Shown here in pieces: positions 1 through 40,259 of a DNA stretch of 40,259 nt; positions within the stretch are counted from its first letter, which is position 1; every line of letters starts with the position of its first letter. The notes under the pieces were generated by a model that worked only from the letters and a program-made list of their open reading frames with translations, ran no database searches and had not been told where the DNA came from. The stretch is from a virus: positions 1 to 40,259 of IMG/VR virus record IMGVR_UViG_3300018080_000312. The stretch is one strand, 5' to 3'. The position numbers were made by a program, and so were the translations under genes.

Positions 1-1
1 A

Positions 2-1507
2 CGGATCACTGAATCCTCAAAAAAGCTCCATGCTCCTGGATTCAAATGGTCTCCCACCCAACCTGAATACGATATCATGGTGGCATTCTGGAAAGAGATG
101 GAGAAAATCAGAGAGGAAGCAGAACGCATAGTAGGAGCCTCCAAGAGACTCCATGCCCCTGAATTCAAGTGGTCCCCCACACAGCCTGAATATGATATCA
201 TGGTGGCATTCTGGAAAGAACTGAAAGGAATCCGGGAGGAAGCGGAGAGAACCGCTGAAGCCTCCAAGAAACTCCATGCCCCCGAATTCAAGTGGGCACC
301 TACCCAACCCGAATACGATATTATGGTGGCATTCTGGCAATGGATGGAGAAAATCAGAGAGGAAGCGGAAAGAACTGCCGAAGCTTCCAAGAAACTCCAT
401 GCCCCCGAATTCAAGTGGTCCCCCACGCAACCGGAATACGATATTATGGTAGCGTTCTGGGCAAAAATGAAATCTATCCGCGAAGAGGCAGAACGAATCG
501 CCGAAATCACCGGTGCACCAGAATTCAAATGGACCCCAGGGGTTGTTGGAGGAGGGGCACCTGAGATTGACTATTCTGCCCTCGGTTGGGAAAAAATAGA
601 TAAATGGGTACGGGAGCGGAAACGCCAAATGCAAGCTGCTCTCCAGCTTGAAGTCCCTGCCTGGAAATGGGAAGCTGGCGGGTTGGGGGTGGGGCCGATG
701 GAGGAAGCCTTAAAGCGCGTGGGAAAATTCAGGGATGAGTTTAGGCGGGTGCAACAGTATTTGAGGGAACAGCAAATCACGGAAACAGAGCGCATGATGG
801 ACAACTGGAGAATGTATTTTAGCCAGGTGTTCGGCCTCCACGAGATGTCAAATGAGGAGATTGAGGGATTGTGGTCGACCTTAAGTGAATCGCAGTTGGA
901 ACGATTGACCGAAATGTACGAAGCTTGGGACGAATGGCTCAACGGATTCCTGACGGGGATGAAAGAGGCGGTGAGCGCGGCTTTATTGGCTGGGGAAGGG
1001 ATACAAGGCGTGTTTCAGCGTTTGGGGAATTTTATTCTGGATTATTTTGTGGGGACCGTTATCAGGACGATGATTGATGAACTCTATAAAGCTCTCGCGC
1101 TGAAAGAGGCTCTTGGAGGTTTCTTCAGTGGATTCTGGAGTTGGCTCCTCCCCTTCGGCGGGGGCGGCACGCTGGTCAAGGCGTTCCAGCACGGTGGCAC
1201 CTTCCCGGAGGTGGACACGCGCACGGCCGGCACGGTCAACCGCGCCACCATCCTCCCGATGGCGGGCGAGCGCGGACCGGAGGCGTTCGTGCCGCTTGAG
1301 GGCGGCTCCATCCCCGTGACCATCAGAGGAGGGGGCAGCGGCGTGAGCATCGGGAACATCGACGTGGGCATCACGGTGTACGCCGAAAGCATCAGGGACC
1401 TCTATGACCGCAACCGGGCCGAGTTCGAGGACACCATCGCCGACGCGGTGTCGGAAGGCATCCGCCGGGGCGCGGTCGCGGCGACCAAACTGGAGGTGAG
1501 GCGCTGA
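2..1507 (+). CDS. Tail tape measure protein, C-terminal part (5' end outside window)
   Basis: The frame is open from the first bases of the window, so the start codon lies upstream. The first ~170 residues are four near-identical 41-residue units (core KWSPTQPEYDIMVAFW, then a charged helix IREEAER). A helical segment follows, then a hydrophobic stretch near the glycine run and a C-terminal region with GERGPEAFVPLEGG. That last motif is typical of tape measure C-termini, close to the family pattern G-GPEA-hPL. Tape measure proteins set tail length and assist DNA passage. The gene stops with TGATG, so the next gene starts within the stop codon. GC content jumps within the gene near 1120-1150. 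Identification rests on the C-terminal motif, repeats and tail context. Confidence 0.82.
   Translation, partial: RITESSKKLHAPGFKWSPTQPEYDIMVAFWKEMEKIREEAERIVGASKRLHAPEFKWSPTQPEYDIMVAFWKELKGIREEAERTAEASKKLHAPEFKWAPTQPEYDIMVAFWQWMEKIREEAERTAEASKKLHAPEFKWSPTQPEYDIMVAFWAKMKSIREEAERIAEITGAPEFKWTPGVVGGGAPEIDYSALGWEKIDKWVRERKRQMQAALQLEVPAWKWEAGGLGVGPMEEALKRVGKFRDEFRRVQQYLREQQITETERMMDNWRMYFSQVFGLHEMSNEEIEGLWSTLSESQLERLTEMYEAWDEWLNGFLTGMKEAVSAALLAGEGIQGVFQRLGNFILDYFVGTVIRTMIDELYKALALKEALGGFFSGFWSWLLPFGGGGTLVKAFQHGGTFPEVDTRTAGTVNRATILPMAGERGPEAFVPLEGGSIPVTIRGGGSGVSIGNIDVGITVYAESIRDLYDRNRAEFEDTIADAVSEGIRRGAVAATKLEVRR
20..511 (+). repeat. Tandem 123-bp coding repeat in tape measure gene
   Basis: Four consecutive units of exactly 123 nt (41 codons) begin at about 20, 143, 266 and 389. 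Each carries CTCCATGC followed by a segment encoding EFKW and PEYDIMVAFW. The period is a multiple of three and the units are very similar at DNA level, so the array can change copy number without losing frame. Earlier copies may lie upstream of the window. Confidence 0.9.
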
Positions 1508-1881
1508 TGGCCGTCCACCGCTGCCGGCTCAGCGACGGGACCGCGAACGTCGACTTCAACGTCGCCGAACCGCACCAGAGGCCGTGGCTCTACGAGGAGG
1601 ACGTGGTCCGGGCCGCCGATGGGACCGAATGGCGGTACCAGTGGTGGCGGAAACGGACGTGGCAGTGCGATATCCACACGATGGCCAAGACGGATGCCGA
1701 CCAGGTGAACACGTGGCGGAGAACGAACGAACGGCTCACGTTCTATCCCGATTACCAGGATGCCTCGGCCACGAGTTACACGGTCACGATCCAGAACAAG
1801 TACGAGCCGATGCAGATGAGGGATTCGGCCGGGGGATGGGACCGGGACTTCAAGGGGACCATCGACCTGGCGGAAGCATAA
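1507..1881 (+). CDS. Tail protein of unknown family
   Basis: A 124-residue protein whose ATG overlaps the tape measure stop codon (TGATG), which implies translational coupling. It is rich in aromatic residues (WRYQWWRKRTW) and has no signal peptide or membrane segment. Phage genes in this position, between tape measure and hub proteins, usually encode distal tail or baseplate components. I do not recognise a named family. The tail role is inferred from position and size. Confidence 0.7.
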   Translation: MAVHRCRLSDGTANVDFNVAEPHQRPWLYEEDVVRAADGTEWRYQWWRKRTWQCDIHTMAKTDADQVNTWRRTNERLTFYPDYQDASATSYTVTIQNKYEPMQMRDSAGGWDRDFKGTIDLAEA

Positions 1882-1916
1882 GAAAATATTACGGCGTAAT
1901 AATCGGAGGGAATGAC

Positions 1917-4331
1917 TTGGCCACTAGTTCAGACCTTGAAAATTTTACCCCGGAAGAGCTGGAGCGCTGCACGCCCCAGGAGATCGAGGACGCGCTCGCG
2001 GTGCGTATCGCGGTGAAGAACCCGAAACTGGCGCGGCGTTTCTTCGAGTTCGACGACACGGACCGGAGCAACTTAGTGGCGCGCTTCGGCGAGGTCGTGC
2101 GCGAGGGCGGGAAGGTGGTCGCGACCGCCGGCTCGCTCGACCTTGTGAACACGACCGGTTTCTTCTCCAACCTGTTCAACACGCCCGAGGACGCGGACAA
2201 GAGCGTGGCGCTCAAGGTCGGGTTCCCGGCGAAGAAGACCGTGTTCACCGGCAAGGGACTGCGCGTGGAGGCGCGGCGCACCCTGATGACGCTGTTCCTG
2301 CGCGACAAGTTCACCGACCTCCTCAAGAACGCGATCGGGGACGAGGACACCGCCGTCACCTACGGGCAAACCGAACTCCTCACCGACGGGGGCCTGGAGG
2401 CGTGGGACGACGCGAACACGCTGACCAACTGGGACGATGGGACCGAACCGGTCCCCATTCTGCAGACCGAGGGCGAGCATGGCGGAACCTACGACTGCAA
2501 GATATTGGGCGACTCTGGCGGTGATCTCAACTACATCGAACAGAGCGGCATTGCCATCACTGGCGGGAACGCTTACGAGCTCTCGTTCTGGCACATTCAG
2601 GACACGGGCGAGACCAACCAGGGGTTGAAGTACTACATTAAGGACGAGGACGGCTACTACCTGCAGTCTGACGGCTCGTGGGATAATTCCGAGACGTACC
2701 TGACCGTGACCGTGGGCCAGACCTACGCGCGGGAGAGCGTCGTCTTCGTCACCCGTGCCGATGCCGAGACGCTCACGGTGCGAATCAGGAGCAGCGTGGC
2801 CACGGAGGACGATTGCCGGGTGGACGACATCACCCTCCATGACGGCAACCCGGCCTGCATCGCCTGGAACGTGCTGGTGGTCAAGAACGGGCTCGATTCG
2901 ACCGTCGGCTCCAGCAACGCCGACATCGACTACGCCGATTGGGAAACGTGGGGGGACGACTGCGGGGAGGCCGAGCTCTGCCTCGGATGCAGCTTCAAGG
3001 GGACCGAGACCGAACGCATCCTGAATCTGCTGGCGAAGTACAGCCATTCCTACGTCTACATCAACGAGGACGGGAAGGTCGACTTCAAGCGGATCAAGTC
3101 GGGCGGTTCGTCCGTGATGAGCATCGGCGAGGACGAATGGTCGGAGTACAGCGCACCCACGGAGAAGAAAGACCTGGCGAACGACATCACGGTGGCGTAC
3201 GACTACGACGGGGCCGCATGGGCGGGCACGGTGACGGACTCGTCCACCGCGTCGCAGACCACCTGGGGCACGTTCCCGCACCTGGTGCAGGAGACCGACA
3301 TCTGGCACGAGACGCAGGTCTCGGCCGAGAGCTATGCGGCGAAGCACTTGGAGCTGTACGCGAACATGCCGAGCTACATCAACGTCACCGGGCCGCTGTG
3401 CCTGGTGGACCTCGACATCGGCGACATCGTGAAGCTCACCCTGTCCGAACTCGACCTCAGCGACCAGTACTGCCGGGTGGAGCGGATACGGAACAACGCG
3501 CTGGTCAACTCGAAGGTGACGCTGACGCTGAAGAACCTGGCCACGGAGAACTTTTTCTTCAACATCGACTCGGCGGACGAGTGGGAGGACGGGACCATCC
3601 CGACCAATATGAAGAAAGGCGACGGCTACATCATCCTGAAGCGCAACGCCGGCTCCTATTTCCAGTTCGACACGGCCGACTATGGGCATGTGGCTACCCC
3701 GAGTTCAGTCACCTACATGGAGGACAAGGAGGTCGACAACTCCGGGGAGGACGACCTGCAGATCCAATGGCGGATGACCGTGCAGATCATCAGCGGTTCC
3801 CAGGGGCCGGCCGAATTCGGCATCCAGATCTACGACGAGGAGAACAACCTGCTCGACAGCGAGGACTGGCAACAGGCCATCAGCTCCACCCCCACGACGG
3901 TGACGAAGACGGCGACGCTCGACGTTTCCGGGATCAGGGCGGGGCAAACGATGAGGATCAGGCGCTGGGTGAAGGGCAACAATCTCAGTTTCACGACATC
4001 CTACACGCACATCAAGCGTATGAGCTACGCCTCGACCGCCACTTACACGTCGAAGCACAAGTACTGGGAGGCGACGGTGAATTATGCCACGTGCGCGGTC
4101 GAATCGACGTTGAACGGGGAGAGCGCGACGGTGCAGCTGGAGACCTCCGAGGACAACTTCTCGACCACCGAGGATACCTGGGGAGGACCGCAGGCGCTCT
4201 CCGGGGGGGAGGAGAGCTTCGACGTCTCCGCGCTCCAGAGCTCGAAGTACGTCCGGGCGAAATTCGTGCTCAATTCCAGCGACGGTGGCGCGTCCCCGCG
4301 GGTGGATTTGTGCCAGGTGTTCCCGTCATGA
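1917..4331 (+). CDS. Large tail hub/tip-like protein with carbohydrate-binding-like insert
   Basis: The frame is open upstream, but the best start is TTG at 1917, six bases after the ribosome-binding site GGAGGG (1905-1910), giving 804 residues that begin LATSSDLENF. Residues ~150-280 contain TELLTDGGLEAWDD and NAYELSFWHIQDTG, resembling carbohydrate-binding modules of the CBM4/9 or discoidin type. The following region (GTETERILNLLAKYS, VDLDIGDIVKLTLSEL) resembles tail hub or tip-attachment proteins. The C-terminus is beta-rich (FDVSALQSSKYVRAKFVLNS). It probably sits at the tail tip and contacts surface glycans; that role is inferred from domain style and position. Confidence 0.7.
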   Translation: MATSSDLENFTPEELERCTPQEIEDALAVRIAVKNPKLARRFFEFDDTDRSNLVARFGEVVREGGKVVATAGSLDLVNTTGFFSNLFNTPEDADKSVALKVGFPAKKTVFTGKGLRVEARRTLMTLFLRDKFTDLLKNAIGDEDTAVTYGQTELLTDGGLEAWDDANTLTNWDDGTEPVPILQTEGEHGGTYDCKILGDSGGDLNYIEQSGIAITGGNAYELSFWHIQDTGETNQGLKYYIKDEDGYYLQSDGSWDNSETYLTVTVGQTYARESVVFVTRADAETLTVRIRSSVATEDDCRVDDITLHDGNPACIAWNVLVVKNGLDSTVGSSNADIDYADWETWGDDCGEAELCLGCSFKGTETERILNLLAKYSHSYVYINEDGKVDFKRIKSGGSSVMSIGEDEWSEYSAPTEKKDLANDITVAYDYDGAAWAGTVTDSSTASQTTWGTFPHLVQETDIWHETQVSAESYAAKHLELYANMPSYINVTGPLCLVDLDIGDIVKLTLSELDLSDQYCRVERIRNNALVNSKVTLTLKNLATENFFFNIDSADEWEDGTIPTNMKKGDGYIILKRNAGSYFQFDTADYGHVATPSSVTYMEDKEVDNSGEDDLQIQWRMTVQIISGSQGPAEFGIQIYDEENNLLDSEDWQQAISSTPTTVTKTATLDVSGIRAGQTMRIRRWVKGNNLSFTTSYTHIKRMSYASTATYTSKHKYWEATVNYATCAVESTLNGESATVQLETSEDNFSTTEDTWGGPQALSGGEESFDVSALQSSKYVRAKFVLNSSDGGASPRVDLCQVFPS

Positions 4332-4344
4332 GGGAGGTGAGGGT

Positions 4345-4695
4345 ATGTCGGTAGACAAAGACGTTGACATGTTCCTGATGAGTTGGGCGCTGGAGCGGTA
4401 CCTCGACTTCGATCTCGGCATCGGGGAGAGCGGGAAATGGCACGCCAACCGGGACGTGACCATCACCGAGGTGAGCTATCATAACAAATCGGCCGGGACG
4501 GCGCTGACGAGCGCGGCCACCGTGACCAACAACGGAGACGCGGCATCATCGTCCAGCGCGGACCTTGCCGCCGACACCTCCGAGGCGGACACGACGATCA
4601 CGAACGCGGCGGTCACGGACGGCAACTATATCAAGGCCACGGCGGGGGACCAGCCGATGCACATCACGGTCACCGTGAAGGTGACGATGGGGTGA
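4345..4695 (+). CDS. Small beta-rich structural-type protein
   Basis: 116 residues from ATG 4345, just behind GAGGTGAGGGT. A longer frame begins at GTG 4285 but overlaps the previous gene and has a poor ribosome-binding site, so the shorter start is preferred. The protein is rich in Thr, Ala and Ser (TSAATVTNNGD, ADTTITNAAVTDG), as in short phage adhesin or fibre-associated proteins. No family is recognised. It lies between the tail hub gene and two genes for exported proteins. Confidence 0.65.
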   Translation: MSVDKDVDMFLMSWALERYLDFDLGIGESGKWHANRDVTITEVSYHNKSAGTALTSAATVTNNGDAASSSSADLAADTSEADTTITNAAVTDGNYIKATAGDQPMHITVTVKVTMG

Positions 4696-4699
4696 CAAA

Positions 4700-5404
4700 A
4701 TGAGAACATGGATTGCGCTTGCACTAGGGATAATCGCCGCGATGGTATTCTGCGGCGCGGCATTGGCGGGACCGCCCACGGCGATATTGCTGACGGAGAT
4801 CGCCACCGCCCCGGCGACCCCGGCGGCGGGGGAGTTCTACATTTACGCGCTCTCGGCCGACTCCACGCTCTACGGCAAGGGTGACGACGGGACGGCGCAT
4901 GATCTAGAGGCGGCTACCCTTGGTGCCGATTCCGTCAATGATACCCACATTGATTGGGGTACCGGTGCGAATCAGGTGGAACTCTCGGATATCCCCGCAA
5001 CCGGGGCAGCTACTGATTACATCCCCCGCTATGACGGGTCCAATTTCACCGCGCGCGCGCTCTCGGCGGCGATCGGTGTGTGTATCTCTGGGACCCTTTC
5101 AGCGGAGAGTACCGCGGCCACTGTTTATATTCCTTTTGACATGACGCTCACCGACACTCGCGCGTATGCCGATACTGCGCCATCGGGTTCATCAATCAAG
5201 CTTGACATCCGGCTTGACGGTGCGACCATTTACTCAGGAACCAAGCTCAATATCGCAGCAGCGGCCAATTCTGGGACCCAGGCGACATTTGGAACGACTG
5301 CTGTGACTGCTTGGCAACGGTTCAACATCGATGTCAACGCAGTCGGGTCCGCAACGGCGGGCGGGGATAACGTCGCGATTACGATTGTGGGGACGAGGCC
5401 ATGA
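4700..5404 (+). CDS. Exported fibre-like protein with signal peptide
   Basis: 234 residues. The N-terminus MRTWIALALGIIAAMVFCGA followed by ALAG is a standard Sec signal peptide with probable cleavage after ALA. The mature part is Thr/Ala/Gly-rich and beta-strand-like, ending in VAITIVGTRP. A phage-fibre-like motif (DYIPRYDGSNFTARAL) lies in the middle. Tail-fibre-like proteins rarely carry export signals, so this may act on the host surface rather than in the virion, or the hydrophobic N-terminus may serve another role. The last four bases overlap the next gene (ATGA). Confidence 0.7.
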   Translation: MRTWIALALGIIAAMVFCGAALAGPPTAILLTEIATAPATPAAGEFYIYALSADSTLYGKGDDGTAHDLEAATLGADSVNDTHIDWGTGANQVELSDIPATGAATDYIPRYDGSNFTARALSAAIGVCISGTLSAESTAATVYIPFDMTLTDTRAYADTAPSGSSIKLDIRLDGATIYSGTKLNIAAAANSGTQATFGTTAVTAWQRFNIDVNAVGSATAGGDNVAITIVGTRP

Positions 5405-7695
5405 AATACCTACTTGCACTGCTTGCATTCCTAACCCTGTGTGGCAGCGCGTTTGGAACCTACACGTACAAGCAGGAAATCACAGTATCTGCCTCAGCCG
5501 CCAAGACAAACATTCCTGTCGAAGTCGTGCTCAACGCCGACGATTTCGATTTCTCCCATTGTCGCTCTGATTTCTATGACCTGGAAATCCGGGCCAGCGA
5601 CGAGACTACGGCACTCAATTACTACCGGATGTACTACCTCGATTGCCGTCCTACCGGGATTGATGATGCCATGTCGCCGCAAGGGACCTCGTGGAACTAC
5701 GTGCAGCCACAGGCATACTACTACAGTTCTGCGAATACCTGCACCTATGTGGTCTATATGGACGATGCGCGAGACACATGCGTGAGTAAATTCGATCACA
5801 CCACGAAGCTATGGGCTGATTCGGTACAGGTCTACACCGAGGGCGAGGCGAACAATCACGCGGCGAGCTGCATCTTCGTGGATTCGAGTGGCTATATCCA
5901 CGTGATTGGGGGTGAGTACACCGGGGCTGCCGACGGGCTAAAACACTACAAAAGCACTAACCCAGAAGATATCTCCGCATGGGGGGACGCGGGTACGATT
6001 GAAAATGTTGAGGCGCTTACCCTTCCCTATGCGCTGGTAAGGGATAACGGCGATATCTGGCTATTTTCACGGGACAAACATGGCGCGAACGATTCTCGGA
6101 CTGCATTGAATATCAGCACTGATGACGGGGCCAACTGGCAGACGATGAAGCATATCATTGATTCTGATGAACGACCCTATTTCGGTGGCGCGGTGGAGGA
6201 CGATTCGGGCAATATCTGGATCGCCTGGACACACAGCAACGCCGGGGGGAGTAGCGAAAATACGTATTGTGCTAAGTGCGTCGGCGCGGCCTCCGGGACC
6301 TGGAAGGCTGCCGATGATACGGTAGTTACCGCGCCGTTTGACGGGACGGAAGCGGAGACATGTGTTGCAGCGACGGCATCGAACTCAGAGACATTTCCGG
6401 TGGACATCACCTTGGTCGATGATAAGCCGCTCATTGTGTACAATGATGATACCGGGGTTGCGGGTGATTGGACTCTAAAGACAGCCAAGTGGAGTGGCTC
6501 AGCATGGTCTACTCACACAGTGTATCAACACAGTTATTATCCTACCGAGGCAGCGTGGTCCTATTTGACTGCTGAGCTGTACTCCACGAGCGGGACGAGT
6601 AACGTTACGTGTTATTTTGTGGTAGGAGAAGGGTCAAGCGGTGAATGGAATTATGGCGGCGATATCCTGGCGTATGCGTCTACCGATGCGGGGTCCACCT
6701 GGACGGCGTCAGCGACGATCAAGACACTCGATTACAAGCACGATTGGGCTGATATCGAAACTCATTTTAACCGCAATATCAAATATGCCCGAACCACGGA
6801 GGGCCGGAAGAGCACCGCGACGGCGTGCCGGTTTGTATTTACGGAAACGTTTGGTGGTAACTGGGATGAGACGAATACGGGGGAGATATGGGCCTACGGG
6901 ACCGAACAGGAGGAGGCGCGGCTATGGGCCAAGATGAGCCAGTTGTGTACCAGTGATTCTTTGTGGCTTTACTATGGTTGTGCCACTGACAGTACCGATG
7001 CTTCGACACGAGCGATTATGTATCTGTGGGATGATTTCGAGACCTATGCTGACGGGGATCGTAATCCTACAGGGTGGGTGACTGGTAGTAAAGGTGAAGT
7101 TGAAATTGATGATGCGTATGCGCGGGAGACATTGAGTAATAAAGCCTGGGCTAGCGAGGGCGGAGACTCAGCCAATGCCTATTGGTATATTCCGTTCGGG
7201 ACGACCATGAGCGTAGACAATGGGCATGAGATTTACTGGTCCTGGCTGGTGGACGATCTAGACGAAGGGGTTCTGGCTGCATTGATGCCGGATTCGACCG
7301 TAGGGGCGAGCGCAACGGTATGGATGAAGATGGACGTGAATAATACGGATATTTCCTACTACGACGGGGAGTGGAAGGACGTATTGACTTCTCTGAGTGC
7401 TGAACAGTGGTACGTGTTCAAGGTATACAATGTCGATTTCACAAACCATCAATTCGACATCGACGTAGCGACTGACCATGGGGTGACTGGTACGAACGCC
7501 AATGGAAGCTTCCGGGACGGGACAAATAGCCAGATAACCCGGTTCTTCGCCAATAACGGGGATATTAATGAGCATGAGTGGTTTGACGATATTGTAGCCT
7601 ATCCGGTGACATCTATATCGCAGACGTTCGGCTCGGAGACGGAGGTGTCACCTACACCGTCAGCTATGGAAGCGATCATCGTAACATTTTGGTAA
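5401..7695 (+). CDS. Exported DUF2341-like protein with inserted BNR/sialidase-type propeller
   Basis: 764 residues. MKYLLALLAFLTLCGSAFG is a Sec signal peptide. Next comes a segment resembling the first half of DUF2341 (FDFSHCRSDFYDLEIRASDE). A long middle region has BNR/Asp-box-like repeats (STDDGANWQTM, STDAGSTWTAS, DDSGNIWIAW), typical of six-bladed propellers such as sialidases. The DUF2341 pattern then seems to resume (ARLWAKMSQL, LWLYYG), followed by a lectin/LamG-like C-terminus (DDFETYADGD). Known propellers of this type bind or cleave glycans, but catalytic residues could not be assigned. The gene is AT-richer than the hub gene and follows its neighbour by a 4-nt overlap. Confidence 0.7.
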   Translation: MKYLLALLAFLTLCGSAFGTYTYKQEITVSASAAKTNIPVEVVLNADDFDFSHCRSDFYDLEIRASDETTALNYYRMYYLDCRPTGIDDAMSPQGTSWNYVQPQAYYYSSANTCTYVVYMDDARDTCVSKFDHTTKLWADSVQVYTEGEANNHAASCIFVDSSGYIHVIGGEYTGAADGLKHYKSTNPEDISAWGDAGTIENVEALTLPYALVRDNGDIWLFSRDKHGANDSRTALNISTDDGANWQTMKHIIDSDERPYFGGAVEDDSGNIWIAWTHSNAGGSSENTYCAKCVGAASGTWKAADDTVVTAPFDGTEAETCVAATASNSETFPVDITLVDDKPLIVYNDDTGVAGDWTLKTAKWSGSAWSTHTVYQHSYYPTEAAWSYLTAELYSTSGTSNVTCYFVVGEGSSGEWNYGGDILAYASTDAGSTWTASATIKTLDYKHDWADIETHFNRNIKYARTTEGRKSTATACRFVFTETFGGNWDETNTGEIWAYGTEQEEARLWAKMSQLCTSDSLWLYYGCATDSTDASTRAIMYLWDDFETYADGDRNPTGWVTGSKGEVEIDDAYARETLSNKAWASEGGDSANAYWYIPFGTTMSVDNGHEIYWSWLVDDLDEGVLAALMPDSTVGASATVWMKMDVNNTDISYYDGEWKDVLTSLSAEQWYVFKVYNVDFTNHQFDIDVATDHGVTGTNANGSFRDGTNSQITRFFANNGDINEHEWFDDIVAYPVTSISQTFGSETEVSPTPSAMEAIIVTFW

Positions 7696-7708
7696 TATAT
7701 GGATTTGA

Positions 7709-7867
7709 ATGATAGTGATAAGTGTATCATCTAAGATATTTCTGTTCTGTGCCTGTGTTTTTGGGGTTTTCGGTATTTTGTATTGTACTGTTGAAGGCGG
7801 AATGGCATTTGTATTGTCGTCAGTGATGTTGGCGGTTGCGGCATTGATAGATTTGAAAGCAGAATAA
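7709..7867 (+). CDS. Small two-helix membrane protein (holin candidate)
   Basis: An ATG-to-TAA ORF of 52 codons. The peptide begins MIVISVSSKIFLFCACVFGV and has two hydrophobic stretches (about residues 2-25 and 32-48) split by TVEGG, ending in a short polar tail DLKAE. Small proteins with two membrane helices just upstream of an endolysin are often holins. No clear Shine-Dalgarno precedes it, which weakens the call. It fills an otherwise empty gap of about 190 bases. Confidence 0.45.
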   Translation: MIVISVSSKIFLFCACVFGVFGILYCTVEGGMAFVLSSVMLAVAALIDLKAE

Positions 7868-7884
7868 TCTATTAGGAGGCAATC

Positions 7885-8457
7885 ATGGGTTGCATGAAAG
7901 ACACCAAAGGACTGCGCTCCGGCCTGTTCCAGCATTACGCGGTCCAGCTCCGGGAGATTGCGAAACTCCCCGGAACATCCGTTCTGGAAGTCGGCCCGCG
8001 CGCAGTCGTGCATGACTACCTGGTATGGTCGGGGTACGAGGTGACCACGCTTGATATCGATCCGACGAGAAAACCAGATGTGGTGGGGGATATCCTCGAT
8101 GGTCCGTTTGACGATGGGGAATTCGACATCGTGCTCTGCGCTGATGTGTTGGAGCACATTTCGGACGAACGGGTTCCTTATGCAATCAAGCATTTTCACC
8201 GGATAGCGGATTCTATGGTCGTCTCGGTACCGTGGAGGAGAGAGGTGGCTTTCTCCCTGTCGCTCAAAATCCCGAAACTAAAGAAACGCACTTTGGTCAT
8301 CCCGGTGGCGAAGCGCCCATTGTGCCAAGGTCACGAGTGGGAATTGGAAGGTTGGGATGATGTACAATGGTTGGCTTGGATGATCCATCCAACCAGAACA
8401 TTCCGGGTCCGCAACCGTCAGTATTTCATTTCAAGGAGGCAATCATGGGCTGGCTGA
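7885..8457 (+). CDS. Class I SAM-dependent methyltransferase
   Basis: 190 residues with ribosome-binding site AGGAGG ahead of ATG. VLEVGPRAVVHDYL is motif I (a variant of the glycine-rich SAM loop), TTLDIDPTRKPDVVGDI carries the acidic motif II, and FDIVLCADVLEHI is motif IV with the LEH signature of small-molecule methyltransferases. The fold binds S-adenosylmethionine; the substrate cannot be read from sequence. It sits between the exported tail-region proteins and the lysis genes. The 3' end overlaps the next small ORF by 13 nt. Confidence 0.8.
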   Translation: MGCMKDTKGLRSGLFQHYAVQLREIAKLPGTSVLEVGPRAVVHDYLVWSGYEVTTLDIDPTRKPDVVGDILDGPFDDGEFDIVLCADVLEHISDERVPYAIKHFHRIADSMVVSVPWRREVAFSLSLKIPKLKKRTLVIPVAKRPLCQGHEWELEGWDDVQWLAWMIHPTRTFRVRNRQYFISRRQSWAG

Positions 8458-8540
8458 GTATGTTGGGGAAGATCGGCGCTATTTTGGGACTGACTTACAG
8501 GGCAATAATCTGGCTCTATAATCTGATCAAGAGCCGATAA
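8445..8540 (+). CDS. 31-residue hydrophobic peptide
   Basis: ATG at 8445 follows AAGGAGGCAATC, the same leader as the methyltransferase gene; the two starts share the 16 bases AGGAGGCAATCATGGG. The peptide MGWLSMLGKIGAILGLTYRA continues with a hydrophobic, basic tail ending IKSR and could form one membrane helix. It overlaps the end of the methyltransferase gene. A lysis role is suggested only by position. Confidence 0.5.
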   Translation: MGWLSMLGKIGAILGLTYRAIIWLYNLIKSR

Positions 8541-8550
8541 GGAGACGATC

Positions 8551-8814
8551 ATGTGGGAACAGGTAGGATGGATCTTATTGGGGATCCTGGTGGCCATCGG
8601 GGGCACGGCGCCGTGGTACACCGCAGGCCGGTCGAAGACGCGGGAGGTCATCAAGCTCGTGCGCGAGGGGTTGGACGTACCGGAGGCCGTGCTTGACGGG
8701 ACCGAGTCCGACTCCGAGGGCGGCACGAAGCTGACCAACGGGGAGAAGAACGCGATCAAGACCGAGATAGGACAGGCGAAGGCAGCGTTGGACGATCTCC
8801 TCGGCAAGAAGTGA
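8551..8814 (+). CDS. Single-pass membrane protein in lysis region
   Basis: 87 residues with AAGGAGACGATC before ATG. Residues ~5-24 (VGWILLGILVAIGGTAPWY) form one transmembrane helix, followed by a charged helical cytoplasmic or periplasmic tail (KTREVIKLVREGLDVPEAV, IKTEIGQAKAALDDLL). Small N-anchored proteins of this form near an endolysin are often holin-like or spanin-like. Its stop overlaps a GTG start (GTGA) of the next gene. Confidence 0.65.
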   Translation: MWEQVGWILLGILVAIGGTAPWYTAGRSKTREVIKLVREGLDVPEAVLDGTESDSEGGTKLTNGEKNAIKTEIGQAKAALDDLLGKK

Positions 8815-8975
8815 ATGAGCTGTGGCGCGTGATAGATGGGGAGCTTGACGGGCTGAGAAAGCGATGTCATGGCAAGCCCTGGGAGCACAAGGCCGAAGAG
8901 CTCGCCAAGTTCCTCATCCGCGTCGCCAAGCTGGCCTGGATGTACTACCGCAAGAAAAGGAGGCCGGAGATATGA
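8811..8975 (+). CDS. Small basic protein in lysis region
   Basis: A 54-codon ORF starting at GTG 8811, coupled to the previous gene by GTGA and to the next by ATGA. The protein begins VNELWRVIDGELDGLRKRCH and ends in a strongly basic tail (YYRKKRRPEI). The double stop/start coupling supports translation. No family is recognised. Confidence 0.6.
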   Translation: MNELWRVIDGELDGLRKRCHGKPWEHKAEELAKFLIRVAKLAWMYYRKKRRPEI

Positions 8976-9379
8976 AGGTTCTGGTAGCGGTTATTGCCGT
9001 CCTCGCGGTCCTCGCGACTCTCGCCTCCTCGGCGCAGGCGTTCTCCCTCCCGGACATCAAGAAAGGGCTGGCGCTCAAGACGATCGGGCGCTACAGCATC
9101 ACCCCCACCATAGAAATAGAGCTCTACGAGTTCGACTTCCGCGATCTCAACTACGACTACGACCTCGGCTTCGTCAAGGGTGACTTCGACATCATCGGCG
9201 AGACGCTCGGTGAGTGGACCGTGGACGCGGGGATAGGGCATGATTTGGTGTTGGTCAGCCTCGACCGGACCATCGTTCCGGTCATCGAGCTCCAGGTCGG
9301 CGTGTTCGTCGGCTACGACTTCGACCGCTATGACGGCGGCTTCGAGGCCGGGTTCGGCATCAAGGGGATACTCTGGTGA
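8972..9379 (+). CDS. Exported protein of unknown function
   Basis: 135 residues from ATG 8972, preceded by AGGAGGCCGGAG. The first 23 residues (MKVLVAVIAVLAVLATLASS then AQA) are a signal peptide with an AQA cleavage site. The mature part alternates charged and hydrophobic residues (TIEIELYEFDFRDLNYDYDL, VGVFVGYDFDRYDGGFEAGF), a pattern of antiparallel beta strands as in small beta-barrel or outer-membrane-like proteins. It lies directly before the endolysin with a GTGA overlap, so a role in envelope interaction at lysis is possible. Confidence 0.65.
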   Translation: MKVLVAVIAVLAVLATLASSAQAFSLPDIKKGLALKTIGRYSITPTIEIELYEFDFRDLNYDYDLGFVKGDFDIIGETLGEWTVDAGIGHDLVLVSLDRTIVPVIELQVGVFVGYDFDRYDGGFEAGFGIKGILW

Positions 9380-9837
9380 GCATCTCCGGGAAGAGCGAAC
9401 CAGTGCCGGTCCCGGTCCCCGTGCCGTCCTCATTCCGCGACTGGCCGCCCCTGCTCCTCCTCACCGGTCTTGTGTGGGGGGAGGCGCGGGGGGAGCCGTG
9501 GATGGCGAAGCTCGGCGTCGCGTGGGTCGTGCGCAACCGCGTGGAGCGCGGCGGATGGTTCGGGGACGGGTGGGTCGCGATCATGGCCAAACCGTGGCAG
9601 TTCAGTTCCCTGCTGGAGGACGACCCGAACTCCGCGAAGATCAGGAACCCCCTGAAGCACGAGCCGTTCTCCGTGTGGCGCGAATGCCACCTGGCGGCCC
9701 TGCACGCGTTCCGCGGGGAAGGCACCGATCCCACCGCTGGCGCCACCCACTTCATCGATGACAGCATCAACCCGCCCGAATGGACCGGAAAGCTCATCTT
9801 TGCCTGCACCATCGGGCATCTCCTCTTTTACCGATAA
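9376..9837 (+). CDS. SleB-type cell wall hydrolase (endolysin)
   Basis: 153 residues from GTG 9376, overlapping the previous stop (GTGA). After a proline-valine linker (residues 10-17), the Hydrolase_2/SleB signature appears: LVWGEARGEP with the presumed catalytic Glu at residue 37, VAWVVRNRVE, MAKPWQFSSL and DPTAGATHF. Enzymes of this family are N-acetylmuramyl lytic transglycosylases or amidases acting on peptidoglycan. No signal peptide is visible, so release would need a holin, and small membrane proteins lie just upstream. This is the last gene of the lysis block. Confidence 0.85.
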   Translation: MSISGKSEPVPVPVPVPSSFRDWPPLLLLTGLVWGEARGEPWMAKLGVAWVVRNRVERGGWFGDGWVAIMAKPWQFSSLLEDDPNSAKIRNPLKHEPFSVWRECHLAALHAFRGEGTDPTAGATHFIDDSINPPEWTGKLIFACTIGHLLFYR

Positions 9838-9872
9838 ACCACCATGATTAGGCAGTAGTGGCACCTCAGCGT

Positions 9873-9885
9873 TTTGGTGTTAATA
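9873..9885 (+). promoter_or_regulatory. TTTGGTGTTAATA motif, copy 1
   Basis: Exact TTTGGTGTTAATA in the gap after the endolysin, directly upstream of two hairpins. It shares an extended match with copy 3 (both begin with CACCTC about 11 bases upstream). Four exact copies and one partial copy occur in the window at gene-block boundaries, so a promoter, perhaps for the phage sigma-like factor, is suspected. Confidence 0.5.
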
Positions 9886-9894
9886 GTAATGTGG

Positions 9895-9944
9895 GCATTC
9901 GCAAAGCGAATGAAACATCACTGGAAGCGAATGCGACAGTGATG
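9895..9944 (+). ncRNA. Two tandem hairpins with possible alternative pairing
   Basis: CATTCGC-AAA-GCGAATG (9896-9912) is a perfect 7-bp hairpin. CATCACTG (9916-9923) pairs perfectly with CAGTGATG (9937-9944) around a 13-nt loop. That loop contains GCGAATGC (9927-9934), which is exactly complementary to the 5' arm GCATTCGC (9895-9902) of the first hairpin. The 5' arm can therefore pair locally or with the loop of the second hairpin. A regulatory or small RNA is plausible. The gap 9838-10039 otherwise shows no convincing gene. Confidence 0.5.
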
Positions 9945-10039
9945 AAAAGCGTTTATTCCAATATTTAATGTTTTGAATTCCGCCATGGGAAAATAGTGGA
10001 GTTAAGGAGAGGTGCGCTTAGTCGAGACAAGGAGGAATC

Positions 10040-10090
10040 ATGACCAACGAAGCTGAGATTTTAGCCAGGATATGGGGGGGGAGGGGGTGA
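10040..10090 (+). CDS. 16-residue leader-type ORF
   Basis: ATG follows an excellent ribosome-binding site (AAGGAGGAATC). It encodes MTNEAEILARIWGGRG and stops at TGA. Its GGGGGGAGGGGG end can act as the ribosome-binding site of the next ORF. It may be a leader peptide or chance; only the strong initiation signal supports it. Confidence 0.3.
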   Translation: MTNEAEILARIWGGRG

Positions 10091-10099
10091 ATAAAGTGT

Positions 10100-10204
10100 G
10101 TGAGTGGAAGCAGAGAAAATATGGCCAGTGGGGCATTTCAATGGCAATGTCCTTTCTGTGGCCGCAAAATCAAGGAGGCACCGCATGACCAAGATACATC
10201 ATGA
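10100..10204 (+). CDS. Tiny zinc-ribbon-like protein
   Basis: 34 residues from GTG 10100 (27 from ATG 10121). FQWQCPFCGRKIKEAPHD holds a CPxCG knuckle typical of very small phage zinc-ribbon proteins, though only one Cys pair is present, with His downstream. A G-rich Shine-Dalgarno lies about ten bases upstream. The reading frame one step over is also open, so the call rests on the CPFCG motif. Confidence 0.4.
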   Translation: MSGSRENMASGAFQWQCPFCGRKIKEAPHDQDTS

Positions 10205-10310
10205 CCTAGTATGTACCCTGGTAGCCGCCGCCATAGGTGTCTTGCTGGTGATCATAGGGATCGCAACGGGGGCACCGGCTGCGGTTTTATCACATGTACC
10301 GACACTTTGA
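10185..10310 (+). CDS. 41-residue single-pass membrane protein
   Basis: Start ATG 10185 sits behind AAGGAGGCACCGC; a longer upstream frame lacks such a site. MTKIHHDLVCTLVAAAIGVL continues into LVIIGIATGAPAA, one clear transmembrane helix. It overlaps the tiny zinc-ribbon ORF and the first 17 bases of the methyltransferase gene. Function unknown. Confidence 0.55.
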   Translation: MTKIHHDLVCTLVAAAIGVLLVIIGIATGAPAAVLSHVPTL

Positions 10311-11202
10311 CCTGTTCAGCGGTATCGGTGGATTTGCTTTGGCCGCTGGGTGGGCGGGATGGACTACGGTAGGATTCGCGGAGACGAACGACTATGCAAG
10401 CAGAGTGCTCAAAAAACACTGGCCCGATATCTCCAACTACGGCGACGTGCGCGACGTCCCGGCACAAACAGTTGAGCTTGTTACCGGAGGGTTCCCCTGC
10501 CAGCCGTTCAGTCAGGCCGGGAAGCGAAGAGGCGCGAAGGATGACCGTTACCTCTGGTCGGCAATGTTTACAGTTATCAAAAGATGTCGGCCCACTTGGG
10601 TGCTTGGTGAAAACGTGCCTGGAATCATCAACATGGAACTCGACACAGTGCTTTTTGATTTGGAAGCCGAAGGCTACGCCACAAGGACGCTTGTTATACC
10701 GGCTTGTGCCGCGGACGCCTCGCACCGAAGGAACCGGGTCTGGATTGTGGCCTACCATAACAGCGCAGGACAGCGAGAACTGCGGTGGACCGAGTCAACA
10801 GCGCCGCAATACGAGGTCGCTCAATGCCGTAGTCAGAATATGGCCCACGCCGGTAGCCAACGATGCAACAGGCAGCCAATACACATACAACCAAGGCAAC
10901 CACAAGAGCATATCGCTGAAATTGCCAGGGGCAGTCAGAATGTGGCCCACACCGAAAACGCCCACGGGCGGGGGGCAGACGATACGGAACACACCGGGCG
11001 GGGGTATCAGGAAACTAGAGGACAGGGTGAGCCAGGTGGAAGGATACAACACTGGCTCCCTGAACCCGACGTGGGTCGAGTGGCTGATGGGGTTTCCCAC
11101 CGGGTGGACCGACTTAGATGTTTAGGTAATGCAGTAGTGCCGCAAGTGGCATATCCGCTATTGCGGTGGATGAGAGAAATATTACAAGAGGAGGCACCAT
11201 GA
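10294..11202 (+). CDS. DNA cytosine-5 methyltransferase
   Basis: 302 residues. FDLFSGIGGFALAA is motif I (SAM binding), GFPCQPFSQAG is motif IV with catalytic Cys69, LGENVPGI holds the ENV motif VI (106-108), HRRNRVWIVA is motif VIII, and RLRCLGNAVVPQ is motif X. The enzyme transfers a methyl group to C5 of cytosine in a specific site. No restriction partner is adjacent, so it probably protects phage DNA or alters the host. The stretch between motifs VIII and X, rich in His, Gln and Gly, is the likely target-recognition region and coincides with a long ORF in the next frame. The 3' end overlaps the following gene (ATGA). Confidence 0.9.
   Translation: MYRHFDLFSGIGGFALAAGWAGWTTVGFAETNDYASRVLKKHWPDISNYGDVRDVPAQTVELVTGGFPCQPFSQAGKRRGAKDDRYLWSAMFTVIKRCRPTWVLGENVPGIINMELDTVLFDLEAEGYATRTLVIPACAADASHRRNRVWIVAYHNSAGQRELRWTESTAPQYEVAQCRSQNMAHAGSQRCNRQPIHIQPRQPQEHIAEIARGSQNVAHTENAHGRGADDTEHTGRGYQETRGQGEPGGRIQHWLPEPDVGRVADGVSHRVDRLRCLGNAVVPQVAYPLLRWMREILQEEAP
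10394..11125 (+). CDS. Overlapping ORF in +1 frame within the methyltransferase gene
   Basis: 243 codons lie entirely inside the C5-methyltransferase gene, shifted one base. ATG is preceded by GGAG (about 10 bases upstream), so internal initiation is possible. The translation is not random-looking: it contains GRLLYRLVPRTPRT, SGLWPTITAQDS, MWPTPKTPTGGG and SLNPTWVEWLMGFPTGWTDL. From memory, the LWPTP and LNPxWVEWLMGFPxGWTDL patterns recur in phage-encoded proteins. The host frame is complete, with all methyltransferase motifs, so this is not simply a frameshifted gene. Whether the second frame is translated is unknown. Confidence 0.45.
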   Translation: MQAECSKNTGPISPTTATCATSRHKQLSLLPEGSPASRSVRPGSEEARRMTVTSGRQCLQLSKDVGPLGCLVKTCLESSTWNSTQCFLIWKPKATPQGRLLYRLVPRTPRTEGTGSGLWPTITAQDSENCGGPSQQRRNTRSLNAVVRIWPTPVANDATGSQYTYNQGNHKSISLKLPGAVRMWPTPKTPTGGGQTIRNTPGGGIRKLEDRVSQVEGYNTGSLNPTWVEWLMGFPTGWTDLDV

Positions 11203-11687
11203 AGATACTTTACGTAGGCCTGGTAGTAGCCGTGTTCCTGATAGGCACGGCGGGAATGGCGGCAGAGCCAGGGGCCCGGACCCCCACGGCGATGGGTTCC
11301 CACATCCCCACTGACCCCAGTGACCCCCTGTGGCTCCGGGAGGTCCAGTTATCCGGGGGCGGGTTCAACGGGGCCTTTGCGGAGGGCGCGAGCACGCACC
11401 CGGTCAACCGGGCCGGGCTGAGTCTCGTGACCCGGATGGGATTCCTGGCAGGGTATCACGTAAGTGATATGCGGACCGGGGGACTCGAACTCGGACTATC
11501 CAACAGCGGCAAGCTCCGTCTCCAGGGGAGCGCGGTCTTTTGGGCCGATACCCCGCAGGGTGGACAGGGTACGAGCGCCCGGATCGGCGCAGGGTACCAG
11601 GGGAGCCCTGAGAGCCTGGCGGTAGGCCTGGACTACATGACCCTACAGGATTCGTGGGGTCTATGGATAGGGATACCAATTAGATGA
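11199..11687 (+). CDS. Exported protein with signal peptide
   Basis: 162 residues from ATG 11199 behind AGGAGGCACC, overlapping the methyltransferase stop. MKILYVGLVVAVFLIGTAGM plus AAEPG is a Sec signal peptide. The mature protein is Gly-rich with alternating strand pattern (GLELGLSNSGKLRLQGSAVF, SLAVGLDYMTLQDSWGLWIG), suggesting a small beta-barrel or surface protein. No family recognised. It is one of four proteins with export signals in this window. Confidence 0.65.
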   Translation: MKILYVGLVVAVFLIGTAGMAAEPGARTPTAMGSHIPTDPSDPLWLREVQLSGGGFNGAFAEGASTHPVNRAGLSLVTRMGFLAGYHVSDMRTGGLELGLSNSGKLRLQGSAVFWADTPQGGQGTSARIGAGYQGSPESLAVGLDYMTLQDSWGLWIGIPIR

Positions 11688-11693
11688 GGATAC

Positions 11694-11836
11694 GCCCCCG
11701 CTGTGGCGTTCTGGTGAAAACGCTACGTTCGGGAAGACTATCAGGGACCATTAGGCTGAAAACGTGCACGAAGTAAGCCGAACGCTCGGAGCCGTAATCG
11801 GTAGTCAACCAGGTTCGAATTCTGGCAGCGGGGGCA
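11694..11836 (+). ncRNA. tRNA-like structured RNA element 1
   Basis: A 143-base intergenic segment closed by a 10-bp stem: GCCCCCGCTG (11694-11703) with CAGCGGGGGC (11826-11835). After the 5' strand comes TG, then a D-arm-like hairpin GCGTT/AACGC with CTGGTGAA loop (11706-11723). Directly before the 3' strand lies a T-arm-like hairpin CCAGG-TTCGAAT-TCTGG (11809-11825) with a canonical T-loop. Between them, CGTTCGG (11726-11732) pairs with CCGAACG (11778-11784) around a 45-nt loop. The 10+5 bp acceptor/T helix is longer than in any ordinary tRNA, so this is tRNA-like rather than a standard tRNA. A ribosome-binding site follows within 10 bases. Confidence 0.55.
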
Positions 11837-11852
11837 TCACAAGGAGGGGAGG

Positions 11853-12026
11853 ATGAAACTAAGGTTATTTTTGCGGTGGACCTTTTCGGACAGTGAGGGG
11901 GTAAATAGTGGTTGTGACGATAAAACAGTGGTTGTGGATGTACCTGAATACCGTGCCCCCTGGGCGATACGTCAAGGCTATCGTTACACTGTTATTGGCG
12001 GTGAATGGTTGGAGGAGGAACCATGA
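11853..12026 (+). CDS. Small protein of unknown function
   Basis: 57 codons from ATG 11853 behind AAGGAGGGGAGG, immediately downstream of the tRNA-like element. The peptide begins MKLRLFLRWTFSDSEGVNSG and ends IGGEWLEEEP. Its ATGA stop overlap with the next start supports translation. No family recognised; AT-richer than most neighbours. Confidence 0.55.
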   Translation: MKLRLFLRWTFSDSEGVNSGCDDKTVVVDVPEYRAPWAIRQGYRYTVIGGEWLEEEP

Positions 12027-12483
12027 CTGACTTCGAGAAGGCCAAAAGATTTACACCATCCTCACAAGCTGGGGGTGGGTGTGGGAGCCGAGGGAAAAGG
12101 ACATAGTTGTAGAAGAACCCGAGCTTACGGAAGGGACCATATCTGATGTAAAACGCGGTGGGATATGGATGTATTGGTTGGACGATGGGCCGAGTTTTGT
12201 AAGACCAGAAGATTGTATTCCCATCCTCCGCTTCCAGCAGCTCGTGGAGGCGGTTGTGGAGATGGGATACGAGGTCAAGTATTCTGGAACCGTAGACCCT
12301 GATTTCCAGGAGCTGACGGGAACTCAGGTCATCATTACGAACCTTACTCGTGACGAGCAAGGCTGTGAAGTGGGACGGAAAATAATAGCTGTTGGTGAAT
12401 CCCCCACCTTCCAAGCCGCCATAGAAGCGGCGATCCTGAAAATGGGGGAAAAGGAGGCATCCGATGGACCTGAAGGAAATTGA
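12023..12483 (+). CDS. Hypothetical protein, apparently with a -1 frameshift near its start
   Basis: From ATG 12023 (ribosome-binding site GGAGGAACC) the frame reads MTDFEKAKRFTPSS and stops at 12106. The frame open to 12483 has only a weak GTG start at 12079, but upstream of that it reads KIYTILTSWGWVWEPREKD without a start codon. A one-base backward step at the AAAAG around 12047-12052 would join them as MTDFEKAKKIYTILTSWGW, a sensible amphipathic N-terminus. The body (DIVVEEPELTEGTISDVKRG, ending near FQAAIEAAILKMGE) looks like a genuine soluble protein. The cause could be a sequencing error, a mutation or programmed frameshifting. Conservative coordinates are 12079-12483. Confidence 0.5.
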
Positions 12484-12814
12484 AGCGCAGCGGCAAGAAC
12501 GGTTGGCAAAAGAAAGAGAGGTTGAAGAGAGTTTGCACGGGACGCCTAATCCGAAGGATTGGTATTATCGGCAGGAACATATTGGGCGCATCGCTGAGTT
12601 GGAATGGATAGGAACCGTGTTGCATCAGCTTCGCCAGGAGTTGGAGGGAATACGCCCTGATTTATTTCGGCAGGTTCAGAATAAGAGATTGAGTCGTTCT
12701 GAACAATGGAAGTTAAATGAATTATTAAACCGCGTTCTCGGCGACAGGGAAGAACAAGACGCTCTCCACCGAGAGTACACGCCGCGTACCTACCCGGCAC
12801 CGGAGGGGGGATGA
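12464..12814 (+). CDS. Charged helical protein of unknown function
   Basis: 116 residues from ATG 12464 with AAAGGAGGCATCCG upstream, overlapping the previous gene by 20 bases. The sequence is highly charged and helical (KEIEAQRQERLAKEREVEES, LHQLRQELEGIRPDLFRQVQ) with a coiled-coil character. No motif gives a function. TGA overlaps the start of the next small gene. Confidence 0.65.
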   Translation: MDLKEIEAQRQERLAKEREVEESLHGTPNPKDWYYRQEHIGRIAELEWIGTVLHQLRQELEGIRPDLFRQVQNKRLSRSEQWKLNELLNRVLGDREEQDALHREYTPRTYPAPEGG

Positions 12815-12960
12815 TGTTGTATTACGGGCAGGTATGTTGTTTGCGAGCCACTGGCTTGCGGACTAAACAAGGAGCTTTGTTGCTATATGACCCGGCGGAA
12901 TGGGACTGGTACGAAGAGGATATACAAAACAAGAAGATAATATATCCCATAATTTCATGA
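12811..12960 (+). CDS. Small protein of unknown function
   Basis: 49 codons starting ATGATG at 12811, coupled to the preceding stop (ATGA) and to the next gene (ATGA at 12957). MMLYYGQVCCLRATGLRTKQ leads into an acidic, Trp-rich part (EWDWYEED). G-rich CGGAGGGGGG precedes the start. The double coupling and strong ribosome-binding site support it; function unknown. Confidence 0.55.
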   Translation: MMLYYGQVCCLRATGLRTKQGALLLYDPAEWDWYEEDIQNKKIIYPIIS

Positions 12961-13091
12961 CCCACACTATCCCGATCCGTCTCCGCCCTAAGGCCCGCCC
13001 CCGCCGTGGCAAGGGGGGTCACTACTACACCCCGGATACCGGGGGGATTGCGCATTTCTTAATAAATACCCGGAGGGGAAGATGTTGCTGA
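12957..13091 (+). pseudogene. RusA-like N-terminal remnant
   Basis: 44 codons: MTHTIPIRLRPKARPRRGKG then GHYYTPDT before an unrelated tail and stop. The order IP-x-RPKxRPR-x-G-YTPDT resembles the N-terminus of RusA Holliday-junction resolvases, normally about 120-140 residues. The rest of the fold, including the catalytic Asp cluster, is absent. The 3' part carries the ribosome-binding site (GGAGGGGAAG) of the helicase gene, so the remnant may persist as a coupling cistron. It may also be an unrelated short protein. Confidence 0.4.
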
Positions 13092-14458
13092 AGGTGAGGG
13101 AGAGATGGACGAAGGTGTTCGGCATTCCCGGGAACACCGAGGATATCCTCGACAGGGCGTTGGCGCGCCGGGAGCCGAATTACTGGCACAGCTACAAGTA
13201 CAAGCAGGGTACTTGGGACGGATGGCGCCATTTCTATTTCAGGAAATGGCACGGGTTCCCGACCGGACTCCTGCCGATGGTGGTCAAGCTCCTGGACTCG
13301 CTGAACGCCCGGTACGAGATCGCCGACCAGTGCCAGGTCATCCCGAGGGACCAGTGGCATCCGCTCCGCCTGCGCGGGATAGAGCTGCGCGATTTCCAGC
13401 GGGATACGGTGCATGCGGCACTGGAGCGCAAGCGCGGTATCCTGTTCCACGCCACGAACGCGGGCAAGACCGAGAGCGCATGCGGCATCATCCAAACGCT
13501 CCATGCACCCACGCTCTGGGTCACCCACCGTCGCAGCCTCATGCACCAGACGGCCGCGCGCTTGCTGGAGCGGATACCGGACATCACCGTCTCGCGCTAC
13601 GGTGACGGTCTCAAGGAGGATGAGGGGACGGTTGTGGTCGCCGTGGTCAACTCCCTCGTCCGCCACCGTGACCTGAAGGGGTTCCTGAAGCGCTTCCGCG
13701 TCCTGGTGGTCGACGAATGCCACCACCTGGGCGGGAGCACGAAAACATTTTATAAGGTAGCGATGCAGTGCGACGCCTCCTACCGCTACGGTCTCTCCGG
13801 GTCGGCCATCCAAGGGAAGGCGATCGAGGATATGCGGCTCATCGCCTGCCTCGGCCCCGTGATCTCGGAGGTCACGAACCGCGAGCTCATCGACAGGGGG
13901 ATATCGGCGGAGCCCCGCATCGTGGCGTTCGGCGTCACCGAACCGGAGGGGGCGCGGTCGTTGGGCTACGAGGACGCCTACGCCCGCGCCGTCGTGGAGA
14001 ACAGGACCAGGAACTCGCTCGTGGTGAGGCGCATCAGGGAATTGGGGGTGCAGGCGTTGGTGATCGTGCGCCTCATCCGCCACGGCGAGCTCCTGGAGGC
14101 GATGCTCCGGGACGCCGGGGTCGACGCGCGCTTCGTGAGCGGGGAGACGAGCAGCGCGGACCTGTCGGTCGCCCTGGAGGAGTTCCGCGACGGGGCAATC
14201 GACACGCTCGTGAGCACGAACATCTTCAACGAGGGGATCGACGTGCCCGCGATCCGCCATGTCGCCATCGCCGCCGGGGGCAAGTCCTACGTCGAAATCC
14301 TGCAGCGGATCGGACGGGGACTGAGGCGCAAGGAGGGGGAGAACGTGCTCCACGTGACCGACTTCCGCGATTTGGCGAACCGGTACCTGAGGGAACACTC
14401 GGAGGTGCGCATGGCCGAGTACGAGCGCCAGGGGTTCACGGTGGAAGACGGTGGTTGA
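13082..14458 (+). CDS. Superfamily 2 DNA helicase (UvsW/RAD25-like)
   Basis: 458 residues. ELRDFQRDTVHAAL is the Q-like motif, FHATNAGKTE is Walker A, VVDECHHLGG is the DECH box (motif II), YGLSGSA is motif III, and LVSTNIFNEGIDVPAIRHV plus QRIGRGLRR are motifs V and VI. An N-terminal domain of ~95 residues precedes the core, as in T4 UvsW. Such helicases remodel replication forks and D-loops in recombination-dependent replication. It begins inside the RusA-like remnant and is followed by a small ORF and the TTAATA motif copy 2. Confidence 0.85.
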   Translation: MLLKVRERWTKVFGIPGNTEDILDRALARREPNYWHSYKYKQGTWDGWRHFYFRKWHGFPTGLLPMVVKLLDSLNARYEIADQCQVIPRDQWHPLRLRGIELRDFQRDTVHAALERKRGILFHATNAGKTESACGIIQTLHAPTLWVTHRRSLMHQTAARLLERIPDITVSRYGDGLKEDEGTVVVAVVNSLVRHRDLKGFLKRFRVLVVDECHHLGGSTKTFYKVAMQCDASYRYGLSGSAIQGKAIEDMRLIACLGPVISEVTNRELIDRGISAEPRIVAFGVTEPEGARSLGYEDAYARAVVENRTRNSLVVRRIRELGVQALVIVRLIRHGELLEAMLRDAGVDARFVSGETSSADLSVALEEFRDGAIDTLVSTNIFNEGIDVPAIRHVAIAAGGKSYVEILQRIGRGLRRKEGENVLHVTDFRDLANRYLREHSEVRMAEYERQGFTVEDGG

Positions 14459-14579
14459 CACGGGCCTGAGGACCAGGGACGGGCATCCGGTTCTCTACTC
14501 CGACATGACGGGTGAGTTCTACGAGCGGTGCGACGAGCATGGGGGCACTATGTTGATCCAGAGATCGGAGATGTGCTGA
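14451..14579 (+). CDS. Small hypothetical protein
   Basis: 42 codons from GTG 14451, overlapping the helicase end by eight bases. VVDTGLRTRDGHPVLYSDMT is followed by GEFYERCDEHGG. No strong ribosome-binding site is seen beyond GGAAGACG. It fills the gap before the next gene but is weakly supported. Confidence 0.35.
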   Translation: MVDTGLRTRDGHPVLYSDMTGEFYERCDEHGGTMLIQRSEMC

Positions 14580-14591
14580 GGATCGGGAATC

Positions 14592-14601
14592 GGTGTTAAT
14601 A
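14592..14601 (+). promoter_or_regulatory. GGTGTTAATA motif, copy 2 (partial)
   Basis: GGTGTTAATA lies ten bases before ATG 14611. The preceding bases are ATC instead of TTT, so this is the weakest of five copies. It sits at the boundary between the helicase gene and a new gene block. Confidence 0.4.
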
Positions 14602-14610
14602 CAAGGTGCT

Positions 14611-15138
14611 ATGGGTGAAACGATAGAGAGGGAACCGAGGCGGACCCCGAGGCAGGGGCAGGTCGAGTTGGCCAAGGCGAGATACCGGCGCAGTTTTTAT
14701 CCACGCGCCGACTTCTCCCGGTTTACAGCGCGCCAGCTCCGCGTGCTCGATCTGGGAATACTCTACCAGCGCGTGCGGAGGGAGCGCACGGGGCAGGCAT
14801 TCTACACCGTGTTCTATCCGGCGCGGAGCGATCCGAGGAGGACCACGAACTGGAAGCACATCTCGGCCGCACTCGCGATCGTCGATGACAACGGCTACGA
14901 TTGGACCGGGTTCATCGTGGCGCAGTTCGAGGAGCTGGAGGGGTTCGCGAGGTGCCCGCTCCCGGCCCCCCGGAACATCAGCTCATCGGGGGCGATCGAC
15001 CGATACGACCGGTGGTCGATGCGCGAGCGCCAGAAGGGACTGGGATCGCGGCCATTGACGCGCGGAGAGAAGGAGCGGGAGCGGAGGGAGGACGGGGAGT
15101 ACGCGAGGAACGTTATTCGGAAAGCGAATGGAAAATAA
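14611..15138 (+). CDS. Hypothetical basic protein upstream of DnaB-like helicase
   Basis: 175 residues from ATG 14611 (AAGGTG just upstream). An alternative GTG at 14593 falls inside the TTAATA motif and is less likely. The protein is Arg-rich (VELAKARYRRSFYPRADFSR, LYQRVRRERTGQAFYTVFYP) with a charged C-terminal helix (LTRGEKERERREDGEYARNV). No family recognised. Position just before the replicative helicase would suit a DNA-binding or helicase-loading factor, but that is inference from context only. Confidence 0.65.
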   Translation: MGETIEREPRRTPRQGQVELAKARYRRSFYPRADFSRFTARQLRVLDLGILYQRVRRERTGQAFYTVFYPARSDPRRTTNWKHISAALAIVDDNGYDWTGFIVAQFEELEGFARCPLPAPRNISSSGAIDRYDRWSMRERQKGLGSRPLTRGEKERERREDGEYARNVIRKANGK

Positions 15139-15272
15139 AACTCGCATTGGGGTACCAAATAGCGCCGATATCGTATAGTGTAATACTATTATATTATATA
15201 GTGTTTTTGGTGGCCTTATTCGCGATTTTTTTGTCAAGCCAGTCCTGCGTTTCAGCGATTTTGGCGATTTTT
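15130..15272 (+). repeat. 143-bp intergenic repeat, copy R1
   Basis: Matches 16732-16874 over 143 bases with six differences by eye. It contains the palindrome ATAGTGTAATACTAT (15175-15189), a long AT-only tract after it, and three GCGATTTT-type words (CGCGATTTT, AGCGATTTT, GGCGATTTT). A weaker match continues downstream (CTTGCCTACAAAGGGTTTC here, CTTGCCTATACAGGGTTTC in R2). It lies directly upstream of the DnaB-like helicase gene. Promoter/operator or replication origin are both possible. No gene is seen in 15139-15374. Confidence 0.85.
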
Positions 15273-15374
15273 TGAAGAAAATTGCGAAAAAAGAAAGGAT
15301 GAATTGTGAAATGCTTGCCTACAAAGGGTTTCAAGGGATGAGAATTTATGACAACTTTATTCTGAAGGTGAAAA

Positions 15375-16691
15375 ATGTCTGACCACTATCCCTTTGACGT
15401 ACATTTCCAGCGCATCCTGATCGCGTTGGTGTTCAGGCGTCGCGGGTTCCTGCGCCAGTTCCGCGAGGTGCTGGCCCCGGCGCGTTTCTCCAAGATCGTG
15501 CACGGGGTCATCATGGAAGTTACCAATGACCTCCATGACCGTTTCGGGAGCGCGACCCCGGAGATGGTCCTGCAGGAGATACGGCGCCTGGCGGGCTCCC
15601 CCTCCCTGCGGAGCATCGACCCGACGGTCTACGAGCGCGAGGTCAGGCGCATCGAATCCCTCGACTGCGGCGACGAGGCGGACTACACGCGGGAACTCCT
15701 GGTGGCGTTCGCCCGGAGGCAGGCGCTCGCCGCGTTCGTGCAGCGCGCGGCCGACACCGCCGAACAGGGGCCGACCTCTGAGGACTACGATCGCATGGGG
15801 CGCGAGTACGACCGCATCATCCAGATAGGGCACGACATCACGGACACGGGGACGTGGTTCTTCCGGGACGCGAGGGAGTGGCTCCGCCGCCATGAGCGGG
15901 TCAGGGAGGGGCGGGTGCTGACCATGATCCGACGCCTCGACGAGAAGACGCACGGGCTCGGCGCGGGCGAGGTCGGCGTCATCCTCGGGTTCAAGGGGAG
16001 GGGGAAGACGGCGACGCTGGTGAACCTGTCCGCCGCCGCCATCTTCCAGCGCAAGCGGATCGTCTACTACACCGTGGGGGACCAGGAGGAGACGTACATC
16101 AACGCCCGCCTCGCCGCGCGCGTCTCCGGGTCCCCCGCGAACGAGATCAGCGATCACGAAGGGCAGCTCCTCCGGAAACTGGAGGAAGTGCATTCGATGT
16201 TCCGGGGTGATTTCGTGTGCAAGTTCTTCGTTCCCGGAACCACGGTGCGCCAGCTCGACGCCCACCTGACCACCCTGGAGGGGCTGGGGTACGTGCCCGA
16301 CATGGTGGTCGTCGACTACGGGGACCAGCTCGCCCCCGGGAGGAGTCGGGGGAGCGGATGGGAGGACCAGCAGGCGGCCTACAACGAGCTCATCGCCCTG
16401 GCGGGGGAGCGTCGGGTGGCGTTGTGGACCGCCTCGCAGATAGGCCGGAGCCAGGGGGACAAGGCGGTGGTGGGCTTGGAGGATGCGGCATATTCCTTCG
16501 CGAAGCTGGCGGGGGTGCATCTGGTGCTCTCGCTCTCGCAGCTCCCGGAGGAGCGCAGGCGCGACCAGATGCGGATCGTGGTCGCGCACCAGCGCCACGG
16601 GCCGGCGGGGGGCGCGGTCCTGGTGGACTACGACTGGGACCGGATGCTGGTTCAGGCGGCGCGGGAGGGGAACGAGGATGTCACCGGATGA
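15375..16691 (+). CDS. Replicative DNA helicase (DnaB/gp41-like, superfamily 4)
   Basis: 438 residues. The N-terminal ~170 residues are helical, like the DnaB N-domain. The RecA-type core begins with LGAGEVGVILGFKGRGKTA (Walker A at about 205-212), continues with YYTVGDQEE and MVVVDYGDQL (Walker B, D314), then ALWTASQIGRS and ends with IVVAHQRHG, the arginine-finger/H4 region. It would unwind the fork as a hexamer and work with the primase encoded next. GAAGGTG precedes the ATG. The 143-bp repeat occurs just upstream and again just downstream. Confidence 0.85.
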   Translation: MSDHYPFDVHFQRILIALVFRRRGFLRQFREVLAPARFSKIVHGVIMEVTNDLHDRFGSATPEMVLQEIRRLAGSPSLRSIDPTVYEREVRRIESLDCGDEADYTRELLVAFARRQALAAFVQRAADTAEQGPTSEDYDRMGREYDRIIQIGHDITDTGTWFFRDAREWLRRHERVREGRVLTMIRRLDEKTHGLGAGEVGVILGFKGRGKTATLVNLSAAAIFQRKRIVYYTVGDQEETYINARLAARVSGSPANEISDHEGQLLRKLEEVHSMFRGDFVCKFFVPGTTVRQLDAHLTTLEGLGYVPDMVVVDYGDQLAPGRSRGSGWEDQQAAYNELIALAGERRVALWTASQIGRSQGDKAVVGLEDAAYSFAKLAGVHLVLSLSQLPEERRRDQMRIVVAHQRHGPAGGAVLVDYDWDRMLVQAAREGNEDVTG

Positions 16692-16731
16692 TGTTTGGCT
16701 GCGTTCTGAGGCAAAATTAATTTATAGGGGC

Positions 16732-16874
16732 GGAAAATAAAACCCGCATTGGGGCACCAAATAGCGCCGATATCGTATAGTGTAATACTATTATATTATA
16801 TAGTGTTTTTGATAGCCTTATTCGCGATTTTTTTGTCAAGCCAGTTCTACGTTTCAGCGATTTTGGCGATTTTT
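16732..16874 (+). repeat. 143-bp intergenic repeat, copy R2
   Basis: Second copy of R1, between helicase and primase genes, with palindrome ATAGTGTAATACTAT at 16777-16791 and three GCGATTTT-type words. A hydrophobic ORF can be read through it, but all codon differences between R1 and R2 in that frame change the amino acid, so conservation is at DNA level. The 293-base gap 16692-16984 holds this repeat and a weakly similar extension, and no gene. Confidence 0.85.
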
Positions 16875-16984
16875 GCGGCAAGATCGGAACCACAAGGGAA
16901 ACGTGATTCTGAAACCCTTGCCTATACAGGGTTTCGGGGGATAAGGATTGCATCATAAAAGCATGTGTTCACCGGATAACGCCT

Positions 16985-17872
16985 ATGAACCTGCGCCAGG
17001 CGCTTGAGCGTTTCGGTCCGGTCACGGAGCACGGCGACGAGTTCCTGACCACATGCCCGGAATGCCGGAAGGCACAGCATTTCTATGTCAACCGTAGGAA
17101 ACTGAAGGGCTATTGCCAGCGGTGCGGATACCGCGTCGGCCCCCGTTGGATCGGCAGATTGCTCGGTGGGGATCTGGACGAGACCACCGAGGACCGCATC
17201 CGGGAATTGTTGCGTAACGATCGTGCCGGCACGGACGCGCTCGCCCTCCCGGATGAGACCGGTTACGATTTCGGCACCAGGACCGGTAGGTGTGCTCTGC
17301 GCTATTGGATGAAGCGCGGGTTGAGTACTGGGCAGCTTGAATCCTACCGTGTCGGCTATTGCGCTTCGGGCAGGTACGAGGGGAGGCTCATCATCCCGGT
17401 CTACGAGCGCGGCGAGCTCGTCTATTTCCAGGCGCGCAGTTTCGGCGTGATGTTCCCCCCGTACCTGAACCCGCCGAGGGGGCGGGGAAGGGGCAAGTCG
17501 GAGGTCGTGTTCAACCTCGACAGCGCGTCGGGGACGGGCACGGCGGTCGTCACCGAGGGCGTGTTCGACGCCATGGCGGTCGGCCCCTCCGGAGTATCGC
17601 TTTTCGGCAAGTTCGCCAGCGGAGCGCAGTTGGGAAAACTGGCGGAGCGCGGCCTCTCCGAGGTCTATGTCATGCTCGATTCGGAGGAAAAGGATCCCGA
17701 TATTCCCCATCAGGCACGGGCGCTCGCCCGGCAACTCGCTTCCTACCTTTTGGACGTCACCGTCCGCGTGTGCAGGCTCCCGCACGGCGATCCTGGTTCG
17801 TCGTCACGCGAAGACATCTCTCGGGCCCTCGCGCGCGCCACCCCCTTGACACTTTGTGATATTGTGCTATAA
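16985..17872 (+). CDS. DNA primase (DnaG-like, zinc-binding and TOPRIM)
   Basis: 295 residues. An N-terminal zinc ribbon has Cys24, Cys27, Cys44 and Cys47 (TTCPECRKA and GYCQRCGYRV). The catalytic TOPRIM fold follows, with AVVTEGVFDAMAV (Glu191) and VYVMLDSEEKD (Asp232; the usual DxD reads D-S-E). A helicase-binding C-terminal domain is absent, as in short phage primases. It would lay RNA primers for the fork with the DnaB-like helicase. No strong Shine-Dalgarno precedes ATG 16985. A sigma-70 promoter for the next gene overlaps its 3' end. Confidence 0.85.
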   Translation: MNLRQALERFGPVTEHGDEFLTTCPECRKAQHFYVNRRKLKGYCQRCGYRVGPRWIGRLLGGDLDETTEDRIRELLRNDRAGTDALALPDETGYDFGTRTGRCALRYWMKRGLSTGQLESYRVGYCASGRYEGRLIIPVYERGELVYFQARSFGVMFPPYLNPPRGRGRGKSEVVFNLDSASGTGTAVVTEGVFDAMAVGPSGVSLFGKFASGAQLGKLAERGLSEVYVMLDSEEKDPDIPHQARALARQLASYLLDVTVRVCRLPHGDPGSSSREDISRALARATPLTLCDIVL

Positions 17873-17890
17873 TATATAGTGTAATACCAT
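17846..17890 (+). promoter_or_regulatory. Sigma-70 promoter P1 with overlapping operator
   Basis: TTGACA (17846-17851), 16-base spacer, TATAAT (17868-17873). The expected start point falls inside ATAGTGTAATACCAT (17876-17890), a near-palindrome that matches the ATAGTGTAATACTAT palindrome in both 143-bp repeats. The whole block 17818-17930, including the first codons of the next gene, is duplicated at 18453-18565. A repressor acting at both promoters and both repeats is a natural inference. Confidence 0.8.
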
Positions 17891-17911
17891 CAAGAGAGAA
17901 GGAGAGAGAAG

Positions 17912-18448
17912 ATGACCGAGACCACCATCACCCCGGAAGTTCTGAAAGCCATCGGGGGCAGCGAGTGGGAAAAGTACGGGAAACGCCGGGTATATTTCAA
18001 TAATTCGGCAAAGTGGTACGGCCTGAAAGTCACCCGGAATCTCGGCGGGGGCATCGGCGCAGCCTCCCTTGACGGGGAAAAGATCAGCAAGAGCAACGCC
18101 AGCCGGATCATCGCTCTCATCGGAACCGTGTATTACGATTTCCAGGACCAGTCTTTCCATACTACCGGCGACAAAGAGTATGGAGAGCGAATCATCAATG
18201 CCATCAAGAGTCAACTGAAGGAAGCGACACAGGAAGAGACAGAGCAGCAGACGGCGACCATCAGCCAAAAGGGGCCGGTGGAAGCGGACTTGGTGGGGCT
18301 GGCAGGAGGTAGAGTGATCGGCGGTTATGTCTTCAAGCCCGATGCGAAGCCTGATAACATCGGACGCTGTGCCCGTTGCGGCCGGCCGGCGCCGTGGATC
18401 ACGGGAGCGGGGGAGCATCTGTGTCATCGACATCAGGACGACTACTAA
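17912..18448 (+). CDS. Early-type protein with C-terminal zinc-finger-like motif
   Basis: 178 residues behind GAAGGAGAGAGAAG. MTETTITPEVLKAIGGSEWE opens the protein; a central region (KRRVYFNNSAKWYGL) looks globular; the C-terminus GRCARCGRPAPW with LCHRHQDDY resembles a CxxC...CxxH zinc site. No family recognised. It is the first gene after promoter P1 and shares its leader and first six residues with the gene after P2. Confidence 0.7.
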   Translation: MTETTITPEVLKAIGGSEWEKYGKRRVYFNNSAKWYGLKVTRNLGGGIGAASLDGEKISKSNASRIIALIGTVYYDFQDQSFHTTGDKEYGERIINAIKSQLKEATQEETEQQTATISQKGPVEADLVGLAGGRVIGGYVFKPDAKPDNIGRCARCGRPAPWITGAGEHLCHRHQDDY

Positions 18449-18481
18449 TCCTCTCTCGGGCCCTCACATGCGCCACCCCCA

Positions 18482-18526
18482 TTGCCACTTTGTGATATTG
18501 TGCTATAATATATAGTGTAATACCAT
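18482..18526 (+). promoter_or_regulatory. Sigma-70 promoter P2 (duplicate of P1) with operator
   Basis: TTGCCA (18482-18487), 16-base spacer, TATAAT (18504-18509), then ATAGTGTAATACCAT (18512-18526). Spacer and -10 match P1 exactly, while the -35 has one change from TTGACA, so P2 is probably weaker. It drives the small genes that begin at 18547. Confidence 0.75.
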
Positions 18527-18546
18527 CAAAGAGAAGGAGAGACAAG

Positions 18547-18753
18547 ATGACCGAGACCACCATCATCCAGAAAATCAGAGAAGCCGAAGCCCGCGCCGCA
18601 AACGCAACCGCCCGAGACGCACGGGCTTGGCGGGGATATATCAAACTCCTCCAGCAGAAGTTGGATCGGATGGAGCAAGGGGGACCGGAATACCCCGTAC
18701 TAGGGCCGGAGATCGAAGGCCCGGAAGCGGGCCGAGCAAATCAAGGGAGCTAA
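18547..18753 (+). CDS. Small coiled-coil-like protein
   Basis: 68 residues behind GAAGGAGAGACAAG. MTETTIIQKIREAEARAANA leads into a charged helix (WRGYIKLLQQKLDRMEQG) and a proline-rich tail. The start region is part of the duplicated P1/P2 block, so this gene appears to have captured the promoter, leader and first six codons of the neighbouring gene. Function unknown. Confidence 0.6.
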   Translation: MTETTIIQKIREAEARAANATARDARAWRGYIKLLQQKLDRMEQGGPEYPVLGPEIEGPEAGRANQGS

Positions 18754-18755
18754 AA

Positions 18756-19115
18756 TTGGAAACAACCGTACTCAGTATCGCGAACGACATTCTTGCTATC
18801 GTCCAGAATCTTGATAGCGAGGACGCGGTGGAGTACACGAAACTCTACCTGCGCAGCCTACACACTATGACTGAGCAGGTAGAAGGGATCGAGATCGACT
18901 GCCCGGCAATCTTGGCGGCGGTCGCGGAGACTGACCCCAGAATCGCCGGCTTGACCGCGGCGGACTGGGGAGGAGAGGAGGAAAAGATGGGGCGGTATAT
19001 CGTAAAAGACCACAGGGGCGGGGTAGTAATGGAGCTAACTCCCGAGGAATTCCTGGATTGGCAAGAGGAGCCGGAGGAAAACCGGACCAACCGCAACTGG
19101 GAGTACGTTGAGTAA
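18756..19115 (+). CDS. Hypothetical acidic protein with internal in-frame start
   Basis: 119 residues from TTG 18756, behind AAGGGAGCTAAAA; a longer frame to 18627 overlaps the previous gene. LETTVLSIANDILAIVQNLD begins an acidic helical part. An in-frame ATG at 18987 follows a strong GGAGGAAAAG site, so a 42-residue shorter product (MGRYIVKDHRGGVVMELTPE onward) may also be made. No family recognised. The stop codon lies within the first of three related hairpins. Confidence 0.6.
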   Translation: METTVLSIANDILAIVQNLDSEDAVEYTKLYLRSLHTMTEQVEGIEIDCPAILAAVAETDPRIAGLTAADWGGEEEKMGRYIVKDHRGGVVMELTPEEFLDWQEEPEENRTNRNWEYVE

Positions 19116-19159
19116 CTTCCCACCTGCCTCGCCTCGTGCGGGGCAGTGGGGAAGTTACT
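19111..19159 (+). promoter_or_regulatory. Intercistronic hairpin family, member 1
   Basis: Outer arms 19111-19122 and 19147-19159 pair over about twelve base pairs (core CTTCCCA with TGGGGAAG, one bulged G), then inner stem CTGCC/GGCAG (19124-19128, 19142-19146). It begins at the stop codon of the preceding gene and ends before the ribosome-binding site GAGGAGGAAGG of the next. There is no T-tract, so it is not a simple terminator. Confidence 0.65.
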
Positions 19160-19178
19160 ACGAAGAGGAGGAAGGATC

Positions 19179-19382
19179 ATGAAGGAAGTCTATGAGGTAT
19201 ACGGAAGATTCAACGGCAAGCCGGCAGGCTTCGTAGGCCGCTATCGCAGCCGGGAAGCCGCAGATCGGGATCGCGCTCACTCGCATGTGTCCACTATCGT
19301 GAAGCGCGTCCGAGTCAGTGACGAAGAGCATGCGCAGTGGGCCGGGAGCGGCTACAAAGTGCGCGGCTGGCTGACGTTGTAA
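19179..19382 (+). CDS. Small hypothetical protein
   Basis: 67 residues from ATG 19179 behind GAGGAGGAAGGATC. MKEVYEVYGRFNGKPAGFVG, then YRSREAADRDRAHSHVSTIV, resembles short phage proteins with a beta-beta-alpha layout. No family recognised. It lies between hairpin-family members 1 and 2. Confidence 0.6.
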   Translation: MKEVYEVYGRFNGKPAGFVGRYRSREAADRDRAHSHVSTIVKRVRVSDEEHAQWAGSGYKVRGWLTL

Positions 19383-19420
19383 TCTCCCACGGGGGCCTCC
19401 ACGCGGGGCTCCTGGGGAGG
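19383..19420 (+). promoter_or_regulatory. Intercistronic hairpin family, member 2
   Basis: Outer arms TCTCCCA (19383-19389) and TGGGGAGG (19413-19420) pair with the same bulged G as member 1. The inner stem GGGG/CTCC carries a G-T pair and is followed by a mismatch and CC/GG. It starts right after the TAA of the preceding gene and is followed by AAGGGGGGAGGATC before the next ATG. Confidence 0.6.
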
Positions 19421-19446
19421 GTACTCTATCACAAGGGGGGAGGATC

Positions 19447-19659
19447 ATGGCACGAATCAATCAAAAGTTCAGGAAGAAACTTGAGGAAAGCTATACGGAC
19501 CATCTTGGTTATCCTCCACATCTGAGCACAGCACACATTCCCACTGTGCTTGGCGTGCGACGCCGGGCAGTGGTCATCGCGGGTCGAATGCGACTCACCC
19601 GAGGTGAAGAGGAAGCCGTGAGGCAAGTGCAGGCAACGATTGGTCTTTATAACAGATGA
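19447..19659 (+). CDS. Small basic hypothetical protein
   Basis: 70 residues behind GGGGGGAGGATC. MARINQKFRKKLEESYTDHL continues with VLGVRRRAVVIAGRMRLTRG, basic and helical. A nucleic-acid-binding role is possible from charge alone. It lies between hairpin-family members 2 and 3, with the stop codon touching member 3. Confidence 0.6.
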   Translation: MARINQKFRKKLEESYTDHLGYPPHLSTAHIPTVLGVRRRAVVIAGRMRLTRGEEEAVRQVQATIGLYNR

Positions 19660-19697
19660 CCTCCCACGAGGCTCCGTCACTGGGCCTCCTGGGGAGG
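19660..19697 (+). promoter_or_regulatory. Intercistronic hairpin family, member 3
   Basis: Outer arms CCTCCCA (19660-19666) and TGGGGAGG (19690-19697) pair with the same bulged G; the inner stem is GAGGC/GCCTC (19668-19672, 19684-19688), a perfect stem with a different sequence from members 1 and 2. It begins immediately after the TGA of the previous gene and precedes AAGAGGAGCGG before the next ATG. Confidence 0.65.
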
Positions 19698-19720
19698 ACA
19701 TCAACAAGAGGAGCGGTATC

Positions 19721-20008
19721 ATGGTTAGCCGAACAAGAGAGAGGATAAGGAGCGATGGCCACATTTCCGTCATATCTGCCGACGGCGGGTTGGTGAGCGA
19801 GTTCGCTCCCGACGTTCCCCCGAGAAGGCACGTTCGCGCGGGCAACTGGATGATCCCGCTCCGATGGCGTGGTCCCGGTCACTATTGGCTCCAGGGAGGA
19901 CGCCGCACGGTGTATGCGGGCTATGCCGAGACGCAGGAGGACGCGGCTCGCATGGTGCGCGGGGTCACGGGGAAAGGGATCGACTATTCACGATGCACGA
20001 TTGTGTGA
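19721..20008 (+). CDS. Hypothetical protein
   Basis: 95 residues from ATG 19721 behind AGAGGAGCGGTATC. MVSRTRERIRSDGHISVISA opens it; the middle is Arg/Pro-rich (PDVPPRRHVRAGNWMIPLRW) and the end reads YAGYAETQEDAARMVRGV, a helix-like tail. The beta-rich middle followed by a terminal helix suggests a small alpha/beta fold. No family recognised. Confidence 0.6.
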   Translation: MVSRTRERIRSDGHISVISADGGLVSEFAPDVPPRRHVRAGNWMIPLRWRGPGHYWLQGGRRTVYAGYAETQEDAARMVRGVTGKGIDYSRCTIV

Positions 20009-20020
20009 AGGAGGTATAGG

Positions 20021-20197
20021 ATGAGTGAGTTCGAGAAGCGGCGGCGCGAGCTGAGGCGCCGCTACGAGAAGGGCGAGACCGTGGAGGCGCTCGCCGAGGA
20101 GATGGGGGTGCACCCGCAGACGGTGCGCCACCACCTGACCAAGGCGGGCACGAGGATGCGCCCTCCGGGGCCGGTCCCGAAGTTGGCGAAGAGATGA
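20021..20197 (+). CDS. Small helix-turn-helix DNA-binding protein
   Basis: 58 residues from ATG 20021 behind AAGGAGGTATAGG. After a basic N-terminus (EKRRRELRRRYEKGET) comes VEALAEEMGVHPQTVRHHLT, a clear helix-turn-helix of the resolvase/HTH_38 type. It may act as a transcriptional regulator; the ATAGTGTAATAC palindromes are candidate targets, but that link is speculative. It overlaps the next gene (ATGA). Confidence 0.65.
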   Translation: MSEFEKRRRELRRRYEKGETVEALAEEMGVHPQTVRHHLTKAGTRMRPPGPVPKLAKR

Positions 20198-20352
20198 AGG
20201 GGCGCTACGATTGGTTCTACGAGGGCAGGTTGAAGTCGACCGGCGAATCCGTGTACCGGAATACGCGCACGGAGGAGTGGGCCAAGGAGGTGGACCACAA
20301 GCATTTGCTCCACATCGACCGCCCCCGACCGGGAGAATTGATTCGTCATTGA
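20194..20352 (+). CDS. Small hypothetical protein
   Basis: 52 codons from ATG 20194, overlapping the HTH gene stop. MKGRYDWFYEGRLKSTGESV and EEWAKEVDHKHLLHIDRPRP; charged and soluble. The ATGA coupling and neighbouring ribosome-binding sites support it. Function unknown. Confidence 0.55.
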   Translation: MKGRYDWFYEGRLKSTGESVYRNTRTEEWAKEVDHKHLLHIDRPRPGELIRH

Positions 20353-20363
20353 CGGAGGGGAAG

Positions 20364-20966
20364 ATGTCACCGCAGGAGATGCTTCATGAGCACGAGGGCC
20401 AGGTGAGGAGGGTCGCAGGGCAATTCTACACGCAGTACCGGTACCTCGACGACGCCTTCGGGTACGAGGACTTCCTCCAGGAGGGGAGGCTGGCGCTCCT
20501 GGGCTTGTGGCGCAAGAGCCGTTCCGTGCGCGATTTCAAGCGCCAGAGTTGGGCCACGCTCAGGAACCGCTACCGCAACCTGATCCGCGGCGCGTCCCGG
20601 AGACGGGTGCCGCAGGTGTCCGCCTACCGGAGCTTAGATGGCACGGACGGCGAGACTGTGATCGATCTGGTGGAGTCGGGCCGGGAGCTGGCGCCGCTCC
20701 CGATCATGGAGCGTAGGGAGCGCCTGGAGCGGTTCCGGGCGCGCCTCTCCGAGATCGGGGTGGTGCTGTTCGACCTGATCCGCGACCCGACTTGCGAGAT
20801 CAGCACGGTGATGGCGGAGATGCTCAGGGCGAGGCCGTACCGCCAGCGCTACCAGCTGAGCGTGATGCGCGACGCGGCGGAGCGCACGGGGAGGATCGAC
20901 CGGAAGACATGGAACCGCGGCATGGCCGAGATCAAGGCCGTGGCCGCTATGGGGAGGGAGGCATGA
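20364..20966 (+). CDS. Sigma-70-like RNA polymerase sigma factor (phage-encoded)
   Basis: 200 residues from ATG 20364 behind GGAGGGGAAG; the frame is open further upstream but without a comparable site. Residues ~10-85 resemble sigma region 2: EGQVRRVAGQFYTQYRYLDD, FGYEDFLQEGRLALLGLWRK and FKRQSWATLRNRYRNLIRGA, with the LxQEGxLALL core of region 2.2. The C-terminal half (ERLERFRARLSEIGVVLFDL onward) is helical and may replace region 4. Such proteins redirect host polymerase to phage promoters; the repeated TTTGGTGTTAATA motif is a candidate target. The ATGA overlap links it to the ParB-like gene. Confidence 0.65.
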   Translation: MSPQEMLHEHEGQVRRVAGQFYTQYRYLDDAFGYEDFLQEGRLALLGLWRKSRSVRDFKRQSWATLRNRYRNLIRGASRRRVPQVSAYRSLDGTDGETVIDLVESGRELAPLPIMERRERLERFRARLSEIGVVLFDLIRDPTCEISTVMAEMLRARPYRQRYQLSVMRDAAERTGRIDRKTWNRGMAEIKAVAAMGREA

Positions 20967-21871
20967 GCAAGCACCCGAAATGTTTTGGGCTCCTATGGAA
21001 CCCTAGAATCGAGGATTGCCGGGGATGTGCGGATTTCGAGGAGTGCGGGGAGGAGTATGCGCGCAAGCACCCGGAAGGGGACGGTGGGAAGAAGGAGGAT
21101 GCCACCGATTGCACGTTGCGCATGGTCCCGGTCGAGGATATTGAGTTCAGGACCGGGGCACGAACGCACCTGGAGAAGGAGGCGCTTGACCAGCTCAAGG
21201 CTTCGATCGAGACCGTGGGGCTGAGTCAGCCCATCACCGTTCTCCCGGCGGACGAGAAGGGCGTGCATGTGGGCGTGATCGGGTGGCGGCGTTGGAATGC
21301 GTTCAAGCAGCTCGGCCGGGCGGAGATACCCTGCATGGTCTGTTCCGGGAAGTGGGCTCAGGACAGCGAGGAGATGCTGGCGGCGCAGATCGTCGAGAAC
21401 GTGCAGCGTGCCGACCTGAACCCGATCGAATTGGCCGAGGCTTATCGCGACCTGATGGAGAAGGGCCACATGAGCCAGGGGGAGGTGGCCGACAGGGTCG
21501 GGGTGAGCCGGGGGTCGGTGAACAGGACGCTGTCGATCTTGAAGCTGGAGGCCGAGGCGAAGGAGATAGCTCAGGCCGAGGGCTTGGGCGTGTCGAAGAT
21601 GCGGGAGATCGGCCGGGCCAAAGCCGATGAGCAGAAGAAGCTGACCAAGGGCGCGGGGAAGAAGACGAGGGAGCAGCTTGCGGAGGAGACCGAGAAGACG
21701 GCGGAGCACAAGCGCGTGCAACGCGTGTGGAAATACGACACCCCGGAATTCCGGGTCATCGTGCAGTTCAAGGGCGGACGGAAGATGATCGTGAACAAGG
21801 TCGCCGAGGCCCTGGACCTCGCCAGGGACCAGGTGAAGCGGGCAATGCAGGAGAAGGAAGAGTTGGAGTAA
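20963..21871 (+). CDS. ParB/RepB-like DNA-binding partition protein
   Basis: 302 residues from ATG 20963 (GGAGGC upstream). The N-terminus carries CFGLLWN, CRGCADFEEC, a four-Cys module. The ParB/Srx core follows: VPVEDIEFRTGARTHLEKEA, IETVGLSQPITVLP, and GWRRWNAFKQLG in place of the GERRxRA motif. Then VENVQRADLNPIELAEAYRD and an HTH (MSQGEVADRVGVSRGSVNRT). ParB proteins bind parS-like sites, hydrolyse CTP and help segregation or regulate replication. It is directly followed by a DnaA-box cluster. No ParA ATPase is seen nearby, so segregation may not be its role. Confidence 0.75.
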   Translation: MSKHPKCFGLLWNPRIEDCRGCADFEECGEEYARKHPEGDGGKKEDATDCTLRMVPVEDIEFRTGARTHLEKEALDQLKASIETVGLSQPITVLPADEKGVHVGVIGWRRWNAFKQLGRAEIPCMVCSGKWAQDSEEMLAAQIVENVQRADLNPIELAEAYRDLMEKGHMSQGEVADRVGVSRGSVNRTLSILKLEAEAKEIAQAEGLGVSKMREIGRAKADEQKKLTKGAGKKTREQLAEETEKTAEHKRVQRVWKYDTPEFRVIVQFKGGRKMIVNKVAEALDLARDQVKRAMQEKEELE

Positions 21872-21880
21872 TCGTGAGCT

Positions 21881-21930
21881 TGTGGATAAGGTGTAACGCT
21901 AGGTTACATGTTATCCACAGGTTATCCACA
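21881..21930 (+). other. DnaA-box cluster with central palindrome (candidate replication origin)
   Basis: Three perfect consensus DnaA boxes lie in 50 bases: TGTGGATAA (21881-21889, reverse orientation), TTATCCACA (21911-21919) and TTATCCACA (21922-21930), the last two as tandem 11-mers. Between the inverted and direct boxes is the palindrome TGTAAC-GCTAG-GTTACA (21892-21908). The site lies between the ParB-like gene and the next ribosome-binding site. It could be an origin or a DnaA/ParB-controlled operator. Confidence 0.7.
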
Positions 21931-21952
21931 GGCTTGTTGGCAGGAGGGGAAA

Positions 21953-22372
21953 ATGCCGGTAGGAAGCGTGGTAGACAAGGGGACGGTCGAGGGGTATCCG
22001 GTGATGGTGCGGAGGGGCGGACTGCCCTGTGTGCTGTGCGGGTATGTCGGGGTCCCGAGGGGTCATCCCGATTACGGTGCCAGTATGGAGATATTGGAGG
22101 ACGAACTCGCCGTGCATGGCGGTGTCACTTGGGCTGACGGGGTGCACGACGGCGATGGTTGGCAGTGGGCGTGGGCGGGGGACGTGTGGTGGATAGGGTT
22201 CGACTGCGGCCACTATGACGACATCGAGTTCGACGTAGGTAGCAGGACAAGCATCCGGTCGAACAAGGACGCGGCGTTCGTGCGTGCCGAGATACGCGCA
22301 CTCGCGGCACAGCTCAAGGCGCGCGAGAGGCCGAAGTTGGAGGAGAATCATGAAGAGGTACAAACTGACTGA
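21953..22372 (+). CDS. Conserved-type phage hypothetical protein
   Basis: 139 residues from ATG 21953 behind AGGAGGGGAAA. It contains CGYVGVPRGHPDYG, HGGVTWAD and WWIGFDCGHYDD, an arrangement that I recall from small hypothetical proteins common in phages and integrated elements. The Cys, His and Asp residues could bind metal, but no function is established. A charged C-terminal helix follows (RAEIRALAAQLKARERPKLE). It overlaps the next gene by 23 bases. Confidence 0.7.
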   Translation: MPVGSVVDKGTVEGYPVMVRRGGLPCVLCGYVGVPRGHPDYGASMEILEDELAVHGGVTWADGVHDGDGWQWAWAGDVWWIGFDCGHYDDIEFDVGSRTSIRSNKDAAFVRAEIRALAAQLKARERPKLEENHEEVQTD

Positions 22373-22958
22373 TGAGTACGACCGAACGTATAGCGGATGT
22401 CAGTGGGGGGAGGGAGTCACTCATAGTGCACCGGGGGAGGGAGAACTTTGTACTGGCGGATGGATTCACGTGTACACTCACCCATTGTTAGCGGTGTTAC
22501 TCAATCCGCTGCACCGAGACGATGATCTTAGTGCCGCTCACTTGTGGGAATGCAAAGTGAGCGGTAGGACTAAAGCCGATCACGAGCTCAAACTGGGAGT
22601 GGAGAATTGCACCACGGTCAAGCGTATCCCGTTGCCCCAAATTACTCTTGGGCAAAAGGTGCGGTTTGCCATCTTGTGTGCTCTTAAAGTAGTAGACAAG
22701 TGGGGATTAAAAGAGTGGGTTGAGTGGGCCAAGCGGTGGTTGTCTGGAGAGGATAGAACCGAAGTGGCAGCAGACGCAGCAGTACACGTAGCAGTAGACG
22801 CAGCATACGCAGCACACGCAGCAGCACACGCAGCAGCAGACGCAGCATACGCAGCACACGCAGCAGCACACGCAGCAAAATCGCAGGGGATAGACCTGAT
22901 TTCCCTTGCCGAGAGAGCGGTGCGAGAGGAAAAAGAAGATGCAGCGCGAACCGGTTGA
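22350..22958 (+). CDS. Hypothetical protein with Ala-rich repeat segment
   Basis: 202 residues from ATG 22350 (GGAGGAGAATC upstream). The N-terminal part (MKRYKLTDEYDRTYSGCQWG, WIHVYTHPLLAVLLNPLHRD, AHLWECKVSG) resembles phage proteins of the DUF7666 kind. Residues ~142-176 are an almost pure Ala segment punctuated by Asp, Tyr and His (pattern AADAAYAAHAAAHA). That stretch is encoded almost only by GCA with ACAC/TAC steps, unlike GCG/GCC use elsewhere. The segment may have grown by slippage. Function unknown. Confidence 0.65.
   Translation: MKRYKLTDEYDRTYSGCQWGEGVTHSAPGEGELCTGGWIHVYTHPLLAVLLNPLHRDDDLSAAHLWECKVSGRTKADHELKLGVENCTTVKRIPLPQITLGQKVRFAILCALKVVDKWGLKEWVEWAKRWLSGEDRTEVAADAAVHVAVDAAYAAHAAAHAAADAAYAAHAAAHAAKSQGIDLISLAERAVREEKEDAARTG
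22801..22876 (+). repeat. 42-bp tandem repeat in coding region
   Basis: A 42-base unit starting CAGCATACGCAGCACACGCA recurs at 22801 and 22843, and is itself built from CAGCA-type pentamers and (CA)n steps; a degenerate start extends back to about 22768. Forty-two bases equal 14 codons, so expansion keeps frame. Confidence 0.85.
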
Positions 22959-23121
22959 TCCCGACAGCCATTGGAAAGAGGTGATGGACTTGGGGCGCAG
23001 GTACGGGTTTATCATCCAGGCATATGGTGACACGGCGACGTTCGCGACGCATGCGGTCCAGAAGGAGAATGGGATATGGGAAACAACGCAATGGATGAAC
23101 GGGCACCGGGACCGTCAGTGA
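22939..23121 (+). CDS. Small hypothetical protein
   Basis: 60 residues from ATG 22939, overlapping the previous gene by 20 bases. MQREPVDPDSHWKEVMDLGR, RYGFIIQAYGDTATFATHAV; compact alpha/beta pattern. GAGGAAAAAG precedes the start. No family recognised. Confidence 0.6.
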   Translation: MQREPVDPDSHWKEVMDLGRRYGFIIQAYGDTATFATHAVQKENGIWETTQWMNGHRDRQ

Positions 23122-23300
23122 GTCTCCCGGTGCTCATGGGGTGGCTGAACGATAGGCAGCGTTACGCCGACAAGCAGATGCACTGGTTCGCGGTCAAGGG
23201 CGACGAGGAGCATAGGATGTACTGGCGGGGGGCGTTCAACGCAATACGGACCACGCGTCAGTACCTGAGCGGACTGGAGGGCGGCGATGGACGAGCATGA
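23076..23300 (+). CDS. Small hypothetical protein upstream of the polymerase
   Basis: 74 residues from ATG 23076, about ten bases after AAGGAG; ATG 23091 is an alternative. VLMGWLNDRQRYADKQMHWF and MYWRGAFNAIRTTRQYLSGL form helices. It overlaps both neighbours and is translationally linked to the polymerase gene, which begins inside it at 23287. Function unknown. Confidence 0.6.
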   Translation: MGNNAMDERAPGPSVSLPVLMGWLNDRQRYADKQMHWFAVKGDEEHRMYWRGAFNAIRTTRQYLSGLEGGDGRA

Positions 23301-26300
23301 GGGGTACCGGTTCCCGCAGCTCCACTTGCACACGGAGTATTCCTACCTTGATTCGATGGTGCGTCTGGACGAGCTGCTGGAGTTTGCGGCGCGCCGGTCG
23401 ATCCCGGCGCTGGCCGTCACCGACCACGGGAACATTGACGCGGCGGTGCGCTTCTCCCGGGAATGCGCGGAGCGCGGCATCAGGCCGATCATCGGATGCG
23501 AGGCGTACCTGTGCACCGACCTGGAGCGGGTGAGGGCGAGGGAGGAGAAACGCGCTCACATCACTTTCTGGGTGAGGTCGGACGAGGGCTTCGCGAACCT
23601 CACACGGATGCTCTCGGAGGCGAATCTCGACCATTTCTACCGGAAGCCGCACATCCCGGTGGACACGCTCTACCGGCACCTCGGCGGCCTGGTGGTCGGA
23701 AGTGCGTGCTACGCCTCGTTCCTCTCGTGGGGGACGGGCCGGGAGATCGCGGCCAACCTTCGGGACATCCTCGGCCCGGATTTCTACGTGGAGATGATGC
23801 CCTTCGCGCACGAACCGTTCCTCAGTTACTACCGGGACACGGCACAGGCCGCGCGCAACCTCGACCTCCCGATCGTGGCCACCAACGACGTGCACTACCT
23901 CCACCACGGTGATGACATCACGCACGAGACCGTGGTGAACATCGGGTCGAGGAAGCGGAGGGACGATCCGGACCGGCGGCGCTATTCGGTGCGCGAGCTC
24001 TGGTACCGGAGCGAGGAGCAAATGGTGCGCGCCTTCCTGGACCAGGGGGTGCTCACCTCGGACGAGATCATCGCGGCGCTCTCGAACGCCTACGCCATCA
24101 GCGAGAAGTGCGCCGGGTTCACGCTCCCCGCTCACGGACCCTCGCTTCCCGTTCCGCCCGGAATCGACGGCACTCCGCAAGAGGCGCTTGCCGCGCTCTG
24201 CCAGCGGGGCATGAGGCGGAGGAAACTGGCGGGGATCGCGAAGTACGAGGAGCGGCTGGCGGCGGAGCTTCGCCAGATCGCAAGGAGCGGCTTCGACGCC
24301 TATTTTCTCGTCGTGCACGAACTCATGGAGTGGGCGCACAAGCGGGGGATCATGACCTCGCCGTGTCGCGGGAGCGTGGGCGGGAGCCTGACGGCGTATG
24401 CGCTCGGCATCACCGAGATCGACCCCCTGCGGTACGGGTTGGTGTTCGAGCGGTTCATCGCACCGGGCAGGATCGACTTCCCGGACATCGACCTCGATTT
24501 CGAGGACGCGCGCCGGGAAGAGGTCAAGGCCCACCTGCGGAAGGTCTACGGGGAGCGCTCGGTGGCGGCTGTGTCGGTGATGGGGACCATGCGGGCGAGG
24601 CAGGCGCTCCGGGACGTGGCGCGCTACCACGGTGTGGCGCTGGCGGAGGTGGACGCGTGTGCCAAGGCGATCCCTCAGGACATCGACACGGGGGAGTCGG
24701 GGTTGAGGGTGGCCCGGAAGCGATCGGAGACGGTGACCGCGTTCGCGCACAAGTACCCGGACGTGTTCGGCCAGGCGGTGCGCCTGGAGGGAATGGTCCG
24801 CCACAGGGGGGTGCACGCGGCCGGGGTGGTGCTCTCCGATGGGGACCTGATCGATTCGGGCCGGTGCGTGCTCCAGAGGACCAAGGAGGGGCTGACAGTC
24901 AACTGGGACAAGGACTGTCTGGAGGCGATGGGCTTCGTGAAGTTCGACATCCTGGGCCTGGCCACGCTGAGCGTGCTCTCCGACGTGCGGAGGGCCATCG
25001 GCGGCGGGTTCCGGTTCGTCGACCTCCCGCTCGACGATCCCGCGGTGTTCCGCCTCCTGCGCGAGGGCGACGGTGTCGGGGTGTTCCAGCTCGGGACCAC
25101 GGGCATCAGGAGCGCCATCGGGAAGGTCGGGGTCTCGTCCTTCGAGGACCTGGTGGCGATAAACGCGCTCTACCGGCCCGGCACGCTCAGGACGGGCATC
25201 CTGGACGACTACGCGGACCGGAAGGCGGGGAGGCAGCCGGTCGAGCGGATCCACCCCATCTACGATGAGATCACGAAGGCGACCTACGGGCTCATCGTGT
25301 ACCAGGAACAGGTGATGTGGCTGCTCTCGCGCCTGGCGGGTTTCCCCTGGGAGAAGACCGACCGGGTGCGGAAGATCATCTCCAAGAGCAAGGGGGTGAG
25401 GCAGTTCCAGCGCTACGAGCGCGAGTTCGTGACCGGGTGCGTGGAGAGGGGGACGCTGGACGGGGACACGGCCCGGACGCTCTATCAGCGCCTGCGGCAG
25501 TTCAGCCAGTACGCGTTCAACCGCTCCCATTCCGTGGGCTACACCATGCTCGGGTATTGGACCGCATGGTGCAAGGCGCACCATCGGCGGGAGTTCATGG
25601 CCGCGCTCCTGCGGCACACGGGCAGCGACGACAAGGTGGCCGGCTACGTGAACGACGCGCGCTACCACGGGATCGAGGTGGTCGACCCGCACGTGAATGC
25701 GAGCGGGGTCTCATGGGAAATACGCGACGGGAGGCTGGTGGCCGGGCTCACCACGGTCAAGGGCATCGCGGCCGCGTCGGCGGAGAGGATCGTGCGTGTG
25801 CGCGGGGGGAAGCCGTTCAGCGGTTCGCTCGACTTCGAGATGCGTTCCCAGGGGACGGGCAGGTCTGTGCTGGAGGCGCTCGGGCGCGCCGGGGCGTTAG
25901 AGGGCCTGGCCGAGTGCGAGATCGATCGGGCGGCTGCGCTCCCCTACACGGCCAGGGGGGCGTACCCGAGGCTGAAGCTGTTCCTGCGCCGGAACGCGCC
26001 CAGGCAGCGGTTGGGGGAGGGTGCGATCGAGCGCATGGCCTCGGGGAACATCGGGGGGGTGGCGTTCGATGCGCTGAGGATCAGGAAGCTCGGGGACGCC
26101 GAGATGGAGGTGTTGCGCGCACCGGTGCTCGCGTGCAGGGCGTGTCCGCTGAGGAAGGAGGCGTCGACCCCGGTCCCGCTGGAGGGCGGCACGCTCAACG
26201 TGATGATCGTGTGCGAGGCCCCGGGGAAGGTGGAGGACCGCGAGGGGCGGCCGCTGGTGGGCCCGGCGGGAAGGCTCTTGTTCGAGCAGATGGAGGCGGC

Positions 26301-26670
26301 GGGACTGCGCCGGGAGTACTTCTACCTGGCGAACGCGGTGCGGTGCTGGCCCTCGAAGAGCGGCCGGCCGTCCATGAAGCAGGTGGACGAGTGCTCGAAG
26401 CACCTGCGCGCGGAGATGGAGCGGGTACAGCCGTGCCTGGTGCTGGCGGCGGGGAACATGGCGCGGTACGCGTTCACGGGCGAGAAGGCGGGCATCATGA
26501 GCCACAACGCCGAATTGGCATGGAGCGAGCGGTACGGGTGCTTCGTGCTCTTCACCATCCATCCCTCGGCGGTGCTCAGGGACAAGGGAAACGCGCCCAT
26601 GCTGCGCGAGGCGATCGGGAGACTGCACGGACTCATCTTCGCCATGTCGGGGAAGGGGGGTGCCGGATAG
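23287..26670 (+). CDS. dnaE: DNA polymerase III alpha (DnaE-type) fused to family-4 uracil-DNA glycosylase
   Basis: 1127 residues. The PHP domain opens with QLHLHTEYSY (His13, His15) and VTDHGNIDAA. The C-family polymerase core has PCRGSVGGSLTAYALGI, the catalytic PDIDLDFED (Asp400, Asp402, Asp404) and VKFDILGLATL (Asp554, matching E. coli Asp555). QYAFNRSHSVGYTMLGYWTA and a helix-hairpin-helix near VKGIAAASAERI follow. From ~945 a family-4 uracil-DNA glycosylase is attached: CRACPLRK (Cys950, Cys953), CEAPGKVEDREGRPLVGPAG, Cys1020 and Cys1036, and IHPSAVL. The Cys spacing fits a 4Fe-4S cluster. OB and exonuclease domains are not seen. The enzyme would copy phage DNA and may excise uracil. 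Confidence 0.92.
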   Translation: MDEHEGYRFPQLHLHTEYSYLDSMVRLDELLEFAARRSIPALAVTDHGNIDAAVRFSRECAERGIRPIIGCEAYLCTDLERVRAREEKRAHITFWVRSDEGFANLTRMLSEANLDHFYRKPHIPVDTLYRHLGGLVVGSACYASFLSWGTGREIAANLRDILGPDFYVEMMPFAHEPFLSYYRDTAQAARNLDLPIVATNDVHYLHHGDDITHETVVNIGSRKRRDDPDRRRYSVRELWYRSEEQMVRAFLDQGVLTSDEIIAALSNAYAISEKCAGFTLPAHGPSLPVPPGIDGTPQEALAALCQRGMRRRKLAGIAKYEERLAAELRQIARSGFDAYFLVVHELMEWAHKRGIMTSPCRGSVGGSLTAYALGITEIDPLRYGLVFERFIAPGRIDFPDIDLDFEDARREEVKAHLRKVYGERSVAAVSVMGTMRARQALRDVARYHGVALAEVDACAKAIPQDIDTGESGLRVARKRSETVTAFAHKYPDVFGQAVRLEGMVRHRGVHAAGVVLSDGDLIDSGRCVLQRTKEGLTVNWDKDCLEAMGFVKFDILGLATLSVLSDVRRAIGGGFRFVDLPLDDPAVFRLLREGDGVGVFQLGTTGIRSAIGKVGVSSFEDLVAINALYRPGTLRTGILDDYADRKAGRQPVERIHPIYDEITKATYGLIVYQEQVMWLLSRLAGFPWEKTDRVRKIISKSKGVRQFQRYEREFVTGCVERGTLDGDTARTLYQRLRQFSQYAFNRSHSVGYTMLGYWTAWCKAHHRREFMAALLRHTGSDDKVAGYVNDARYHGIEVVDPHVNASGVSWEIRDGRLVAGLTTVKGIAAASAERIVRVRGGKPFSGSLDFEMRSQGTGRSVLEALGRAGALEGLAECEIDRAAALPYTARGAYPRLKLFLRRNAPRQRLGEGAIERMASGNIGGVAFDALRIRKLGDAEMEVLRAPVLACRACPLRKEASTPVPLEGGTLNVMIVCEAPGKVEDREGRPLVGPAGRLLFEQMEAAGLRREYFYLANAVRCWPSKSGRPSMKQVDECSKHLRAEMERVQPCLVLAAGNMARYAFTGEKAGIMSHNAELAWSERYGCFVLFTIHPSAVLRDKGNAPMLREAIGRLHGLIFAMSGKGGAG

Positions 26671-26689
26671 TACCGGACCACCTCGGCCG

Positions 26690-26702
26690 TTTGGTGTTAA
26701 TA
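26690..26702 (+). promoter_or_regulatory. TTTGGTGTTAATA motif, copy 3
   Basis: Exact TTTGGTGTTAATA in the 54-base gap between the polymerase and the UvsY-like gene, running on into TATAAATAAA. The tail contains TATAAATA, which equals the T4 late-promoter box, though other copies lack it. A ribosome-binding site (AGGAGGTGCGG) follows 13 bases on. Confidence 0.6.
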
Positions 26703-26724
26703 TAAATAAACACAGGAGGTGCGG

Positions 26725-27144
26725 ATGAAACGGACCCCGCGCGAGATCATGGTCGGCGACGAGAACGTGTCCCAGCAGCTCATTATCGACCAGACGCGCA
26801 TTGAGGAGGAACTGAGTAGGAGCGCATCGCTTTACGCGTGGTGGGCGGTGCAGGAGGTCAAGGCGAAGGACGCCTTGGACGCGTACGAGGGGCAGGCGGC
26901 GAGGAAGCTGCGCGACGGCCCGGACAGGATGAGCGAGACGAGGATCGCGTCCGAGTTGAAGACCGACGGGGACTACCTGCGCCACAAGAGGCGGTACCAT
27001 ACGATGCAAGTAATCGCCAACGCCTTCGAGCTCAGGGCGTACGCGGTCAGGGCGATGTCGAAGAGACAGGAGAATCTCATGTCGCTGGAGGCAAGGAAGG
27101 TGTACGCTGATTCTATCGTGAAAGGAGGCGATAATGCCGGTTGA
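26725..27144 (+). CDS. UvsY-like recombination mediator
   Basis: 139 residues from ATG 26725 behind AGGAGGTGCGG, close to T4 UvsY (137). VSQQLIIDQTRIEEELSRSA, SLYAWWAVQEVKAKDALDAY, SELKTDGDYLRHKRRYHTMQ and YAVRAMSKRQENLMSLEARK follow the general order of UvsY-like proteins. UvsY helps load the RecA-like recombinase onto gp32-coated single strands. The next two genes encode exactly those partners, which strengthens the assignment. It overlaps the SSB gene. Confidence 0.65.
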   Translation: MKRTPREIMVGDENVSQQLIIDQTRIEEELSRSASLYAWWAVQEVKAKDALDAYEGQAARKLRDGPDRMSETRIASELKTDGDYLRHKRRYHTMQVIANAFELRAYAVRAMSKRQENLMSLEARKVYADSIVKGGDNAG

Positions 27145-28069
27145 TATCGACGAATTAATAAGGAAACATCAGCAACTCAAGAGGAAGATGAAGGGTGGCT
27201 CTATCCCGAATCTCGACTGGGAGGGGAGTATATGGGTGCGTATCCTCCCGCCATGGAAGCTGGAGGCGTCATTCTATGCCGAATTTCCAGTGCATTATCT
27301 GCCGATGCCAGATGCCCCCTCAAAGAGCCGTCCGTGGCAGTGTCTGCGCTATGCTGAGGAGCAGGCACTTGAGGATTGCCCGCTATGTCAGATTGAGCGG
27401 GCGTTGCGTGATAAGGGTGGTAGTGATACGAATGAAGCGAGGGAGATGCGTCGGAAGCTCCGGTTCGCGATGAATGTACTGGTCCGGGATACGGGGGAAG
27501 TCAACGTGCTCGTTTGCGGTCCGAAACTCTTTACCCAGATTTTGGCCCTTTTCGCCAATCCGCATTATGGCAACATCACAAAGCCGGATACGGGAACGGA
27601 CCTGACGTTGGTGAAGGAGCGGACGGGATCGGGGCGTAAGGACGTTGATTACCAGACACAGACGGTCCCGAACTCCAAGCCGCTGAAGGATTCGGAGTGG
27701 AAGGGGAAGCTCTACGATTTGGATAAGGTATTTCGTGTGTGGACCAGCGAGCAGCTCATCGCCGCCTACAAGGGCGAGGAGGTTGAGGGCGATCCGGACC
27801 TGGAATCAGAACAGGGCGACGGTTCCGGGGTGGCGATGAACGAGGACGAGGCCGAGCGTCGGGAGATGCGGGACGAAGGGATGGTTCAGGGCGCACCGCA
27901 GCAGGCCCGTCCCCGGTGCTTCGGTTCCTACGACAAGGGCGACGCATCCTGCGTGTCCTGCGCGTGGGCGGAGGAGTGCCGGGCCAAGGGCGCGTCGAAG
28001 CAGGAGGCGCCGAAGCAGGACGACGTGAACAGTATCCTGGATGAGATCCATCGGGGGAGCGGCACGTGA
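27134..28069 (+). CDS. gp32-like single-stranded DNA-binding protein
   Basis: 311 residues from ATG 27134 behind AAAGGAGGCGATA. SIWVRILPPWKLEASFYAEF and RPWQCLRYAEE with CPLCQIERAL fit the gp32-type SSB fold, whose core includes a zinc site. The acidic segment near 215-255 (EEVEGDPDLESEQGD) resembles the protein-interaction tail of SSBs. The C-terminus carries CFGSYDKGDASCVSC and EEC, the same four-Cys pattern as at the N-terminus of the ParB-like protein. Its stop overlaps the GTG start of the RecA gene. Confidence 0.7.
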   Translation: MPVDIDELIRKHQQLKRKMKGGSIPNLDWEGSIWVRILPPWKLEASFYAEFPVHYLPMPDAPSKSRPWQCLRYAEEQALEDCPLCQIERALRDKGGSDTNEAREMRRKLRFAMNVLVRDTGEVNVLVCGPKLFTQILALFANPHYGNITKPDTGTDLTLVKERTGSGRKDVDYQTQTVPNSKPLKDSEWKGKLYDLDKVFRVWTSEQLIAAYKGEEVEGDPDLESEQGDGSGVAMNEDEAERREMRDEGMVQGAPQQARPRCFGSYDKGDASCVSCAWAEECRAKGASKQEAPKQDDVNSILDEIHRGSGT

Positions 28070-29043
28070 AGCGCCAACCGAATCAGCGCAAGGCGGCGAT
28101 AGGAAAGATCGCCGAAGGCATCGAGGCGGAGCACGGCAACGTGCTCCGCCGGATCAAGGAGGTTGAGTACCTTGGCACCGGGATACGCGCGCTCGACTGG
28201 GCGCTCGGCAGGGGACTCCCGGTCGGGCGGATGACCGAGGTGTTCGGGGAGTTCGCCACGGGCAAGAGCGTCCTCGGTCTCCAACTCGCGGCCAAGGTGC
28301 AGCGCGAGGGCGGAGTGTCGATCGTCGTCGACAGCGAGCGCAGGTTCAGCGTGTCCATGGCGAAGGCGTTGGGGATCGACACAGAGGAGGTTATCTACAT
28401 CCCCGGCACGTGCCTGGAGGAGACCTACGACCGGATGGCGACGGCGGTCGCGAAGGCGCGGGAGCACTTCGACGGCGACATCTACCTGATGTGGGACTCG
28501 CTCGGTTCCACCCAGTCGCGCGACGAGATGGAGGGGAAGGTAGACCTCGGCGGCCAGCGCGGGAGGCGGGCCTACGCGAACAGCGTGGGTTTGGCGAAGA
28601 TGACGCCCCTTATCGACGATTGTCGGGTGGCGTTCTACATGGTCAACCAGCTCCGGGTGAAGCCGGACGTGGTGTACGGGAAGACGTGGTACACGATGGG
28701 CGGGAAGGCCCCGGAATTCTACTCGACGGTGCAGGTGATGCTGAGCAAGGGCAAGGAGATCGAGGGGGAGCGCCGGGAGATCGTCGGTCAGCGCGGGAAG
28801 CTCAGGGTGGTGAAGAACACGGTCGCGCCTCCGTTCCGGGGGTTCGAATTCGAGCTGTTCTTCGATCGGGGCATCCCGGAGGAGAGCGGGTGGGTGGATA
28901 CCCTGGTGCAGCGCGGCCTGGTCATCGTCTCCGGGGGATGGTGTTATGTGAACGCCGACAAGGAGAAGCGGAAGTTCCGGAAAGCCGATATCGTGAAGTT
29001 CCTGGCGGAGCACCCGGAGCTGGAGAAGGTCGTTACCGGGTAA
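28066..29043 (+). CDS. RecA/UvsX-like recombinase
   Basis: 325 residues from GTG 28066 (GTGA overlap). YLGTGIRALDWALGRGLPVG, GEFATGKSVLGLQL (Walker A at 61-68), DIYLMWDSLGSTQSRDEME (Walker B and L1 region) and VAFYMVNQLR (L2-like NQxR) are RecA hallmarks. It forms filaments on single-stranded DNA for strand exchange and recombination-dependent replication, together with the upstream mediator and SSB. The C-terminal helix-rich tail (KADIVKFLAEHPELEKVV) is short. Confidence 0.88.
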   Translation: MKRQPNQRKAAIGKIAEGIEAEHGNVLRRIKEVEYLGTGIRALDWALGRGLPVGRMTEVFGEFATGKSVLGLQLAAKVQREGGVSIVVDSERRFSVSMAKALGIDTEEVIYIPGTCLEETYDRMATAVAKAREHFDGDIYLMWDSLGSTQSRDEMEGKVDLGGQRGRRAYANSVGLAKMTPLIDDCRVAFYMVNQLRVKPDVVYGKTWYTMGGKAPEFYSTVQVMLSKGKEIEGERREIVGQRGKLRVVKNTVAPPFRGFEFELFFDRGIPEESGWVDTLVQRGLVIVSGGWCYVNADKEKRKFRKADIVKFLAEHPELEKVVTG

Positions 29044-29054
29044 CGGGAGGAGCC

Positions 29055-29576
29055 ATGGACCAAAGAGGAAGCAGGACGAAGGGCGACCGCTACGAGCGGA
29101 GGATCGCGCGCATCATCGGTGATTGGTGGGGCAGGCCGGTGTACCGTACTCCGCGCTCTGGCGGCACGCACTGGAAGGGTGATTTGATTTGTACGGAGGA
29201 GGCGCTCCCGTTCTCGGTGGAGTGCAAGAAACGGGAGAGCTGGAGCTTCCGGGACCTGTTCTCGGGGCATGTCGGGAAGGACAACCTGTGGGGTTTCTGG
29301 AGCCAATGTCTGGACGCGGCGGAGGAGGACAGGCGCATCCCGCTCCTGGTGTTCTCGAAGAACCGCCAGATGGATTACGCCATGGTGGCGGTGCGGACAT
29401 TTTCTAAGCTTTGGGATTTGTTTGGCAAGGATGGTGGCATGATCAAGTGCGTAACTGCGCAGGATTCGGTTCGTAAGGGTAAGTATGTGTACGTAGTGCC
29501 CTTGGTTGACTTACTGGCGTGGATGGACGTCGGAATGTTCGATGACATAGCGGTAGAAGGGGAGGTTTGGTGTTAA
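29055..29576 (+). CDS. PDDEXK-type nuclease (putative Holliday-junction resolvase)
   Basis: 173 residues from ATG 29055 behind GGGAGGAGCC; the frame is open far upstream inside recA but only this start has a proper site. THWKGDLICTEEALPFSVEC followed by KKRESWSFRDL gives the D-x(n)-ExK catalytic pattern of PDDEXK nucleases. GSRTKGDRYERRIARIIGDW upstream fits the Glu-bearing first helix. Such proteins in phages resolve branched DNA before packaging. Three motif copies do not allow deciding between resolvase and exonuclease. Confidence 0.7.
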   Translation: MDQRGSRTKGDRYERRIARIIGDWWGRPVYRTPRSGGTHWKGDLICTEEALPFSVECKKRESWSFRDLFSGHVGKDNLWGFWSQCLDAAEEDRRIPLLVFSKNRQMDYAMVAVRTFSKLWDLFGKDGGMIKCVTAQDSVRKGKYVYVVPLVDLLAWMDVGMFDDIAVEGEVWC

Positions 29577-29578
29577 TA
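29566..29578 (+). promoter_or_regulatory. TTTGGTGTTAATA motif, copy 4
   Basis: Exact TTTGGTGTTAATA overlapping the end of the nuclease gene. Here the GTG within the motif also serves as a likely start codon of the next small gene, so this copy may be partly coding. Confidence 0.45.
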
Positions 29579-29734
29579 CTGGTAGCGATAGTCGGCGGGT
29601 TCGTGGTCGGACTGTGCGGGGGTATCCTCCTGACGTTCTGGACGCTGCGCAGGAGGGGGTTCGTGTTCTTCCGGCATAGCACGTGGGTGTACCGGGCCGA
29701 GCGGACGATGGGAGGGGAGGATGACAAACAATGA
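29570..29734 (+). CDS. Small single-pass membrane protein
   Basis: 54 codons from GTG 29570 with GGGGAGG four bases upstream. VLILVAIVGGFVVGLCGGIL then LTFWTL is one membrane helix; a basic tail (RRRGFVFFRH) follows. It overlaps the nuclease end and the next gene start. Function unknown. Confidence 0.55.
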   Translation: MLILVAIVGGFVVGLCGGILLTFWTLRRRGFVFFRHSTWVYRAERTMGGEDDKQ

Positions 29735-30020
29735 TCCACTCAGTGAGGCCGAGAAGATAGTGGCCGACGAACAGGAACGGCAGGCCAGGATCGAAGCTGA
29801 CGCGCGAATCGATGTTGTGATGAAGAAATATGTTGAGATCTGCGGGGATTTGTATTCTAGATTATACGGTTCTAACGGAGTGTTCGCCGAACCGACTGAC
29901 AGAATTGAAAAGTGGTTTGATGATAATTGGAGATTCGTGATTCTTCTGGTATCGGCGACAGCAATCGTAGGTGTAATTACGGTTATTCTGTTGGTTTTTG
30001 TGGGCGGGTATTCATTTTGA
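29721..30020 (+). CDS. C-terminally anchored membrane protein
   Basis: 99 residues behind GGGAGGGGAGG. The N-terminal part is charged and helical (SEAEKIVADEQERQARIEAD). Residues ~69-95 (WRFVILLVSATAIVGVITVI) form one membrane helix near the C-terminus. No family recognised; tail-anchored topology is inferred. Confidence 0.65.
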   Translation: MTNNDPLSEAEKIVADEQERQARIEADARIDVVMKKYVEICGDLYSRLYGSNGVFAEPTDRIEKWFDDNWRFVILLVSATAIVGVITVILLVFVGGYSF

Positions 30021-30033
30021 CAGGGAGGAGCCA

Positions 30034-30216
30034 ATGTATACCTCGTATATCGTGGGAACGGCGGCGGAGGATATCCACAGGGGACAGGCGGTCTACACTG
30101 ACCGGACGGGGAGACTGCGTTGTCGCCGTGTCAAGGGATGCAAGCTCGTCGGGGTGGCGGCATCAGACGCGCTTTCATGGGATGAGGTCAGGGTGATTCC
30201 GGAGATGACACGATGA
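30034..30216 (+). CDS. Small DUF2190-like protein
   Basis: 60 residues from ATG 30034 behind AGGGAGGAGCCA. MYTSYIVGTAAEDIHRGQAV and LVGVAASDALSWDEVRVIPE follow the order of DUF2190-type phage proteins (IxxGQAVY...GVAxSDA...V.V), which are often head decoration proteins. It is shorter than the family and lies among recombination genes, so a structural role is uncertain. ATGA overlap with the SbcD-like gene. Confidence 0.55.
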   Translation: MYTSYIVGTAAEDIHRGQAVYTDRTGRLRCRRVKGCKLVGVAASDALSWDEVRVIPEMTR

Positions 30217-31298
30217 GATTCCTCGTGACGGCGGACCTGCACTGTCATAACCACCAGGCGTTCGCCACGTACAATGGCGACGGGGTGAACGAGCGGCTGC
30301 TTGATTCGCTGGGGGTGATCGGGCGGATGGCGGACTACGCGGAGGAGTACGGGATCACACGCCTCGTCATCGCCGGTGACCTCTTCGACAAGCGCACAGC
30401 GGTCCAGACCGACGTGCTCCATCTGACCTTCGAGGCGATCCTCGCGGTGCGGAGGAGGGGATTATCTCCCATCATCATCACCGGGAACCACGACCAGTTC
30501 CTCAGGAACGGCCGGTACCACGCCACGGCGGTGTTCCAGAACATGGCGCTTGTGGTGGACACGCCGCAGGTGACGATGATGGAGGAAGTCGCGTTCATGT
30601 TGTGCCCCTTCATCGACGACATGGGGGAACGGAAGGCGGCGCTCGGTCGACTCGCGAGGGCGCAGACGCCGGGTGCCGACCGGAGAATCCTCATCGCCCA
30701 CACGCCCATAGACGATGGTTTTGTCGGAAGTTTCGGTGATTCCGAGGTTATGGTCGACCAGGGCGTGGAAGTGGCCGATTTGGTGCCCGAGGCGTATGAT
30801 CTTGCCATCTTGGGGGACTACCATCAGGCCCAAGCGCTCACCGATGACGGGCAGGTATTCTACGTGGGCAGCCCGCTCCAGCTCGACCGGGGCGAGAGCG
30901 GGGAGAAGGGGTTCTGGGAGGTCGAGGCCTCGAAGGGCAAGGTGAATGCCAAAATGGTCCCGGTGGACGCGCCCAGGTTCGTCGATGCCGTCCCTGGCGG
31001 CGACGGGGTCGATGCGGAGGGCAACTTCGTGACCGCCGTGATCCCGGCCTCCACGCCGAGGCAACAGGAGGAGCGGTTGAGGAAGGCGCTCATGGCGCAG
31101 GGGGCGCGCGCGGTGAGGATCGAGCGGAAGGCGGGCAGGGCGGAGGTGGAGAACCGCCTCGGACTCACTCTGGACATGACCGTGGAGCAGATGATGGGCA
31201 GGTACGTGCGGTCGTTCGGGTGGGACGGAGGGAAGACCGAGGAATATCTCGGCGTGGGCATGGAACTGGTGGGGGGAGGCGCGAATGCTAACCGTTGA
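30213..31298 (+). CDS. sbcD: SbcD/Mre11/gp47-like nuclease subunit
   Basis: 361 residues. The metallophosphoesterase motifs are in order: VTADLHCHN (Asp8, His10), IAGDLFDKR, IITGNHDQFL, LIAHTPIDD and ILGDYHQAQ. These bind two metal ions in the Mre11/SbcD/T4 gp47 family. With the partner encoded next it forms an ATP-driven nuclease that processes double-strand ends for recombination. The ATGA overlap upstream and 14-base overlap downstream indicate a tightly coupled pair. Confidence 0.88.
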   Translation: MRFLVTADLHCHNHQAFATYNGDGVNERLLDSLGVIGRMADYAEEYGITRLVIAGDLFDKRTAVQTDVLHLTFEAILAVRRRGLSPIIITGNHDQFLRNGRYHATAVFQNMALVVDTPQVTMMEEVAFMLCPFIDDMGERKAALGRLARAQTPGADRRILIAHTPIDDGFVGSFGDSEVMVDQGVEVADLVPEAYDLAILGDYHQAQALTDDGQVFYVGSPLQLDRGESGEKGFWEVEASKGKVNAKMVPVDAPRFVDAVPGGDGVDAEGNFVTAVIPASTPRQQEERLRKALMAQGARAVRIERKAGRAEVENRLGLTLDMTVEQMMGRYVRSFGWDGGKTEEYLGVGMELVGGGANANR

Positions 31299-33195
31299 CC
31301 GGCTGAGGATACGGAACTTCAAGCGCTACCGGGACCAGGGATTCGACTTTTCGGGCCACCGGCTCACGCTCATCGTGGGCGACAACCGGGACTCGGGGAG
31401 CGCGGGGTCCAACGGTGCGGGCAAAACGGGACTCTTCTCCGCCTTGTGCTGGCTCCTCTACGGGGTCACGGAGAAGGGGGAGCGGGCCGATGATGTGGTG
31501 AACGAGGAGGTGGGCAGGGACTGCCGGGTGGAGGGCACCCTTGCCGACACGGACGGGCGCACGTACGAACTCGTGCGCACGAGGAAGGCGAAAGGGAGGA
31601 AGGCGAATGATCTCACCGTTGCTGTCGACGGCGTTGATATTACGAAATCCAATGTCGCCGAGACTCAGCTTCAGATTGACGGCATCCTCGGGATGGACTA
31701 CCGGACCTTCGTCAACAGTGTCGTTTTCCCCCAGGGGGCGGCGCAGTACTTCGGGGGACTGACGGACGCGGAGCAGAAGGCGGTGTTGGAGCGCATCCTC
31801 GGCCTCGGCGAACTCACCGAGTACCAGGACAGGGCGAAGGCGGCGCTGAAGGGCGTGGAGCGGGAGAAGGCGGAGGCCGACTCCGAATTGTCCCGCGAGA
31901 ACGGGATCATCGAGACCCTGCGCGACGAGCTCTCCAGCCTACAGGAGAACGACCGGGCATGGAAGGGGGACAGGGAGCGCAGGGTGGCCGAGCTTAGGGA
32001 GAGGAAGGACCGGGAGGCGCGGGGACTCGCGAAGCGCGCGGAGGAGCTGGAGGAGCGGGAGCAGGGGCTCAAGAAGGAGAAGCGGAAGACGGCCGCGGCG
32101 CAGAAGGGGTTGGAGCAGCGGTTCGACGACCTGGCGAAGCGGGAGCGGAAGGCGAGGGACGCGATAGTGAAAGCGGGCATGAGGAAGACCACCGTCCAGG
32201 CCGAGCGGGATCAGTTGATTGGCGAAGCGGATAGGGTGCGTTCGGAACTGGAGGGGAAGGCCGAGTGCCCGCTTTGCGGCCAACCGCTCACCGGGGATAA
32301 GGTGGGGGAGCACGCGGACGCGCTGAAGCGGAAGGCAGGCAGTTTGGAACCGCAGATCAAGGAATTGGAGCGGAAGGCCAGGAACGCGGAGGAAGCGCAC
32401 GCGGCACTCAGCTCCGAGGTCGACGCGCTCGCTGCGGAGAAGGCGGAGAACGACAAGGAGCGCCAGGGGCTTAACGAGCGTGAGCGCGATCTCGCCCGCG
32501 ACAAGGCGGACCTCGACGCCTCGCGGAAGGCCGACGCCGAGCTCGAAAAGCGGATAAGGGAGACTGAGGCGGAGGCCAACCCGTTCGCGCCCCGGATCGC
32601 AAAGGTGCAGGGTTCGCTGGGGGAGAAGGAGGAGCACGCCGCCGCCCTGCAGGGACGGGTCGGGGAATTGGCGTCGAGCGCGGAGAAGTACGCGTTCTGG
32701 CGCGACGCGTTCGGGAACCAAGGACTGAGGAGCTTCATCCTGGACGCGGTGATCCCGGTGCTGAACGAGCACGTGGCCGAATACGGGAGGGTGCTCACGG
32801 ACGGGGAGATACGCGTGAGCTTCCACGCCCAGGAAAAGCTTAAGAGCGGGGAGATGAGGGAGCGCTTTGGCATGGACATCGAAAGCGAAGCGAGCGCCTC
32901 GGCCTACCGCAAGCTTTCCAACGGGGAGCGTCGGCGCGTGGACCTGGCGATACTTATGGCGTTGCGTGATATGGTGCAGTCCCGGGCGAGCAAGCAGTTC
33001 GGCATGGTGTTCGCGGACGAGATATTCGACGGACTTGATGCCGAGGGGATCGAACGTGCGGTGCGGTTGGTCGGGGAGCTGGCACGCACCGAGTGCCGGG
33101 TGTTCGTGATCACGCAGCGCGACGATCTCAGGCAGAATTTCTCGGACGTGGTCACGGTGGTGAAGGAGGGAGGGGTGAGCAGGATCGCGGCGTGA
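31285..33195 (+). CDS. sbcC: SbcC/Rad50/gp46-like ATPase subunit
   Basis: 636 residues. Walker A GSNGAGKTG (41-49) is near the N-terminus, then long coiled coils rich in Glu, Arg and Lys, with a zinc-hook AECPLCGQPLTGD (Cys328, Cys331) between them. The C-terminal half has LRSFILDAVIPVLNEH, the ABC signature LSNGERRRVDLA and Walker B FGMVFADEIFDGLD. This is the Rad50/SbcC architecture in a short phage form. The complex with the SbcD-like protein trims DNA ends for strand invasion. Confidence 0.9.
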   Translation: MLTVDRLRIRNFKRYRDQGFDFSGHRLTLIVGDNRDSGSAGSNGAGKTGLFSALCWLLYGVTEKGERADDVVNEEVGRDCRVEGTLADTDGRTYELVRTRKAKGRKANDLTVAVDGVDITKSNVAETQLQIDGILGMDYRTFVNSVVFPQGAAQYFGGLTDAEQKAVLERILGLGELTEYQDRAKAALKGVEREKAEADSELSRENGIIETLRDELSSLQENDRAWKGDRERRVAELRERKDREARGLAKRAEELEEREQGLKKEKRKTAAAQKGLEQRFDDLAKRERKARDAIVKAGMRKTTVQAERDQLIGEADRVRSELEGKAECPLCGQPLTGDKVGEHADALKRKAGSLEPQIKELERKARNAEEAHAALSSEVDALAAEKAENDKERQGLNERERDLARDKADLDASRKADAELEKRIRETEAEANPFAPRIAKVQGSLGEKEEHAAALQGRVGELASSAEKYAFWRDAFGNQGLRSFILDAVIPVLNEHVAEYGRVLTDGEIRVSFHAQEKLKSGEMRERFGMDIESEASASAYRKLSNGERRRVDLAILMALRDMVQSRASKQFGMVFADEIFDGLDAEGIERAVRLVGELARTECRVFVITQRDDLRQNFSDVVTVVKEGGVSRIAA

Positions 33196-33223
33196 TTGAC
33201 AGAACGGGCTGATGTCCTATTAT
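33196..33223 (+). promoter_or_regulatory. Sigma-70 promoter for the methylation cassette
   Basis: TTGACA (33196-33201), 16-base spacer, TATTAT (33218-33223), just after the SbcC-like stop. It lies upstream of ribosome-binding site GGGAGG (33230-33235). A consensus promoter at the boundary of a block with different codon use suggests that the cassette is transcribed independently. Confidence 0.65.
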
Positions 33224-33243
33224 TGTGGCGGGAGGTGTTCACG

Positions 33244-33738
33244 TTGTCCAAGGAATGGAAACCGGAGGTGCGCGAGGTCGCGATCGGGGATCTGAGGATA
33301 TCCGGGAAGAATCCCAGGATACATTCTTCGGAACAAGTGGAGAAGATCGTGCGGTCGTTGCGGGAGTTCGGATGGACGAACCCCGTACTTGCCGATAAAA
33401 ACGGAACGGTCGTCGCGGGACACGGACGTTTGGAGGCGGCGAGGAAGTTGGGGATGGATCGCGTTCCCGTTATTTCCCTTCCGTTCGGCGGGTGTTCGGC
33501 GGAGGCGTATATGTTGGCCGACAACAGGATCGCGTTCGACGGCGGTTGGGACGAGGCGAAACTCCGTTTGATTTTGGAGTCGTTGTCCGAAAAGGATATT
33601 GATCTTTCGCTGACCGGATTCGAGGAGGACGAGTTGGCGGCGTTGGAAAAGGCCGTGATTGAATTGGCCGAGGAAAGGGACATCGACGGCGAGATCGCAA
33701 CGACGAACAAATGCCCGAAATGCGGATATGAATGGTAA
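33244..33738 (+). CDS. ParB/Srx-domain protein of methyltransferase cassette
   Basis: 164 residues from TTG 33244, eight bases after GGGAGG; a longer TTG start at 33196 would lie in the promoter -35. VREVAIGDLRISGKNPRIHS, LREFGWTNPVLADKNGTVVA and AGHGRLEAARKLG are the ParB/Sulfiredoxin core as found at the N-terminus of phage DNA methylases. The end NKCPKCGYEW is a zinc-knuckle-like tail. It probably contacts DNA or regulates the adjacent methyltransferase. Codon use is AT-leaning (GTT, GTC, GGA), unlike flanking genes. Confidence 0.75.
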   Translation: MSKEWKPEVREVAIGDLRISGKNPRIHSSEQVEKIVRSLREFGWTNPVLADKNGTVVAGHGRLEAARKLGMDRVPVISLPFGGCSAEAYMLADNRIAFDGGWDEAKLRLILESLSEKDIDLSLTGFEEDELAALEKAVIELAEERDIDGEIATTNKCPKCGYEW

Positions 33739-34699
33739 CGGGTTGTCCTTCGTGTCCTTGTTCGCTGGATGCGGGGGTTCGTCGTTGGGTTATTTGCGGG
33801 CGGGATTCAACGAGCTTTTGGCAATCGACTTGGATATTGACGCGATGGCCACGTTCGTGATCAATTTTCCCGATATTCCCGTTTGGAGAAAGGACATAAG
33901 GGATGTCGGCGGGGACGAGATCCTCCGGTTCTGCGGATTGCCGAAGGGCGGGCTTGGCCTTCTCGACGGGAGTCCGCCGTGTCAGGGGTTCTCCATTTCC
34001 GGGAAACGTATTGTTTCCGATTCGAGGAACGACCTTTTCGGGCATAATATCCGGTTGATCCGCGAGATCGAGCCGAAGGCGTTCGTTATCGAGAACGTTC
34101 CCGGGATGGCCGTTGGAAGGATGCGCGGGATTTTCAACGGATACATGCGGGCTTTGCGGGCTTTGCCGTATTGCGTCAGGTGCAGGCTCATGAACGCGGC
34201 ACGGCATGGCGTCCCTCAGGCGAGGCGGCGTCTTGTGTGGCTCGGCGTCAGGAACGATCTTTCCGTGATTCCGGAATTCCCGATCGGCGATCACCGTTCC
34301 GTGACGGTCAGGGAGGCTTTGCGCGGATGCCCCCGTGGTCCGGTGCCGAAATTTGACGACAGATATGCGAAGTTGTGGTGGAGGGTGGAACCGGGTCGGA
34401 GTGCGGTGGATGTTATCGGGAAAGGATACAACAGTTGTTATAAAATACATCCGGACAGGCCCGCTCCCGTTCTTCCGGCGTTGCAGACGGGGAGAGGGTT
34501 CGCCACGGTATGCCATTGGGCGGAGCCGCGGGCGCTTTCCATAGCGGAAGCGAAGCGGTTGCAGAGTTTTCCGGACGGATTCACGATATCGGGCGGATAC
34601 CAGTCGCAATGGAGGCAATTGGGGAATTCCGTGCCGCCGAAGCTGATGGAGGCGGTGGCGGTTGCGATGGGGAACGTGTTGGGGGGCGCGGATGGATAG
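33728..34699 (+). CDS. DNA cytosine-5 methyltransferase (second)
   Basis: 323 residues from ATG 33728, overlapping the ParB-like stop. SFVSLFAGCGGSSLGYLRAG is motif I, GSPPCQGFSISG holds catalytic Cys85, VIENVPGM is motif VI, PQARRRLVWLGV is motif VIII and WRQLGNSVPPKL is motifs IX-X. It methylates C5 of cytosine at an unknown site. No restriction endonuclease accompanies it, but Vsr does, as in the Dcm/Vsr arrangement of E. coli. Codon use differs from its neighbours. Confidence 0.9.
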   Translation: MNGNGLSFVSLFAGCGGSSLGYLRAGFNELLAIDLDIDAMATFVINFPDIPVWRKDIRDVGGDEILRFCGLPKGGLGLLDGSPPCQGFSISGKRIVSDSRNDLFGHNIRLIREIEPKAFVIENVPGMAVGRMRGIFNGYMRALRALPYCVRCRLMNAARHGVPQARRRLVWLGVRNDLSVIPEFPIGDHRSVTVREALRGCPRGPVPKFDDRYAKLWWRVEPGRSAVDVIGKGYNSCYKIHPDRPAPVLPALQTGRGFATVCHWAEPRALSIAEAKRLQSFPDGFTISGGYQSQWRQLGNSVPPKLMEAVAVAMGNVLGGADG

Positions 34700-35111
34700 G
34701 ATCGGTCCTGCGACGAGAAGCAGGCTGATGTCGCGGATACGGTCGGTCGACACGAGTTCCGAACGCGCGCTCCGCCGCGAGTTGAGGGCGCGCGGATTCG
34801 GTTACAGGAAGAACGTCCGCGGATTGCTCGGGCGTCCCGATATCGCGTTCCCGGGCGAACGGATCGCGGTTTTCGTCGACGGATGCTTCTGGCACGGATG
34901 CCCGCGATGCTATCGGGAACTCGCGTCGAACACGGCGTTCTGGAGGCGGAAGGTCTCCGCGAACAGGGAGCGCGACGGGAGGCAGAATCACGAACTCGCG
35001 GCGATGGGGTGGACGGTGCTCAAATACTGGGAGCACGAATCGCTCGTATTCGTCGCCGACGAGATCGAGGACGTGGTTATAACACGAAGGAGGCGAGCGC
35101 AGCATGGGTAG
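34692..35111 (+). CDS. vsr: Very short patch repair (Vsr) endonuclease
   Basis: 139 residues from ATG 34692, overlapping the methyltransferase. MSRIRSVDTSSERALRRELR, GRPDIAFPGERIAVFVDGCF and WHGCPRC are Vsr signatures, with the metal-binding Asp50 and the FVDGCFWH box. WTVLKYWEHE is the C-terminal Vsr motif. Vsr nicks at T:G mismatches formed by deamination of 5-methylcytosine. With the adjacent methyltransferase it would limit C-to-T loss at methylated sites. Confidence 0.9.
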   Translation: MDRIGPATRSRLMSRIRSVDTSSERALRRELRARGFGYRKNVRGLLGRPDIAFPGERIAVFVDGCFWHGCPRCYRELASNTAFWRRKVSANRERDGRQNHELAAMGWTVLKYWEHESLVFVADEIEDVVITRRRRAQHG

Positions 35112-35616
35112 GATCTCGAAGTACGACCCGGACACGTTCCCCGCTAGGGCGAAGGCATTGGCCCTGAAGGGGTTGTCGGACAAGCAGATCGCGCACAGGC
35201 TGGGGATCAACCCCAGGACTCTCAGGCGCTACAGGGACAGGTATCAGGAATTCAAGGAGGCGTTGAAGGAGGGGAAGATGCCGGTGGACCGCGAGGTCGA
35301 GAACGCGCTCCTGAAGCGAGCGCTCGGATACGAGACCGAGGAGACGCGCACCACGGTCCGGGAGGGGGGCAATTACGGCATGATGAGACAGGTGGAGCGC
35401 ATCAAACGCTTCGTGCCCCCGGACGTGAACGCCCAGATGTTCTGGCTCAAGAACCGTCAGCCGGAGAGGTGGCGGGACAAGCAGGAGATCAAGCACAGCG
35501 GCACGCTGGCCGATTTCCTGTCGCGCACCGGCTCCCTTTCTGATACGGAACAAAAGGTGGTCGACGAGTATTACGAGCGTTATGACACCCTGGGCATGAG
35601 GGTTTCCCGGAATTGA
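35104..35616 (+). CDS. Terminase small subunit
   Basis: 170 residues from ATG 35104, overlapping vsr. An N-terminal helix-turn-helix (LALKGLSDKQIAHRLGINPR, TLRRYRDRYQEF) binds packaging-site DNA, and the middle has VPPDVNAQMFWLKNRQPERW, a hallmark of many TerS proteins. The next genes encode the large subunit. It marks the start of the packaging and head module. Confidence 0.82.
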   Translation: MGRISKYDPDTFPARAKALALKGLSDKQIAHRLGINPRTLRRYRDRYQEFKEALKEGKMPVDREVENALLKRALGYETEETRTTVREGGNYGMMRQVERIKRFVPPDVNAQMFWLKNRQPERWRDKQEIKHSGTLADFLSRTGSLSDTEQKVVDEYYERYDTLGMRVSRN

Positions 35617-35686
35617 GGAGGGGGGCGGCGTAGAGGCGACAAGGAAGATCCAGTTCTGGGACAGGCGCTACAAGAAGCTGCGCACC

Positions 35687-36028
35687 GTGGTTGTCATGAA
35701 CACGTCCGATATCGCCTTTCTCGGCAACGACGGCGTGATCTCGACGGTCGAGGAGCAGATGGACGACAGCGGGTTCGACCCCGCCTCGATTCGTCTGCTC
35801 TTTTCCGTTAAGGACAACCTGAAGGGGGGGTTGGACGCGCTCATCGCCTACCTGTACTATTGGGAGGGGAAGACCCAGTCGGAGATAGCCAGGATCATCG
35901 GCGTCTCCGCCTCCTTCGTGTTCAACCGCCTGCAGGACTTCCGTGAAGCCGTGCGCGGTTCCCGGGAGTGCCGTGAACTCTGGGAAGAGATGGTCGGGGG
36001 CAACGGCGACGGGGAGGTCACCGGATAG
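35687..36028 (+). CDS. Small HTH protein between terminase subunits
   Basis: 113 residues from GTG 35687. The same frame is open 75 bases further up to 35612 with a coding-like stretch (KIQFWDRRYKKLRTVVV) and a strong G-rich ribosome-binding site, but the codon in the right place is GTA, not GTG, so the true start is unclear. EGKTQSEIARIIGVSASFVF is a helix-turn-helix close to sigma region 4. It may regulate packaging genes or act as a second small terminase component. Position is the main clue. Confidence 0.6.
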   Translation: MVVMNTSDIAFLGNDGVISTVEEQMDDSGFDPASIRLLFSVKDNLKGGLDALIAYLYYWEGKTQSEIARIIGVSASFVFNRLQDFREAVRGSRECRELWEEMVGGNGDGEVTG

Positions 36029-36029
36029 C

Positions 36030-36848
36030 ATGGAGATACTCACGAGGTCACCGCAGCCGATTCACCGCCCGTGCTGGGAGCTGAGCGACCGGAACACCCC
36101 GGCGGTGCGTTGGGTGGACGAGCATATCGGCATCCCGTTGTGGAGCAAACAGATCGAGGTATTGAACGCGGTTTTCACGCAGGGGTCCGTCACGGTGAGG
36201 AGCGGGCACGGGATCGGGAAGACGCTCATCGCGGCCGTGATCACGCTCTGTTTCATCGACACGCTCAGGCCGAGTAAGGTCATCACCACCGCCCCAACCT
36301 GGCGCCAGGTGGCCCATATCCTCTGGGCGGAGATCAACACGCTCTATCGCAAGTCGAAGATCCCGCAGCTCATCGGGGGGCGGATGCTGAACATGAGCTA
36401 CTGGCTCAGCGACGAGCATTTCGCGGTCGGGTTCCACCCCCGCGAGAACCGCCTGGAGGAGTTCCAGGGTTACCACAGCCCGAACATCCTCATCATCATG
36501 GACGAATCCCCCGGCATCTCCCAAGTGCTCTACGACGCGGCGATGGGGCTCATGACCACGAACGCCTACATCCTCCAGATCGGCAACCCGACCGAGCCGG
36601 CGGGGCACTTCTGGGGATCGTTCCAGGACGATGCGTACCACAAGGTGCACGTGTCCTGCTTCGACAGCCCGAACGTGACCGGGGAGGCGCACATCCCCGG
36701 GCTGGTCACGAGGGAGTGGATCGAGGCGAGGAGGAATGACTGGGGGGAGGACGACCCCCGCTACAGGAACAAGGTCCTGGGCGAGTTCTCCGACACCACG
36801 GAGGACCGCGGCATCCCGATGGATTGGATCAGGGCGGCGTTCGCATGA
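36030..36848 (+). CDS. Terminase large subunit, ATPase part
   Basis: 272 residues from ATG 36030. TVRSGHGIGKTLIAAV contains Walker A (58-65), ITTAPTWRQVAHILW is a Q/motor-motif region, and ILIIMDESPGI gives Walker B with Asp158 and Glu159. LQIGNPTEPAG is coupling motif III. The protein ends at IRAAFA just before where a single-chain TerL would enter the nuclease. ATGA overlap with the nuclease ORF. Confidence 0.85.
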   Translation: MEILTRSPQPIHRPCWELSDRNTPAVRWVDEHIGIPLWSKQIEVLNAVFTQGSVTVRSGHGIGKTLIAAVITLCFIDTLRPSKVITTAPTWRQVAHILWAEINTLYRKSKIPQLIGGRMLNMSYWLSDEHFAVGFHPRENRLEEFQGYHSPNILIIMDESPGISQVLYDAAMGLMTTNAYILQIGNPTEPAGHFWGSFQDDAYHKVHVSCFDSPNVTGEAHIPGLVTREWIEARRNDWGEDDPRYRNKVLGEFSDTTEDRGIPMDWIRAAFA

Positions 36849-37585
36849 GGGTGCTCGGGGGGGATTACGCGAGGATGGGACCGGACCAGACGGTGTTCTG
36901 CCTCGCCGACAACGAGGGATGGTCGGAGCATGTCGTGCACGGGTTCTGGGAGTTCTCCGGGTTGAAGAACCCGCAGCGCGTGCAGAGGACGAGGGACCTT
37001 TATGTGTCAGAGCATCCGATGTTCGTGTCGGTGGACGCGGTGGGGATCGGCTCGGGCACGGCGGACGATCTGGAGGCGATCGGGGTCCCGGTGTTCCGGG
37101 TGATGGGGGGAGCGGCGGCGTTCAACCCGGACTACTACGATCTGCGTTCGGAACTGTTCTGGATCATGCGGAGGAAGTTCGAGCGCCATATCATGCACAT
37201 CGTCGCCCAGGGGGTCACGAAGGCGCAGAGGGAGAGGATCATCCGGGAGGTCAGCAGCCTCCGTTATTATACCACGTCGAAGGGGAAGATCAGGTTTGAG
37301 TCGAAGGAGGAGTACATCAAGCGGGTCGGGAAGTCCCCCGATTATGCCGACACCCTCTCCTACACCATGGTGACCATGGAGATGTGGGAAGGGGCGATGG
37401 GCGACCAGGGCGACATCGAGGTGCTCGCCGGCGATCCCGGCCCGTATCCGAGGAGCACGTGGGGCGGAGGGGGGATCGGGAATCGGGACAACATCCCCGA
37501 CGACCCGGATAGGGGAGCGTTCGGCGAGGTGTCGATCGTGCGATTCGGAGTCAGGGACGACTACGACGATGAGGATGACGGGTAG
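36845..37585 (+). CDS. Terminase large subunit, RNase H-like nuclease part
   Basis: 246 residues from ATG 36845. VLGGDYARMGPDQTVF (Asp7), MFVSVDAVGIGSG (Asp64) and SPDYADTLSYTMV (third Asp) make the RNase H-type nuclease triad of TerL. It normally follows the ATPase in one chain; here it is separate by an ATGA overlap and a -1 frame. Together the two would cut and pump DNA into the capsid at the portal. Confidence 0.82.
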   Translation: MRVLGGDYARMGPDQTVFCLADNEGWSEHVVHGFWEFSGLKNPQRVQRTRDLYVSEHPMFVSVDAVGIGSGTADDLEAIGVPVFRVMGGAAAFNPDYYDLRSELFWIMRRKFERHIMHIVAQGVTKAQRERIIREVSSLRYYTTSKGKIRFESKEEYIKRVGKSPDYADTLSYTMVTMEMWEGAMGDQGDIEVLAGDPGPYPRSTWGGGGIGNRDNIPDDPDRGAFGEVSIVRFGVRDDYDDEDDG

Positions 37586-37594
37586 GAAGAGGGG

Positions 37595-37607
37595 TTTGGT
37601 GTTAATA
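37595..37607 (+). promoter_or_regulatory. TTTGGTGTTAATA motif, copy 5
   Basis: Exact TTTGGTGTTAATA after the terminase genes, continuing TATAAAATG. It ends 11 bases before the 5' strand of tRNA-like element 2, a suitable distance for a -10-type element to start that RNA. Confidence 0.6.
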
Positions 37608-37618
37608 TAAAATGAGAA

Positions 37619-37795
37619 GCCTCCGTTGTGGTGGAATAGGTAGACACTAGTGAAAGGCATAAGCGAGTCTAGTGGTGTAAATTTGGGAACACGTCTCCGA
37701 AACTATAAACGATTTGCCATCGTAGGAAGTAGGAGGGATACCAGGTTAGAGTCCTGGCGGGACATCCAAAGTGCAAATCCTTGGCAGCGGGGGCA
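37619..37795 (+). ncRNA. tRNA-like structured RNA element 2
   Basis: A 177-base intergenic segment closed by GCCTCCGTTG (37619-37628) pairing with CAGCGGGGGC (37785-37794), the same 3' strand as element 1; two C-to-T changes in the 5' strand become G-T pairs, so the helix is kept. TG then GTG-GAATAGGTAGA-CAC (37629-37647) closely matches a tRNA-Leu D-arm. A T-arm-like hairpin with loop TGCAAAT (37766-37784) abuts the 3' strand. A second T-arm-like hairpin CCAGG-TTAGAGT-CCTGG lies at 37741-37757. No standard tRNA closes. A ribosome-binding site follows. Confidence 0.55.
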
Positions 37796-37813
37796 TACAA
37801 GAGGAGGAATGGC

Positions 37814-38215
37814 ATGAAGCTCGACACTGAGGCGTTGGTGAAAGCGTTGGGGACTCTGGAGGGCATGCAGAAGAAAGTGAATGCCCAGAAAGCGGCTATT
37901 TTGGCGATGCTCCCGGTCCGCACGGGTGACGCGGTATTCTATGACGGGAACCCCGGCAAGGTGATTGATAGGAGCGTCATGGGACCGCCGTTCTGGATGA
38001 AGGTGTCCGTCATGGTGATTATCGGCGAGAAGGGCAGGGATTTTGATTACGCCGATGTTGACCAGAAGACGCTGCGGTTCCCGTTCGATGATAAGGCGGT
38101 AGGGAATTATTCGCCCCGTGACCACAAGGCCGATTGGGACAAGTTGACGTTCTTCCCCCGGAGGGAGGAGGCGGTTGAGGACCCACTTCAACGCCCGGAT
38201 ATGGAGGGATGCTGA
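37814..38215 (+). CDS. Hypothetical protein
   Basis: 133 residues from ATG 37814 behind AGAGGAGGAATGGC, right after the tRNA-like element. MKLDTEALVKALGTLEGMQK starts a helical part; a beta-rich middle (RTGDAVFYDGNPGKVIDRSV, WMKVSVMVIIGEKG) may be an SH3-like barrel. The C-terminus is charged (HKADWDKLTFFPRREE). No family recognised. Confidence 0.65.
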   Translation: MKLDTEALVKALGTLEGMQKKVNAQKAAILAMLPVRTGDAVFYDGNPGKVIDRSVMGPPFWMKVSVMVIIGEKGRDFDYADVDQKTLRFPFDDKAVGNYSPRDHKADWDKLTFFPRREEAVEDPLQRPDMEGC

Positions 38216-38216
38216 C

Positions 38217-38570
38217 TTGGACGCTGTAACAGTGGGTTCGGCGACGATATTCATGGGCGCGTGGCTCGGATTCTGGGGTCTCGTCATCAGCAGGAGCTAC
38301 AAGGGGCAGTTCGATATCCTCATCCCTGTGGTGGTGTTCCTGGTCCTGGCGGGTATAGTCTGCACCGTGGGCCGGTGGATCGTCCCGGTGGCGTTTCTCA
38401 ATCTGGTCGTGGGCATCATCCTCGGCACGCTGTTCATCCCCACGTGGAAGGACAACAAGGAGAGGAACGACAAGCCGGGCCAGCTGATGGCGGTGCTCAT
38501 GATGGGGGTGCCGGGCGCGGTCGGACTGGGAAGCGCGGTGCCGGCGCTGATGACGATATTGGGAGGGTGA
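38217..38570 (+). CDS. Multi-pass membrane protein
   Basis: 117 residues from TTG 38217, eight bases after GGAGGGATG; a GTG-started longer frame overlaps the previous gene. Four hydrophobic stretches are visible (ATIFMGAWLGFWGLVI, ILIPVVVFLVLAGIV, IVPVAFLNLVVGIILGTLFI, LMAVLMMGVPGAVGLGSA). Its place just before the portal gene suggests a late inner-membrane role. Function unknown. Confidence 0.65.
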   Translation: MDAVTVGSATIFMGAWLGFWGLVISRSYKGQFDILIPVVVFLVLAGIVCTVGRWIVPVAFLNLVVGIILGTLFIPTWKDNKERNDKPGQLMAVLMMGVPGAVGLGSAVPALMTILGG

Positions 38571-38573
38571 ACG

Positions 38574-38807
38574 ATGAGAACACGCAAAGAAATCGTTGAC
38601 GGAGTGAGGAGCGTGAGGGTGGGCACGGAGGACGACTTCGCGCCGGATGCTCCGCAACAGCCACCCCCGTGGGTTATGCCCCAGGCGCGCGATCCGATGC
38701 TGCGGACGCAGGCCGCGATCGACTACGCGCTGCTGGAGGTCATGCTCGACTGCAGGGGCCTGCTCCAGAGGATATTGAACAGGCTTCCGAAAAAAGAGGT
38801 GAAGTGA
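38574..38807 (+). CDS. Small protein upstream of portal
   Basis: 77 residues from ATG 38574 (GGGAGGGTGAACG before). MRTRKEIVDGVRSVRVGTED, proline-rich middle, then a helix (AAIDYALLEVMLDCRGLLQR). It is translationally close to the portal gene (one base between stop and TTG). Function unknown. Confidence 0.6.
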   Translation: MRTRKEIVDGVRSVRVGTEDDFAPDAPQQPPPWVMPQARDPMLRTQAAIDYALLEVMLDCRGLLQRILNRLPKKEVK

Positions 38808-38808
38808 C

Positions 38809-40245
38809 TTGACGAGACAGACCCCGGCCGTGGTCACGGTCGGTGACATACTGGAGGGCAGGCTCCCGTTCAGGCGCGGGAAGTACGGCACGATCCTGAC
38901 GATCGACCAGGGAAGCTGGGAATATGCGAAGGGGAAGCGGTGGAAGAAGCCGGAGAAGCGCCTGGACCGCTACGAGATGGGGTACGAGTATTACTTGGAG
39001 CACCAGTTCGCCCGTCCGGTCACCAACCTGACCGCGAGCGCGGTCTTCGGCAAGGGCGTCCACTTGGTCGGGGAGAACGACCACGTGGACTTCGCCCGGC
39101 CCATCATCGACCAGTTGGACCATTTCATGGTGGGCATCGAGAGCAGTATCTACGGGGACAATTTCATCCGCATCTTCGACGCTCCCCCGGACAGCGGCCG
39201 TCCGGTCGACGTCGCGCTCATCCCCCCGGTGACGATCGCGGACAAGATCACCGCGGATGGGAACGCGATGGAGCCGACGGCGTACGTCCAGAAGTTCAGC
39301 AACGAGCAGAAGGGCGAGTCGATCCCGGCCTCCGACATGGTGCACGCGATGGTCAACGCGGTCTCGAACTCGCTGTTCGGCAACAGCGACCATTTGCACT
39401 TGTTCTACTGGTACGACCTCTACGATTCGATGACGGAGGAGGCGGACAAGCGCCGGCTTTTCGCCTCCCAACCCATCGGGAAATTCACGGGCGTGAACAT
39501 GCGCTACCGGACGCAGCTGAAGACGCGGATCAACAAGGTCGCGCGCGACAAGGACCAGAAGACGGGCCTGCGCCGGAGCCTGCCGCCCGGGACGCAGCTC
39601 ATCCTCCCCCCGGGGGCCGACTACGTGTTCGCGGAGCCGAGGGGGGCCTTCGACCTGGAATCGATGCTGAACCGGATCGCGCTCATCATCGCCATGGCGG
39701 CGGAGGTGCCGATCCACTGGCTGAACCTGGGGAAGGACGTGAACCGCGCCACCAGCACTAACATGACGTTCCCGTTCATCAAGAAGATCCAGCGCCGTCA
39801 GGAGATATTCTCGCGCAAGTACGAGGAACTGCTGCGCAAGTCGTTCGCCCGGCTGAAGGCGCAGCGCGAGAAGGGGGAGAAGTTCCGGAGGCTGCCGAGC
39901 GCGAGGATCCTCGCGGCGGACGAACTGGACGTGCGCGTGGAGTTCCCGCCCATTTTCGACTACGAGCTGGAGGACGTGGAGCGGGCGCTAAAGTCGGTCA
40001 CGCTCCTGTACCAGCAGGGACTGGTGAGCCACAAGACGGCGGTGGACACGGTGTGCAAATACCTCGGGCTCGACGTGGAGGAGGAGGAGCGATTGTTGGA
40101 TGAGGAGCGGGAGAAGGCGGAGACCGCGGAACAGGAGTACAGTCCGGTCGACCGTCTGGTCCAGGAGATCGGGAGCATGGTGAGCGACGGCGACATCGAC
40201 CGGGACACGGCGAACCGGATGATCGAGAAGTTGACGAAGGCGTGA
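38809..40245 (+). CDS. Portal protein
   Basis: 478 residues from TTG 38809 behind AAAGAGGTGAAG. RYEMGYEYYLEHQFARPVTN, FMVGIESSIYGDNFIRIFD, VHAMVNAVSNSLFGNSD and MLNRIALIIAMAAEVPIHWL follow the order of phage portal proteins. The C-terminal third has FDYELEDVERALKSVTLLYQ and QGLVSHKTAV, common near portal C-termini. The dodecameric portal docks the terminase and gates DNA. It is complete; the remaining 14 bases hold nothing. Capsid genes probably lie beyond. Confidence 0.85.
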   Translation: MTRQTPAVVTVGDILEGRLPFRRGKYGTILTIDQGSWEYAKGKRWKKPEKRLDRYEMGYEYYLEHQFARPVTNLTASAVFGKGVHLVGENDHVDFARPIIDQLDHFMVGIESSIYGDNFIRIFDAPPDSGRPVDVALIPPVTIADKITADGNAMEPTAYVQKFSNEQKGESIPASDMVHAMVNAVSNSLFGNSDHLHLFYWYDLYDSMTEEADKRRLFASQPIGKFTGVNMRYRTQLKTRINKVARDKDQKTGLRRSLPPGTQLILPPGADYVFAEPRGAFDLESMLNRIALIIAMAAEVPIHWLNLGKDVNRATSTNMTFPFIKKIQRRQEIFSRKYEELLRKSFARLKAQREKGEKFRRLPSARILAADELDVRVEFPPIFDYELEDVERALKSVTLLYQQGLVSHKTAVDTVCKYLGLDVEEEERLLDEEREKAETAEQEYSPVDRLVQEIGSMVSDGDIDRDTANRMIEKLTKA

Positions 40246-40259
40246 GGGCTAAATGGCCG

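Follow-up and report, generated by a model that had tools for sequence, protein, structure and literature searches.

A methyltransferase gene in the virus record IMGVR_UViG_3300018080_000312, whose full 40,259 bases are called the window here, most probably encodes a naturally split C5-cytosine DNA methyltransferase with its two subunits written in two reading frames of one DNA. The frame-0 ORF, alpha, occupies 10294-11202 on the + strand and specifies a C5-cytosine methyltransferase of 302 amino acids; its residues 3-175 match PF00145 (E 3.2e-37), and the protein also matches phrog_363 (E 5.3e-72). Alpha comprises motifs I-VIII, then a low-complexity stretch and then motif X, and it carries the PCQ cysteine loop as well as GNAVVPQ. 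The loop lies in GGFPCQPFS (10486-10512, +), which we take to be motif IV; its catalytic Cys codon is at 10498-10500 and the motif is uninterrupted in the window. Inside alpha and one base over (+1), an ATG-initiated ORF of 243 codons, beta, runs from 10394 to 11125 (+), as the initial annotation had noticed. That annotation had also described patterns in register across the two frames, and VWIVAYHNSAGQ and SGLWPTITAQDS are indeed translated from identical window DNA, one stretch read in two ways. The same gene is present with 100% identity over 1,309 bases in a larger viral contig (L084, IMGVR_UViG_3300017991_004311, 98,936 bases).

A catalogued phage protein family already covers the second frame and bears the name of the overlapped gene. 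Beta matches phrog_1008 (E 2.7e-36), a 329-position family labelled DNA methyltransferase; the label is the name of the overlapped gene and does not reflect a catalytic motif in beta itself. Beta had no match in Pfam at the cut-off. The N-domain of beta (residues 33-112; 10490-10729, +), delineated by the profile bN and AF2, lies over alpha motifs IV-VIII. It is followed by PTP-type repeats recognized in alignments of relatives, namely LWPTITAQDS (10745-10774, +), IWPTPVANDA (10838-10867, +) and MWPTPKTPTG (10940-10969, +). Residues 219-241 form a motif-IX-like element located by hhalign, NTGSLNPTWVEWLMGFPTGWTDL (11048-11116, +), which at the beta C-terminus reads LNPTWVEWLMGFPTGW. Alpha motif X, HRVDRLRCLGNAVVPQVAYPLLRWMREILQ (residues 269-298; 11098-11187, +), was placed by the same means.

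In 59 of 83 loci, beta is preceded by a start codon whose Shine-Dalgarno matches over at least 5 nt, at an allowed spacing of 4-12 nt. Among other start-like triplets in the overlaps, 78 of 2,321 have such a Shine-Dalgarno (3.4%), and the true background is higher than this figure because several starts were considered in each locus and the best one was counted. In the window, the GGAG that had been pointed out near the beta ATG is found at 10380-10383 (+), 10 nt 5' of the ATG, as a possible Shine-Dalgarno of beta. The match is weak, with 4 nt only, and the 24 residues after the ATG are not common to the relatives, whose start usually lies nearer (E)QLTLFPEDS; the beta start in the window is therefore uncertain.

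We measured the openness of the +1 frame by shuffling synonymous codons with the alpha protein held fixed and counting +1 stops in 20,000 permutations. The 243 codons of beta contain 0 stops, with 4.93 expected (P = 0.00035). Nine other window ORFs treated likewise contain 7 to 30 stops in +1, with P(<=observed) between 0.089 and 0.895. The window also offers an internal control in a second C5 methyltransferase, a single-chain enzyme at 33659-34699 (+; phrog_116, E 3.4e-71), which has 8 stops in +1 and keeps its VIII-X region in its own frame. Averaged over 84 sequences, in four of which the overlap is shortened by stops or frame breaks in alpha, fixing alpha leaves an expectation of 3.6 stops in +1, and fixing beta one of 6.5 in frame 0. 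Against a profile made from the other loci, window beta scored 283.7 bits, and 20 permuted versions of it gave a mean of 84.1 and a maximum of 117.0. Profiles trained on half of the loci were then applied to 89 held-out loci and the window, training and test loci being homologous to each other. Real beta reached a median of 256.9 bits versus 82.9 for alpha-keeping permutations, and real alpha 376.9 bits versus 189.3 for beta-keeping permutations; in every one of the 90 sequences, each exceeded its 20 permutations without exception. These analyses confirm that the two-frame arrangement is real and far above chance.

Purifying selection acts on the alpha and beta frames alike. Substitutions were compared in 43 pairs in which each locus was used once, related loci still being among them (an earlier set of 60 had overlapping pairs). 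Differences at alpha codon positions 1/2/3 amount to 0.118/0.061/0.388 5' of the overlap and 0.148/0.099/0.431 3' of it. Within the overlap, the first 90 codons show 0.114/0.068/0.193 and the remaining codons 0.357/0.213/0.273. Alpha wobble differences are lower inside the overlap than outside in 36 of the 43 pairs; the other 7 show no such reduction, which counts against the split-enzyme model. Beyond these first 90 codons of the overlap, variation is greatest at alpha position 1, equivalent to beta position 3, and beta is thus the leading frame there. Protein identities follow the same division: 0.869 for alpha and 0.772 for beta in the first 90 codons, 0.485 and 0.643 in the second part (the VIII-X stretch), where beta is higher in 40 of 43 pairs, and 0.792 and 0.859 in the last 23 codons. 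The initial annotation had proposed looking for purifying selection in both frames and for homologs of the second protein. The former is borne out by the permutations and the substitution patterns, with a +1 rate that is not neutral and most relatives free of stops; as for the latter, independent homologs exist in phrog_1008 and among IMG/VR relatives.

It is scarcely credible that alpha alone is coded and that +1 is open and conserved-looking merely through alpha conservation and codon bias. Such effects do occur: alpha conservation itself yields a mean beta score of 83 bits, and high-GC mycobacteriophage relatives can have +2 open as long as +1. Openness alone is weak evidence in those relatives because +2 can be equally open, and counts of open +1 frames alone were left out for them. 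The median for real beta is nevertheless 257 bits and lies over every permutation in 90/90, wobble change is suppressed inside the overlap only, and the other methyltransferase of the window is interrupted 8 times in +1. The alpha-only reading is already contradicted by the substitution pattern, the held-out profiles and the protein identities. Chance openness and codon bias were likewise ruled out by permutation, substitution pattern and the window's own ORFs as controls.

Genes of this type are widespread. Scanning IMG/VR with beta yielded at least 592 relatives, of which 80 loci were kept, and beta relatives are present in 137 of 50,697 phage records and 10 of 72,556 plasmids. In bacterial genomes, where the single pattern WVEWLMG supplied 374 candidate stretches, 347 of these proved to be relatives; 80 were kept, and by record titles the relatives span Bacillota, Pseudomonadota, Bacteroidota and Acidobacteriota. 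An alpha-based scan, free of selection for beta, supplied 25 loci. These include the window's own gene (L084) and four identical alphas (L096-L099), and they share two contigs (L089, L091) with the beta set, so that 20 distinct intact alphas remain. The +1 alpha/beta overlap is found in 23 of these 25 loci, as well as in 79 of 80 viral and 77 of 80 bacterial-genome loci, the latter two sets having been fetched by beta similarity and so containing beta by selection. Six loci fall outside the +1 register; they are rearranged or have indels, and beta-type sequence still occurs in all of them. Of the 202 sequences scanned, the window and two copies of it included, 181 have an unbroken alpha and an unbroken beta. 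The intact cases number 74 viral and 72 genome loci out of 80 each, with 71 and 65 distinct alphas, respectively. No beta apart from any alpha was found among the loci, most of which were fetched by beta or alpha similarity. On plasmids H103 and H105, no restriction enzyme is annotated beside the gene in the stretches inspected. Five copies of the two-frame gene, all with the same score, are found at distinct positions on one Roseovarius MAG chromosome (L157-L161).

As gene callers normally retain one of two overlapping ORFs on the same strand, one half of these enzymes goes unrecorded or carries a wrong label. Several phage records annotate one of the two frames only, and annotators who came upon the overlap passed it over in silence. 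The record of Xanthomonas phage PhiXhv-2 has beta alone, as the methyltransferase, and that of Paenibacillus phage Bloom annotates both ORFs as cytosine methyltransferase. In the E. coli phage K1ind3 record, beta is a 'putative Mte8-like protein', a name that passages of PMC5582158 mention for K1 phages without explanation. If beta is required, methyltransferases cloned from annotation alone would seem dead and their specificities would be left unassigned.

We placed beta by comparing a profile of 46 beta proteins with one of 17 single-chain phage methyltransferases. Residues 112-239 of window beta align to residues 191-353 of the mycobacteriophage WillSterrel enzyme (L205), the region between its motifs VIII and X, with a probability of 97.3 and E 2.3e-11. 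The tail of the single-chain enzymes, captured in an alignment of 15 single chains and two beta ORFs (A4), has two consecutive parts, RLxxxFPEWMMGxPxGWV and then GISRNDQLRIIGNGVVPQQ. The first part matches window beta 219-239 (hhalign probability 95.4, E 1.7e-8) and the second matches window alpha 269-298 (94.6, E 6.9e-8). We call the first part motif-IX-like for its place before X and its likeness to what we take to be the motif IX pattern. In the window DNA, the corresponding segments follow each other as 11048-11116 and 11098-11187; the order of the tail is kept and the frames differ. As aligned, the contiguous IX-X tail is divided between two frames in the window. The alpha chain does not hold the motif IX or the VIII-X recognition region; the homologous region is in beta, and the alpha stretch at this place is poorly conserved.

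This collinearity of the window DNA with a single-chain gene, IX and then X with only the frame differing, would also be expected if two programmed frameshifts, from 0 to +1 after VIII and back before X, joined the segments into one chain. We consider this very improbable, since +1 is conserved well 5' of VIII, in the N-domain (beta identity 0.772 over the first 90 codons), beta has its own start with a Shine-Dalgarno in the 59 of 83 loci described above, and in L048, L154, L110 and L111 alpha ends and beta holds the remainder.

The bN profile detects the N-domain of beta in 211 of 235 sequences, and in 210 of these it lies in +1 of the catalytic part; the lone +2 N-domain belongs to a locus that has indels. 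The other 24 of the 235 sequences, mostly mycobacteriophage single chains, gave no N-domain match. Although AF2 yields a poor model for beta by itself (pTM 0.32), the N-domain is confident at about residues 40-110 and is predicted as two helices and a hairpin. A fold search with the beta model returned nothing at Z >= 5 (best Z 3.7), and searching solved structures with the beta profile gave no match. The single-chain family profile matched solved structures by its N-terminal half alone; with the A4 profile, 6 matches at E up to 10 were obtained, none significant, the best real methyltransferase having E 0.78. Residues 1-391 of the AF2 model of the single-chain enzyme superimpose on M.HhaI with Z 22.8 and an rmsd of 3.7 for 230 residues. 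Motifs I-VIII and the IX-X tail are confident in that model, and the PTP stretch, residues 162-301, has a pLDDT under 50 and is predicted to be disordered; a folded recognition domain within it would be hypothetical. The LPTPxASD repeats, predicted to be disordered, may serve as a recombination or binding array. Their number varies widely among otherwise similar mycobacteriophage methyltransferases (L205-L216).

The initial annotation had suggested either overprinting or a family created from frame-shifted methyltransferases, and each idea is supported for a different part of beta. Overprinting holds for the N-domain, which looks truly overprinted: 210 of its 211 matched loci have it in +1 of the catalytic region. 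The frame-shift origin holds for the C-terminal half, which is homologous to an in-frame region of other methyltransferases. An unlikely alternative is true dual coding without partnership, in which alpha would be active alone and the protein that shares its DNA would be an unrelated effector, such as an anti-restriction or regulatory protein. The absence of any structural relative of the N-domain in our searches would fit such a protein, as would the persistence of the N-domain in +1 of some single chains that already have IX and X. Against it, beta has homology to methyltransferases in its C-terminal half, IX and X are exchanged between the two ORFs, and alpha lacks the IX region, with a match to X only.

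This exchange can be followed across the relatives, among which putative modules change frame. In the Arthrobacter phages Leona and ArV1, alpha stops after VIII and the +1 ORF holds the repeats, IX and X. L048 and L154 have the same end of alpha, and their beta contains IX and RVxRLKCLGNAVVPQ in tandem, the two elements that overlap in the window; beta also carries IX and X in L110 and L111, where alpha again ends after VIII. IX is located in alpha in L112. Gordonia phage JKSyngboy has IX and X in alpha, and the N-domain and repeats in beta. The WillSterrel alpha contains the repeats, IX and X, and an N-domain ORF persists in +1. Some single-chain relatives retain a short +1 ORF with N-domain and PTP, for which a role of beta as donor of IX alone would not account. 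In L174 and L184, the catalytic part, the N-domain ORF and IX or X pieces are spread over three frames, which may be real or due to assembly errors.

In the split enzyme that we favor, alpha in frame 0 would provide the catalytic half, motifs I-VIII and X. Beta, in +1, would be translated from its own start codon inside the alpha gene by internal initiation and would supply the other half, that is, the N-domain, the string of W/L-PTP repeats and the motif-IX-like element. One mRNA would give rise to both proteins, which would assemble into one enzyme. Target recognition would fall to beta, through its N-domain or its repeats, and the alpha-frame stretch between VIII and X would be mainly a by-product of beta coding that serves as a linker. 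Its substrate would probably be the DNA of the phage itself, and protection from host restriction is one conceivable purpose.

There is precedent for such an arrangement in M.EcoHK31I. The beta polypeptide of that enzyme lies in an alternative frame inside alpha, and both polypeptides are required for activity. Window beta likewise lies in another frame inside alpha. M.EcoHK31I is a two-polypeptide C5 methyltransferase for YGGCCR (Lee, Kam and Shaw 1995) and, as outlined in PMC3404938, its larger subunit holds motifs I-VIII and X and its smaller subunit motif IX. The window has the same division, with I-VIII and X in alpha and IX, labelled by position and pattern, in beta. A working mode like that of M.EcoHK31I is the best reading of the locus by analogy. 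The predicted target recognition domain of M.EcoHK31I is assigned to alpha in the same source, whereas the VIII-X stretch of window alpha is poorly conserved and follows the coding of beta. The PTP repeats and the module exchange between frames are described here for the window family, and M.EcoHK31I is likened to it by motif division, not sequence. M.AquI (CYCGRG) has I-VIII in alpha and IX-X in beta, according to the account in PMC3404938. Its cut between VIII and the C-terminal motifs recurs in the window family, with the same division in Leona, ArV1, L048 and L154. In contrast to M.AquI, X of the window stays in alpha and beta lies wholly within alpha; an M.AquI-like X in the smaller subunit is found in L048, L154, L110 and L111.

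The single-chain mycobacteriophage methylase WillSterrel gp71 (L109, the same as L205) shares a homologous catalytic part, PTP repeats, IX and X with the window gene; unlike the latter, single chains of this type hold the repeats, IX and X in the alpha frame, within one chain. They are probably related to the actinophage family treated in PMC9957025, the main text of which does not contain the terms 'frameshift' or 'alternative frame'. The locus also resembles overprinted viral gene pairs, as presented in PMC8227390, in that two proteins come from one DNA; it differs from these in that one half of beta has its homologs within the family of the very gene it overlaps. In the open-access literature, we found no paper about phage methyltransferases coded in two frames. 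What is new here is how widely the arrangement occurs, the selection on both frames and the movement of modules from one frame to the other. The system is a rare case of a full-length overlap, of about 240 codons, that is amenable to testing in E. coli, with natural variants in which the same modules do not overlap as controls.

The wider proposal is an old and widespread methyltransferase class with its halves on two frames, in which an overprinted domain is combined with recognition modules that swap frames via small indels, and a subset of which has a stop hop before the catalytic Cys; we give this roughly even chances. The subset came to light in related genes, the catalytic site of the window itself having no insert. 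In L030 and L063, out of the first 80 loci, a stop and one further codon stand exactly between GGFP and the alpha catalytic Cys codon. Over L001-L234 there are 211 sites without an insert, two with a stop plus a codon and zero with a sense insert. We scanned IMG/VR with patterns coding for GG-[FY]-P-stop-x-C-Q-P. Methyltransferase-like genes make up 16 of 28 pattern stretches for TGA, 9 of 12 for TAG and 36 of 44 for TAA; the sense counterparts gave 0 of 11 for TGG and 0 of 1 for Cys-Pro-Cys. A genome scan for the stop insert returned none in 96 genomes and 4 raw pattern matches in 391 genomes, and three related isolate or prophage genes (L335, L336, L338) are without it.

The 61 stop-insert viral genes, 48 of them distinct, are otherwise intact in frame. 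They comprise L030, L063, L235, L237-L240, L243, L244, L246, L251-L253, L255, L256, L259, L261, L262 and others of L268-L323. Beta is open over at least 150 codons in 56 of the 61, and a motif-X-like string follows in alpha in 45, with six genes running off the contig. In all 61, the stop is followed by CTN (30), CCN (23) or TCN (8); the CCN that precedes it was imposed by the search pattern. The use of all three stops, each followed by a codon with which a proline tRNA could re-pair, directly or through one G-U pair, suggests an in-frame hop that would restore GGFP-CQP. We regard the stop insert as a candidate for a ribosomal 'stop hop' that occurs naturally and in frame. A 2016 review (PMC5009743) reports such hops for synthetic constructs and knows of no natural in-frame case. 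Selenocysteine at the stop was considered and dropped, as TAA and TAG occur besides TGA. In 11 of the 61 genes, an HNH-endonuclease-like string lies in alpha shortly before the stop insert, in frame between motifs III and IV (for example, L063/L237, L252, L253, L256, L259, L273 and L303). By analogy, it is possible that the HNH segment and the stop insert are linked in the manner of T4 gene 60 and its homing endonuclease.
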